Assembly (NCBI GenBank): GCA_013420905.1
Contig: JAAXNY010000001.1
Span: forward strand, 5,952,001-6,016,000
Length of the DNA: 64,000 nt
Direction: 5' to 3'
Origin: Collybia mongolica
Lineage: Eukaryota > Basidiomycota > Agaricomycetes > Agaricales > Clitocybaceae
A program made the position numbers and the translations under genes. The notes beneath the pieces are model-generated. The model saw only the letters and a program-made list of their open reading frames with translations, was not told where the DNA came from and did not search any database. Below, in pieces: positions 1 through 64,000 of this stretch (positions are counted from its first letter, which is position 1; the number at the start of each line of letters is the position of its first letter).

Positions 1-152
1 CGCCAGTGAGATCGAGGTATTTTAGGTCATTGGGATCATAATTTGGGTTCCGGGAATATTCACATCGACCTTGGGAGTTTGTCTTTCCGCGCAATGGGGA
101 CTGGTGGTCCCTTGCGTCATTTGCGCAATGTTGTTTCCCCCTCCTGGCGAAG

Positions 153-500
153 TTATAACCAGTTTACCGTCTTTCCTTTCGGGTGAAGTATGTGATGAGC
201 GGCCTTGCGGACACGGCTCAACTCCTCTTCTAAGTCGCGCAGTTTTGCTTTTGTGGCCGTCACATTGCTGAGGACACAAAGAATGTGCCTCAAGTCCTGA
301 TGCTATTATTCCCGGCGTCAATAAGACATCTCATTATACACTGATAATCTCGCCTTGTGTTCAGGCTGGAGGTCTAAAAAGTGTTTCAGTTCTTGAGGGA
401 TCCCGGCCATAGCAGGTTCTGGGGCATTGGCACTGAGGATTTCCAAAGCTCGTACCCTAAAGTCTTCTGCCCGCAGTTCAGCTGATGAGGGTTGTTCCAT
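153..500 (-). CDS. small conserved-looking hypothetical protein (two exons)
   Basis: I do not recognise this protein. An ATG at 498-500 opens an exon to 342. A 45-nt intron (297-341, GT..AG on the minus strand) joins it in phase to a second exon ending in TAA at 153-155, giving about 100 residues. Without splicing the frame stops at once, and after splicing it runs cleanly, which is the main support. The N-terminal half is acidic and helical in character. The C-terminal half has a heptad-like Leu/Glu/Arg pattern (RDLEEELSRVRKAAHHIL) that suggests a short coiled coil. There is no signal peptide or membrane segment, so a cytosolic or nuclear subunit of some complex is possible, but no function can be assigned. 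The start is the first ATG of the open frame. An alternative intron end 6 nt away would add two residues. Confidence 0.5.
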
Positions 501-734
501 AGTGATGTAAAGTCTTGCAGATGAACGTATTTTGATGCGACAGATCCCGCAATGTTTCGCTTTAAATTTTTGGGCTAGTCCTAAGCAACTGAACTCGGAG
601 TCTTAACACAGGAAGGGCAAGAATGAGAATTCGGCTCACTGGTGACAGAAGATATGGCCGCACCCCAAGGCCATCGGAACCCTCCGTGAGGAATCGTAAG
701 GTTCGAAGCAGATGTCACACTGAGAGTCCTTCTT

Positions 735-1096
735 GATGTTGAGCGGCATTGGTATTGAAATTAGGGAATACGACCAGTGACACAGTAGGCTTTAAATGGT
801 CGTGATTATTGTATAACTTTGAGGGATGTGCTTGTTTTTTAGTGCGATACATTGTTCTTTGGAGCGACAACGTTCTTTGAAGCGATAGAACTGCCACATC
901 GTTGATAATCAGTTACGTGAGAGCCAGATGTTGAGTGGCATCGGTAGTATTGATATTATAGTACAACCGGCGGGACGGTTAGGATCATTGTTCAGTGTTC
1001 AAAACGTTGAGGTATTAGGGCGTTTAAGGGATATGCTTGTTTTTATGGCTGATGCAATGTACTTTGAGGCGAGAGAACTGCCACATCCTTGATGGT
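735..1096. repeat. diverged tandem duplication, unit about 190 bp
   Basis: Two copies start at 735 and 927 (gatgttgagcggcattggta against gatgttgagtggcatcggta). They end in matching stretches near 905 and 1096 (agaactgccacatc..ttga). The copies differ by substitutions and small indels. No convincing ORF covers them. Confidence 0.6.
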
Positions 1097-1099
1097 AGG

Positions 1100-2887
1100 T
1101 TACATGCAGGGGAGTCCCACCGGAAGATTCCGACGCCTTCACTTCTCTCAAGTTTCGTCCATCGTTACGCTCGGGGTCCTTGCTTCATTGGGCAGGTGCC
1201 ATCAGTCCCAAGTATTTAGATATATGTTCGACGTACTGTATTCTGACTAACTATATGCAACTGTTTACTAGGTAGGCTGTCTTGACGAGGTAGACCCTTC
1301 CAAAATTCCTGACCCTGTGCATTTCCTACGAAGTCCATAATAACCACCTGCGCCCACCGCATCAATTGCATCGCTCTGCGGCCAACCATACTGATCTCGC
1401 CAATTTGTGGTGTTCCTCTCACCAAGTCCGAGTGCTATTCCTTCTACTGTGGTGATATGTGATCGGACAAGAAGTTGGCAAGCGAAGTCGACAAGGGAGA
1501 TTGTCTCTTATCAGTTGGGACTGATGGCACCTGCTTTTGTATCCACTGTTTGGGTTACAGTTCAACCAAGTTATATATACATGATTATTTATCTGCAGAG
1601 GGGAGATATAGACATAATTATGGCAATAACACAAATATGGATGTGCAAGAGTAGGTTTGTAAAACCAGGAAGACAGGATAAAATAGGATATGACAATAAT
1701 GCATAAGGTGGTTGACTAACTGCTGGATTGGAATAGTAAAGGGCGATATCTGGAAGCAGGACTGAGGTGATATTATGAAAATTGTAGGTATAGGAGGTAA
1801 TAGGGCTCTAACCATTTAGTATTTGTGTATAACATGGTGTAAACTAAACATTTACCAAATGACAAGAAGGCCATTGAGGACAGAAAGACTCAAATAAACA
1901 TTAGTGCATCAAGTGAATGGTAATGGACCATCAGCAAACAAATGATGAAGTTTGAACAAATCTAAGAGGCCTTGGCTGTCTTTCATATAAGTACATATCT
2001 CCTTAACAGCCATGGAATGGACATTTATAATATATGCCATTTGTCATGTGCCAATTACAGAAAGCTATATATCACATAAGTATAGATACAGCATGCTGTA
2101 GTATCACCACCCCACCACTCATGGTGACCATTTAGATATGTAGGTGGTCAGTAAACTAAACAGAAATGGTAAACAGTAAACAAATGAAACAATTGGAGCC
2201 TTAAGAGATAAAAAGTGACTGTAAGTATGATATGGGCTCTATGAATAGGATAGAAATAAAAATGGTAAGCTAAGAGTATATGATTTGTTTCCAGATATGT
2301 GCAATAGGATGCAGTAGGATACCCAGCTCCAAAAAATTTGCAAGATAAGGGCAAGAATGGGGGTGCAACTGAAATAATATGATGTGGGGTTGTATAGGAT
2401 GTTGGGTTATAGGATATGCTGGATATAGTATATAAGATTTCTCCATAAAAGTAAAGTAATGACTAAAAAATTGAGATATGGCATATGATAAATATTCCAG
2501 GTTGAATGGGGGGTCTGGGGGCAGAGCCCCCAGCAACTTGGAAGATCTGTGATGAACCATGGCCCAGTGCCACAGTGCCGTGGCATAGCCACGGGCCATA
2601 AGCTATACATTAAAACAGAACAGTGTTTTGACCCTGGCTAAGCTGACTAATAGAAAGATGACTAATATTACTAATCAACTTCAATGACTAATCAACTTGC
2701 CTCTGCTTCGAGTTTAAGTACAAATATCAATATCAATATTATTATGTATTTACCACTCTTGATATTACTTACAAGGAACAAGGAATAACATTGAAATGGT
2801 GGCTATTATGTTGGAAAACTGTAGAGTTGGCAACACTGCAATAAAATATTATTTACTGCCACCCTTCGTGCCGAAGGCACGGGTACT
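1100..2887. other. AT-rich, CpG-poor repeat-like block without supported gene
   Basis: From about 1560 the sequence becomes AT-rich and very poor in CG dinucleotides, with many short repeated words (tagga, taagt, ggtgg). Frames are short and show no recognisable domain. It looks like an old, decayed mobile-element block. It ends in a GC-rich hairpin segment at 2515-2599 just before the rhomboid-like gene. Confidence 0.45.
2515..2599. repeat. paired GC hairpins inside AT-rich block
   Basis: Hairpin 1: ctgggggc (2515-2522), loop aga, gcccccag (2526-2533). Hairpin 2: ccgtggc (2578-2584), loop ata, gccacgg (2588-2594), enclosed by the longer inverted pair atggccc (2559-2565) / gggccat (2593-2599). 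Such compact GC hairpins in an AT-rich background resemble the structured ends of a mobile element or a terminator-like relic. The function is unknown. Confidence 0.55.
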
Positions 2888-4825
2888 ATGCTTGTCCAAC
2901 GAGAAACACAGACTCTGCGTGCACGGTCCCTCGAGTTCGCATTACCTAATTCAAGACATGGTCCCCAAAACGGACAACAATATGAAAACAGTACGCTCAT
3001 CCTCAACGAGGTCAACGTTTTTTACAATTCCACCGGACGAAAGTATTTCGCAAGGAGGGCGTTGATCAACATACGTTTCCCTGAGATAATACAAGCATGT
3101 AACCGAGGTCGGCGTTCGACCCAATTTTGGACGACTCTGCATCAGTTCTGGACAGCTTCGAATCCCATGACTCTGGTAGCCCTACAAACACCGTCGTATG
3201 CAGGGCACGCACTGTTCTAAAAATCCATACCTGCACACGAACCCCCCTATTCTGGCCTTGGTCCACGAAGCCATGAACTTCGTGGCGGGCTTCAGCCTCA
3301 GGACATGCAAATTACCCCGATCGCACACATACAACACGCCACGGATCTTTCTAGGAAACCTACCACAGAAGAGTCTCTCCATCTGTCGACAAGCCTCGAC
3401 GAATTCGAAGAGGTTCTCCAAGTCGTTCTCTGCAGATCGTGATGATTATCGGAAAGCCCTGCCCGCAGAGTGGGCGCACCTGCCTCTGACGCTCCGGTGG
3501 ACCGGGCCGACGCTGGTCTGTAGTCCGCGCTATCGACGCATGCGTCTGTGACTGACCCAGCACAGTTCTTCCTCGGAACGTCGTTTTCGGTCTTTGTCGC
3601 GGCTGCGTACGTGAGTAATGCAGAGACGGACGCGGACTTGAAGCTGTTGGAGCCGCTGGATGGGGTTGGAGCGGGTAATAAGGGGTTGTTGAAAGAGGTT
3701 AAGTATAGGGACACAAATCGGGTGTGTGATCTGACAAAATGACTGTGGTGATCATGAGGCTAAAGGCTATTTGTGAAATCAGCGCTGGGACTTGCTGGTT
3801 GAGGAAGCTCGGCAGAAGCTGGCTGAGATGCCCATTGGAGAGACCGGTCGAAGGGCATGCGCATATATCTGGCCGACATTGAGGCATCCTCTGGTCTGGT
3901 GCAATGCCCGAGCACGGTCTGACGCAGTAATCATTGCTGTTTTTGCCCCGCTCACCCTTGCATGGTATTTCCCCCGGTTTCACCCAACCCTCTTCCAACA
4001 TTGGACACATTCCCTCCGGAGCGGGAAATCGTATACCATGCTAACGTCCATATTTAGGTACGTTACCCTTGTCGCGGTGCAGTTGGTTGGAATCTGACTA
4101 CCTGGGTTTACGCTAGCCACCAACAAGTACAGTGGATGAACGTGGTTGCGGCGGGAGCGTGTCTCCGTGCGTATTCTTGGATCGCGGTATTAATCTTCTC
4201 AAGGTGATATTGATGTCCCGTATAGCCCTTGCGGCAGAATGGTTCTGCGAGCCATTTGAAGGTGTTATGCACGAATCGTCGCCGTGGTACCACCTATCTG
4301 CATTTTTCCTAACAGGTAAGAGCAAGGAACCGACACGGCGTTGAGTATAACCGATGAATTCCCATGAATCTCACAGCGGGGATGTTCTCCCTGTTCGCAC
4401 CCCAATTCGTCACCTACTTCCGGTTCCGTCCCGCATTCAAGCAACTCGCACGCGGAATCCCGAGCCCGTACACGAACCGGAAGCTGAACAAGGCCCTGTT
4501 GTACTCGCTTGGTGCCTCGGGGGCGCTCCACGCCTGCCTGACCATCCCGGTGTTCTGGGCGCCCCACCTTACAGTCGGGGGCCCGGATTGCCAAGTCCCT
4601 TGGAAAACGGTGTGGGCAGGCGTGTGCGCGGTGGAGCTGGCGTGTATGGCCGCGAGCATTGGGAATATCGGCTGGGCCGCGAATGTGTGTGGGGTTGGGT
4701 TTGGGGCGCTGTATGGGTGTTGGGGTCCGACGTTTTGGACGGGCCTTAGGTTTGTGGTGGCGGATTTGGAAGGGCAGTTTTGGAGGTACTGGGCCGGCGA
4801 TGCTGGACGGCTCCCCAACCGTTAA
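2888..4825 (+). CDS. rhomboid-family membrane protein, predicted inactive (catalytic His replaced by Asn)
   Basis: Eight exons fit in phase: 2888-3042, 3108-3195, 3296-3412, 3524-3721, 3783-4057, 4117-4186, 4252-4315 and 4377-4825, giving 471 residues. The C-terminal two thirds is multi-pass and has rhomboid landmarks: YTMLTSIFSHQ before the second core helix, the serine motif LGASGA (Ser about 370) and the last-helix pattern WAANVCGVGFGALYG. In active rhomboids that helix reads AAHxGG, with His completing the Ser-His dyad. Here residue 425 is Asn (codon aat, 4682-4684), one base from a His codon. The layout resembles mitochondrial PARL/Pcp1 rhomboids, but the N-terminus is not a clear presequence, so the location is uncertain. 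The 5' exons and the weak donor at 3413 are the least certain parts. It could act as a pseudoprotease. A sequence error at one base is the alternative explanation. Confidence 0.72.
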
Positions 4826-5973
4826 CCAAACATAGATATTATAAGGATTATGAACCTCGACACACAAGGTGATTAAATTATGCGTAATCTGTTGTATATC
4901 TGTACATGATACCCTGTACAAACATGGACACACCATCGACCCTTATCTTATGTACGTTGGTTGCAAATCTGACCTACAACCCTCGCAAGAGGTTCGTGTT
5001 CCTACTAAATGCCAGTGTATGCTGAGTGCACAAATACGTCGATTTGAAACTTTACAAGGGCCTATTCGGCACTGATGCATGCATGCAAAATGGGAATGGG
5101 CACAATGCCTGAGATAATAGAGATCGAGTCGCGTCGCCGCCCACTGCTAGTGACCGCCAGTCAGACCGTTATCCAACCCATAGACACCATCACTGAGTAA
5201 TGGACAAGTTCACAGTAGATGAGGTGGAGGACCCATAAACTCGGATTGCTGTAAGTTGTTATGATAATGTGAGTTCAGGGTTTAAACAGGCTGTTTCCCC
5301 ATGACTTGAATGGTCGTAGGATAAGATAAAATGGTATTGGTCTCTGGTACTTAGCTGGTACCACTCCCCCGAGAAACTGGCCAGAAGAATCTCATAGGCG
5401 TCCGAGGTTGTACACTGGATCCGTTCGTTTGTACCTCATCTTTTGTGCTGATTATATTCTGGAAGCTATTCTGCAACCTTCGGATGAGTATACGCTGTGT
5501 AAGCACTACACTGTCGTATCCTGAATTCTTCGTTGGTAGGAGGAATAGCACGTGTGGCGCTGGGGTTCTTCGCCAAGGAATGTCATTCGATGACTTGAAT
5601 TCGAACGGAGGTCAGGGAAGTGCGTCGATAACTCGGGAGTTAGTGGCATTCGTAGCTTGTGCTGTGATTGTTATATCATCGGCGTTGATGGGTTTTTGAT
5701 AGCTGGTATAGCGCTAGGAAGGTGACATGTTTTTGGGTATATCAGAGGGGATTCACTTTTTATGGAATGGGAAGGTATATTGGACACGGACCATAGGACC
5801 AGGGATGTGATTATAATCCTATATGTGAGACATGTGGATCGTTAGCTGAAAGACAGTAACGGTCCTCTGAATTGAGCGCTGTGCTAAGTCCCCCGGCAGT
5901 AATGTTCCAAATGGGAAAAGCGTTACATTTCTATTTTAGATGTGCCGCCGGTACGCATAGCTAATGCATATTT
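4826..5973. other. intergenic; only weak ORFs
   Basis: No supported gene. The only notable frame (about 5574-5699, plus) ends in a hydrophobic stretch (ELVAFVACAVIVISSALMGF) like a GPI-signal or tail anchor. It lacks a convincing upstream exon, so I do not call it a gene. Confidence 0.35.
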
Positions 5974-6609
5974 TTAAGCGCGGTTGATTCGCTCCTCGTC
6001 CAACACTATCATTCCCCTTGGGCGATCAGATGGGGCGATGACAAGCGCAGAGTGAATGTTGAATGGGTACTGCCACGAACTTGTACAAGTTGAAGACGTA
6101 TCCTCGATAAGCATAAAAATATACGTGTCGCTGGACTTGCGGACATCGATCATGTGGTATTCAACCCACATGAGATATGATCTTTGCATGGGAGGTCAGC
6201 ATTACGTCGTCATCCTTGTGCCCTGATTGACAAAGTACGTGCACCGGAAGGGCGGCGTTTTCCGATGAAGCTCCGGGGTAATAAAAGGCTGACAGAGAGG
6301 ATGATTGGCCTATATGTGTCATATACTGCTCATGAGGAGTGACAGCGGGGACACATGAGTGAACCTTCTTTCCATCTGTGATCGAAAATCACCAGTGCGG
6401 GCGCAGTTGGCCCACGGGCAGCCCTACGTGTGAACGATCATTGGGACGCGTGCTTGGGGGGACGCGAAGCGGGCCTCGGAGCGGATAAGCAGGCGGATGA
6501 TTGTGCGCCCAACCGGCCCAACCTTGTTTGTCCAGGATAAGTCCATGATAACGCCGTTTGGGGGCTTAGACAGATTGACGTTGGGTGCGGCCGTAGCGAC
6601 GAGAAACAT
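5974..6609 (-). CDS. hypothetical protein, multi-exon
   Basis: I do not recognise the family. The ATG at 6607-6609 opens an exon of about 61 codons with a mildly hydrophobic start (MFLVATAAPNVNL). A GT donor near 6428 and an AG acceptor about 52 nt on lead into a short exon. A further intron of about 64 nt leads to an exon containing SENAALPVHVLCQSGHKDDD, and a last exon ends at 5974 (QYPFNIHSALVIAPSDRP). Coding-like composition in successive frames joined by GT/AG introns is the evidence. The exact splice site before the last exon is ambiguous. No membrane helix or catalytic motif is visible. It may be a small secreted or cytosolic protein, and its start could lie further upstream. Confidence 0.4.
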
Positions 6610-6969
6610 ACGCGTTTAGTTGGGGGAGGCCCAGAGTTACTGGAGCTAGCTGCTTCTGTAACCTAGGATAAGTTACCCATATTGTTTCGCACCGCACGCT
6701 CGATTGTTTATTTTCTTTGACGTACACATGAGTCTTCCCCCTTCGGTGTCCCAAGAGATATTAGGGCGGTTCTGGAGTGGTTCTCGGCCGTGGGCAATGC
6801 GCCTGCTCGTGGGTTGAGTCAAAGGGTGAGTGGATGCCGAACGTGAGAACATTTGTGGGTTCATCCGTTCGTCACAGCGGCTCCCGTTTCGGAACATCTT
6901 CCCGTCCCTCATTATCACCCTTCAGTGAATTGCGCCCTCAACGCCCACAACGCCCTCGCCGCCATCGCA

Positions 6970-9149
6970 ATGGCCAGAGATCCTTCATTGCTCTCGTCAA
7001 CGGCGCCCACAGCGATTGCACCAGCCACTATACATATCGGACATGTGTGCGTTTGGGAAGGGAGACTATGACCGGGATTCGCTGACGGGTGTTTTTATAT
7101 CAGGCAACTCAGGGATCTTATCATTTGCCCTCGAGAACGAGGAGTGGTCAACTATGTGCAACATCGTTTGATAGTAGAACATAACCTCAACAAGCCGGAC
7201 GCTGTACGATAGTCTCAATTTGCGACCTATGTCGCGGTCGTCATGTACTAACGCCATTCCCTCTATATCTTAGACCCCCCGCACCCTCGTAAAGGTGCCA
7301 TTCACGCCGAACACGCTCACCTCCCTCAACATCGATGGTACGGACGACACGCTCCTCGCCGCTGGCGGTCAGGAGGCTGAGATCCACCTGTCTTACCACT
7401 CTCCGCTGACGCCGCGGTATCGCAGCGGCATTGTATGGCAATACGATTCGCAGATGAACGGCTCCATCAACAACTCGGTTCTGCTCACGTCACTTAGCCT
7501 TACCCGGTCCAACCAGACCAGTGTCGAGCCGCGTGTGGGGATCAGCAACAATGACTGCACCGTCCGGTTCTACGACGTCCCGATCCGAGGACAGCCAAAG
7601 CGGAGATTGGACGAAGTTGGGTGTCTGCGGATGGACGTTCCGGTGAATCACTGTGCGTGACAGTGTTTTCGCGCATGATTGTGTGCCTTCTTGACTAGGG
7701 TGATTCCAGCTTCCATATCGCCCGATGGGCGCACGCTTCTGTCAGTCGGTGATTCCTCCAAGGTTTATTTGCACCAGATATCGGGCGGAGCCCGTCTGTG
7801 TTTCAACCCCATCCGAACGCTCACGATCCCATCGCCGGATACTGCGCCATTCTCATACCCGGCGTCATTAGCCGCATCGTTTTCGACGTCGTTCTCCGCA
7901 GACGGCCTCAAGTTTGCTGTCGCGTCGCAGGAGGGGGTTTTGGCCGTATGGGATGTCCGGAGCACGAAACCGCTCAAGATTTTCCAGACGAACAAGAATA
8001 GAACGTCAGGTGGTGGAAATGGATCTGCTTCGGGGTGGATTGCTGATGATATTTTTGACTGGAGTGGCGGAGGTTCTAGGGCTCCGGGATGGAGTGTGCG
8101 GAATGTAAAGTTTGGTGGCTCGGGGAAGGAGTTGATGACGTTCACAGAGGTGTGTACATTACGTTCTTACAGTTATCTTGGCAGCTCAACGTCCGCAGCA
8201 CACGTCACTTTTGCACGTCGTCGATGCCCGAACGTTCGAGACGGAAGAAATCGTCCGTGTCCCTACCGTCGTCGGACGGACATCACCGCCGCCACCGGCC
8301 TCCCAGACGCATCTACAGCCGCCCCAACCGCACTTCACGCCCCGACCTCCACTTTCTCCCCACCGACACGCCTCCACCCCCCATTACGCCTCCCCCACCT
8401 CGCCCCGCCGCCTCTCGCCCCGCCGGAACGGCTACCAGTCCCAGCAGCACATCGTCCAGGCTCTCGGCGACACCTTCCGCATCCCCTCGCCCTACTCACC
8501 GCCCAGCTCTATCTCCGACTCCACGTGGCGTGCGCTGCGCATGAGCGGGCCGCCCGAACACATCGTGCCCGACGAGGACTACAGCGACATCCTCGTGATC
8601 CCCCCGCTCGGCGACCGCGAGGTCGAGTCGGACGTGCAGGCGCTCCTGGGCAGCCACGGGATCCGCGCACGGCAGCAGCGCATGCGCGAGGCCGAGATTG
8701 GGCGTAGCCGTGAGCATGGGCATGACCACGACCACGAGCATGATGATGAGAACACGGGCTCGACGCACGCGGACTACGAGTACATGCCCAGACCGCGCCG
8801 CCGGGCCGCCGCGGTTGCACGCGACGAGGACATGGAGGTAGACGAGCTGGAGTCGGACTGCGCGTCGTCGCACACGCCGTCACGCTCCTCGTCGCCGAGC
8901 CCATCAACGCACGTCCCGACCGTGGTGGCGTCGCCGGCGAGTGGGCGGTTTAGCTCGCCACTCCACGGGGCGGGGCGCGTGGGGGGCGTGGGCCAGCCGG
9001 AGGTGGGGTATGAAGCGGATTTGGACCTTGCGGGGACGTGCTTTGACCCGAGTGGGAGATGTGTGTATGTTGCGTCGAAGGAGGCGGTGGTGGAGTGGGG
9101 TGTGAGTGGAGGAGATAAGCAGTGGTGGTTTGGGAATGGGTGGATGTGA
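6970..9149 (+). CDS. DUF2415-like WD40-repeat protein
   Basis: Five exons join in phase: 6970-7046, 7104-7203, 7274-7652, 7710-8149 and 8199-9149, giving about 648 residues. Beta-propeller-like motifs are visible in order: RDLIICPRERGVVNYV, SLNIDGTDDTLLAAGGQE, SSISPDGRTLLSVGDSSKVYL, VAVWDVRST-type strands, and FTEHTSLLHVVDARTFE across the exon 4/5 junction. Then comes a long low-complexity acidic/Pro/Ser/His insert, and a last blade (CFDPSGRCVYVASKEAVVEWGV). This order matches the fungal WD40 family annotated as DUF2415 (from memory). The molecular role of that family is not established. The start is the ATG just upstream of the first conserved segment; an upstream TTG frame was not used. The gene is convergent with the nuclease gene at 9626-11259. 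A scrambled relic of it lies near 28.9-29.1 kb. Confidence 0.78.
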
Positions 9150-9625
9150 GGGGGTTTTTTTTGTGGTTTTTGGAGGTGGTGTGGTGCCTGGGTGGTGGAT
9201 GCTGGGTGTTGTCGTGCTGGCAGGCAGGCGGGCGGGCAGGTTGTTGTTGGTGTTGCATCGTCGCTCTGGGTTCGTCTTCTCAACTCTCTTCCTGTGTATG
9301 TATCCCGATCTGTGTACCATCATATGTACGATTTGTACGTCATTCCCAAAGCTTCCTACGGTGGACGTTTTGGTTATCCTTTTCGCTTCTTTCCCTTCCT
9401 TGTCTCGCATTCAACGATAGCCGCGGGTAGTTCTTTGTAAAAAAAACATGTACTATAGTGTACATCATCGCAACACATTTGACGCAATTCCGAGTTTTTG
9501 CACGAGTATATATATTTATTTTTGTATAATGCATTTGGGGGTTAGTTGGTTATGCAGATCTAGAGCGTGTTACAGGGTTACAATAGGTGGTACAGATAGC
9601 ATGGTACATGTGATGTTTGACTTTC

Positions 9626-11259
9626 TCACTCCACAGCAGTCGGTAGCTCCTGGGTGTTATACCCCGCTACTGGTGGAACGATCCCCTCTTCATCGGAATA
9701 GTCACTGTCCTCTTCGTATGGCTTAAACGTGACTTTGACACCATGCGACTCAGTCCGGTTTGGCCATCGTTTTTCCCTTTGTGAGTCGATCGGGTCTCCA
9801 GCTGCCATGGAGATCATGGCTTCGAGTGTATACTATATCAGCGCATCAATATAGCGTTCGAGTGAATGTGAAGAAAGGAAGGAAACGGACATAGGCGTCG
9901 TTCCCGGCATTGTGGAGGTTCCGGGTCGGGATCTGGAGGTGGTTGCAAACGCGTTCTAACCCCCGCCTGTCTGTCGCGCCCTCAAGCCCTGCGAATAAGT
10001 CTGAAGTATCGACTACGAAAAGGCCTTTATCGGGCATTGCGTCTGGCAGAATGTAACTGAGGCCGTCCAAGGGCATTCCGACGGCTGGTGATTTAAGGTA
10101 CCTTGCTTTCGGTTAGCGGTCGGCGTAGCTTGAAGATTTTTTCTTGTGGGAGGGGGCACTTACTTTATGTCTTGGTAGTTGTCATGGAAAACGAGAAATA
10201 CGGGACCGTATTCCGATAACTGCGTGAATAAGTCGAATATCTTTCTTTTGAACACGGCCTTTTTGACGATCTTGCTTTCTGTAAAGCTGTAATGCTGCGG
10301 AGAATTATGGTCAGCAGGGGGTCGTCTCCGGTCATGCGACTGCAAATCACTTTACGGCGCTCTGGGACGTACGTCCCATTCGTGTATCCTTGGTGTTCGT
10401 CGACAACCAAGTGCCCGAACTCGTGGACTTCTTTACCGTCTTTCCAACCGAAGAGGCGCCACCCGAACTCGGTGAGGAGACTGTGGTCCCGCTCCCACGC
10501 TTCAAAGTCAAGCGCGCACCATACACCTAATTTTTCCCCCCAGAAGCTTCGAACGCGCTCGAATAGTTGCCGTCGCGTTTTTAATGTAGAATCCGTTCCT
10601 TTGAGACGTTTATTGTCTTTGTCGATTTTCTATGCGGAAGAATGACAGTGTTAAAAGCCTTATCGGACCTGATGCTGAGGAATTATCTATACCTTGAGAG
10701 CAGTGCGCACTGAGCCGCCATCATTGTACACGACACGCGAGACAGTTCGTAGATTAGATTCTGTTAGGAGGCAATCTGAGTACGGGAGGGGGATGATGTC
10801 TTTTGTGAGTTGCATTGCGTGTAGCCAGTATCGGATGTAATCCACTTGGGCGGAAGAGAACAATAAACGAGCCTCTCCCGTATCAAACGTCCCTAAGTTG
10901 CGTGTGTTGTAAAATTCCTTGCACACTTCGAACGGATACTGGCGGATGACCACCTACCGAGAAACATCTGCACACCTTCGACGCCGTCAATGTGCAGCGG
11001 GTGGTCGGGGTGGACTAGCGAATCGTGAGCTAAGGGTTCTTTAGATCAAAAATGTCGCGTCTCAAGGCATCGTTCGCTGCCCACCAAGGATAGCTTTCAA
11101 TGGACGCGCATCTTCCTGGTTGGGCAGAACTTGATGCCTGAAAATTTGGGCCCTATTGGATCCATCTGGGAGAACTGAGGATGGAGATCATGTTCACCAT
11201 TCGAACCATATATCGGTGTATCTGTAGTACCCTGTAATGATAGGCGTATCTCTTGCCAT
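9626..11259 (-). CDS. Gfd2/YDR514C-like RNase H-fold protein, DEDDh-type nuclease
   Basis: Eight exons (11259-11198, 11137-11085, 11029-10983, 10938-10693, 10629-10351, 10294-10164, 10101-9891, 9832-9626) join in phase to 411 residues starting MARDTPIITGYYRYTD. The exonuclease-like core shows motif I with D and E in WCALDFEAWERDHS, then LTEFGWRLFG. A middle motif is VFLVFHDNYQDIKYL, and the last is the typical LHNAGNDAYYTLEAM (His..Asp). All four acidic/His residues expected for a DEDDh active site are present, so catalysis on nucleic acid 3' ends is plausible. The family is named after yeast Gfd2 and YDR514C and is thought to act in RNA metabolism or export. The apparent stops in the 5' half are removed by 44-60 nt introns. 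The 44-nt intron at 10939-10982 is the least certain. Confidence 0.78.
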
Positions 11260-11840
11260 AGTGAGATATGAAGCGATTATCACAATTGTTGGTGAAAGAA
11301 AGAGATCTAGGCGCCAAGGGTCAACGTTATTTCAAACTTCAACACGGTTGGTGTGTCTGTAGCCCGAGAACCAAACAAGTTGGTTTTTTCTCGCTCACAC
11401 ACCGTGCCAGCTCATGCACCGTCGCCACACTCGTTATATTGAGCATGGGAGCTTGTTTTCAATTTCCATATGTGCAGATGGCTCTCGTGTGTGCTATGTT
11501 GGGTTGGATGATTGTTGTGTTATTCAGGCCTGCCTACCATATTAGGAATGTTGGGAGCGTGAAAGGCGTCTTGAACCTTCTTGAACTCGCCGACTCGGCG
11601 CGCAAGATCAAATCATCAAACTTACACACTATCTATCATGTCAACTCCGGTCGATGATCCAGAGGACTTAATCGGTGCGACACTCGACTTCTACCGTTGC
11701 CACCCCCAACCCACGAGGGCTTCGCAGCAGTCTCTTATATACAGACACTCGTAGACGGTCCCACCCATCATACTTAACCCCCCTTCCTTCCCAACCACGC
11801 GCAGAGTCATCGTCACTTGAGCCAGGAGCCATTACACACG
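11260..11840. promoter_or_regulatory. shared upstream region of nuclease (minus) and MOT1 (plus)
   Basis: About 580 bp lie between the two divergent start codons. An ORF at 11268-11657 (plus) has no recognisable domain and poor coding character, so I read this interval as a bidirectional promoter. A pyrimidine-rich stretch (about 11700-11810) precedes the transporter ATG, as is usual for fungal promoters. Confidence 0.35.
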
Positions 11841-13235
11841 ATGGTCGGCATCGTCACATTTAGCACTCTGCGAAGAGTACACCATTACAACGTGTCTACA
11901 TTCCGCCAGGCGCCTCTCAGCGAACTGTCCGGCGCTGTGGGCGACATGGGCACCCTCCTCCCACTCATGATCGCCCTCACGATGGCGGGGTCGATCTCGC
12001 TCTCGAGCACACTCATCTTCAGCGGGCTCTGGAACATTTTGACCGGGGTGATGTTCGGCATACCGCTGCCGGTGCAGCCCATGAAGGCCATCGCCGCAGT
12101 GGCAATCGCCAGGGGCTTCTCGAGGGCGGAGACGGCGTCCGCGGGGCTATTCGTGGCGGGGTTTGTGCTGGTTGCGAGCTGGGTTGGGGCTATAAGGTGG
12201 TTCACGAAGGTCATTCCCATCCCTGTTGTCAAAGGGATACAGATCGGGGCTGGCATGTCGCTCGTGCTTTCGGCAGGAGGCTCCCTGCAGGGTTTGCGTT
12301 GGGTGAGTCCGCAGGAGGATAATCTTCTTTGGACGATTCTGGTGTTCCTGTTTCTTCTGGTGACGACAATGCCATATCGCGGCCTCGCGCGCATCCCGAC
12401 CGCCCTGATACTGTTTGCCATCGGCATCGTGCTTTCGGCGGTCGTATCCGACAGGGGCCAGATGCCACGTCTCTCACTTTGGCGTCCGTTCATCCTCCTT
12501 CCGTCCCCCGCAGCCTTCCGCACAGGGGCTTTAGAGGCGGGAGTCGGGCAGATCCCGCTCACGACACTGAATTCCATCATTGCAGTATCTCAGCTGTCTT
12601 ACGACCTGCTGCCTAACGTTGAAGCCCCTACAACGACTGCCCTCGGACTCTCCGTCGCGGGGATGAACCTCGTGGGGTGCTGGTTCGGCGCCATGCCCGT
12701 GTGCCACGGCTCGGGCGGCCTCGCTGCGCAGTACCGGTTCGGCGCTCGGTCGGGTGCCAGCATCATCTTGCTTGGCTTGTTCAAGCTGGTCGTTGGGCTC
12801 GTGTGGGGCGACAGCCTCGTCGATGTCCTCAGTCATTTCCCAAAGTCCGTCCTAGGGATCATGGTCATCGCGGCCGGACTCGAACTGGCAAAGGTCGGGG
12901 AGAGCCTGAACACGGGTGCGCGAGACTTGTACCTCCAAGGCGAAGGTGTGAGCGCAGATGATGACGGAAGGGGGCCGTCGACGGCTGGGAAGCGGCCGCG
13001 GCAGGTGTCGGACGAGGAGCGCATGCAGCGATGGACGGTTATGATGACGACGGTGGGCGGGCTCCTGGCGTTCCGCAACGATGCGGTGGGGTTCGTCGCG
13101 GGGATGCTATGTCATTGCGTTTATAGGTTCCCGGTATGGTGGTGGGGAGTCTGTGATGACGAGAGGAGCCTCTGGAGATGGGGGCGGAAAGCACGGTCGA
13201 GTAGCGAGAGGACAAGACTGTTGGTCGGTTCTTAG
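11841..13235 (+). CDS. MOT1-type molybdate transporter (SulP-related)
   Basis: A single uninterrupted frame of 464 residues from the ATG at 11841. Hallmarks of the MOT1 family are seen: ELSGAVGDMGTLLPL near residue 30, the PVQPMKAIAAVAI motif near 80, and about ten hydrophobic helices (for example LFVAGFVLVASWVGA and ILFAIGIVLSAVV). Family members take up molybdate with high affinity across the plasma or vacuolar membrane to feed molybdenum-cofactor enzymes such as nitrate reductase. The length matches the family (roughly 450-500). The C-terminal 60 residues include a charged loop (DDDGRGPSTAGKRPRQ) before a last helix. It is intronless, unlike its neighbours. Which membrane it sits in cannot be told from the sequence. 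I would not assign a yeast-style symbol beyond the family name. Confidence 0.88.
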   Translation: MVGIVTFSTLRRVHHYNVSTFRQAPLSELSGAVGDMGTLLPLMIALTMAGSISLSSTLIFSGLWNILTGVMFGIPLPVQPMKAIAAVAIARGFSRAETASAGLFVAGFVLVASWVGAIRWFTKVIPIPVVKGIQIGAGMSLVLSAGGSLQGLRWVSPQEDNLLWTILVFLFLLVTTMPYRGLARIPTALILFAIGIVLSAVVSDRGQMPRLSLWRPFILLPSPAAFRTGALEAGVGQIPLTTLNSIIAVSQLSYDLLPNVEAPTTTALGLSVAGMNLVGCWFGAMPVCHGSGGLAAQYRFGARSGASIILLGLFKLVVGLVWGDSLVDVLSHFPKSVLGIMVIAAGLELAKVGESLNTGARDLYLQGEGVSADDDGRGPSTAGKRPRQVSDEERMQRWTVMMTTVGGLLAFRNDAVGFVAGMLCHCVYRFPVWWWGVCDDERSLWRWGRKARSSSERTRLLVGS

Positions 13236-14149
13236 ACTTGGGTAGACATATAGAATATGTTTTGTGGAGGAGGTATATTATACTGATATGGTCCCTAATT
13301 GGAACAGTTAGTTCACTGTAGCTACATATACTGGTAAACAGGTGGCTATCTGAGTACTAATCATGAGTCCTATTTATAAGCCTCATGGCCAAATTGGTAC
13401 ATGCACCAATTGGACCATACTGCTCCTGGTTTTTCCCCCAGGATGTAAGGGGAATGCCCAATTCCATGCACATGGCACCAACTTCACACATCAGACATTG
13501 GACATTGGCGTTGTGGTCAGCAGTGCACATCAACTTTGGCACTTGCACTTTGTCAGGGCGACCCTAAGTTGAAGTGTGCACAATCACAAGTTGGCCAACT
13601 TCCGACTGATAGGGGGAAATCCTAAGTATATTGTTATAAGTACAAGTCTAAACTACTCACCTGATAGGGGAAATCCTAAAAGATCAATCTAAGGATTCCC
13701 CTACCAAGTGGTGGCTACTATATACCTATCCTACACAATGCCACTATGTACTGCTATTGTTACCACATGTCTCAGGGTCAAACAATAGGGTTGGTAATAC
13801 AATAGGTATGTTCACATGATGGGCCAACATGATTTCAACAAGCAGCACACATATTGGTGCAGTTGTTCACTGTGCAATCAGTTGATTGATGGTACAAGCT
13901 TCAATATGCAGTGACAGTCTTCAATCAGTGGTAGCAATGTCGGTGTGGATGGTGATCCCCTTACACACTTGCACATTGGATTCCAGTCAGAGTACATCAG
14001 CTTCCCATCAAAGCACATTGGTTTGCTTGTAGATAGTGTACACTATGACCCTGAGCCATGTGGCAACAATGGGACTCCATGGCTATTGTTTGAATAGTGG
14101 TGGAAGAGGGCTCTGCCTGTCCATGGTTGGAGCTGGGGTGACTGATACA
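13236..14149. other. CpG-poor repeat-like intergenic block
   Basis: No supported gene. The word ctgataggggaaatcctaa occurs as direct copies at 13606-13625 (one extra g) and 13661-13679, with a related inverted copy at 13689-13702. An imperfect palindrome lies at 13389-13413 (ccaaattggt..accaattgg). CG dinucleotides are rare, as in the other decayed blocks of this window. Confidence 0.45.
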
Positions 14150-14557
14150 TTATGCAGTGTCCCGCCAGTTGCTGGTGTTGCACCAGAACAGTAGCTTGTA
14201 GGCACTCCGTGTACTGGGAGGGAATGCTTTGTGGGAGTAAAAATGTACTAAGGTGCCGTCCAGAGCCTTGCGAAATGCTGGGTGGCGCAGACGGCGGATG
14301 ATCAGTGGATTGTTTAGATCTAAAGAAGTCACGCTTGAGTTGTGAAAGCCTGTCGACGGCACGCTTACGCCACGATCAGCGAGGTGTGTCTGTCATATTG
14401 TAAGGGTATTGTGAGTTGCCGATACGTTTGCTTGAAGTGATAGTTCTAGTTCGAGTATGAGCGGCTTGAGCCTTGAGGTACTCAGCATGGCTGATAGGTC
14501 GCGTGCTGCCGTGCCGGGTTGGCAGACTCGAGAGTCGACGCCAGTTTCAACGGACAT
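14150..14557 (-). CDS. small hypothetical protein (two exons)
   Basis: The ATG at 14555-14557 begins an exon to 14426. A 36-nt intron (14390-14425) joins in phase to the second exon, ending at 14150. The product is about 123 residues (MSVETGVDSRVCQPG.. to ..CNTSNWRDTA). I do not recognise it. The intron is shorter than most here, so the model may be imperfect, but the second exon (SLDLNNPLIIRRLRHPAFRK) has good coding character. The motif arrangement faintly recalls small fungal F-box or BTB-associated fragments, which is too weak to name. No signal peptide or membrane helix is seen. Confidence 0.35.
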
Positions 14558-14666
14558 ACTCTGAAAAATCAAACAGAGACGGGGTATCATAGGTATCGCT
14601 TCTCATTCTTTGCACCCGATTCGTGGACTGATCATTTTTCTATAGCCCTTTTGCTCGTTGTTCCTC

Positions 14667-14768
14667 ATGTCCTTTTTTCGCGCCCGCGCCAATCCCCACG
14701 CACCCTCGTTATCCGATATCGAGCAAGGTCCGTTCCAGCCTGTGCGCGTCCAGGGCGAACGCCCCTAA
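14667..14768 (+). other. possible short coding fragment (33 codons)
   Basis: An ATG opens MSFFRARANPHAPSLSDIEQ and a short tail before TAA. Composition and start context look like the first exon of a small basic/acidic N-terminal region, similar in style to SNARE N-termini. No continuation exon was found. It may be a truncated gene relic or chance. Confidence 0.2.
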
Positions 14769-14769
14769 C

Positions 14770-17259
14770 GCAGCAAGGAACGTGCACCTCATCGCGCCCA
14801 CAGCCGCTTACAGTATGTCATTGACAACGGTTCGAAACTCTACATATACAGGCGAAAGTTGCGAAGTCTGTATTGTAGACATGAATAGTGGATGAAGTGA
14901 GGGTTTAAGTTCTATTTCTGCTTTATATATCTGATACTACATTGAACCAGGGGCGGCACCGTCCAAGAACCGACCTCAGATTGCAAATACAAGACTCCAA
15001 GCTCAACAACAACGTGAACACTCGCGCCTCTCCTCCGGAACCCTCCAGCAATCTCCTCACTCAACTTTAAACTCGGCGCCACGAGGGGCTGTGTTCCTCG
15101 CCGAGGAACACATCCTGCCGAACATCGAAACGTGGCTTTTACAATTGCTCTCACGCTGCAAGATTGTTAGATGCGGCCCCCAGAGATTGTAACACGAACA
15201 CCCCTACACGTATTTGTCTGCATCCTTGAATTCACAACGGAGGCATATAGCCCGTGTTTCTTCGCGCCCCAATCACCAACGGGTGATCCTCCACTTGAGC
15301 TGCGGCACCTTCTCCCGTCTCCAATTCGCCCCTCACATTTCAGCCCGCCTCCGCTCAAAGACATGTAATGATTCGCCTGCCAGAGACAGTATATCAAGTC
15401 TACCAATGTACGGGGGTTATAGTGTAAACGACGGAAGGGAGGAACTGACGATGAGTGGGTTCAAGTTGGAGTGTGCTCGGGCGTACCATGGAAGGATAAG
15501 CAGGACCAGGTCAAAAGGTGCTGTTCACAGGAGAGAAATGCAGACATCATCGTGCGAAGCGACAATTGCTATGACGTTGGATGATTCGAACCGAGAGGAG
15601 ACGCGGCGGCAAGGGAACGAAACGATGCGACGAAGGGAAGAACAGGGACTAGCTCGATTTAAAGGAAAGCCGGTGACATCGTACGTCGTGCGTTCATACC
15701 CGAGGACAATTCCCAAGCTACCCTTGTGACAGTTTGTGTCGACATCATCGCTCGCCCATTCTTCTCCTGAACATCATTGCCACTAAAAACAATTTTGCGA
15801 TGGCTCGCCCATCCAATCACGCCCGTCACCCTGAATCTCCACTCACATTCTCTCCACAACCACCCGACCCACAAGAGCGCCTGTTGTGCGCCCTCTGCGT
15901 ACAATAATCTGGGCCCCAAATCTGCCGTCACCACGTCGCGATTGAGGAAACTCTAGATCCTGGATACCACTTCCTATGCCGTCTGACACCCCCACCGCCT
16001 GCGTCCTTTCATTACTTTGTGCATGATCATAGCTTGCACGAACCCAATACGCTTTTTATCATTCTCGTTTTCAAATTAATAGTGCTCGTAAAGACTAGAA
16101 AGGGTGAAAGCAATTGATTGGGGCCCCCGCCGGAGGTGGAAGCTCGAGTGAGAAAGAAGGGAGTGTTTTCTATTGCGTGTGCGTATACGATAGAGTCGTA
16201 TCACAAAAATCTTCAGGCTATCCCAAGATCGATTGCAGGCATCACCCACGAAAGACGAAGGCAAAGCCCAAGGTCTTGGACAGATAGGCTATGACTCCGG
16301 TTCGCTTGAGGTCTGCAACGTTGATGGCCTACACCTCAGGGGCTAGCTGCAGCACTGATCGCTCGATGATAGGGCACACGTTGTCGTTGGATTCGGTCTA
16401 CATTCTCCCTTTGCCTCCTTGCTGGATGCACGGTACGGTAGGGAGAAGGAATGACGACATGACGTTAAAGAATCGAAGGAGACTAGACTAATGATGTCGT
16501 GCGTCATGTGATCGTTGAAACGAGTTTGCTCTCGACGATGACCCAGTGCAAAGCCAAGACCGACCTAGTCTTCTGGCTTGCCACTCGCTTTTTGTTGGTT
16601 GCCAACCAACGTCCTGGTTCTCGTGCAGATATGCCCATAAGGAATGATCCATGGAACTGGCGTCCCTCTAACGTTCTACGCGTTCCTTCACATCTTGACA
16701 CCATATCGCAGAACGAGTGGATCAATACTAGATCTCGCGTCTACAAATCCCGTCCTGACCAATCTGAACAGCATCTAATTGTCTGACATACCCTTCAAAG
16801 CCCCCAACTTTCGAGGGACTCGTTGCACAAACATCTAAACGTGTTATTCGCGTTCTCCTTACACATGTATGAAGCAGGTGTGAACAGACCCTGCGGCGAA
16901 GCAATCCAGGGTCCCAAGCACTTCTAGCGCCCGTCGTGATCGATCACTACCCTTCACACTTTACAATAGGGCGCCATACTTACTGTTCGTCAAAGCTCAT
17001 GTCTTAATCGCACTACCCACGACACACCTGGAGTTCACACGCATGTGGTGCTCCTCCGGCGTTTGTTTTCTCCATAAATGAATGGACTCAAGGACGTGGA
17101 ATGCTTGACTCATCTGTCATTAGCCCTTCACATCACTATATTCAACCACTGATAAAAGCCTATATCCACATCTCTACAAGGTAAGGAAGCCGAGCCCCTA
17201 AGACTCTGTTCACCTACCGCCAGCGTCTAACGCCATCTCCAGTATAACTCTCAAAGAAC
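14770..17259. other. intergenic, no supported gene; IRG1 upstream region at its end
   Basis: Several overlapping short ORFs on both strands have no domain or splice support. The last 350 bp contain a block (about 16938-16973) that resembles one upstream of the second IRG-like gene (about 18731-18772), and a TATA-like gataaaagcc at 17151. Confidence 0.4.
17151..17160 (+). promoter_or_regulatory. TATA-like element upstream of first IRG-like gene
   Basis: gataaaagcc lies about 100 nt before the ATG at 17260. The second paralogue has cataaataaaagc at 18846-18858, about 165 nt before its ATG. A similar element in both copies fits an inducible TATA promoter, but this is inference. Confidence 0.3.
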
Positions 17260-18342
17260 ATGGCTGCTGTCGGTGTCGCTACCTACGCCGCTGCTAAAGC
17301 CCTTGAATCAATTCTTGGTGGCGGCAATCGCAGGGCAATAAGGGAAGCTCGCGAAGAAGCTCGCAGGGCCAATGAGCAAGCTCTGGAATCGAAAAATCAA
17401 GCTACGGATGCTATGAATCAAGCCGCTGAGGCACTGCGTACTGCGGCAGCGGCAGATAGGGCACGGAAAGCTGCAGAAAGGGACGCAGCGGGGGCCAGAC
17501 AGAGAGCCGATGACGAGGCTGAGGCCAGGCGAGAAGCAGAGAGGGAGGCTGCCGAAGCCCGACGGGAGGCAGAGGCAGCAGAAGAAGAAAGGAAGAAGGC
17601 GGAGGAGCGCTGGCGGAAGGGCGTTCCTCCTGAGTTTGCACCAACGCGAGAGGAAGTCGACGCGATGCGCGAAAATTACGGATATATCCAGGGCCTCCGC
17701 CACTTTGCCGTCGTTGGTCGATCCGGGACAGGAAAGTCATCCTTGATCAACGCGCTCCGAGGGTTGGCCAATATCGACCCCGATGCAGCCCAGGTTGGAG
17801 TGAACGAGACCACCGCAGACGTCACCCGTTACCCTGATCCCAGAAATCCCAAGTGTGTCTGGTACGACGTTCCCGGCGCAGGGACACTCAACATCTCTGA
17901 CTGGCAGTACTTCAAGGACCAGGGGATCTACATGTTCGACGCCGTCATCGTCCTCTACGCAGACCGCTTCACGAGTACGGACATCGCGCTGCTCAAGACG
18001 TGCCGCAACTGCAGCATCCCCACATTCATCGTCCGCTCCAAGTCGGACCAGTACATCCGAAACATCAGGCGCGATAGCGGCTATGAGACCGACCCCGGGG
18101 ACTACCAGAGTCGATTTACCCCCGGCTTCGTCCGTGCTGAAGAGAAGGCGCGCGACAAGTTCATCAATGAGACCACTGCGGATGTGAAGAAAAACCTTGA
18201 GGCAGCTGGGCTGCGCCCGAAACGCGTGTATCTCATATCGAGATCAGTGATGATGAAGGTTGTGAAAGGGGAGAATACGGGCGCTGCGATCGATGAACAT
18301 GATCTTCACGGGGACGTTATTGACATTGTGGAGGGTGCGTAG
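17260..18342 (+). CDS. IRG-like (immunity-related GTPase type) protein, paralogue 1
   Basis: One uninterrupted frame of 360 residues. After a short hydrophobic start (MAAVGVATYAAAKAL) comes a long charged Ala/Glu/Arg coiled coil, residues about 25-130. Then a G domain: G1 GRSGTGKSS (about 153-161), switch region NETTADVTRYPDP, G3 DVPGAG (about 202-207) and the guanine-specificity motif RSKSD (about 259-263). The Walker-A type is GKS, as in effector IRGs. This fits the IRG (p47) GTPase fold, which in animals attacks intracellular parasite vacuoles. Fungal members are of unknown function, and membrane or filament assembly through the coiled coil is only a guess. It is followed 670 bp later by a near-identical paralogue in the same orientation, and a third lies at 33.7 kb; all three are exactly 360 codons. 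Confidence 0.85.
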   Translation: MAAVGVATYAAAKALESILGGGNRRAIREAREEARRANEQALESKNQATDAMNQAAEALRTAAAADRARKAAERDAAGARQRADDEAEARREAEREAAEARREAEAAEEERKKAEERWRKGVPPEFAPTREEVDAMRENYGYIQGLRHFAVVGRSGTGKSSLINALRGLANIDPDAAQVGVNETTADVTRYPDPRNPKCVWYDVPGAGTLNISDWQYFKDQGIYMFDAVIVLYADRFTSTDIALLKTCRNCSIPTFIVRSKSDQYIRNIRRDSGYETDPGDYQSRFTPGFVRAEEKARDKFINETTADVKKNLEAAGLRPKRVYLISRSVMMKVVKGENTGAAIDEHDLHGDVIDIVEGA

Positions 18343-19019
18343 ACGTTTCGAACGGAGGTTGTCGCTGTCACTGTTTTCCATCTTGTACAATAATCTGATG
18401 TGTCCTTCATCCGGGTTTCGCTTTTCCTGATATCTATGCAATCACAGATATTCTGGTCTGACGTCAAACTTGAAGCTAGAAAAAGATATTGGACACATCA
18501 CGCGTAATGTGTGGTTCGTGCCCGCTAATTGTTGAGACACTTCTCACCTCAGGGCAAACGCATGCTTGCAATTCGAAGCTCCCCTGTATATGGGCGGCTT
18601 GCTGCGCAACGATCTGGATTCTGAACTCAATAGTACTCGCGTCCTCCGTGCACATGGCTAAGGCCTGTAGAACTAGCTGTTAATGGGTCCTGGAGCAAGG
18701 GGATCTACTGCCACATCTGGTCCCTACCACAATCGATCGCTGCCTTTTTCACACTATATACTATACGATAGGAACGTCATCCTTTTGGACAAGGTTCATG
18801 TTTGACTTAACACAAAAGCGAGTTTTTCCAGAGTCCAGTACTTCGCATAAATAAAAGCGCCTCTGGGAAAGAGATGCTCGACTTTTTTGTCGCTGACTCT
18901 TTATATTCATTACAGTCCATCGTTACGCAACAAACTTCCCCATCCCTGCAAGTTGCTGTTCACTTTCTACAAATGGAGAGTTAGCTGATCTCATTCCTCC
19001 AGTACAACACTTGAGAAAC
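18343..19019. promoter_or_regulatory. spacer and promoter between tandem IRG-like genes
   Basis: Holds the 3' end of paralogue 1 and the upstream region of paralogue 2, including cataaataaaagc (18846-18858) and a pyrimidine-rich stretch before the ATG. A short ORF (18489-18683) has no domain and is not called. Confidence 0.35.
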
Positions 19020-20102
19020 ATGGACCCTACAGGTGTCACTACCTACTTCTTCGTTAGAGCCATCGACGAAGTCTTTGGTCCCCGTGACAGTGGGGCGATA
19101 GATGAGGCTCGGGAGGAGGCCCGCTGGGCCAATCAGCAAGCTCTTGAATCGAAAAGACAAGCTGCGGAAGCTATGAATAAAGCTGCTGAGGCATTGCGTA
19201 CCGCAGCGTTAGCAGAGGAGGCACGGCGGGCTGCAGAGAAGGAGGCAGCAGAGGCTAAGCGGAAAGCTGAGGAAGAGGCAGAAGCTAGGCAAGAAGCCGA
19301 GAGAGACGCAGCTGAAGCTCAACGGGAGGCCGAGGCCGCAGAAGAAGAAAGGAAAAAGGCAGAAGAACGCTGGAGAAAGGGCGTCCCTCCTGAGTTTGCA
19401 CCAACTCGAGAGGAAGTCGATGAGATACGGGCACTGTATGGCTATGTTCAGGGCCTTCGTCACTTTGCTATCGTTGGTCGATCCGGGACAGGAAAGTCAT
19501 CCTTGATCAACGCGCTCCGAGGGTTGGCCAATATCGACCCCGATGCAGCCCGGGTCGGGGTGAACGAGACCACTGCAGACGTCACCCGTTACCCAGACCC
19601 CAGAAATCCCAAGTGTGTCTGGTACGACGTTCCCGGCGCAGGGACTCTCAACATCCCTGACTGGCAGTATTTCAAGGACCAGGGGATCTATATGTTTGAC
19701 GCCGTCATCGTCCTTTACGCAGACCGCTTCACGAGCACAGACATCGCGTTGCTCAAGACGTGCCGCAACTGCAGCATCCCCACGTTCATCGTCCGTTCAA
19801 AGTCGGACCAGTACATCCGAAACATCAGGCGCGATAGCGGCTATGAGACCGACCCCGGGGACTACCAGAGTCGATTTACCCCCGGCTTCGTTCGTGCTGA
19901 GGAGAAGGCGCGTGACAAGTTCATCAACGAAACTACTGCGGATGTGAAGAAGAATCTCGAGACAGCTGGATTGCGCCCTAAACGCGTGTATCTCATATCG
20001 AGATCGGTGATGATGAAGGTTGTGAAAGAAGAGACTACGGGCGCTGAGATTGATGAACATGACCTCTACGGAGACATTATCGACATCGTGGAGGGTGCGT
20101 AG
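19020..20102 (+). CDS. IRG-like GTPase, paralogue 2
   Basis: 360 residues from the ATG at 19020; an in-frame TTG nine bases earlier is ignored. The G domain from about residue 140 to the end is almost identical in protein to paralogue 1, with scattered mostly third-base differences. G1 GRSGTGKSS, G3 DVPGAG and RSKSD are all kept. The N-terminal 130 residues have the same plan, a short non-polar start then a coiled coil rich in Ala, Glu, Arg and Lys. They differ much more in sequence (MDPTGVTTYFFVRAIDEVFG..). This pattern points to tandem duplication with either strong purifying selection or gene conversion on the G domain and freer change in the coiled coil. Biochemical role as for paralogue 1: GTP binding is very likely, the target is unknown. 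Confidence 0.85.
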   Translation: MDPTGVTTYFFVRAIDEVFGPRDSGAIDEAREEARWANQQALESKRQAAEAMNKAAEALRTAALAEEARRAAEKEAAEAKRKAEEEAEARQEAERDAAEAQREAEAAEEERKKAEERWRKGVPPEFAPTREEVDEIRALYGYVQGLRHFAIVGRSGTGKSSLINALRGLANIDPDAARVGVNETTADVTRYPDPRNPKCVWYDVPGAGTLNIPDWQYFKDQGIYMFDAVIVLYADRFTSTDIALLKTCRNCSIPTFIVRSKSDQYIRNIRRDSGYETDPGDYQSRFTPGFVRAEEKARDKFINETTADVKKNLETAGLRPKRVYLISRSVMMKVVKEETTGAEIDEHDLYGDIIDIVEGA

Positions 20103-21947
20103 ATATTTGAAGCGGGGTTTTTTGCACCGAAGGGCCGTCATTCCTTTTCTTGTCGAATACACATCTTGCCTCGTCCTTCCGGGTTTCCCTTGTTTTGGCT
20201 TTCTACGCGTAACCACTGATCATCCGGAATGTTTGACCTACCAAAAAGAGTGACTGAATATTTGGTAGAAGCTAGCACCATGTAAACGCATCACATGTGA
20301 TATGTGAACAGGACAGGAAGAAACTTGGGAGCCTACGTAGGGCCAGTTACTTGGTTTTATATACATAGCCTTCCCCCTTTATAATAGCTTGCACCACTTG
20401 CTTATCGCGCTCGACAGTGACGGGATTGACATTATTTTGCGCCGTCCAATGTTTTCAATTGTGCTCGGTAAGGGAATAAGGACCAGCCAGGGCATCGCCA
20501 TCGGGTTTGAACTGGCCACCCACGTTCATATTTCGCAGGTGGACGATACCTGCATCTTTATGTAAATACTTCTCGAATTACATCAGTTCGATGCTCCCCG
20601 GTTCTGTGAAAATCTGACATCGCTTTAGTAATACGTTATCCTCCTTCGTTGAGGTCAGTGTCCCGTAATCACCTTTGAGTTGGCCCAAAATGGGGTGCGT
20701 CAGAGTTACCAGAATTATCGCAGCGGCACCGTGTTGCAGGGAACCATATTCTCGATGAATTCCGAGACTGTCCCGCACTTGAGGGATCCGCCGGCTTATG
20801 GGCTTGGAGGAAACCAGCCAGAAATTTACCCCCTTCAAGGAGGGAAAGGGGAGGTGAACGTTTTGCTGTAATCATGAGGGGATGTAAAAGCGCAGAACGA
20901 TCTGCAACCACAAGCAGTAAATCCAACAGTGACCTGAGTCTGCCCCACGTTAACCTCCTGGAAGCGCCTGCGCAGTCCTCCGAACGTTTTTTCCCCTCAT
21001 TGTATCGAGGTTGTCCAGGAGTACTGCAAGAATGCGGTGGACACGTTTATGTTTATACTGTGCTCGTTGAAGACTCGGAGATGTATATCTTCTGATGTAT
21101 CGTCATTATTGGTACAGGGCCTTACAGTGACTTATGGTCGTGTTGTCCCGATGTGAGGATAAACATCCTGTATCAGGACCCCCATGAATCAAGCAAACAA
21201 TGTTCGTGTTGAGTCAACACACAGTTCAATTAATTTTTTGATCGAATGGCGCGTGACATTATAGTCATGTGGGGTGACGAATCGATGTTGAAGCCACTGA
21301 TTAGACTCGGACTGACTCGGAAGTGTCAATACATTTTAGCCAATCCTTGACCAGTCCTTTTACTCTTCACCTACTTACAGTATTTGATGATCAGCCGCCA
21401 AAAGACGAATAGCAAAGCGCTTACAAACACGTAACGCGCAGTACAGAGTGAAATGAATTTGTGGCCCTCATCCATATTTATTTCTCTTTCATTTGTCGAT
21501 TTTCTCCTCGATTCATTGAACAGGCTCGCAGGTACACTGCCATTCTGCAGCGATATTGCCTGTTTTCATCTGTGGGATGGAGAGTTATGGTAGAATAATT
21601 GAGGTCCCCGCATCTTTGGCGTTTAACGTCGCCGATCACTGGTACCATCGTTCCTATGTTCTCCATCCGGCTGTGTTACAGGGATTATCCTGCAAGTTGT
21701 TTATTTTCTGAAAAAACATGTGTGATAGCTAGCCTCGATTTAACTATTAGTGGGCTTTTTCCTGTTTTTAGCAAATTTGCCAGGTTGGGCGTTGCACTCG
21801 TCGTTGATTTTGCTCGAAACTGGTGAGAGGAATTCAAATTCTTTCTATAACATTACTCTTCTCTCACAGCGCTCAGGTTGAGCTTAGGATCTACCTTTTG
21901 TGAAAATTATGGTTCTCACTACGTGATCTAAGACAGGCAGCCACAAA
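20103..21947. other. intergenic; possible unrecognised minus-strand coding fragments near 20345-20840
   Basis: On the minus strand, frames near 20840-20580 (RDSLGIHREYGSLQHGAAA..) and 20560-20345 (NVGGQFKPDGDALAGPYS.. and VTVERDKQVVQAIIKGEG) look coding-like. They contain stops and no clear splice chain, so a decayed gene is possible. The rest shows nothing I can support. Confidence 0.3.
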
Positions 21948-24900
21948 TTAACCCTGTAAAAAGGAACTAATTTTATCCCCATCCCACTCCGCCTCCGGAT
22001 CGCCCTCCATGAGCTCCAGCTGGCTGCAATTGTACTGACAACGGTTTATTTGAGCGTCTTGCGATATTGTTTCATATTCAACTTCTGCTGCTTTGTAGTA
22101 CTTGATGGCTGAGAGCACTTTCCGCTCTCTGGCATGTAACTCCCCCAAAAGCTCTAATGCTTGGGCAATAGCAAGTGGGCCACCCAATTCTTGCGCTCTC
22201 TGAAGGGTACGTTCAAGGGTTTGCAACACTTCGCTGAAGGGGGCCTCAACATAGAGAAGGATGTAATCCTTCACAAGCAAGGAGTCCACGAGGCGACTTT
22301 CGGGTCCAAATTTCTCATAGATATCCAGGCATTGATCTACGGTCTCCAGAGCCTCTGGGTATCTACCCATTGCTGCCAATACCCTCGAGATCGAGTGAAG
22401 ACAATCGGCCTTATCCACTGGTCGTCTAATCTCCTCCTTGTCGAAGGCTTCTTTGGCGATGTTCAAGGCCTCCAACGCTTCTTCAGATGTCCATGGCGGA
22501 AAGTGAGAATAATACATTCCGTACATCAGTGCCTTACGGCCTCTTAAATACCCATTTGTACCCAGATCTTTCTCAGATACGCTGAGGAGGGCTTCTTCCG
22601 AGTCGCTGGGTTGGTCCAGATATATATAGAGGAAAGCAAGCTCGAAGGAGCATTCACTTGCACGCACATTATTGGAGAGCTTCCTGAAGTAATCCCGAGC
22701 TTCAATATAGCTTCCACGTGCATCTTGGTATCTGTCCAACCTGAAAAACGTGCTGCCCAGGCAAAAAAGAAATTCGGCAATGTATTTCTCAAGTTGAGCA
22801 TTACGGGCAATTCTGAGGCCATATTCAACCACCTCAGTGCGGGGTTTGTTCCAATGCTGGTACCAGCTGAAGGCGATAAGAGCTTCAAGTCCTTTTTCTA
22901 TATCAGGCACAGGGACTGTATCTCTCGTGGACTCCAAGAGAATGGATTGTATATTTGCCTCTTCGGTTGACAGTGCCGCAAGACCAGCCTTGAAGCTGAG
23001 ATCACCTGGTGATGATTTGTGTTTATGGACAAATTTATAAGCTGCATTGCGAACGTTGTCGCGTACTGCGAGAGGGATACGGTCGCACTGTTGCATGTAT
23101 GATTGAATCACGGGGAGAACAGATATCGATGCCTCCGAATCGTTTGTTGGTAGCTCAGTGTCAACAATGAGAGCAACACCATTGAGAGCTGAAATAGCAG
23201 CTCTCTTGTTGATTACCTGAGGTGCCCACAAATCTAGGTGGCTGTGAGTTGTCCCAGCAGGGAGCATGGAAAGAGTCGCAAGAAGGGTGCGCGCTGGGAT
23301 GTTTTTGACCATAGTCTTGCTATTCATCGACAGGGTAATACTGCGGGATATACTATCTTCCCCTTCCTCATCTGAAGAAAGCATTCCAGGGCCAATCTTA
23401 TGCCAATCCTTCAGCAGAGCACTGGGCATTGATTTCGATGTCTTTCCAAGTTGGGCCACAAGTGTAATTGCAAAAGGCATATGTCCTAAATCGACTAGCA
23501 ATTCATCAAGCTTTGGTTTCCCTTTGGCAGCAGGGTGGATAGTGCAGTAAATGTCATAGGAATTCTTTGCATCAACAGTGCCCAGAGGCCTATCGACCCA
23601 AGCAATCTGTTCAGACGGTGGTATATTTGTCCTCATTGTTACTAGGATGCTCAGTTGTGACAATGCTGCGAGCCGATTTAAGATATTTTCAACATCTTCT
23701 TTGCTTCCTTCGTTAGGATCCCAAGGGGTTTCGAAGTTGTCCAGTAACATCAATCGTAGAGAGGATGAGCTACGCAGCTCCGTGATAATATCCGCAAGAT
23801 AATCCCCGGTATCCAACGAAATACGAAGGTTGTGATATAAAATCTGGAGGAGAAGATCTGGGGAAGTTGCGCAGACGCACGGCACCCAAAATAAATCATC
23901 CCCATTGAATTTTTTAGAGATCTGGGGATCTTCCATCACAGCGAGAGCAATGGAGGTCTTGCCCATTCCTCCAGGTCCATGGATACAAATGCGAGGTGGT
24001 TTCAAGTCAGCAGTGGTATTGACAAGAATGTTAACAATATCCGTTACAAAGGCATCCCGGCCAAAAAAAATTGTGGGCTTTGTTGGCATCTGGCGCGACG
24101 AAGCATGATTTGCAGTGTGAGCCCGTCGGTTGAGGACACCCATTGATCCCTGTATGGTTATTAAGTCCTCCTGCATCTTGCTTATCCCTTGCTGTATCCC
24201 ATGAAGGATAACCCCCTGAGATATGTCTCTGGCCACCTAAAATGATTGTGAGCTAAACATGGAGACAATAGAAACATCTGGTATCGCACCTCCCAGTGAG
24301 TAAGCGAATTCTTCAAAAGTTCCATGCAGCGATCAACTTTGGCCTTATTTGTGGCTCTAAATAACGCTATCAAGAACCGGCTCTGCGTGGCGATTTCGTC
24401 AAGGTCTTGTTTGATCGCTTCTAGATCTCTGAATGTCATTAAACAGGTAAATGGATGAACGCCCTGACTTGTACTGGGAAATACACACGTGCCAAGTTTC
24501 CCAATATCCTTGATAAGGTCCTGAGGAATAGCTCCCATGTTTTTCCCAGTTACACCCGCAACCATGACCAACATGAGGCTTTCAATATGAGCTTTCAATT
24601 CCGAAACCTTCTCTTCTATCTCAGTAAGGTCCTGTTGAGGAGCACATCAGTATTTCGAGGGAAAGCAACTGAGAAGCTTTAGTATACTTGACATGTTTGT
24701 ATTAGCGCCAGCGCCAGCTCGAGCACTTCTTGAGCACCGGGAACACCACCAACAACGCCCACGGCTTGTTTTAGAATTTTGATTGCCTCAGAGGTTCCTT
24801 CGAGGACATAGGCTTGAGTGGTCGGAACTGCTGACACTTTCTTTGGACCTCCGGCGCGCTACTTGACATGGTAATCGAGGAAACGATGATAGGCATGAGG

Positions 24901-24988
24901 ACTCAGGCAAACTCACTGTAATTAAATCTAAGTTGACTTTCGACGACACTTTTTGGGATCCACCACACCAGGAGAAACACCCAGTCAT
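21948..24988 (-). CDS. NLR-like STAND protein: 4-helix N-domain, NB-ARC, TPR
   Basis: Five exons join in phase: 24988-24917, 24858-24688, 24631-24489, 24428-24290 and 24236-21948, giving 937 residues. The N-terminal 175 residues (start MTGCFSWCGGS; helices such as AIKILKQAVGVVGGVPGAQE and LDEIATQSRFLIALFR) resemble the four-helix HeLo/MLKL-like domains found at the front of basidiomycete STAND proteins. Next comes an NB-ARC-type NTPase with Walker A GPGGMGKTS (about 262-270), Walker B LMLLDNFETPW (about 335) and a later RTN-type sensor region (VTMRTNIPP). From about residue 640 there are TPR-like helical pairs. The architecture is that of fungal NLRs, which sense a ligand through the repeats, oligomerise by the NTPase and signal by the N-domain, often killing the cell. 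The ligand is unknown. It sits downstream of the two tandem IRG-like genes, facing them tail to tail. Confidence 0.85.
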
Positions 24989-25790
24989 AAGTATCTGGTA
25001 AATAGTTGACTGCTAAGTTGGTGAGAATAAATATCAACATTAACTCACCTTGGCGTTGTAGGGGTTACCGATAGATGGGCGCAGTGTAAATGGGTGAGAG
25101 ACTGTAGATGTGGACGAGATTGAGAGTGCGGCGAGACACCTCTGAAAGGTCGCCACGAAGTTGTTTTGAGGTTGAACGTTGTATGTTGTAGATCAGTCGA
25201 TCAACAACAAATTACTAATTATAAGGGTCCTGGTCAGGGACAATTTTGGCGATAGAAGGTAATTCTTACTCTGATTCTGAATTCTGATGATTAACCTACG
25301 TGACTTTGCTCCGATAAACCGCAGCACCGATGAATTTCAAGCTCTGACATACATATGGTACGGACAAGCGTCTCTCCAATTCTTTTCTCTTTTCGTATGT
25401 TTTTTCCTGCTTTTTTTGTGTTTCTTCGTGGGAACAGCATTGTGGGTACGGTACGGCTGAAGCGCTGACCAGCAAACACAGGTTTCTTGATTGTTTTCCC
25501 TGACCCCTCTCATGACTGGTCGAGACAATGGGTTATAAACTCATCCATGTAGTATCAATGGCCATATAGCTTACCTCACACATTTAATTTATGATAATAT
25601 GCATTTTAAACCACACAATTTTCAAGCCAAGGCACTAAAAATTCATACAGATTTGTGAACGTTATGCGCCTTCCAACAAGTAGGCACACGGGAAGGAAGG
25701 GGTAGTTGTGTATCCACATACACTTTCGTAACTGACGGTGGATACAGTGGAGGTTGGAGCTTAGGAAGGTGTTATAGCGAAGATTAGACC
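24989..25790. other. intergenic; source segment of a later duplication
   Basis: No supported gene. The part 25629-25775, just beyond the protease stop codon, has a diverged direct copy at about 32061-32215. Confidence 0.5.
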
Positions 25791-27186
25791 CTAATTCAAC
25801 GGAGGTGTATTCTCCGCGAAGTATTCGTAGGAGTCTGCATTCCTTATGGCCTGATTAGGGTTTGTTTTTGCGAGATTTTCACAGGCAGTGTGTCCATAGG
25901 CAAGATCTTTTGTGCCAGCAGTCGCCGTGAAATGAGTTGCCTCATGGACCAACGTCCCAGCCTACAAGCAGGGTGAATACATTCCGTGGCGGGAAAAACG
26001 GCTGAACTGCACCTTCGAATTTGTTCCATTGGTTGGGGCTGTCCAGAAGCTGCCGCAGAGGTGGATTTCGCCGTACCTTTCATTAATAAGAGTGTGAGAT
26101 GAGGAACAAACAAATTCAAAAGTTTACTCAACACCGAGGGGTACACATATGCATATATGCCGGCATCACAGCCCACCAGGGTGCAGTCATATGTCCACCC
26201 AGTAAATTCACCCCCGTGGCTAATTAGCGAATTGAAGTTCGACAATACGACATTATGCCGAGTTTCCTGATAGGCTCCAAACCAGGTTGTGAAACGAGGA
26301 GTAGCGGCCGTGTGAGAACTTAGGTAACTACAAAAGAGTGTGGTGGGTGGGTGAGGTGAGTACGATTATGGACTCTGACGTACGTGATTGAATCAGAAAC
26401 GTATTTTCGAGCCGTAGTAATGGCAACATTAGTCTGGCTCTGCTCAGTGGTACTGCAACCGACGAACGTAGCGAGCTCGTGTACACCAGGTTCATGTTCG
26501 GCAGCAGCCAGATTGCCCTTAAGTGTGAGTTGGTGAGATCTGGTGGTGGCTTTGATGGATACCGCGTGCTTGCTGCCATCGACATAGTAGAACAAGCCGG
26601 CGATATCGACGATATATTGCCCTAAACCTGAGCCCTTGAAATTGTATCCCTTGGACACTAGGTTGTGTGATCAATGGCAGCGTATGACTACACGACTGGG
26701 GGTACTGACGATCGTGTGCGATAACAACAGACTTTCCCGGAGCAAGGATAGTAAAAGCGTCGTTCTTACCATTGGCGGCAATGAAGTCTACACCTGCGTA
26801 CTTCACCTACCCAACTGTTAGAATTTAGTACGCAGGATGAAATCAAGGGTACTCACTGAAATACCAATGAAGGCTGGGTTGACTTTGTTTGGGCCCGTGA
26901 TCAAGAATGAGTCGGTGGGCGATGTTGTTAATGGCCCTTGTGGCTCGTTGATGAGTTTTAGAGTATCTTGGCCAGTGTTGGTCACAGTCACTTTGAGGTG
27001 GAGATTCTTCGCATCTGTAACGATGTCGGGTCCTAATAACACGTTTATGGAGACCTTCGACGATCATGGAGTGGGCATACCTGACACTACCGCAGACAGT
27101 GCGGGAGCAGCTGAGACTAATCCTGAGAGCATCAAGGACGTCAAAACTACACAAAGTGCGGTAGAGTGAACAAGAGTGAGGCGCAT
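25791..27186 (-). CDS. secreted M35 (deuterolysin/aspzincin) metallopeptidase
   Basis: Seven exons (27186-27081, 27032-26857, 26806-26710, 26657-26384, 26327-26133, 26076-26013, 25961-25791) join in phase to 360 residues. The N-terminus is a classic signal peptide (MRLTLVHSTALCVVLTSLML..). A propeptide-like beta domain follows. The mature enzyme probably starts near ATFVGCSTTEQSQ. The zinc site is GTLVHEATHF (HExxH) and the third ligand is the Asp in GTKDLAYG, the aspzincin pattern. This enzyme cleaves proteins outside the cell, often next to basic residues, and is common in saprotrophic and pathogenic basidiomycetes. An in-frame TAG just before the HExxH motif lies inside a 51-nt intron (25962-26012), so it is not a defect. 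The family's typical length of about 350 residues is matched. Confidence 0.88.
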
Positions 27187-27221
27187 GAGAGAAAAATGAA
27201 TAGAGGTAGGTTTAGGCGTTA

Positions 27222-27700
27222 ATGCTTGCAACTTGCTGAGGCTTTGTATAGAGGCTCCAGGTGGGGTTTGTTACTCCTTCAAATGCTGGCTGACGTCCCA
27301 ACATATAGAGCTCTGGATTGACCGACTGCGTCATCTTCTGTGATAGGAGATACCGGAGTATTGAAAGCCTCTTTAGGATTAGAATCTATCGCAACCTCGT
27401 GAAGTGGCGTTGCCCTCAAGTTTCCTTCAGGCTTCTGGATTCTAGAAGTAGGCCTTGCTGTGATGTAGCCCACGTCTTGCCAGGGAATACGTGTATAGAA
27501 CCCCAGAAATTCATAATGGCAACGTTGAGTGTGGTACGAACCACCTCAATAATGCACCTCTTGGTTCTATAAGCCTTATATAGTCCAACTAAATGCGTCC
27601 AGATGTCGAACCCTAGCGGGAGAATGCAGACGCATAGAGGTAGAAAGTTGGGAAGGAACGGATAGTGCGGATTTGGGTTGTGGTGCTAGTGAAACGGTCC
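27222..27700 (-). pseudogene. possible 3' remnant of a multi-pass membrane protein gene (DUF6533-like)
   Basis: After a likely acceptor at about 27611, the frame FDIWTHLVGLYKAYRTKR.. then VVRTTLNVAIMNFWG resembles the helices of basidiomycete DUF6533-type seven-helix membrane proteins. A tail in a neighbouring frame (..AFEGVTNPTWSLYTKP..) ends near 27222. No intact 5' part is visible upstream, so it is either a fragment or a gene whose other exons I could not place. The family call rests on general resemblance only. Confidence 0.3.
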
Positions 27701-28051
27701 AATTAGAGTTGTTCAAAGGAAATTATAGTTTTTACATATACAATTACTCACAGTTAGGACATGACAAGCAATACTATGATATCGCTTTGCTCGACTCTCT
27801 TCCAACACCAAAATTCTCTGTCCGGGGCTGCTTACTCGTAACTAAGGCCTCAGATTAATCATTTTCTGTCAAGGTGGGCGCCATGGATGGGCTGCTCAAC
27901 ACCAATGACCGAGCTGTCTAGCCTCGAAAGATTGCCTTCAATTACGAGGGACGGCTGCGCGTCTCACCTGCATACATTCTAATAAGTTAGGTTTTGGATA
28001 CTGTAAGCAGAGGTGATACCTGCGTATGTATGATATGCCCCGTTAAGGTAA
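27701..28051. other. intergenic, nothing seen
   Basis: AT-rich, no ORF with coding character and no recognisable repeat. It directly precedes the fragment patchwork. Confidence 0.4.
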
Positions 28052-28922
28052 ATGAGGTGCTTCATATAATACTCAAGCGATCTAGTGATTTCCAAACGAT
28101 GAGTACAAATGCACAACCTACAAATCACAGTCATGGTTACACTTCTGGATACTTCGTCTGATGAATCAGGACTTCACCGCCCTCTGCCCGTGCTTGATCG
28201 ACCCAATTGTAGGCTGGAGCTCGAGGGTATCGATCCCGTCGTCCCACACGCTCTTGATGTCTATGACCTTTGTTCGCCCCGCCCGCCCAAAAACCACAGG
28301 GATCTCTTGTAGACATTGTTTCCCAATAACGCAACACGCACCATGGCGCGGCCTGTGGAATGGGGAAGACACCATGTACCCGTGTATGCGGCGGGGATCA
28401 GCGCGCACTCACCGACGGGCATTACGTACATAATCCCTGGCGCATAGAACATAAACATGTTAGTAGCGTGACTTCTGCTAGGGCAAAAAGCTAAGCGCAT
28501 GATGTGACGATCGAGAGAACCCACAGAGATTCGAATTATAAGAACGACGATCCATGGTGGGGAAGATTCCTTCGAACTGCGGGCCACTGAACCACAGCTG
28601 GCGCCAGTGGTCCCCACCAAACGAACGCAGCAGTCACAAACTCGCTCTGGGCCACCCCATCACCTGCGAGACCTGCATTGGGGGCTCAGGCGGTGGACGC
28701 ATCTGTGAAGGCATCCTGGCTACTCATTTGTGTTGCGAGGCTGCCTGCGACAGCGCGACGATTGATGGAGACTTGACTTTTGACAGGAACATGTGCAAGG
28801 GTACAGATTTCGCAGAGGCCCTGCCATTAGGCCGCATATACGCGACATGCATATGAGTTCTGGTTCATACTGATTTCCTGCCCTGCAATCGTCCATGACG
28901 TCACCGCCTGAAGTTGTCTCGA
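28052..28922 (-). pseudogene. decayed partial copy of the Pps1-like phosphatase gene
   Basis: This stretch aligns by eye, in the same orientation, with 35661-36600 of the phosphatase gene, from gaggtgcttcat through the dual-specificity domain to gtcaccgcctgaag. It is full of substitutions, small indels and stops. It includes the counterparts of both the intron before the last exon and the intron around 36128-36179, so the copy was made from DNA, not from mRNA. The active-site region is destroyed and no product is expected. A piece of another gene follows at once. Confidence 0.8.
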
Positions 28923-29110
28923 TGGATGCTGATGTATTATGTCCTAATAGTATTCTCGACAGCTCAACATCCGTGCTTTTGTACATCGATGATGCACAAT
29001 GCATGAGACGGAAGAAATGAGACAGGTCCCCAGTGTTGTTGGACGGGCATCATATGAGAGTAGACGAGCTCGAGTTGAACTGCGTGTTCGTTGCACAATG
29101 CATAGTGACA
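28923..29110 (+). pseudogene. decayed scrambled fragment of the DUF2415/WD40 gene
   Basis: Words match the WD40 gene in the same orientation. cagctcaacatccgtgc matches the intron 4/exon 5 junction near 8184, and gagacggaagaaat matches 8239. ttggacgggcatca matches the stretch near 8272. After a jump of about 550 bases, gtagacgagctcgagttg matches about 8838. Part of an intron is retained, so it is a DNA-level copy with an internal deletion. Confidence 0.7.
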
Positions 29111-29167
29111 CGCCATAGTGTCCTCATTACCTATTATTGCATGTGTCGACTGGCGGCTGGTTGAATT

Positions 29168-29889
29168 CCCGCTACTTTAGTAGTGGGTTTTGGGATGGGC
29201 CTTCACTACGAGTGCGGACACATGTGACCTAATTTGGAACTCCGCCATATACCCCCTTAAACTTTATCTTCACCTGTTTCCCCCTTTCTCTTCACCCACG
29301 CAAATGAATTCATTAACAGCTTCAACCACTATGATTTTAGTTACAGCAGTTTTTCAAATGGAACAGTGCTTGCACGAAGATGTCATGAGTTAACAAAATG
29401 ACATAAACCCTTTTTTGGGACCCCCATAAACATGCATAACCTCACAGGAGTATATACTAATAGCAGGCAATTATCAATGAATATGGCTCCCTAACCAGAT
29501 ACCCAACACCGTCCGAAAAAGGCCACGACATTTGTGAAATCGTGACATCAAAGAATTTTCATGCAAGTGCCAATCTGTTCGAAACCTGCTGTAACAGGCA
29601 AGCTGTGCTGGCTTCTTTTGTGCCAGACCTGGCACAGAACCAGGTCATTGAGCATGACTATGTCTATCCCTGACAATAATTGTGTGAGATTGGGAAATTG
29701 CTTGCATCAGACACTGGCTAAACAATTCAAAATGATTGTTCAAGACCATTAATTTGAGAGATTGTTGACTGCGGTAGTGTTTTAGTGAAGCAAATACATA
29801 ACATAAACTTCTAAGGTGCCCCGAGAGCCATGCGATAATGGTGAAATCTGAAAAGTAGCGGGCTTTGCGGCGTCAGCGCGCTGATGGGG
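29168..29889. mobile_element. Helentron/Helitron2-like non-autonomous element A
   Basis: The left end is CCCGCTACTT (29168-29177). The inverse AAGTAGCGGG lies at 29853-29862, followed by a short GC hairpin (cgtcagc gc gctgatg) and gggg at 29889. The first 140 bp (29168-29307) are repeated at the start of element B, and the last 55 bp (29835-29889) at the end of B. Short asymmetric terminal inverted repeats plus a 3' hairpin are the signature of Helentrons. No Rep/helicase gene is present. The interior has no recognisable gene. Confidence 0.6.
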
Positions 29890-30064
29890 TTATTCCCGCT
29901 ACTTCAGTAGTGGGTTTTAGGATGGGCCTTCACTACGAGTGCGGACACATGTGACCTAATTTGGAACTCCGCCATATACCCCCCCTAAAATTTTATCTTC
30001 ACATGTTTCCCCCTTTCCCCTCGCCCATGCAAATGATGCGTATTTCCAAAAGTGATGCTTGACC

Positions 30065-30406
30065 TCAACAGGGACGCCATAATAGGAAAATCCTGTTGCT
30101 GCGCAAGGACATATTTGCTGATAATATGTGAAAAAAGTGCAGAATGGTGATTTTGAGTAAGTACCTGTTGACATTGTAAACAGCATTAATGTAGTGTAAC
30201 AAGTCTTCATCGTCTTGCGGAAGGTGAAGGATTGCCGGAGAATTACCAAAGAATTTGTCACGATTGTTATCTCTGATCTCGCGGAAAAAAAAAGAATGCA
30301 ATGATAGAACACTGCAATGGACTTGGTGTCGTGATAGTCTGCCTGCGATGATTAAATCACCTTCTGGGAAAAGGATGGGGGTTGGCAGCTTGTCAGACGC
30401 TGACAT
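30065..30406 (-). pseudogene. truncated BTB/POZ-domain protein gene
   Basis: The ATG at 30404-30406 starts MSASDKLPTPILFPEGDLII and continues with the BTB hallmark HxVHCSVLSLHSFFFREI (protein-binding dimer domain, about residues 15-45). The tail is LPQDDEDLLHYINAVYNV. A donor at 30164 and acceptor at 30099 join to a second exon that stops after about 12 codons, where a full BTB domain would need 30-50 more residues. The truncation lies close to the left end of mobile element B. The N-terminus and first exon are intact, so a short peptide could still be made. Such BTB proteins are highly multiplied in basidiomycetes. Confidence 0.6.
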
Positions 30407-30580
30407 GGCACAAAAAAAGGGTGAAAGTAAGATACTTCTATTGTATTGTGTCCTTAAATACGTGTGGTGAGACCATCTTATTCAGGGAGCTGACCCCCTA
30501 TAAAATGAGATGTTCCCCACAATCAGATACAAATCAAAATTAGTAGTATGTAAAGACTGCGCAACAGTATTGGGACCGTA

Positions 30581-31442
30581 TCAAGAATCATGCACGACAC
30601 TGCGAATGAGGGACCACATCGGCTCATCTAATCTGGCGTTGTAAGGTAACCATGGTCGGGAATTGACCTTTGGCGAAGGGATAGGAATGAAAAGGCCATG
30701 ATTATCACCTAATCGTCGAATTGTGCCGGAGCACGAACTAAAGACTTTGCACGTGTGCCCACGATACTCAGGCCATGCCGTGAGCCCCCACGCTAGGCTG
30801 AAACCAAGGCCAACATACTTGGAAAAGCACGCCTGGATTGATTTGCGGTTCAACGATGAACGGGCCAGAACAGATCGGTTTTTCAAACCACAGTGGGCGG
30901 CTGTGAGGCGTGGGTACGTAGAATAGACACCCCGGGCTGAAATGAAATTCATCACAAGCGTCGAATGGAACTGGTAAATCACGCGTAACGGATTCTCTAT
31001 AGTGGTTGCTATAACCTGAATGTGATGCCTGCCATTGAATAGGAGGTATATTGCTGAAATGCCTATAAAACTAGGGTAATCTGTGGCATCATCGCTCGTA
31101 GCCAAACCACGTGGCTAACAACCGGACTAGTCGTGACAAATGTGCCATGGGCACATATAAATCCATGTCTCCTGGAGTGAACAACCATGGTAAAACGACG
31201 AGAAGGGCGCATGACCCTGAAACGATGCTTTGTGTGGAATGGAGTGTATCCTGCATAAGGTCCGGATCAATGTCAAAAGCCCGAAACATGTTTTCAACGC
31301 GGAGTGGTACATGGTATTCTACAAGCTTCATGTAGAAGTGCAATGTCGAGCCCAACAGACGAAGGGTAGGAATGGAAACAAATTCTGAAAATATACGATT
31401 GAATTTGGGGGGGAAGCTCCCGGAAATAGTCGCTATTGTGAC
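30581..31442 (-). pseudogene. F-box/nucleotidyltransferase-like fungal protein, cargo of element B
   Basis: A first frame (to about 31087) reads LRLLGSTLHFYMKLVEYHVPLRV, then SGSCALLVVLPWLFTPGDMDLYV. The second (from about 31083) reads GRHHIQVIATTIENPLRVIYQFHSTLVMNFISARGVYSTYP and ends at 30581. These motifs (SGS..PGDxDLY, IQVI..NP) belong to a large basidiomycete family of proteins with an F-box-like front and a nucleotidyltransferase-like fold, function unknown. The two frames meet with a one-base shift and no fitting intron, and the N-terminus is missing. I therefore call it decayed, although a hidden splice site is possible. It lies wholly within the mobile element. Confidence 0.55.
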
Positions 31443-32060
31443 CTATGGGAAATTATATAAAATTTTTGTAATAATGCATGGTACGCACCGTGAACCCCAA
31501 AAAACGCGGTTACAGATTTGACCAGGATTAAACCGTTATTTTCTAACACCCTGAGGAAACCTCGGTTGGCTAAAACTAAGATGATACAGTAAATGAACCA
31601 GAACATGGTAAATAAGAAGACTCGGAGTCATAGTGCTTACTTTAAAGGAATTCCGCTAGATGAGTAACGTAACATCCGCAAATGCGCTATAAACACGGAC
31701 ACACATGACGGAAAAAAAAAAAGGAGGTGACTCATAGTGTCTCGCTGATGATTGGAAAAGCCGGATTTACTCTGAGATTAAAGGTTTCAAAGATTAAGGC
31801 GACGGAAGGACAACGGAATATATGACGCAAATAACGGTGAAATCTGAAAAGTAGCGGGCTTTGCGGCGTCAGCGCGCTGGTGGGGTAGAAAGTGGGGAGC
31901 CGATAAACTAAACTGTGATCACGTGAATAAGGCAGATATCTAGCATCGCAGCCAACGGCTCCCAATTGCGAGCAACTACAGGCAAAGGGTGAGTGGAAAT
32001 TACCTTACGTTATGTGCGATTTTTATGTGTGATTTGTGTAGTGTTCACACGCTTTGCATT

Positions 32061-32215
32061 GATAAGGCACTGAGATTTTCATGCAGACTTGTGAACGTTA
32101 TGCGGCTTCCAATAAGTAGTGACATGGGAAGGAAGGGGTGCTCGTGTATCCATATACACTAGTGCCTATCGTAACTGACAACGGATGCAGCAAAGGTTGG
32201 AGTTTGGGAAGGGTT
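32061..32215. repeat. diverged copy of the M35 protease 3' flank
   Basis: Matches 25629-25775 in the same orientation: cttgtgaacgttatgcg, gggaaggaagggg, gtgtatcca.atacact, aactgac, aggttggag.tt.ggaagg. It sits just outside the right end of element B. The coding part of the protease is not copied. Confidence 0.7.
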
Positions 32216-33717
32216 TAAGTATAGGCCAATATCTTCTATCATGGCGGTAGTTTCGTAACAATGGCGTCGTGCCGTGAGACATAGGTGAAGAAATCAGTTC
32301 CAAGTCTATTTGAAGGTGGTGGCACCTACACGCGTTGTTTCGAACTTTCTTCAAGTTCGACGCGAGTCGCGATGCCATTGAACAGGTGAGTGGGTGCTTT
32401 CGTCTTGGGTACCCTTACACTAATAATTAATGGCAGGCTGCTGAAGTCTGGTCCCTGTCATGAAGCGTTCGATTGGAACGCGTTTTCGCGCTTCTTCTTG
32501 CCATATGGCTTAATCCCTACACAGCCTAGGTTTTTGGATGAAGGGATCCCCCCCGACCGGTCACTATCGGTCATCTGTCGTCACTTTCCGCAGCCAACTT
32601 GGGGCCAAGGATTCTGTTTTGCTTGTGCAATTATCGCGGTATCAGTTGGGCCCCGTTCGATACACATCTTCAGCGTCTACCCCCTTCACATTGGCAGACA
32701 TATACGCGGCATCATGTTTCTCTGACCACGGATCCTCGTCACTATACTTCCATCACTAGAAGGCACATCACTAGAGGGCGTTCCAAAATGAGGAAGACAT
32801 GTGGGTGGACCTTAGGCGGACATTTAAGTATCTCGGTGCATTCTGTCAACCGCAGAATTTAAGATAGGGAACACGGAAAACTCCCAGTTCTATCGAGTCA
32901 TTTTTTCTTATAGCATCCGATTGTTCCAAATGGCTGCTTTGCTAAAAATATTTCCAGTCACGCTGTTTGCTTGAAAACCTCAAAATAGTGCACCATCATA
33001 AACCCTCTAATCCTCGAGTGAGCAATTTCTTTCAGGTATACTATTAAAAAAATCCCCTGACTCTGGCTCTGAATCGGAGGATAAGGCTCGCGAAAACTCA
33101 ATGCGACCTGCGAAAAGTCTAGAGGCTTATGACCTTGGGGTCCCCGTTTTCGGGGCAACAACGATCTTGATAAGGTCGTGAAAGGGTGGAGTAGTCTGCG
33201 GTATATGAATGTGGCCTATACCTGGTGCATTGCCCAAGGGCCATAAACTGCGCCGTAGCAAACCACATCTTACAAGAGCGCTTTTTGTGAAGATACCCGT
33301 ATTCTGGAGTGGGAAAACATTGGCCTTTGTCCACGTTCTTAGAAGGCTCTCTTCAACGTGGTAGGTGTGTAGTTCCTCTACCCCAGAAAACCTGGGTCAT
33401 GTCACAGATCTATGTCTATTGATGTCCCCACTCCTTTGTTCTGGGGTGTCATCCTATCTATAACCCAAGGCAAGGAAACAACGTGTCCAGGTAGCATCAC
33501 GCACGAGGAATACCTGTCTTCACCGTCACGCTGACGCTCGCAACGCATTTAAGTAGCCCTTTGTTTTCCGGAAGGCGGTGGGCCCTCTGTTCTTCAGTCT
33601 CTCAACGCAGAATCACGTAGGTTCTATGGATATATTTTACTCTACTCTGCATCCCATGCTAACTTGAATTTTCAAGATCATCGACATCCACCGAGGAAAG
33701 TCTTGAAAGCTGACACG
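32216..33717. other. no supported gene; IRG3 upstream region
   Basis: A plus-strand frame at about 32390-32725 (..HEAFDWNAFSRFFLPYGL..) could be another gene fragment but has no recognised domain. The rest, up to the third IRG-like gene, shows no repeat or coding structure I can name. Confidence 0.35.
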
Positions 33718-34800
33718 ATGTTTGGCTTCCTCGCGGTTGCACTCATAGGAGGTATAGTGGAAGCTAACAAGCAAGATCGAGCTAAGCACAGGGCCCGGCA
33801 AGAGGCAGCGGAAGCCCGCCAGCGTGCGGCAGAGGCTGAAGCTCAGAGGATAATGGCAGCAGAAGCGGCAGCCGAGGCTGAAAGGGAAGCTAGGAAAGCC
33901 GCAGAAGCCCAGCAGCGAGCAGCAGAACAAGTTGAGCGAGAAAGAAGTCGGGCGAGAGCTGAAGCCGCGTGGCGAAGGCATGCCAATGAAGAAGCAGCGG
34001 CAGCTCAGAGAGCAAGGGAAGCAGCCGAGGAAGCGAGGAGGCAAGCAGACGAATCATGGCGAAGTGGAGTTCCGCCCGAGTTTGTGCCCACGCGAGCAGA
34101 AATTGATAGGATGCGCGCCGAGTACGGTTATGTTCAAGGGCTTCGTCACTTTGCGGTTGTAGGACTTTCCGGAACGGGAAAATCCTCCCTGATCAACGCA
34201 TTTCGTGGTCTTGCCAATCACGACCCCGGCGCAGCGGCCGCTGGCGTTAACGAGACCACTACTCACACCACCCGTTATCCCGACCCAAGCCATGCCCAAT
34301 GTGTCTGGTACGACATACCGGGGGCAGGTACTCTCACCGTATCCGACTGGCAGTACTTCAAGGACAGGGCGCTTTACATTTTTGACGCGCTCGTCGTAAT
34401 CTTCGGAGACCGTTTCACGATGACAGACATCGCAATGCTCAAGACGTGCAGGGCTTGCAATATCCCCACTCTCATCGTTCGGTCTAAATCTGATCAGTAC
34501 GCCCGAAACATCCGCCGTGACGCTGGGTATGAGACCGATCCCGACGACTATTCCAGCAGATTCAGTGCACCATTCCTTCGCGCTGAGGAGCAAGCACGAG
34601 CTCTCCTGGTTCAGAAGACGCGAGAGACTGTCAGGGACAACCTTGCGCAGGCAGACCTCCCCCAACAGAGGGTATATATTGTGTCAAAGACCACGATGCT
34701 ACAGCACGTCAAGAACGAGACAGCTGGTGCCTGCGTAGATGAGCTCGAGCTCCACAGGGATGTATTGGAGATTGCGAACGGCACATACAGAGCTCGATAG
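33718..34800 (+). CDS. IRG-like GTPase, paralogue 3
   Basis: 360 residues from the ATG at 33718; an upstream in-frame TTG is ignored. The plan is the same as the tandem pair. A short hydrophobic start (MFGFLAVALIGGIVEA) is followed by a coiled coil of about 110 residues rich in Ala, Glu and Arg, and then the G domain. G1 is LSGTGKSSLINAF, the switch is NETTTHTTRYPDP, G3 is DIPGAG and the specificity motif RSKSD. It is clearly more diverged from paralogues 1 and 2 than they are from each other, in both halves, yet the codon count is identical. It lies 13.6 kb away, beyond the transposon patchwork, in the same orientation. All nucleotide-binding motifs are intact, so GTP binding is likely; the role is inferred only from the animal IRG family. 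Confidence 0.83.
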   Translation: MFGFLAVALIGGIVEANKQDRAKHRARQEAAEARQRAAEAEAQRIMAAEAAAEAEREARKAAEAQQRAAEQVERERSRARAEAAWRRHANEEAAAAQRAREAAEEARRQADESWRSGVPPEFVPTRAEIDRMRAEYGYVQGLRHFAVVGLSGTGKSSLINAFRGLANHDPGAAAAGVNETTTHTTRYPDPSHAQCVWYDIPGAGTLTVSDWQYFKDRALYIFDALVVIFGDRFTMTDIAMLKTCRACNIPTLIVRSKSDQYARNIRRDAGYETDPDDYSSRFSAPFLRAEEQARALLVQKTRETVRDNLAQADLPQQRVYIVSKTTMLQHVKNETAGACVDELELHRDVLEIANGTYRAR

Positions 34801-35434
34801 GTCTTGGCTTGAATGCCGATATAGTATTAGTACGTTTGAAATTCGTTTGTTTTTGACTCTGGCGGGGCCGGAAATATGACCTTTCACCTAACATGATATC
34901 ACGGGTCATCGATTCATCGATCACAGGCCGATAGCTGGGCAACGGAATTTTCAGAGCTCAGAGGTGACCAGTTGACAGGTAGGTTAGTATCTGACTTGAG
35001 ATTGACTTGTGGAAGATTAGAGAATATCGAATCGGAATATTTGAGGCTTGATCCGATCAACCCCCACCCCCGTACTCTGTAGATGGGCTCTTCGATATTG
35101 CGTAGATCAATGGCCGATCCATCCATTGTCTGACACGCGTCGATAGCTTGTCCCCATTATAGCTGATGCTCACACTCTGATGCTGCCTACAATCCATGAA
35201 GTTTGGACAGTGGGTGGGGATATTTTTGTGTGTCTTTGATATTCGTGATCAGTGTAGAAGAACACAGGGAATTGACAAGATATTACGAGCGAGGGCAAGC
35301 GATGTGCAGGACGGAAAACAACAAAAAGACGACGATGCTACGGAGGAGAAACGAGGATGAATACAGACAATGGTGAGCATGTACGGGAAAGCTGGATATA
35401 GGATGAGATGGAGAAATAGAGGCAGGTCGGAGGC
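34801..35434. other. intergenic between convergent IRG3 and phosphatase
   Basis: 3' flanks of two convergent genes. No ORF, repeat or structured RNA that I can support. Confidence 0.4.
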
Positions 35435-38400
35435 TTAATGGAGGTATTTCAAGTTGAGAGCGTGTACTTCCTTTGCGAGATAAGGCCAACTGAGGGTTCT
35501 TGCAAGCTCCTTCCTCAGCTCTGCCTCGTTCTCACCAGCACGCTCCTTCGCCAACTTGATCTCCCATCCGCAGAGGTTGTAGAGTAGCCGCATATTGGGC
35601 TGAATTAACACCGACAGCCGCCTCGAGCGAACGATGAGATAAGCATCGACCAGAGAGAGCCCGAGGTGCTTCATAACGTATGCGATCTAGTGATTTCCAA
35701 ACAGTAAGCACAAACGTATAGACCTACGGGATGAATAGGGCTCACAGTAACGGTCGCACTCCTTGAGACTCCGACCCTGCAATGGACCAGGACTTGACCG
35801 CCCTCCGCCCGTGCTTGATCGATCCAATCGCATATGGGTTCCAGCTGGGGCTCCAGGGTATCGATCCCGTCGTCGCACACGCCCTTGATGTCCATGACCT
35901 TTATCCGGCCCTCTCGCTCCTCGAACCACAAGGACCCGTGGCCAGTGTGCCCTTTCCCAGGAACGTAATGCGCACCATGGCCTGGCCTGTGGAACGGGGA
36001 TGACGCCATATACCCTTGCGCATGTCCATGCATGTGGTGGGGCGGAGGGATAAGCGCACACTCCCCCACGGACACGACGTGCGTAATCCCCAGTGCATGG
36101 AGCATAAACACATTGGTGGCATGATTCCTGTCAGCGAGAAGTTAAACACAATATACTGACGATCAGAAGGAGAACCCACAGATTTCCGAGATATAAGAAG
36201 GGCAGCACCCTACTGGGGAAGCTCCCGTCGAACCGGGGGTCGTTGAACCACGACTGGTGGTCCCCACCGAATAAACTCGGCAACCACGGACTCGTGCTCG
36301 CTCTGGGACGCCCCTTCACATGGGAAACCTCCAATTGGGGCTCAGGCGGCTGCTGCACCTGCGGCGCGCTCGAGCTCTCCATCTGAGTTGTCGGGGCCGC
36401 CTGTGACGGTACGACGATCGGGGGGGACTTGGGCGTGGGCTGCTGGATGATGGGAACGTGTGCGAATGACACGGACTTCGCGGAGGGCCGACCCTTTGGC
36501 TGCGTATACACAGACGGGGGAAGGCGTGCGTAAGGGTTTTGGTTCGTGCTGATTCCTTGCCCTGCAGTGGTGTCACCGCCTGAAGTGTTATCGGTTGTGG
36601 CAGAGCTCGTCGAGGCCAATTCGGACCCTAATGTTGCAGGACCAGGACCAGGACCGGGCAAGCTGCCCTGTCGTCTAGGTTCGAGCTTGGGGGCCACCCT
36701 CTTCCCGTTCCCATTAATGGCCGCGGCAACCGACGACTCACTGTTGCTCGCCATCATCGTCATGTGTCGTTGGCGCTCCCTGTCCTTATCTCTGTCTTCC
36801 CTCAGTCTCCCTTCCACTCGCCGGAGCACGGCCACATCGCCTTGGTAGACGAAGAAGCTCCGCCGTTTCGCCACCTGGAGCTCCAGATACGCCTCTGGGA
36901 GCGTGAGTTCGCGGACAGCCATGAGAAGGCACAGAGCAGGCACAGAGGACTCGGTGTATCCATCTGAAGAATATATAAGGATTTTGAGGGGACGGGTGCG
37001 GGAGGATGATGGTGTGATGCGTTGCTGAGGAGGTGCGAGATATGGAGCAGGGGAGGTGAATGAACGAGTGCGGGCAGCGGGTATAGTGGTCAATGCGGGA
37101 GTGGATGGGGGTATACTGGTCGAGGCAGGGGTGGACGATGAAATGCTGGGGAAGGTGGGGAATGATGGCATTAGAGACGAAACAGATGACCAGCGGCGAG
37201 CAGACGAGGAGCCTGCAGGTGCAGGTGTAGAGGCGACATTAGGGGTGACAGGGGCTGGGGATGGGGCCTTGGGCGCAAGGGGCGGGGGGACGACGGGCTT
37301 GAGCCACTTCTCCAAGAACCGGATGACGGGCAACAGTGCGGACATGGTCGGGTGGCTATTTGCGGGCGAACTCGGGAAGGGGAGGTGAATGACGGCGTTG
37401 GCATTTGGCGGTGGGCGTGGCGGGATGACATACTCTCCGGTTTCCTGTTTTTCCTCTTCCTCTCGTTGTTTCAGGCATTTCTCGGCCCACATGACATCAA
37501 GCATCCCCAGGTGCTCCTCCGCAGCACGGAGGTGCGCGGCGGTCGGGAACGGCGCGAGGTCGTGGCACTCGACGCATATATCGTACCCGTACCCCTGTGT
37601 GGGACTGTTCGTCGGCATGTAATTAAATGGGTCTTCGTCGGCCATGCTGTCGCCATTAATGCTGTTCTCGTGACGTTGGGTTGCGCCTGCATGTCTGAAC
37701 CGCGATGGCAAATCTGGTGCCAAGGGGACGTCATCTGCGTTTCCGAGGAACACTTGCCCGATGAGGGGATCCCAATGAACTGAGGTGTTCGAAAGGTCTG
37801 CCACTGGTTGTGCACCTTCAGGGAGGATACTGATGATTTCCGAGGCTTTTGTCAGGTCCCTCATCTCCTCCTTTTCTCTTTGTGCGAAATCGACAGTGTT
37901 GGGCTCCTCCTCTTTGGATGACTCAACATCGACGTCCATCTCGCTCATGTCGAAGACATGCCCGTCAGGCCCATCGGTATGCGCACCGCCCCCGGATCCA
38001 ATCTCGAAAGACGTCCCGCTCCCGCCTGGTACACCGTTCTTGCACACACGCATCAGGAGGTGAGGCATCTCCTTCTTCATGGTTTCTTCATCTGCATCAA
38101 GCACGAAGACGTTATATTTGAACAAGTGCTCTTCTTGTTCTTCAGAAGTGGCGAACCCGCTCTTCGATTGGAGTCGTTCTTCCCATTTCCTACCGATAGC
38201 CTCCTGAAGGCGTTGGGCTAGAGCAATGGCATTTGGCGATGTCCCTTTTGGTGAATAGACCACAATATCAGACAAGGTTGCATAAATGGGCTGCGGAAAT
38301 GGTTGTTGGTCAATACAAAGCGGGGGCAATGGAGAAGGATCAAACTCACGACTTGGATGCCAAAGTTCCTTAATGAAATGCCATCAGGAACCCGAGCAGG

Positions 38401-39396
38401 TATAAACTCCCAACCTGAACTGTTATCGGGGTGAGCGCTCGTCGTGGAACACTCGGTGGCCGGCACTCGACGGATGATCTCGCTCGGCCGAAAGCTAGAA
38501 GTTAGGAGCACGAGGTCTGAGGATTCCTTATCCCGTTTGCCCTTCGGAAATTGGGAGTTTGAATTGAAACTGCGAAGTGATTGGATATTCGCATTTAAAA
38601 ATGGCACATGGACGGCAGACAAACCTTGCTGAGGTAATGGTACCCAAGGAAGGCGTCGGGGGGAACTCGTCGTTGGTGCTCGTATCTGTCGTTAAACTAG
38701 GAGAAAAGTAAACCTGGTTTCACGAGGGAGGACAAAAGAAATGAAAGACCTGGTGCTGAGGTCGGTGTCAGCGCTTGAGCTTGAAAATGAAGAAAGGTTC
38801 GTGGTCTGGATCTGGATGGGCGTCGGCCGTTGCACGACAGGGTGCATGTGCTTCTCTTTCTCATTGTCGTCCTCAATCACAATATGAATACCATCCTGGG
38901 AGCCGTCTGCCTCGCCGTCAATGTCCATAGGCATTACATCCACTTTCGGTCCTGGGGAGTAGGTCTCATCTTGAATTTCATCGTCCTCGTCGTCGTCGAA
39001 ATCACTGCTGTCGCTCTCGCTTTCACTATCCTCGACCATAGTCTCTTTGCGGCGCCGCAAGACGGCCAGGGAACGACCATACTGCCGCTCGTCCGCTTCG
39101 AGGTCTTCCTCGCACGCCACCCACACGAGCCCACGATACCTAGGAACACGAACATTGTGCCCTGAGAAGAACGTGTTCTGGGCTTCATTTTCACCTTCAA
39201 TTCCGTGGAGAAAAGGGAAAAGGACGTTGTCCGGTGGGTGAGAGAGTATGTGAGAGAGATGTAAAGCCGAAAAGACCTGTGGGGGGAGTGCACGGACGGG
39301 GGCGCATTGGGAGGTTGATTTAGAAAGTACAGGAAGTGAGTTTAACACTTGAGGTGGGCAGTCTAAGCCGTGATTTGTAGGATTTATAGTAGCCAT
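35435..39396 (-). CDS. Pps1-like dual-specificity protein phosphatase
   Basis: Six exons (39396-38750, 38696-38625, 38569-38350, 38290-36180, 36127-35746, 35686-35435) join in phase to 1227 residues. The N-terminal part (LFPFLHGIEGENEAQNTFF, YRGLVWVACEEDL) and the long middle are typical of fungal Pps1 relatives, with wide Pro/Ser/Thr-rich disordered stretches. A line with a Cys-X2-Cys-like pair is ICVECHDLAPFPTAAHL. The C-terminal dual-specificity domain runs from FLYLGNLNHATNVFMLHALG to the signature HCRVGVSRSATV (catalytic Cys and Arg) and the helix MRLLYNLCGWE. In yeast Pps1 acts in cell-cycle/DNA-replication control; here that is inference by family. It is longer than yeast Pps1 (about 800) mainly through the disordered region. 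A decayed partial copy lies at 28052-28922. Confidence 0.85.
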
Positions 39397-41409
39397 GGAG
39401 TTGTCGTCGTCGACGATGTTCAACTTGTAGATTTCCAACGTCGCACCGGTTGGTGAATAACAGATCGAAATTACCCGATCTGCATCAGCCTCGCTGCCTG
39501 CCGAGACTTTCGTTTGGCCGCGTGATCAGTCGTGTGAGTGATCGGGGAAGTCTCAGAGATAAGATCATCAATTATTACTATGATCGAAGTCAATTCCGAT
39601 CTACTCTCTTTCTCCTCACGCTATCACCCGAGCAGTAGTTAACAATAATGGTGTGGAGAATAGTGGGAGACTGTGGAGCCAGTCGAAATTTATGGAGCTC
39701 AATTTCCTGCACTACCATCGTAACCACGGAATGGAAGTACCATTTAGACCTTTAGGGCGGAACCTGATCAATTCAAATATTTTCGAATGCCGTCGGGTCC
39801 GTTGGGGCCTTGGGAGCGGGATTGGAGTAACTACCCCGTAGACACGTAAACGCCCTGTATGAGTATTCATCATGCTGTTGATCTTCAAATTCTGCTCAAA
39901 GTCATCTGTTACTAGTACTAAGTACCAAGTGATCTTCGGCACAAACCAACCTAAATCAAAAGCATTCAACAGCACAACAGCCCACCCCTACCTTTTGGTA
40001 ATGCAGATGTCACCTTTCATCAGCTATCAATTGCGCGAATGCCTTCCATCACCGTTTGTGTTCAGCAGACTCATTTCAGGGCTCACGGGGACCTCTTTGC
40101 ACCACTGCCATTACGTGATTTAGGCCCTGATAGTGGCGTTGTGGCATACCATGACACTGAAGGTCAGGCGAAAGAATCCGAAGATACTTCGGCTATGGGT
40201 AGAAGCCTCCTTCAGCGGACCAGAACCGGCGCTAAAGCCGAAGAAACGACAAATCAGGGTCAAAAATCGCACGCACAGGATGAAAAACTCAGAACTCGGA
40301 CCTAACCGTGAAAATCAGACGAAAGAAGTGGGTGTGGAGGCACCCCAGATTTCTGGAGGATGGACGCTACGTCAGGCCGTTAGGACTCTCGTGCCAAGGA
40401 AGCGTCAGCCCAGAGAGGATTGTACAGAACACTCCCATGGATACACTTCTCCTGCCATGCGAACCTAGTGGGGACGTGAACTCTCCACAGCATCTCGACA
40501 GACATTGGTACAACACGTGTAGAGCTTCGCTCTATGTTGGAATGTTCTCTGGCTCGGCGGTATCCTCGGGAAAATCCCTCCTCCGGCTCGCCATATAGGG
40601 TTTCCTCGACTATACTTTCAAGTCCGAAGGTCCTTCTTAAACACAATTTTCCAAACGAAAATAGAAAGCCACCCGATGTGAAATGTGACTGAGTCCGAGG
40701 GCATTAGGATATGTGGCCTATATAGCATTTCATGATATCCGTACTAGACCCACGGCATCGTCTGTAGGATGACCAGGTGACTCGCCGACCAAAAATAACT
40801 AGCCCTGAAGGTTTTGAGAACAGGCTATTCTCGTGGTCGTGGTCGCAACTGCTCCAATCGGGGGGTACTCCAACAAAAAAGTTCGAAGCCAGATTTTCCA
40901 GCGCCATTCTCGATGATGGGCCCTCATCAGGCGCCATGCTTCGTTCCTCCGCCGTAAAAATCGGTTTACGACTATATGCATCGCAATGATGCAAAGGGGC
41001 TGATAGAAGGAGATTCCGTGAGAGATTCTGGACTTGATGATGATAGAAAGAACTCCCCGTGGGCAATCCTGCGTCCGCCAATCTTCTTGTGATATAGTTT
41101 CTATATATGTATGGGAAAGAGAGGGTATTTTTAATGTTTGGTAAGATAGTGCCTAGATGAGCGCATATACAAACGCACCTGAACAATACATTTGTATACC
41201 CCCTTGTAACTTCCATATCATTGTCAATAATAACTCTAAAGGGTATCGAATGGGATGAATAGCTTGTAGACCACATTATTATCCTCTACCTCAGATGTGG
41301 GATGGTTCAAGGCAGCAGGTCGCCGTCAGCATTAGTATGATAAAATCTCGTTCGGGAAGGACGTGAAGTACCATAGAGAAGACTAACAGAACAGATCGTG
41401 GACCGGAGT
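39397..41409. other. gene-poor interval with weak ORFs
   Basis: A long minus frame at 40704-41276 (190 codons, no ATG start) and overlapping frames at 40039-40600 show no domain. They may be decayed coding sequence but I cannot support a gene. Confidence 0.3.
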
Positions 41410-42210
41410 TTAGGTGGTAAATGTCCTGGTTGCAGTGCGATAGGGGCGTATCATACGTGAGTACATCAAAGAGTTGACCTGAGACCGTTGGAGGCCTTCC
41501 GCGCGCCATGTTGATGTAAAGGCAACGGCGTTGATCGATTGATGGATGAATTGTTTCATTTTTGCTGGGATTTTTGCGTTATTTTCGTTTGACAGTACGG
41601 ATTGGATGAAAAGGTAGAGGCGCATACAGTCGGCCGATTTGAACAGTTTAATCATGAAAATAGTATGATTCGGTAGACGGACGTCATTTTGTCCGCTGCT
41701 TTCAAGCGTAGACGAACCTGAAATATGATGGCCCAGATTAGTCGTTCGCGCGAGCGAGCGCCCATAGGACATCAAATTGTTACTGGTGTTTCGCCAGTAG
41801 TTGGCCTGTTTGCATTGAATATCTGAATCTCCGAAAAGGGAGCCGCGCCTGAAAAATGCCCTGAAGTTGATAGAGTTTGCCTCTAGCTTTGAGTCCTCAG
41901 ACTTTAAAACTTTGAAGGGAAATTCGAAGCCCAACCAGGCGAGGTCAAGTATAAGGTGGTCGTCGTGGAAAGACGTGGTGGGGTGCTTAATGCAAACAGC
42001 GCGTTGAATGGTGGCACGTGATCATGATGGAACGCACATGGCATTGGCCAGGTAATTCAGTTTCTCTCTGGCCAACGGCGCGCTGAAATAAACAACCTTA
42101 ATCCCTCCATTTCTCCATGAAGGATCGCGACCGCGGTTTCGAGCGAACGAACCCATCTCATCGCCAGGATTGAAGATGCTAGAGGCCCTGAAATGCTTTA
42201 TCCTCAAAGA
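41410..42210 (-). other. possible coding exons of an unrecognised gene
   Basis: Two open stretches on the minus strand, about 42207-42025 (SIFNPGDEMGSFARNRGRDPS..) and 41955-41410 (LAWLGFEFPFKVLKSEDSK.. to ..WRAEGLQRSQVNSL), have coding-like composition and could be exons of one gene. No start, complete splice chain or domain was found. It may also be a pseudogene. Confidence 0.3.
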
Positions 42211-44841
42211 TCTTTACAATCGACTTCCGAGGTCTCGAAACCTTACCCCATTCAAAATCAGCCTTAGGAAACCCAGCTACAAGCAAATTTGAAGCCGGGG
42301 AACGCCTAAATACAAACTGTCTTATCTCGTGCCTCGTCAGACCCTTTGTCAAACGCCAACTATGAAGCTATGTTATCGTTATACTCCCTTGAGTCGGAAC
42401 AACTTGCCAATTCCCAATCCGGAGGTATGTCCGCCCAGACTTTGAAGGATGGTCCTGACCCCTGACCCTACCTATCTGTTAAACTATGCTCCTACCTAGA
42501 TTACAGCCCCGAAATGTGGTATCCAGGCAGACATTTAGGGAGAACGTCCCGTAAATAGCAGCAAGCCCGGTGTATTGCCCAAAGATATCCCCACCAAATT
42601 CCTCTGACGTTACGGAACGTTAATAGTCGAGTGCATATAACTCGTATATCATTTGCTGCCCTACTTGCGGGAGCAATCGTGTCTGATTTTCCAACAACAT
42701 GTGTCCCCGCAGGATACTCCTATACTCCTGCTCACTAGGCCGCAAAACCCGAACACTTGGACCTTCTAAATTCACTACAGCCGACGAATGACTTTTTAAT
42801 TGCTCCGACCCTCAGGAGATTCGATTTCTCCCAACCGGGGAATCTCACGGCGTTATTGGATCCGTGTTCGTGGCCGTCAGGGGCTCTCCCGTGGTCGCAG
42901 GAAAAATGAGGGGGCATAATACCTGTGGGTGATGTGGATCTCAGGATCTATGTGAGTCAACTGACACATACTTGCTTCCACAAAGGGAAATATTAACTGG
43001 ATTACCTACAGGTCCTTGTTACCCTTGTTTATGAGGGGTTCTGCTTTTTGAATCCCCTGATCATCGACATTAATGTCCTATTTTACATATTACAAACGAT
43101 TGTGTAGCGATGTGTTAATGTTTCAGTCGTTACAATTACGATGTATACTGGTCAGTCATATCCGACACCTAAGTGCCCCGCTTACTTTGATTATAGGAGT
43201 AATTGCGTTATGAATCTAGCAGACTTCGTACAAACATTCACCGGTCTCTGAGAAGGCAGATATGGGTCCCTGTCGACCGCGCTTGTATGCCCACGTCGAT
43301 GCCACGAACTCGGGACTCAGCGTAGTTGGTGTTCCGATTTATGAATGATTCTACTGGCACAATGGGTACCTTATACCGGTGGCGAAGTGCTTGGGCTGTC
43401 CGAGCGCACGATCCCACAGTTTAGAAGAGACTAGTGAATAACAAGATACTCCAATTTTGCTCACACCCCTTCCCCTTGAGTCAAGATGAGCTATAGGTTG
43501 CTTCAATATGCTAAAACCTATTAGTGGCCTTCTTACCTCACTTCTGGTGCTAGAGTGGCTAGACGCTAGACGCGTCCGCTTCGCTGTTTATCCAAAGTCC
43601 TGATATCTGGAACTCAATTAGAGCTCTTCAAGGCCCAAAACATATTGTATATGCCATCATTGATCTTGTACGTTCTGACCATTTCTTTTGATTAATCGAC
43701 GCATCGGCTCCCAGTCAACTAAAAATCAATTATGCTACTCTTCATATGATGCCTTCCTCTAAGCTATTGTATTCCCAGAAGTACGTGGTTTAATGTCCGC
43801 ATTGGCGCAGTTGCTGATCTTCATTCCGCGAAGGCAGACACTTTGCAGCGCGCTACCTGCCCTCCTATAAGAAGTCTTATACGTCGAGAAACTCTTCAAT
43901 AGGCGGGCATGTGTTTTTCTGGTGCGTATCAGCATGCTTAGACCCCCAAACCGGGCGTGGCATTAATCTAATGTCGAGATACATTCATATTTCTATTGCA
44001 CTCTACCGAGAAATGTGATTCAGGAGCGATATTCGCACAAAGGCGGTCGAACGCGGTGCTTTGGTGCTTCCTGTGACAACCTTCTCTGATGACTTTAGAC
44101 TTCGTGCATTGCTTAATCTCGTAAGCAAGAACAAATGCATTGGGTGCCATTATGAAGGGGATCCGACAAGTTAACCCCCCCTTGCTCACCGGCATCCTTG
44201 ACCCTCTTGTGGTTTTGAAGATATTAAATAGTAGCCTGAGGCATGCCTAACTCCCCAATTACACATAGAAGAGCACGAGGATGTCGTGTACTATCTCTGC
44301 AACACATTACCCCGGTTCATGCATGAAGCTTCTGATGTTATGTCTAACCCTCAATAATTTTGGCAGGTATCGTCTAGAAGTTGTGACAGACTTGTGAGCA
44401 AGCCTGCTCCTTTTTCGCTCATCATCTACACCAGGTCTAGGTAAGTTCAGGGTTCGGTTAAGAGGGTCTGGATGGCCTCGAGGCCCTCAAAGAGTTGCTG
44501 ACGACCCTGTGTATGCGGCCTTGGTTATTTTCATGTTCTGGATTCCTGTTACTAATGCCCGGCACAATCTCTGCGCCATGTAAACTTTCAACTCGAGCAA
44601 TAATGGTCTGCAAAGTGTGTATGCGAGGGTGTTTATAATACTCAATAATGAAAATTTTTGAATTCGTTCTTGAATTCAGCAAGAATCAGATTAGATTATC
44701 AAGCACGTCATGTGCCATGCTAAACTTGTAAAGTTTCGCATCCACCTCCAAATCCATCCGACATAGCCATCCATTTCACCTCTTTCGCGCCTTTGGTAAT
44801 CTGCTGGAATTCCAGCTGTGCTGGGATCGTGGTCCCAGTAA
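42211..44841. other. gene desert, nothing supported
   Basis: About 2.6 kb with frequent stops on all frames, no domain, no clear terminal repeats and no structured RNA. A minus frame at 44458-44682 (..HGAEIVPGISNRNPEHENN..) is the only mildly coding-like stretch. It may contain eroded transposon sequence. Confidence 0.35.
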
Positions 44842-47496
44842 ATGCTCGGCTTTGTAAATTCTGCTCGACGAGCAACATGCACTCGCCAATTTTTTCCAAG
44901 TCGAGCCGTGAGCACACCCCTTGCATCTTGCTTACGCCAGGGTGCACGTAGTATCCATATTCTTAGAAGGAAAACTCCGCAAATACTTGAAACGGCCTCG
45001 TCAACGTCTCAACTTCTCACTTCACCTCGGCCCTCGTTGGCGCGTCGGACCTTTCAACATCTGGCGCCCAAACCGGATTCACCTCCCCCCGCCACAGCGA
45101 CGTCCGTACCTAAGAATATCTCTGAAGACACAAAGGAGCCTACTGCGAAAGAACAGCGTGATAGTGATTGGGGGATAATCACAAAACTACTTGTGAATGT
45201 CTGGCCTAAGAATGATTGGAGGACACGTGGAACAGTCTTGCTGGGTTTCGCCCTGCTCATCTCCGGAAAGGTATGTAAATAATCGACAGATGGAACATGG
45301 AAATGTGATCAACGATTGCGTTTCAGGTCTTGAATGTTCAAGTTCCTCTGATATTCAAAAACATAATCGACTCCCTGAATGTGGACATAACAGCGAGTTC
45401 GACCGTTTGGGTGGTTGTAGGGAGCCTGGTTCTGGGGTGTACGTGCCTATTATCACTACGTCCGATTCTTTAGGCTGATATACTTCACTAGATGGAGCTG
45501 CGCGTATCGGTGCAACCGTTTTCGGGGAAATGCTCAATGCAGTATTTGCTAATATTGGACAACGTGCAATACGGAAGGTCGCAAGGCAAACGTTTGAGCA
45601 TCTTTTAAACTTGGACCTGCGATTCCACCTGTCACGGCAAACTGGAGGATTGACGCGTGCGATTGACCGTGGAACGAAGTTTGTTCTCTCTCGTCACTCA
45701 AGGAATCGGTAATTTATGGGTCGTAGGGGCATTACCTTTCTACTTCAGGCAATCATCTTTCGTATAGTCCCCACAGCGCTTGAAATCACTATGGTTTGCG
45801 GTATTCTGGTGTGTTGCGAGTTATTTTCGGGCTTATTGATTATGACCCTACACTCCGTAGACATACAAATTTGGCTGGGACTTCGCTGCAATCACGGCGG
45901 TGGCAATGGCGGCATACACATGGTTTACCGTCAGGACGACTTCGTGGCGGTGAGATTCAAGATCTGTTGTCGTGTATACCTTGATTCACATTCTACCCGT
46001 AGGACTCGATTCCGTCGTGAGGCCAACAAAGCGGACAATAAGGCCGCGACAGTTGCTGTTGACTCCTTGATCAATTTTGAGGCCGTGAAGGTGAAGTTGG
46101 ACAAGATGTACCCAATTTGAACGGCATCACTGATTTCATCCTAGTAGCATTTCAACAATGAGCGATATGAAATCGCTCAGTACGATAAGCATCTTGCACA
46201 GTACGAAAAATCATCAGTGAAGATCACGACTTCCCTATCGTACTTGAATTCGGGTCAGAATGTCATATTCTCGACCGCATTAACGGCTGCTATGTTCTTA
46301 GCAGCGCAGGGGGTTATTAATGGTGTGTTGGTGTAATGCATCTTGGGATGTGGACTTACATGCTACACAGGCACGATGACGGTCGGAGACCTGGTCATGG
46401 TTAATCAGCTGATCTTCCAATTGTCATTGCCACTCAACTTCCTAGGGACAATATATCGAGAGATGCGGCAGAACTTGTTGGACATGGAGGTTTTGTTCAA
46501 GTTAGTGGAAGAAAACCCGCCTCCCAAGGTTTGCTTGTGCCCCATGACCCACGTATCTTTCTATTCTGATGGTGTGACAGGACAAGCCTAATGCTCTGCC
46601 TCTCAATTTCAAAGGTGGCTCGATTCGATTCGAAAACGTCAACTTTGGATATCACGCCGACCGACCCATCTTCCGAAACCTCTCTTTTACTGTCCCCGCT
46701 GGAAAGAAAGTTGCCATTGTTGGGCCGTCTGGGTGTGGGAAATCCACTGTTTTCCGGCTCCTGTACCGTTTCTATGACCCCGAGTCGGGGCGGATCTTCA
46801 TTGATGGACAAGATATCCACGATTTGAAGATGGATAGTCTCAGGAGGAACATTGGAGTGGTACCTCAGGACACGCCGTTGTTCCATTCTAATATCATACA
46901 TAACATTAGGTATGGTAGGTTGGACGCCACCGACGACGAGGTGATAGCTGCAGCTATCAAAGCCAATGTTCATGACACGGTCATGAAATTGCCCGATGGA
47001 TATGAGACCCAAGTCGGGGAACGGGGTTTGATGATCAGCGGGGGAGAGAAGCAGCGGCTCGCTGTCGCCCGTGTTCTACTCAAAGACCCGCCAATCCTGT
47101 TCTTCGATGAAGCCGTTCGTATTTTGAACTTATTCCTTGTGACGTGGTTCTGAAATAACATGATAGACGTCCGCGTTAGATGCTCATACGGAATCTGAGT
47201 TGATGCGGAATATCAACAATACCCTCCTCGACAAAGCACGGACAAGCATATTCATTGCACATCGTCTGAAAACTGTCGTCGAATCTGGTGTGCTACCTTT
47301 CTTCCTAGGGAGTTGTCTGGGATAATGATTTGTGTTTCCCTCAGACCTTATAATTGTGATGAAGGATGGTCAGGTCGTCGAGGAGGGGACTCATGATGAG
47401 CTGCTACGGCTAGGCGGTTTGTATTCCAGCATGTGGCAACAGCAAGCATCGTTAGAGGGGCTCAAAGAGGACTTGCCATCGGATTTGACCGCATAG
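44842..47496 (+). CDS. ATM1: Atm1-type mitochondrial ABC half-transporter (Fe-S export)
   Basis: Multi-exon gene, ATG at 44842, TAG at 47494-47496. The N-terminus is a mitochondrial presequence ([22 protein letters not shown].., many Arg/Ser, no acids). The transmembrane domain follows ([40 protein letters not shown]-like helices, [17 protein letters not shown]). Then comes the nucleotide-binding domain: Walker A GPSGCGKS, signature [19 protein letters not shown], Walker [15 protein letters not shown] (split by an intron after DEA) and the H-loop IAHRL. Introns of 50-60 nt remove the apparent stops (for example within [15 protein letters not shown]). The half-size length and motif set match Atm1/ABCB7, which exports a glutathione-linked sulfur compound from the matrix for cytosolic Fe-S proteins. 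It is convergent with PGS1 at a gap of 185 bp. Confidence 0.88.
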
Positions 47497-47681
47497 TGAG
47501 CATGTACTTTTTCACGACCCATGTGCTCCTATCCGCCTATAGCAGCTCTATTATCATTAATCCAAATAAGTAATTAGCGAATACTCTGGGATGCGGATGA
47601 AGGATGTTGGGTTTCGCTTCAGATATTCCTACTGTATTAAGATAGTTATACATCAAACCACCACCTCCTACACTTCCATTC

Positions 47682-49536
47682 TCACAACATGCCCTTCACG
47701 ATTCGCACGATGACTTTAGTCCAAAATCGAACTTTGCGCCGTCCGCCCTGCCAATTGACTGCATGGGCTCTCAGGTTGTTTATTTCAGCTAAAAGCTTAT
47801 GGCGTAACGATAGGGCAGCAGATAACACTGGTGACCCTGATTCGACTTGGTCATTAGACAATTTTGTATTTTCAGTTCCCTCTTGCTCCGAAGGAATGAC
47901 CATGATAAAGGATAGTTCAGTGTCAATGTGGGCAGAACGCGAATTGAGATTCGTAGAGCCGAAAAGGGTAAGAACTGGAGGGGAAGAGGAGGTTGGTGAA
48001 ACCCATATTCCTGATTGGAATTAGTGAGTTCGTCAAGGGCTAAGTGATAAGATGGAGGACAAACCTTTCGCATGGTATGTCCACCCGGGCTTTTCCCATT
48101 CACTGAGGTGGACACCGGTCGTGTCGTTTTGTTTGGCGGACGGGTGCCATTTCCTCCCTGCAAGTTTCACAGCTTTCATGAATCTTTGTTCCAAGAGAGT
48201 ATAACCCTCGGGTATACGGCCCGAAATACCCCGGGAGCCAAAAAAGCCATTTGCCTAGATCCAGAACAAATGAGTAAGCTTGACGATGGACAAAGGTTAG
48301 AACAAGTGTGTACCTTGGGGCTAGCTGCGACAATTCGCGTTTTCACGTCGCTTGCGAGTATGAGGTCTTGGTATGGTTCGTATAATCCAAAATACCCGCT
48401 AGTTAGGTCCACGAGAGGCTTTGTCTTTTCAGGCGGTTTCTGAGACGATTGAGAGTTGAGATGGTGGAAGAGAAGCCATAAAGCAGTTTCTTCCTCTCGG
48501 ATGTTAAACTGCCCGGCTTGAATAATTGGGAAAATAACAACGCCATCCGACTCGGCAGACTCAGATTGTCGGCGAGATGTCTGGAATGCGGAAATCGCGG
48601 CCTCGGCCTTCTGATGTATGTAATGGGGATGTGTATCAGGGTCTGGCCATTGCAGTGTGTAATCTTCTTGCTGGTATGAATAAGTCGAAGATGTTGTTGT
48701 TGAGGGCAACAGCTTGTATGAGAAGGTTGACACGGTCTGTAAAAAGTCAAAGCAATACTGAGTGAGACGAGTTTGAGCTGTGAAATGTATGTATCGATCC
48801 TGGCGGTTTTTGAAGTACGATTCATTAAGATTAGCCCTGCAAAAAATGTCAGCAAATAGAGTATATGTTCGAGACTGCACGCACCCACTAATCATGACCT
48901 CGTCATCCACACCATATATCTTCGCATGCCACGTTCCCCACCCTTCGTTAAATCGTGGGGGAACCAGTTTTGCAAGAATGCCTCGTAAGCTGGGGCTGCG
49001 AAATAACGAAACATGTACGCGTGTTGGAAATGCACGGATAAGGGGTAGAAGTAGTTTGGCTGTCGATGAGGCACCGGGCCGTGTCGAACGGTTTAAATCT
49101 AGGTGCATATGTAATTGCAATGACGACTTTTTCGACAGCTCTTCGGTAAGAGTATTTATCTGAGGGTAGAATGAACCACGGAGACGAATTTAAGCTGAAG
49201 ATACACATACAAGTTCAGTTTCGGCTGAGCCAATGTAAAGCGATGAGATGAATATACGGCTCTCCGCCCGTCTCACCATGTCCTAGGTTTTTCGTTAATT
49301 TAACATGAGACCAAAATATTGGTTCATACCAGGAGGAGAGTATAGAACTCGCGTGGTTCAGATAGGATAGATATATTGTTCGGTGAAATCGAGAAAGCTG
49401 GGTATCTTTGCAACAGGTTGGAGGTGAGGTTGCGGACCGTTGGATCTACTTTCATAGTTGAAATGCATCGTAACCGTCGTCGGCTTGAGCCTCGCAAATG
49501 GGTCAATAGCGTTCGTCGTGTAATGCTGAGTAGCAT
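47682..49536 (-). CDS. PGS1: CDP-diacylglycerol-glycerol-3-phosphate 3-phosphatidyltransferase (PGP synthase)
   Basis: Multi-exon gene of the phospholipase-D superfamily. The ATG at 49534-49536 gives an Arg-rich, acid-free mitochondrial presequence (MLLSITRRTLLTHLRGSSRR). Upstream ATGs at 49624 and 49663 are in a frame that does not lead into the conserved exons. Then come YPAFSISPNNISILSEP, AESRIFISSLYIGSAETEL and HLDLNRSTRPGASSTAKLL. The first HKD motif is WHAKIYGVDDEVMISGANLN and the second is WTYHAKGIWVSP with FGSTNLNSRS. The order is that of Pgs1, which makes phosphatidylglycerophosphate, the committed step to cardiolipin in the inner membrane. The last exon ends at 47682. Introns of about 50 nt interrupt the motifs, for example between ISG and ANLN. 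Together with Atm1 it forms a convergent pair of mitochondrial genes. Confidence 0.88.
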
Positions 49537-49800
49537 TTCGAGAAGGAGAGGTAACCTGGAATTTTGGAAAATCACGTGATGACTTCCAAATTCTAAGCGC
49601 CTCGCTTCCGAGTTTAGCCGACATCGTTCTCGGCTTTACTCTCTCATCGTCTTCCAAACCCACAACAAACCTGACTAGTTTTCTAAAGTCCTACACAATG
49701 TCCACTGAAGCAGCATATAGGTGGCCACTGCGAGTGCACCTGGTCAAAAGGCCCTCGAAGAGACTGATATAAGTTTCTTTACATCCTATCCTACCGCAGA

Positions 49801-51087
49801 TTGCATAATCTTGCCATCTACTGTAATTGTATAAATGGATATCCTCATAGATCGCTTCTTGCGCTTGGGAAAGGTAACACCACTAAGGTTGGCCTCGATG
49901 CTCAGGCACTTTGCGGAGCATCAGTTTATACTGTTATCAGTTCATTCAGACGCTTTGGGGGCTCTGTTGTTAGGTATAAGGCTCTCGCCACTGTCCAGGT
50001 CAGATGCTGTCCTTTAGTCCTAGGCTATATTGTTGAATTTCACAATTTAACTCAAACATGACTTCAACACCCCTGCCTTTTCTTCTGTTCAGCTCACTGC
50101 CATTTTTCTTTCTAGTGTTATTGGTCTTGCCTCTATCTGTTGCTCATTGCTCTGTTACTAAGGCTCACATCGCTTTTCCTGCATGGTTTACAAATGTGCA
50201 GCAAGACCATTTGATCTGTGCACCCAAGATGACTGGCTTAACCTGTGTTGGAATTATAACTGAGGCAACTACTTCCTTGATAAATGCGCTCTGGCTCACC
50301 AAGCTCATCTTAGTCCTGTGGATCAGTATATTGTACTAGTTGATATTAGGTATGCTGGGAGCACTGTCTCAATCACTACTTTTGGGGGCCATCTCATTGA
50401 TCTGGCTTTGTTTGACTACTTGGAAAAGGCAATTATGAATTCAGACCAGGTTACTATCTTTGGGGATTTCCAGGCATCAGGAGAGTTACTTGCTGATTGT
50501 CAAAAGATAAAAGAGGCTATTTGTCTATCTGAGGACATATCTGAGGCTGTTTATCTTAGTGCTCCTTTTGTCCAGGTTTCTATTACAAGAGAGGGCCAGG
50601 AGAACCTTATAGGGCCCATGAACCAGATTTCTACTCTGGCTTTGAAATCCTTAGCTTCAGTTGGCATTACCTCAGATCAAGTACATGAAGTGGTACTCCT
50701 AGGTGGTTATTCTAGATTTTCTGCTATTAAGAAGGAAATCACTGGTGTTCTTCCTAGGGGAACCTCTATAAACTTAGCTTGCCAACAGTAATAGCCAGAG
50801 GTGCTATATATATATGTAACTTATTCAATAACCCTGATTATTGTGACTTCAATGAAGAGGTCCTTTTTGACCTGCTAACTGGTCAAGGCAAGATATCTCC
50901 ATGGAAAGAACTAGTGGAGCAAGTATTAGAAATACAAGTTATCAAGCAAATGCCCAAACTGGACTATTCAACTCTGGAAAGACAGTACACATTTGTTATA
51001 AGTCTTCATTCTGTAAAAGATATCCTGCTGCAAAACACATCTGCTTTTCAGCCTGTTGACCATGAACTTCACTTTGTAAGGGTGTAA
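49801..51087 (+). pseudogene. decayed Hsp70-family gene (Ssz1-like)
   Basis: Hsp70 motifs appear in order but in shifting frames with stops. IAFPAWFTNVQQ (Hsp70 PAYFNDAQR region) and GLTCVGIITEATTSLI (NEPTAAAI region) come first. FGGHLIDLALFDYLEK (GGEDFD region) and DQVHEVVLLGGYSRF (EVVLVGGSTRIP region) follow. Then there is degraded C-terminal sequence with a stop at about 50791. No intron signals are visible, which would fit either a processed copy or a very eroded gene. TG/CA is enriched and CG is rare. The order and the second motif recall the ribosome-associated Ssz1 subgroup, but the copy is too worn to be sure. Confidence 0.6.
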
Positions 51088-52838
51088 GGGGCAGCATTGC
51101 CACAAGTGCTATCCAAGGGAGGGTGATGTGCACAGCAAAGTCAACTGTGTAGGGAAGGGGGCACTTGGGACACAGGCAGCTTAGCCACATGAAGGGGACC
51201 TGGACCTAAGGTATTGCAAAGGTTCAGACCCCAAAGAGCAAGCACCAATTATATATGGTACATCAGTGGGTAAACTATGGAAGTACATCAGAAGCCAATA
51301 TAGGCCCACTTGGGCATGCAATGGTGCACTGGTAAGGTGCTGGTAAGGAGTTATATAATATCTATGAAAGGGGTAAGGGACAGGATCACACAGTTAGTAG
51401 AATTACACTGAGGTCAGGTGTATAGCAGCATATGAGTACATATGATAATGTGAGGTTAGTCCAAGTGATTAGATGGGGGCAAACTAGCACTCCTCTTACA
51501 AAGGGGTCACATTGCACCAACTGCCCAGAGGGGAGAGCAATATGAATGGTGAACTCAGATATACAGGGAATGGGGTACCTGAGGCCTAAGCAGGCTTCAT
51601 TGCAAGGGGGGGATCTGGGCCTAGTGTATTGCAAAGGTGCTGTCCACAATTGGACATCCCCATCTATATATGTATATTTTTTTTTTGTCATATAATAATA
51701 TTAAGCACATGTGGGTTTGACCCAGCTACATGCGGGCAGAAACACCTATTACCACTAAGTAATCTGTAATGGGCCATCAGGGTGGAGCTGTACACTAAGT
51801 TGCTCTCCAGGTCATATTATGGGTCTAGACTGAGGATACCTGTAGTCCAATGGTATTGTACTGTACCATGTCTGAACCTCCCAATGCCTTAAAGGTTTGC
51901 CTTTGCTTGTCAGGGCATGGTCCCCTCCCTTCACATTGGTACCCCATTCCACTCCCCTCCTGGTATTTTTAGGTCACCCTGGAAACCCATTACTCCCCCC
52001 CAGTGTCAAAGATAAATGTCCAATCTAAATGAACAACCCATACCTCAAACCTGCTCCCCCTCTCCTGAATCCCCCTATTACTTGCCCCCCTGTTCCACAC
52101 TGCTCTCCCAAGGCAATGACCCCCCTCAAAAATGAGGCCGCCAAATCCCACCATTGGATGATAACCTGGCATTCTCCCCAAGAGGTGTGCTCTGTGCAGG
52201 GACAGTAGCTGATCGGGGGCCAGACCCCTTCCTCCTTTTGTATTTGGGTGTAGTGGTTAAGCGAGTATGAATAAATTGTCAAAAATGTTGGCAGTGACGC
52301 TCCCTCAGGATCTGCACAAAGCAGAGTACAAGAGTTGTGGTGTCCTCATGTGGCCTGGTAGTTGATGAGGTGGATGTGAATGGATTAGTGAAGCCCCCAG
52401 TACAGGCAAGACAAGATGACCCTGCAGATAGTCAGGATCAGCTCCGATAAGTTAGAAATTTGGATATGGTGTAAAAGGATAGTGGCCCAGGCCAAAAGAA
52501 TGGTCTGATGAAAGGCAATGTCAATTAGGGATAAGGTGTTAGGTAGTTTAGGGATGACCTAGTGCAGGAGGGATGAATTCCCATGGTTGGATGGTGGTGG
52601 TAAGGGGTCAAGAAGTGTTGCATCCCCATCTATATAGGTATACCAGGAAATACTATGGAGATATGTCAGAAACCTATATCAGCCTGCTAGGGCTATGCAA
52701 GTTACAGATGTAAACCATCAGTAAGTAGTAAACTAATGTCTGATAAAGGGGTAAGGAGGGTGTCACAGGTAGATAGGGTTATGCTGAGGTATCTTGAGGT
52801 ATACAGCAGCATATGATTAGGTATATGATGAGGCAAGG
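51088..52838. repeat. AT-rich block of diverged direct repeats
   Basis: Segments about 51240-51470 and 52610-52840 are diverged direct copies (atatgg, cagaag..ccaatat, gataatgtgagg; ending gtatacagcagcatatga). A second pair is about 51120-51240 and 51525-51650, sharing the words caggcttca and gtattgcaaagg. CG is very rare. No coding sequence. It looks like nested remains of non-coding mobile elements. Confidence 0.5.
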
Positions 52839-52840
52839 TA

Positions 52841-54448
52841 CAGTGGCTCAAAAAACTGCCCCAATGTTTGTACATTTTTGAAAGATCAATATGGTATGAA
52901 GTGCTGACATAAGCAGGGGACCTGGGGTAATTATGTAAGATACTATGACATCGTGGCTTTCCAATGGACCCTGGATCATGTGATTTGGATCAAAACCCAT
53001 TAAGCTATAGGCCAAACAAAATGATTACTCATTGGGGCAGTTTTTTGACCCTCTATTAATTTTCTATCTAATACTTTGTATGACCACCTTTTGCCTTTAT
53101 AACTGCTTGTATCCGCCTGGGCATACTTTCTATCAGGTTTTGGCATACCTCTGGTGGAATTTCACCCCACTCTTCAGCCAATCTATCCCACAACTCATGT
53201 ACTCCTTTGGGTGGTGTCGGATATTCTTTAAGACGGCGCTTGAGATGTTCCCAAAGGTGTTCTATTGGATTCATGTCAGGGGATTGGGCAGGCCAGCCAA
53301 GGACTTGAATGTTGTTGTCTTCAAACCACTGTGTGGCCAGTCCAGATGTGTGTTTGGGGTCGTTATCTTGCTGAAAGTAGCGCTCGCCATCCACCATTTC
53401 CAACTTCTCAAAACTTTCCTGAACTCCACTCTCCAAAATTTCACAGTATTGAACCTTGTCCATGTTCCCCTCCACCTCTATGAGCTTTCCCACTCCATTC
53501 CACCCCATACAACCCCATACCATGAGGTTTCCTCCTCCTCCATGTTTGACAGTAGGTGATGTTGTTCTATCAGATGGTGGTTCTCCCCTTTGTTTCCAGA
53601 CATAAACCTTTCCATCTGACCCAATCCTATTGATTTTGGTCTCATCTGTCCATAGAACCCTTTTCCAGTCCTCCACAGTCCAGCTTTCATGATATTTTGC
53701 AAACTGGAGACGCCGGATGCGATGGGCTCGTTTGAGAAGAGGAGCTTTCCTCTTTGTAGCAGCATAAAATTGATTTTCCTTGAGTGCATTTCTGACTGTC
53801 TGGGGTGTGACAGGATTGGGGATGATGCCATTGATGAATTGGGTAGCCTGAACTGCATTATCAAGCTTCCCTGACTTGATTTGATGAATAATTGACTGTT
53901 TGTCACGAACAGACAGCTTGGAGGGGCGGCCACCAAGGTTGTTTTCTTTGTTTCCATCCACATCTTTGCTGATCCTACTGATGGTACCCTTCCCTAGACC
54001 AGTTTTCTCCTTGATTTGACGCTGAGAATAGCCCTCATTGAGGAGAGAAACAACAGTATTGTGCTGAGCAGTAGAAATGGCTTTCATGATGGTGGTAAGA
54101 GGTCAAGAAGATGATTGAACCAATTCCAACATGTCAAATTGATACAAATAAAGTCACATGACATTGTTTATTCTTCCCACAGTCCATAATGTTCTTGCAT
54201 TGGATCATAAATGCCAGAATAATGGAAAATAAGATAAGGGTCAAAAAACTGCCCCAATAAGTAACCATTTTGTTTGGCTTATAGCTTAATGGATATTGAT
54301 CCAAATCACATGATCCAGGGTCCATTGGAAAGCCACGATGTCATAGTATCTTACATAATTACCCCAGGTCCCCTGCTTATGTCAGCACTTCATACCATAT
54401 TGATCTTTCAAAAATGTACAAACATTGGGGCAGTTTTTTGAGCCACTG
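52841..54448. mobile_element. complete Tc1/mariner-family transposon, TA target duplication
   Basis: TA at 52839-52840 and 54449-54450 flank an element of 1608 bp. Terminal inverted repeats of about 211 bp (52841-53051 and 54238-54448) differ at only a few positions. Outer ends read cagtggctcaaaaaactgcc. The inner end of each repeat carries an inverted relative of the outer end (ggggcagttttttgaccc at 53034-53051), so each arm has binding-site-like sequences at both its ends. It encodes one intact transposase on the minus strand. It sits inside the CpG-poor repeat block. Confidence 0.9.
53068..54087 (-). CDS. Tc1/mariner transposase (DDE, intact)
   Basis: 339 residues without interruption from the ATG at 54085-54087. 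An N-terminal paired helix-turn-helix DNA-binding region (residues about 1-110: YSQRQIKEKTGLGKGTISRISK, later LSVRDKQSIIHQIKSG) is followed by the DDE catalytic domain. The first Asp is in RVLWTDETKIN, the second in RYFQQDNDPKHTS and the Glu in SPDMNPIEHLWEHLKRRL. Spacing of the last two is about 34 residues, the Tc1 (DD34E) class. The GRPSKLS linker and the WxxxK..PQSPDxNPIE-type block are typical. The enzyme cuts at the inverted repeats and inserts at TA. The intact frame and well-matched TIRs suggest recent activity, in clear contrast to the decay around it. Confidence 0.92.
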   Translation of the reverse strand: MKAISTAQHNTVVSLLNEGYSQRQIKEKTGLGKGTISRISKDVDGNKENNLGGRPSKLSVRDKQSIIHQIKSGKLDNAVQATQFINGIIPNPVTPQTVRNALKENQFYAATKRKAPLLKRAHRIRRLQFAKYHESWTVEDWKRVLWTDETKINRIGSDGKVYVWKQRGEPPSDRTTSPTVKHGGGGNLMVWGCMGWNGVGKLIEVEGNMDKVQYCEILESGVQESFEKLEMVDGERYFQQDNDPKHTSGLATQWFEDNNIQVLGWPAQSPDMNPIEHLWEHLKRRLKEYPTPPKGVHELWDRLAEEWGEIPPEVCQNLIESMPRRIQAVIKAKGGHTKY

Positions 54449-54663
54449 TAAATATTGGCAAACATACCTTATGCAATAAACTGTACAGTTGCAGTTGCAA
54501 AAGTCCGATTTGAATTGTAACAATTGCCAGTGAAAAAGCCGCGGCTTAGGCCATGGCTCCAGGCTTTGAAAACTCCAAGCCTGAGCCATGAGCCCTTCAG
54601 AGCCTGCCGCATGGCTCAGGGAGGCTCGGCTTCTGCAGGCTTGACCCTGGCCGGCTTGCAGCT

Positions 54664-57190
54664 TTGAGCCAAGCTGTGCACATCACTAATTACAAGAATA
54701 GAGCCAAATGTCTAAATAATTTCAGTCACCTAGTACACCTAAGCTATAACAATGGACATAAAATAGAGGCTTTGAACCTGGCTTTTTCAATACAGAGAAG
54801 AGCTTTAGACTTGATCCCTGACAGTGAAAAAACCCAAACCCACATTTTTGCATGTATTTGGATTGACATTGGAGTCTTGTTTTGATAAGTTATCAAATAT
54901 TGCAGACCTGAAAGAGGCAGTTTCTATTCTTGAATAGACTGTAAATATAGCTTCTCCTGCTGATAGTCAAAAACCTGCATACTTCTTCAACTTTGGTGTT
55001 GCTTTGAGAAGATTGTTTGACCAGCTTGGAAACATACATAAACCTGAGAACTCAATCTTGTACCAATATATGGCAGTTGACTTAGCTTCTGATGATAATG
55101 TACAGAAGTCTATATGAACAAGAGAGTCTATCTGTACAATACAGGGTTAGCTTTTATAACAAGCTTTGACTTCACTAACAACATTCAAGACCTTGGAATG
55201 TCAATTCTTCAACAAAAAGCATTACTACAAATGTCACTATCTGAGGACTCTTTGAAGATACAAAAACTTGCAATATTTGGAAAAGATTCTTTGAGGCAAC
55301 AGGCAAATTATTGGAAGAATTTATCTGGAATTGAAAATGCACTTGCCTTTATCCAATAGTCTTCAGAATTGATGACTGACAATCATCCAGAGAAAATCAA
55401 AACACTTCTCATACAAAATCAAGCTTATGAAAACATTTTTGAAAACAATGGAGATAAAGAACTTTTACAAAAATCCACTAAACTCCAATCTAGTCCACCT
55501 TCAAACCACTTTACAGCTACTTTGAGATGGATTTCACATGTACTAAAATATAACAGAAGCCCTTGCATGGAGACTTATACTTGTGTACTCAAACTTCTGT
55601 CACACTTGGCCTGGCTTGGGCTCAGTATTGAGGCACAATTTGAGAGACTTTATATTATACAGTCACTTGTGTCAGATGCTGCAGCAACTGCTTTAAGCTC
55701 TGGACACATTGATTTGGCACTGGAATGGATAGAGAGTGGTTATTTGGTGGTCTGGGATCAGGTCTTGCAGCTTAGGCAGCCTCTTGAGCATTTGAAAGAA
55801 GTTGATCCAACTTTAGCTGAGAAGATTGAAAAGTCTTCAATAGACCTTAGCCACCACCAGGCGTATCATGCTTCTTACTTCACAGACAAAGGACTTCAAG
55901 CAGCATCTTCATATGAAAAAAGTATTGGAATTCAGCACAGATTGGCTAAATCTTGGGCAGGTTTGCTGAAGGAAGCTCAAGAAACTCCAGAGTTCAAGCA
56001 TTTTTATGGAAATAAGTCAAGCCTCATACTTAAGGAAGCTGCAAACCATGGACCTGTTGTGATCCTAAATGCAAGCAAACTCCAATGTGATGCAATCATA
56101 ATTGCTCACCATCACTTCCTCTACCAATCACAGATATGGAGGACCTGTAAAGAAACATATGCAAAATATAGATGATTTGTTCAGATATGTACTGGAAGAA
56201 CTCTGGAATACAGTGGTTGAGCCAATTTTTTAAATCTACTTCAGTTGAACTCACAAGTAGAAGGTTTTTCCTCCAGACTTTATCCTACACTCACAAAACC
56301 TTCAATGCAGTCAAGCACATCAGATAGTCCACACATATGATGGTGCCCAGCTTCACAGTTTGCATTCCTCCCAATCCATGCTGCAGGCATCTATGGCAGG
56401 TCTGGAACTACTACAGTCACACTAGCAGATCATGCTGTATTACACCCCTAATTTGGGTGCTCTTCTCAGGGCCAGGCAAAAAGCTTATGAAACCAGATCT
56501 CCCAGATTTTTGGCAGTAGCTCAAGTATACACCCCAGAACAATGCCCATTGCTTGGTGTAAATCATAAACTTGCTCTGATGAATGAAAATGCACCACAAC
56601 CATTTGAAGTGATTGATGGACCTGAAGCAACAGTACAAAGTGTCCTGGCAGCCATGAGGAACTTTTCTTGGGTCTATTTTTCATGCCATGGAGAACAGGA
56701 CATGGATATCCCTACAATGAGTGGGTTACACCTTCATGATGGAGTTTTGAGCTTCAGGAAAATTATTCATGAATCTCTGCCAGATGCAGAGTTTGCATTT
56801 TTATCTGCATGCCAAACAGTATCTGGTGACCATGCACAGCCTGATGAGGCATCACATTTGGCAGGAGGGACAATGCCAGCAGGCTTTCAAAGTGTAATTG
56901 CCACAATGTGGTCAGTTACATCAGTGTTTATACAAATTTCTTTTCGTGCTTGTACAAGTCCAAAAAGTGTGCAAACAAACAGCTGAAAAGCTATGTCTGA
57001 ATTTCAACAAGTTCTCAATGCAAATTTGTTTGAAATTTATTGCTTCTCCAGTAGTGTGCTTAACAACATGTTGACTGGTCTCAGGATATCCCCACAGCCT
57101 TCACCTACATGTTTCCAAGCACAGAACATGTGCTGTGTTTACACACCATCACCGTCGCCATCACAGATGGTGACAATGTAATTCAGAACT
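54664..57190 (+). pseudogene. decayed TPR-CHAT (caspase-like) protein gene
   Basis: Degraded TPR-like units occur first (SHLVHLSYNNGHKIEALNLAF.., later FNFGVALRRLFDQLGN). A linker follows that is well kept in one frame from 55369 to 56175 (SGHIDLALEWIESGYLVVWDQ, QHRLAKSWAGLLKEAQ, GPVVILNASKLQCDAI). The CHAT protease domain lies at 56432-56986. Its catalytic pair is still visible: His in YFSCHGEQD (codon 56687-56689) and Cys in FLSACQTVSGD (codon 56810-56812). Several stops and frame changes separate these parts, so no full product is possible. Basidiomycete TPR-CHAT proteins form large families, and related proteins elsewhere work as triggered proteases in cell death. CG dinucleotides are scarce throughout, which fits mutation of methylated cytosine. 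Confidence 0.7.
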
Positions 57191-57989
57191 ATGGGCTGAC
57201 TTTTGATATGTAGGATCAACTTACAGGTGAACTTCATACTCAATACATTCCTGAAGACCAACTACAAACCTAGTTTGGGTATTGGAGCTGTATTGTGATG
57301 CCACACATAGGAAAAACTTTCAGAGGAAACTTGCAGACTTGTCATCAAGCCGAAAAGTGCCGGAAAGTGCCGAAAAGCGAACAAGAAATTTGTCATCTTA
57401 CTGATGACTAGTGACTAAGATGTACCACTTATCACAGAAGAGGCATACCAATACCTTTTCCGGAACAACTTGAAGGAACCAAGTGGACTAGAAAGTGCAG
57501 TTGCACTGCATATTGCTGTTCAAAAACTTTGAAACCAGTACCAAAATAAATCCTTTGCTTCATGGGTGCCTTTTATACATATGGGAATATAAATCCCTCC
57601 CACCTGATTTTACTTTCCAATCTTTAATTTGTTGGTATTTGAGCCTTACGCAAGTACCGTTTTTATTTATAGTACTACCTGATAAGCTGTACAACGATTG
57701 TCTTCTTGGTCTCTTGTGTAGTAGGAGATCAACCTCCTCTTAATTACATACCAACATTGCACCGATGCTGTTTGTCGAGCTACAGATGCATTGACAGATG
57801 CCGGGCGATCCACGTGTTTAGTTCTTCCCTCTAAATAACGGCCATGATGGGAATACCCCGGAATGAACTTGGAAATGAGTGTGGTACCAAATTCATTTCG
57901 ACAACCCCAAACTTTTTGTTGGATACTAATTTTTCCAAGCTACACCACAACCCTCCAGAATCCCCCACAGCACAACATAAATCGAGCCC
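57191..57989. other. transition from CpG-poor block to normal sequence
   Basis: No supported gene. The small repeat ccgaaaagtgccggaaagtgcc is near 57350. Base composition returns to that of ordinary genes from about 57770. Confidence 0.35.
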
Positions 57990-58457
57990 ATGCCTGAAAA
58001 CGTCGCACCGCTCATGACCGAAACGGACCAAGTGGATGATATTCTTGATATGTTTTATGCCGATAGTGAAGGCGACGGTCTGGAAGCAATGTCAGTTCAC
58101 ATCTCTATGGGTTGGTAACGAGCTTACAGACGGCGATGAAGGGAACAAGAACAAGAGGACGTAGATTTATATAACCTTTATGGCGATGGCAGTAATACTC
58201 CGTATACGCGACCTTCATCACCACAGCAAGGCATTTCACAAGCTGAAGAAATACCTGAACACGACGGAACACCCAACGAGGAGGATGCGCTACGCCGAAC
58301 AGATGATAACACGGGGGGTGAGATAGACGTGAAAGTGCATACGCAAGAGAGCAACGATAAAGAGTACAAAGAAACCACCAAGGAAGGTAAGTGTGCATAC
58401 TAGTAAAATGACATTTCGCTCAAAACGCTGTCGCCTTCAGAAGACGAGGTCCGCTAA
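57990..58457 (+). CDS. small acidic hypothetical protein (three exons)
   Basis: Exons 57990-58090, 58142-58386 and 58441-58457 join in phase through introns of 51 and 54 nt with good GT/AG ends, giving 120 residues. The protein starts MPENVAPLMTETDQVDDILDMFY and continues EQEQEDVDLYNLYGDG, then a Ser/Thr/Glu-rich, presumably disordered tail. No known domain is present. The short acidic DLYNLYGDG segment slightly recalls the N-terminus of CPSF6-like 3'-end processing factors, but no RNA-binding domain follows, so it may be a truncated relative or unrelated. The spacing and splice quality make it a believable gene. Confidence 0.5.
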
Positions 58458-59927
58458 TATAGAACACATCATAGATATAGCGGTTTCAGATATAGACCTA
58501 GAGGAATAAGAGTAGATAGTTTGGGGGTCAGAAATTGTAGCTCGCGATATCCTGGAGACAGCGCACCGAATGTTTTGATTTCATAAACACCAATACCCCA
58601 TACGCATTACTACACCAGGCACATGATGAGTTCACTTAACGCCCCAGTCTACCTGTGTTCATAGATTGAAAGAAAGGCACAATGGAGGTCCATTTAACCT
58701 ATAATAGAGCGCTAACTAGGTACAATGAGCCATGGACATGGCAAGATGAAGGACAGGAGATGAAGCCGCGATTGCTGATTTTTCGGCCATCGTGTCCTTT
58801 TTCTTGATGGAACCCTCGGGGATATCCCGAGTCAGAAGCTCAAAGCATTTTTGGATCTCAAGAGAGCGCCAATATCAGGATATTAGAACGACAGCTTCCA
58901 GGTTTGTATGGTGGCTCCCACATGGATTTCAATATTGCATTGGTGATGCTCAAGACAAGTCAAGGCCGCCAGAAGGTAGCCTCAGAGTCTAACTCGTCGT
59001 GAGATATTGGCCCTGATGTTGAGCGCTACCAAAGGAAGGGTACGACAATCTCCTGGAACTCGGAGGTTTGGGTTTAGGTGCATTAGACGGAAAAAGGGGT
59101 GCCCGTGGGAATTTTGCAAGTCGATCTTTCGGAACTTCGCCGAGTGGTCCGAACCACTAACTTCTCAAGTTGTTACCGTCGCAACATATCATTCTGTTCG
59201 AGTTTTTGCACAAGCTGTAAGTCACCTAGGGTCTCCATACGAATTCATACTCACATATCTCGTTAAAGGTAAAATGTGGCTTAATATCGGGTTCGTAGTC
59301 TCGTCAAACACGTCGCCTATATCGTGAAAGCTAACAAGCTTGGTTTGAAATGAATCATATCTTCCAACTTACATATTGGCGCGCATTGTTTACCAGATAG
59401 TATACTCACCACATACCTCATGAGGATTGATTTTCTATGTTATGCGTTCAGGGAAAACCAAAGTCAAGGTTCCTGTCGCAACATGTGCATGGCGTGGCAC
59501 CCGGCATCCACGCTAAGGGGACGCCATCCGAATTGTCCTTGATACCTTATAGTCGAAGACTTTTAGAGACCGTCGAACTTCAGCCTCATGAGGAAATTCC
59601 GCCATATAGACGAAGCTAAACGGTAGGATATGAAATCAGAGAAATGAGGTAAAAGTAAGCCAGATAGTACTATCACACACAAGCGAGGATGACACGAGAA
59701 CCTGATATATTAGCAGGAGCCCAATACTCGTGTTCAAAGCCTGGTGCTCCTACACGTGGTTGCCGCTACTCTAACAAAAACGCTTAGTGCCGTCCCCACC
59801 AGTCCTCTGCCGTTTTTGTTTTATACGCCATACCCCTATTCTCAATATTCAAAGCTTTTCAGCTGAGCGTTGAAAGTTATATACTTGCGTCTAACAAAGT
59901 TCCGCATGTTTGTTCTAGCCGGCTACC
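58458..59927. other. intergenic, possible eroded coding pieces
   Basis: Frames near 58792-58992 and 59007-59327 look partly coding but carry stops in every reading and lack splice support. No domain could be named. Confidence 0.3.
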
Positions 59928-60911
59928 ATGAAGAGTTTACGGCTCGTTCACCTCTCCAAATCTCTGAAGAATCGCGGACAGCCTACCTTTCTAATACTAC
60001 CAGCAGTCTTATTGGATGTATGATCCCGATCCTTGCTCTTCTCTACCTGTCAGTCGTTTCCTGGATGCACCGGTACTCCCAGCGTCACTCAAGGCCGCTT
60101 AACAAGCTCTCTGGAGTGCTCCTACAACGTTACGCCCCTCGTAAGCACCCTAGACTTAATAGTTGACAAATTCTCATAAAAAGCAACAAGTTCTTTACAT
60201 ATACATTGTGCTTAGTAGTCTCGTGGAGGTAAGTATGGTATATCCGCTGCAACTCGCACCTAACACTGTGGTGGCTATATCACTTCAGTTAGCGCTCACA
60301 AGCTGGTTACTCCTTCAATATCGTTTCCACCACAATTTTCCAAATACACAAACGCGGACAAGCGTCAGACTGCTTCTGTATTTCGATACTATATCATACT
60401 GGTTGATGATTGGCTAACTATTAGCAACTTAGGTTCGCCGCTTGCTGGACGACCGCGACTGCAGGCGCGTACAGTGTGCTGTTTCTCCACCCGATCTGGT
60501 CGAAGCATCCCGTGTCATCTGTGGGGGCCCAAACACTATGGGTAGCCGTAACTTGGTTGATCTGGATTGTCGGAACTGCCCTCCTCAACTCTGCCGTGCC
60601 ATCCTTACTTCTGCATGTTCGCTGTTCCGGTGTGGTTTATTGTGGACAAATACAGGCACTGTTCGGTGATGTGTAAGGCCCCTTCGAACTACAATCGTTA
60701 CTGATGTATGCATCCTTGTAGCCGTTTCTGTGCTTGAAACGTTTGTTCCCCGCGTTTTTTGTTCGATATTGTCGCTAACTCATACCACAGCCTCACGCTG
60801 GCCGGAGGCATGATGACCCTGATTTGGGTAGCTTGGCACTCTACACGCGGCATCATGCATGAAGGGACCCTTCCGCGTTTACCGAAGAGAACTGGAAGCA
60901 GCTCGACTTGA
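59928..60911 (+). CDS. MARVEL-like four-helix membrane protein (5' end uncertain)
   Basis: The clear part begins near 60178 (QQVLYIYIVLSSLVE). After an intron with a good GTAAGT donor at 60229 come LALTSWLLLQYRFHH and SVRLLLYFDTISYW. The next exon, about 60432-60668, reads FAACWTTATAGAYSVLFLHP and SSVGAQTLWVAVTWLIWIVGTALLN. The last reads LTLAGGMMTLIWVAWHSTRG and ends with TGA at 60909-60911. Four hydrophobic helices with the TW(I)xW motif before a Gly/Ala-rich helix fit fungal MARVEL-domain proteins, which organise plasma-membrane or vesicle microdomains. The start is not settled: the ATG at 59928 opens MKSLRLVHLSKSLKNRG, but the link to the first helix is unclear, so the true start may be nearer 60020-60170. 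Confidence refers to the family and 3' part. Confidence 0.55.
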
Positions 60912-61024
60912 CGAAATATCGTGGAGTAATAAATAGTTTTAAATTATTATGAATAGTTGGTGGTACAGACAATGGATTATTAACTATAAAGGCATATCTA
61001 CAAAAATATAAATTGTGGGTCTGG

Positions 61025-62890
61025 CTAGGGTTCATACACAACGAGGAATGATGGTCTGATAGCGTCGTTTCTGTAAACAACGAGTTCGTCGTAGTTAAGA
61101 CTTCCCCCTTTTTCAGCAAGCACCTGGCAGGAAATTAAAAACACATTGATAGATCAAGATGTGATGAAACTTACCGAATCGAACCCGGGTGGGGGAGCCG
61201 TTAAGGAAGTACTATCTTGAAGCATCTTGCATCCCTTTCCGACGACCACCTTATTGAGAAGCACGGTCTTGAACGGAGAGTTACAATCGTTTTGTGAGTA
61301 GTCATTTGACCTGGATGACAGACAGTTAGTAAGGGAAATCATAGCTGAAGGAGATACCTACTTCGAAGATGTAGAGGATGTATATATTCCTTTGCCGAAC
61401 CTAGTGCATATTAGGCATTGCCGTTTTTTCAGGTGAAAAAACATACCGGCCCCAACCTGTCTTCTTTCCCCAGAGGCTCAAGTCGAAAGAGGTACGGACA
61501 ATACAACAGAGGGAGCAAGTTTGCGAACTGCACACTTTGGTATTCCCCTTGTCACCAAGAGTGCATTCCCGGCGTGTTCCATGCCACCGCCGATTCTCAT
61601 TTCCGATTGACCGCCCAGCAGCCACGAACTGACCACGAGCCTCGACAGAAGCGCTGGAGTGATAGTTATGAACACCTAATGTAGATCTGGAAGAAATGAG
61701 GTTCGTTTTACCGGTACGCATTATAGCTAGCAAGGGATGCTTGGCGTGCCTGAATCTTGTACACGCGCCGCACAGGTGGACATGTGGTTCCGGTGTGCCT
61801 CCAGGAAGCTTTGAACTGGTCGGCGACTATCAAGGCGTTCAGGTCAGAATCAGTAGACCCGCTGGCTAGAGATCAGGACGACCGTACGTACCGCTCTTGA
61901 ATGTAACGTGGCTCTTAGGGACCTCCAAGAGCAAAGGACCAGCCTTCTCGCAGTCGTCAGCACAGGTCTGGCCACAAAAATGAGAGCCTGGTTGCTTGGC
62001 CGCTTGGCGGCACATCAGGCAAATGGTCTCTCCAAGCCTGAGTGCAAGATATGATTTCCATATCGACTGGCATAAGCAGAAATCGTGCGTACGTTTTGTG
62101 AGCCTGCCCACAGAAATCCGCCAAAGTCCCATTCGGGTTTGTAAAGCATGGCTTCTGACACCCTGCTATCTGACAAATACCTAGACATACATGAGTTCGG
62201 AGTGGTTCAAGCTCAGAATCTTAATGGACCTTTGGTGCTGTTCCCAGCACTAGTACCCTTTCTTTGCGGTGTTGCCTTCGAATTAGTGCCATTCGAGTTA
62301 TTACCGATATTGTTCCCGTTATTAGAGCTGTTGGTAATGCTAGCTGCAGACTGAGCGCATGCTTTGCTGCAATACGGGTGCGTTTTTGCTCCATCGAAGT
62401 ACTTTGCTCGAGTTTTGCAATGCTAAATTCAATCATGAGCAGTCGGGTATCCGCCGGATATGCAATACACACTTCGCAATTAGCAGAGGTAGATGATGGG
62501 TTTTGGCCGACGTTCTTCGCTTTGTTAGCACATGTCTTGCTGCAAAACGCGTGGGTCTTCGAGCCATCGTTGTGTTTCGGTCGTTGGTGGCAGCTCTGCC
62601 ATAACATGTACGTCGAATCAAATAATATCTTAGCGGAGCATAGGACTCACTTCACACAGGTTTGAGATCGTGTTGTTCGGGGGACTCACTCCCAGGCTCC
62701 CAATGGGAGGAGCGGATTGTGGTAAAGAACCAGGAATATTCATAGGCGGAGGATACGGGGCAGAGGCAGTGTTATTCTGCGACGAGGGGGCAACACTAGG
62801 TGTAGGATTTGTGGCTCTCTGGAATGCAGGATATGCGGCAGTTGCTACACTGTGCAGTAGCGATAACGCGGCCGGAATGTGAGCTGCCAT
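61025..62890 (-). CDS. PARP-type ADP-ribosyltransferase with zinc-knuckle units
   Basis: Multi-exon gene starting at the ATG 62888-62890 (MAAHIPAALSLLHSVATAAYP) and ending with TAG at 61025-61027. Three cysteine units of the form CxxC..FCSKTC follow: CESCHQRPKHNDGSKTHAFC, then CEVC with YCSKACAQ, then CLMCRQ with FCGQTCADD. The catalytic domain then reads ADQFKASWRH, SVEARGQFVAAGRSIGNE, RWHGTRREC (the His of the PARP HG motif), CSLCCIVRTSFDLSL, KTVLLNKVVVGKG, SLTAPPPGFDSV and the end NYDELVVYRNDAIRPSFLVVYEP. PARPs attach ADP-ribose from NAD to proteins or nucleic acid. Basidiomycetes have expanded families of this zinc-knuckle type with unknown targets. It is divergent from the next gene across only 221 bp, so the pair may share a promoter. 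Confidence 0.82.
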
Positions 62891-63111
62891 TCGACTCTAT
62901 GCGATACGGTGGAAGAAACGTTACGGATCTGTAAAACGGAGCGAAAGATCAATTGACAGTTTATAAACACATCGAGTGCAATACTTGCCATGTGTTCGCG
63001 GGCGACTTTGGGAAAACGAGGCCCAAGCATGGCGCGTGTAAGGCAACTGCCGAATAACCGAAATCTGGGCGAAGGCAGTACAAGGGCCTACTTTTTGTTG
63101 CACCTTCAACG
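62891..63111. promoter_or_regulatory. bidirectional intergenic region between two PARP genes
   Basis: 221 bp between divergent ATGs at 62890 (minus) and 63112 (plus). No TATA box is obvious. Short length and head-to-head arrangement suggest co-regulation. Confidence 0.4.
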
Positions 63112-64000
63112 ATGCGCTCTATTGTTACGACGATGTCAAATTGGCGATCCAGCAGCGTCCAAACCACAGCCCAAGACTTGTGTGAGGTGGGGATCTCATA
63201 GAGTTTATCCAAACGAAATTGACCGCGATCCATAGATATGTGGCAAGAAGCCTAAATTCATCGACAAGGGCATAAAACACCCGTATTGCAGCAGAACCTG
63301 CGCGCGGAAGGGACAAGGACCAACACCAGCGGTCTGTATACTTCAGGGATGTAATGCAACAGGCAAACCAGCGTTTGCCAGTTTCTGCTCGGAGGCACAC
63401 GCAAAGTGAGTATTCCCGTTGATTAAGAGTTAGCGTCTGACATGGTCTAGGGAGAGTGTCCGTCGGGGAACGACACAGGGATGCGATAACTGCAACACCC
63501 AACCACGAACCGTAGGGGAACTTTGCATTGTTTGCGATCGGGTGGCGCGTACGGAAGCTCGAATCAGGGAACTGGATATGGACGGAACGACTTTCAAAAA
63601 TCGTATGTCAGAAATCATCTTGCTTGAAACGCAAGTTGATCATGTCCGGGCCTACAGTCCGATCTCAGTTTCTCAGCGAATGGGAGTCGAACGAGGCAAC
63701 ACCTACTATCGAAAAAGTTTACGAAATAACGGCCTCACGGGATGCGCGGGCACGACGAGATGCCTATCGGTGCGTTTTGATGTTATGTATATTGCTGTTC
63801 TAACGCCTCGTGGTATTAGCGCAAAAAACCGCGGGGCGGAAGAGATCCGAACGTTTCATAGTTCCCAGTGTATCTGCAATCTAGGGTACAAAAACTTTAC
63901 GCTGTGCACGTTCAAGTCGTGTGGTATTTGCTGTATCGCAAAATCATCGTTCAAGGATCTTGCGTTTGGGGCGTCGTTCAATACTGGGAGGTGCGTTTTC
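63112..64000 (+). CDS. second zinc-knuckle PARP-like protein (3' part beyond window)
   Basis: Exons 63112-63186, 63236-63405, 63451-63602, 63658-63769 and 63820-63990 join in phase, and a donor at 63991 shows the gene continues. The start MRSIVTTMSNWRSSSV leads to LCEICGKKPKFIDKGIKHPYC (same CxxC..YCSRTC unit as its neighbour). Next are CNATGKPAFASFCSEAHAK and CDNCNTQPRTVGELCIVC. Then the PARP entry ..FLSEWESNE.., EIRTFHSSQCICNLG (catalytic-type His) and CGICCIAKSSFKDLAFG. It is clearly paralogous to the gene at 61025-62890 but has diverged a lot; for instance the HGT motif of the neighbour is HSS here. Whether the remaining NAD-site residues are present cannot be seen. Confidence 0.75.

Follow-up and report, generated by a model that had tools for sequence, protein, structure and literature searches.

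Two elements with common ends and their family

The window, that is the whole stretch of 64,000 nucleotides of Collybia mongolica DNA that was analysed (C1:5952001-6016000, in a genome of 46 Mb in 26 contigs), contains two adjacent elements, A and B, the features of which are collected in Table 1. Comparison of the two elements showed a common left end of 92 nt at 98% identity, continued by a 61-nt repeat at 85%, and a common right end of 56 nt at 96% with two mismatches. This bore out an earlier note on the same DNA, which had described a 140-bp left end, a 55-bp right end with two mismatches and a mirrored repeat about 27 nt before the right end (CCCGCTACTT at 29168, mirrored by AAGTAGCGGG 27 nt before 29889), and the observation of two elements with common ends is confirmed. 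Three frames around A and B (17248-18342, 18897-20102 and 33553-34800, plus strand) match the interferon-inducible GTPase domain IIGP (PF05049; E 6.7e-27, 7e-26 and 8e-22, respectively) and form a small cluster of IRG-like GTPases. Elsewhere in the window, an NLR-like frame at 21948-24236 (minus strand) carries TPR repeats (TPR_12, E 1.8e-14) and a sub-threshold match to an nSTAND1 NTPase (E 7.9e-5, 22.9 bits, cut-off 27.1), and a frame at 53068-54102 (minus strand) is of the Tc1/mariner transposase type (DDE_3, E 6.1e-13, and HTH_Tnp_Tc3_2).

Table 1. Positions of elements A and B and of their features in the window
Feature	Position	Strand	Basis
Element A, 727 bp with edges TT...TTA (722 bp from CCC to GGGG)	29166..29892	+	Nine other 1-722 copies, junctions, insert-free sites
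Left-end hairpin of A (CCCGCTACTTTAGTAGTGGG)	29168..29187	+	Fold -5.5 kcal/mol, z -4.9
Left-end box CATGTGA of A, 54 nt from CCC	29221..29227	+	Exact box in 20/24 left ends
Foldback repeat within A, also standing alone elsewhere in the genome	29341..29594	.	Standalone matches on C5, C9, C10 and C13, and inverted-arm matches
Subterminal inverted repeat of A (AAGTAGCGGG)	29853..29862	+	Sequence
Small right-end stem of A, 5 bp	29868..29883	+	97.6% of cells paired, 17 right ends
Element B, without terminal TTA, GGGG joined to host TAGAAAG	29893..31885	+	Second copy on C17, sequence
Left-end hairpin of B	29895..29914	+	Hairpin sequence of A with one change
Left-end box CATGTGA of B	29948..29954	+	Sequence
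113-aa frame called BTB in the earlier note	30065..30406	-	No Pfam match at E<=0.1
Frame similar to part of the L021 F-box-like frame	30581..31105	-	No Pfam match in B
Frame similar to part of the L021 F-box-like frame	31089..31355	-	No Pfam match in B
Subterminal inverted repeat of B (AAGTAGCGGG)	31849..31858	+	Sequence
Small right-end stem of B, 5 bp	31864..31879	+	Same pairing analysis
Host target box CACGTGA, 35 nt after the end of B	31920..31926	+	Enriched family-wide

Matches to element A were found at 46 genomic locations (40 of the 47 candidates of a first look were scored), which excludes chance as the source of the common ends. Nine matches besides A spanned its positions 1-722 and two more ran from position 6 or 11 to 722, while one further full copy of B was found at C17:82364-84365 (95% over 2006 columns). 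The search of the genome for the right end, part of a check that had been proposed, gave a dispersed family with 28 right ends, 27 of them found with three mismatches or fewer (A and B included) and one, L031, missed by that search, its right end having a small deletion; a gapped-pattern search for right ends returned 19 places and zero new ones. A and B are members of this dispersed family, which is a new family of a known kind. CpG-type changes were uneven across 11 copies of A, from 2 to 19 per copy. The foldback repeat of A stands alone at four places (L051-L054, 76-82% identity) and was multiplied along with the copies of A.

Usable right flanks numbered 27, A having no independent one because B follows it. 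Five of these (L039 and L072-L075) came later and were kept apart from the first 22; four were obtained from the search with up to three mismatches, and L039 had been fetched earlier with its right end then unused. Among the 24 left flanks is that of B, to the left of which lies A; left ends that were truncated or shifted (L033, L035, L038-L040, L047-L050 and L072-L075) were excluded, as were the later L105-L108. The left flanks ended in ATT in 23 of 24 cases and in TTT in one, and the right flanks began with TTAT (24/27), TTAC (2/27) or, in the case of B, TAGA (1/27).

The joined flanks of 15 sites were searched against the genome for insert-free paralogs. The insertion L026 sits in a repeat, 11 matches of which span the junction, and the nine that were fetched read ACTA-ATCAG or near variants, with AT at the junction in seven and AC in two, when the filled site reads ACTAATT[CCC...GGGG]TTATCAG. 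The single diverged insert-free paralog of L031 agrees (CA^CTGAG), while those of L023 and L034 differ by extra bases and the edges were not settled from them. The nine paralogs fit insertion at A^T without duplication, and a 2-bp AT duplication fits them equally; on the simplest reading of these sequences, an element TTCCC...GGGGTTA would insert at A^T without target duplication. The TT target of Helentrons was absent from the nine insert-free sites (AAT 7/9, AAC 2/9). With the edges TTCCC...GGGGTTA, zero bases separate A from B. The limits given previously (29168-29889 and 29895-31885) were correct within 2-3 bases and are shifted by the insert-free sites, and the five bases that had been placed between the elements are not a spacer, since TTATT is the TTA of A and the TT of B. 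At the same TTACTAA in another copy of the repeat hit by L026 (L062, C1:2831300-2832400), there is an unrelated element, ending in GGGGAGGGG/CCCCTCCCC, which appears to have TTACTAA on both sides.

Analysis of the ends showed that the first 20 nt of the left end fold into a hairpin of -5.5 kcal/mol as DNA (z -4.9), with zero shuffles as good. The small GC hairpin claimed for the right end fared unevenly: its 5-bp stem was paired in 97.6% of cells over 17 right ends, when slid controls gave at most 78.8%, and its covariation score was reached by 8 of 500 shuffles, but its folding energy was not better than that of shuffles (z -0.67), and the one pair changed on both sides was matched by 337 of 500 shuffles. 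The ends are inverted and asymmetric, with CCCGCTACTT at the left end and AAGTAGCGGG well inside the right one, and the palindromic subterminal repeat and 3' palindrome that mark Helentrons and HINEs were found (left hairpin z -4.9, right stem 97.6%). The ends of canonical Helitrons (5' TC and 3' CTRR, without inverted repeats) were not, the ends here being TTCCC and GGGGTTA with inverted repeats.

Rep-bearing relatives and gene content

One relative, L021, is a 6614-bp member on the minus strand of C8 (C8:1492920-1499533) that has the left end of B at 95% and its right end at 90% and contains the interior of B as two blocks, at 93% and 91%. Two stretches of L021, of about 3.8 kb and 0.85 kb, are missing from B. 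Within the first of them lie fragments of a gene that matches DUF6570 (E 2.7e-22) and, at 26.5 bits and thus below the cut-off of 28.9, Helitron_like_N (E 8.7e-6); a further stretch matched Helitron_like_N over the cut-off, at 29.5 bits, in the profile search of the genome. Frames of L021 read GHGTLHCHM, an HUH motif, and YYILDY, which we take to be a Y2-like motif. In a diverged relative on C11 (L061), an AATT flank is followed by the same left hairpin, and the Rep is broken and colinear with the Rep region of L021, at 71% over 441 columns at best, with motif 2 reading GHRTLHCH instead of the GHGTLHCH of L021. The serine of the Helentron form of this motif (RGSPHxH) was found in neither L021 nor L061, and helicase and endonuclease parts were seen in neither of these two loci, whose Rep genes are broken or incomplete. 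Rep is thus linked to the same left end at two loci (L021 and L061) and to the same right end at one (L021).

Since L021 combines the same ends with the interior of B and a broken DUF6570 and Helitron_like_N gene, A and B are non-autonomous rolling-circle elements of the Helitron2/Helentron-like kind. Of the autonomous Rep-helicase relatives anticipated by the earlier note, only broken Rep pieces, in L021 and L061, were recovered; searches of the genome with Helitron_like_N (40 matches) and with the Rep piece of L061 (13 matches, namely itself, L021 at 64% and eleven at 31-40%) found no intact partner with these ends. Two candidates were rejected. A sister DUF6570 family (L018/L019), in which the protein of L019 with L055 has 2490 aa with DUF6570, Helitron_like_N and a PIF1 helicase, was followed over 13 kb, which took in a right end unlike the present one but did not reach the left end; the canonical Helitrons of the same genome form a family with other ends (CTTG^T).

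The gene content that had been assigned to B is weakly supported. The three reading frames of B that were tested gave no Pfam match at E<=0.1, BTB was matched neither in B nor in the one frame of a relative that was tested, and F-box was matched below threshold and only in L021 (E 0.0075; 16.6 bits, cut-off 20.5), so that the BTB and F-box labels for B are weak. When the F-box-like frame of L021 was used as a protein query, 82 candidates were obtained, none of them at E<=0.001. Outside the window, DNA of the B interior turned up in three places only, namely the copy on C17, L021 (as two blocks) and L023 (112 bp near the right end). Capture of a host gene by B was considered and set aside, the whole-genome DNA search having identified no donor gene.

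The CAYGTGA box in targets and left ends

The word CAYGTGA, first noticed by reading flanks side by side in the same 22 right flanks in which it was then counted, was present within 150 nt in 12 of these 22, when 0.4 were expected, and in one of 24 left flanks; its reverse complement, TCACRTG, was present in 3 of the 22. A null drawn from 20,929 AT-anchored positions gave the box in 1.46% of flanks (tail 5e-17 for 12/22), and at offsets 34-48 it was present in 8 of 22 flanks against a null of 0.17% (tail 2e-17). CACGTGA-like sites also came out of a Gibbs search to which no motif had been given, and the best 6-mer of the right flanks, CACGTG, was present in 10 of 22, when the best 6-mer of 500 null sets averaged 5.2 and reached 8 at most. 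Among the five later right flanks, two had the box (L072 and L039; tail 0.002) and the three without it have diverged ends. Taken together, the exact box was present in 14 of the 27 right flanks and absent within 150 nt from 13, and sequence was shared only between the flanks of L049 and L073. The targets of the family are A^T upstream of an oriented CAYGTGA box in about half of cases. The commonest 6-mer of the left flanks, CATGTG (6/24), lies within the null range and tells against a purely one-sided signal.

Insert-free paralogs of the L031 and L034 sites (labelled L068 and L067) carry the same box-like word (AACGTGACC and TCACATGAC), inexact and left out of the counts; since it is present without the insert, the word preceded insertion at these two sites. 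In the canonical Helitron family (Rep motif RGLPHMHM, 94 right ends), CAYGTGA was present in none of the 20 flanks fetched, a weak control since these flanks amount to nine site groups with about 0.3 boxes expected by chance. Copies of that family (CTTG^T; L085-L104) lie repeatedly beside the same few repeats.

The distances from the host T to the box were 31, 33, 33, 34, 35, 36, 40, 44, 45, 52, 57, 65, 66 and 93. The spacing is therefore not fixed, 9 of 14 boxes being located within 31-45 and 5 of 14 beyond 45 (52 to 93). At the L021 target, a perfect 7-bp hairpin of 19 nt between the cut and the box would reduce the distance from 52 to 33, a correction that is only suggestive, an equally long stem having been found in 91 of 5000 shuffles. 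A fixed or hairpin-corrected spacing was tried and rejected: L021 fits it, the 5-bp stems of L032, L039 and L048 give no single value, and L040 has no stem.

The same box is present in the left end of the element itself. An exact CAYGTGA was found within the first 70 nt of 20 of the 24 left ends; its distance from CCC is 54 in 17 of these and 52, 53 or 58 in the other three. This places the box about 56 nt from the A^T cut with the 20-nt hairpin in between, and at 36, within the main range of the targets, when the hairpin is not counted; the donor and target distances are equal only under that count. The diverged left end of L061 reads CACATGACC at the position of the box, and four other diverged left ends (L105-L108) have no exact box, L107 reading TTGTGACTT and L108 TCATGACTT. 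In L022, L027, L028 and L031, the box-bearing stretch is doubled, a second CATGTGA following 15 nt after the first.

Target choice, rival explanations and known systems

We consider it rather probable that these rolling-circle elements were once moved by a DUF6570-type HUH Rep, with one recognition of box and AT serving both the donor left end and the target. The Rep complex would bind the box and nick AT some 31-45 nt upstream of it, and would make the same nick twice, at the donor left end, where the hairpin lies between the cut and the box, and at the target; a good target would be DNA resembling the element's own origin. We infer a single recognition event for the two nicks, binding of the box by Rep being predicted. 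The side, strand and spacing of the box speak for a direct role in the reaction without proving one. The further proposal, that Rep picks its targets by origin mimicry (an AT nick site with an oriented CAYGTGA downstream) and that old insertions are reusable, stands at about even chances. Insertion would leave AT before the same downstream box, so that the right junction would still be a target, which would explain why A and B abut with a box 35 nt beyond B.

The main alternative invokes a host protein. CACGTGA is what we take to be a typical E-box word, and a bHLH-type protein bound to it could tether the complex or open the DNA, with Rep needing only AT and the left-end box being a promoter element of the former Rep gene. 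The resemblance to an E-box, the loose spacing and the presence of the box at only about half of the targets are in its favour, but the box lies on one side and mostly in one orientation (12/22 right flanks, 1/24 left flanks, 3/22 reversed), with 8 of 22 within a 15-nt interval, and we give this explanation perhaps one chance in a few. It is improbable that the box merely marks promoters or open chromatin favoured for insertion and has no role in the reaction, since a preference for promoters alone would not give one side, one orientation and a narrow interval; the lack of the box in the 20 flanks of the canonical family points the same way, weakly, with nine site groups and about 0.3 expected.

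Two other rivals concern the pair and the class rather than the box. The A-B pair could be the product of one read-through or joined-end event instead of a second insertion: GGGGTTA/TTCCC is a perfect joined end, and tandem Helitrons are described in the consulted parts of PMC5148889. The interiors of A and B are unrelated, which means that they are not repeats of one template, and B has no TTA, and this origin of the pair is unlikely. A cut-and-paste element that makes a 2-bp AT duplication around TCCC...GGGGTT would fit the insert-free sites as well as a duplication-free A^T does, but the asymmetric ends and the HUH Rep gene linked at L021 and L061 make it a very improbable account.

Rolling-circle elements with box and AT recognition, the reading we prefer, can be placed among known systems on the basis of the consulted parts of the reports cited here. 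FoHeli1 and FoHeli2 of Fusarium are Helitron2-like elements with asymmetric ends, TNAT^A targets and tandem copies (PMC5148889). The present family resembles them in its left-end hairpin, in an asymmetric inverted repeat tens of nt before the right end, in the absence, on the simplest reading, of target duplication, in its non-autonomous and tandem copies and in its fungal host, and differs in its terminal sequences and its target, TNAT^A in theirs and A^T with a downstream box here (PMC5148889); in its consulted parts, that report mentions no target box for FoHeli1 or FoHeli2. Helentrons and their non-autonomous HINEs have TT targets and an endonuclease, and share with the present family palindromic subterminal inverted repeats, a small 3' palindrome, flanking Ts and, in the case of HINEs, derivation by deletion from Rep-bearing elements (PMC4067079). 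The family differs from Helentrons in its A^T target and in motif 2, which has S in Helentrons and L in Helitrons and reads GTLHCH, neither of these forms, here (PMC4067079); an endonuclease was not seen in the incomplete Rep genes of L021 and L061. The rolling-circle Helentron/Helitron2 reading of the earlier note held as regards the asymmetric inverted ends, the Rep-bearing relatives and, on the simplest reading, the lack of duplication, while its Helentron part did not agree with the target (A^T instead of TT) or the motif. Canonical Helitrons such as Helraiser and the HELPO elements of Pleurotus (PMC4289320) have an HUH Rep gene, a right-end hairpin and insertion at A^T without duplication, all shared by the present family, the last on the simplest reading, but their ends are 5' TC and 3' CTRR without inverted repeats (PMC4778049, PMC5876387, PMC4289320). 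AT targets are described for Helitrons (PMC4778049, PMC5876387, PMC13286980), and Helraiser favours AT-rich DNA up to about 20 bp from the site, most strongly on its 3' side, in place of the box seen here (PMC4778049, PMC5876387, PMC13286980).

For the way in which the target may be chosen, the nearest working analogy in the reports consulted would be AAV, the HUH Rep of which appears to target Rep-binding sites on its own genome and at AAVS1 (PMC2900306); no membership is meant, AAV being a virus with unrelated ends and outcome (PMC2900306). IS608 is a more distant analogy, an HUH transposase with a defined target word (PMC5934647), which, unlike the present case, reads a target tetranucleotide by base pairing (PMC5934647) and works without a helicase (PMC5876387).

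A literature search, judged by titles and the openings of abstracts, found no report of a Helitron target box. The Helitron targets described in the consulted parts of the literature are A^T, TT and TNAT, with at most AT-rich surroundings, and the CAYGTGA box is new against these. The family adds an asymmetric-end group with an A^T target. Our results suggest that a two-part target repeating the left end is new and worth testing, as a concrete, testable rule linking cleavage of the left end to that of the target, and one that predicts tandem growth at old insertions.
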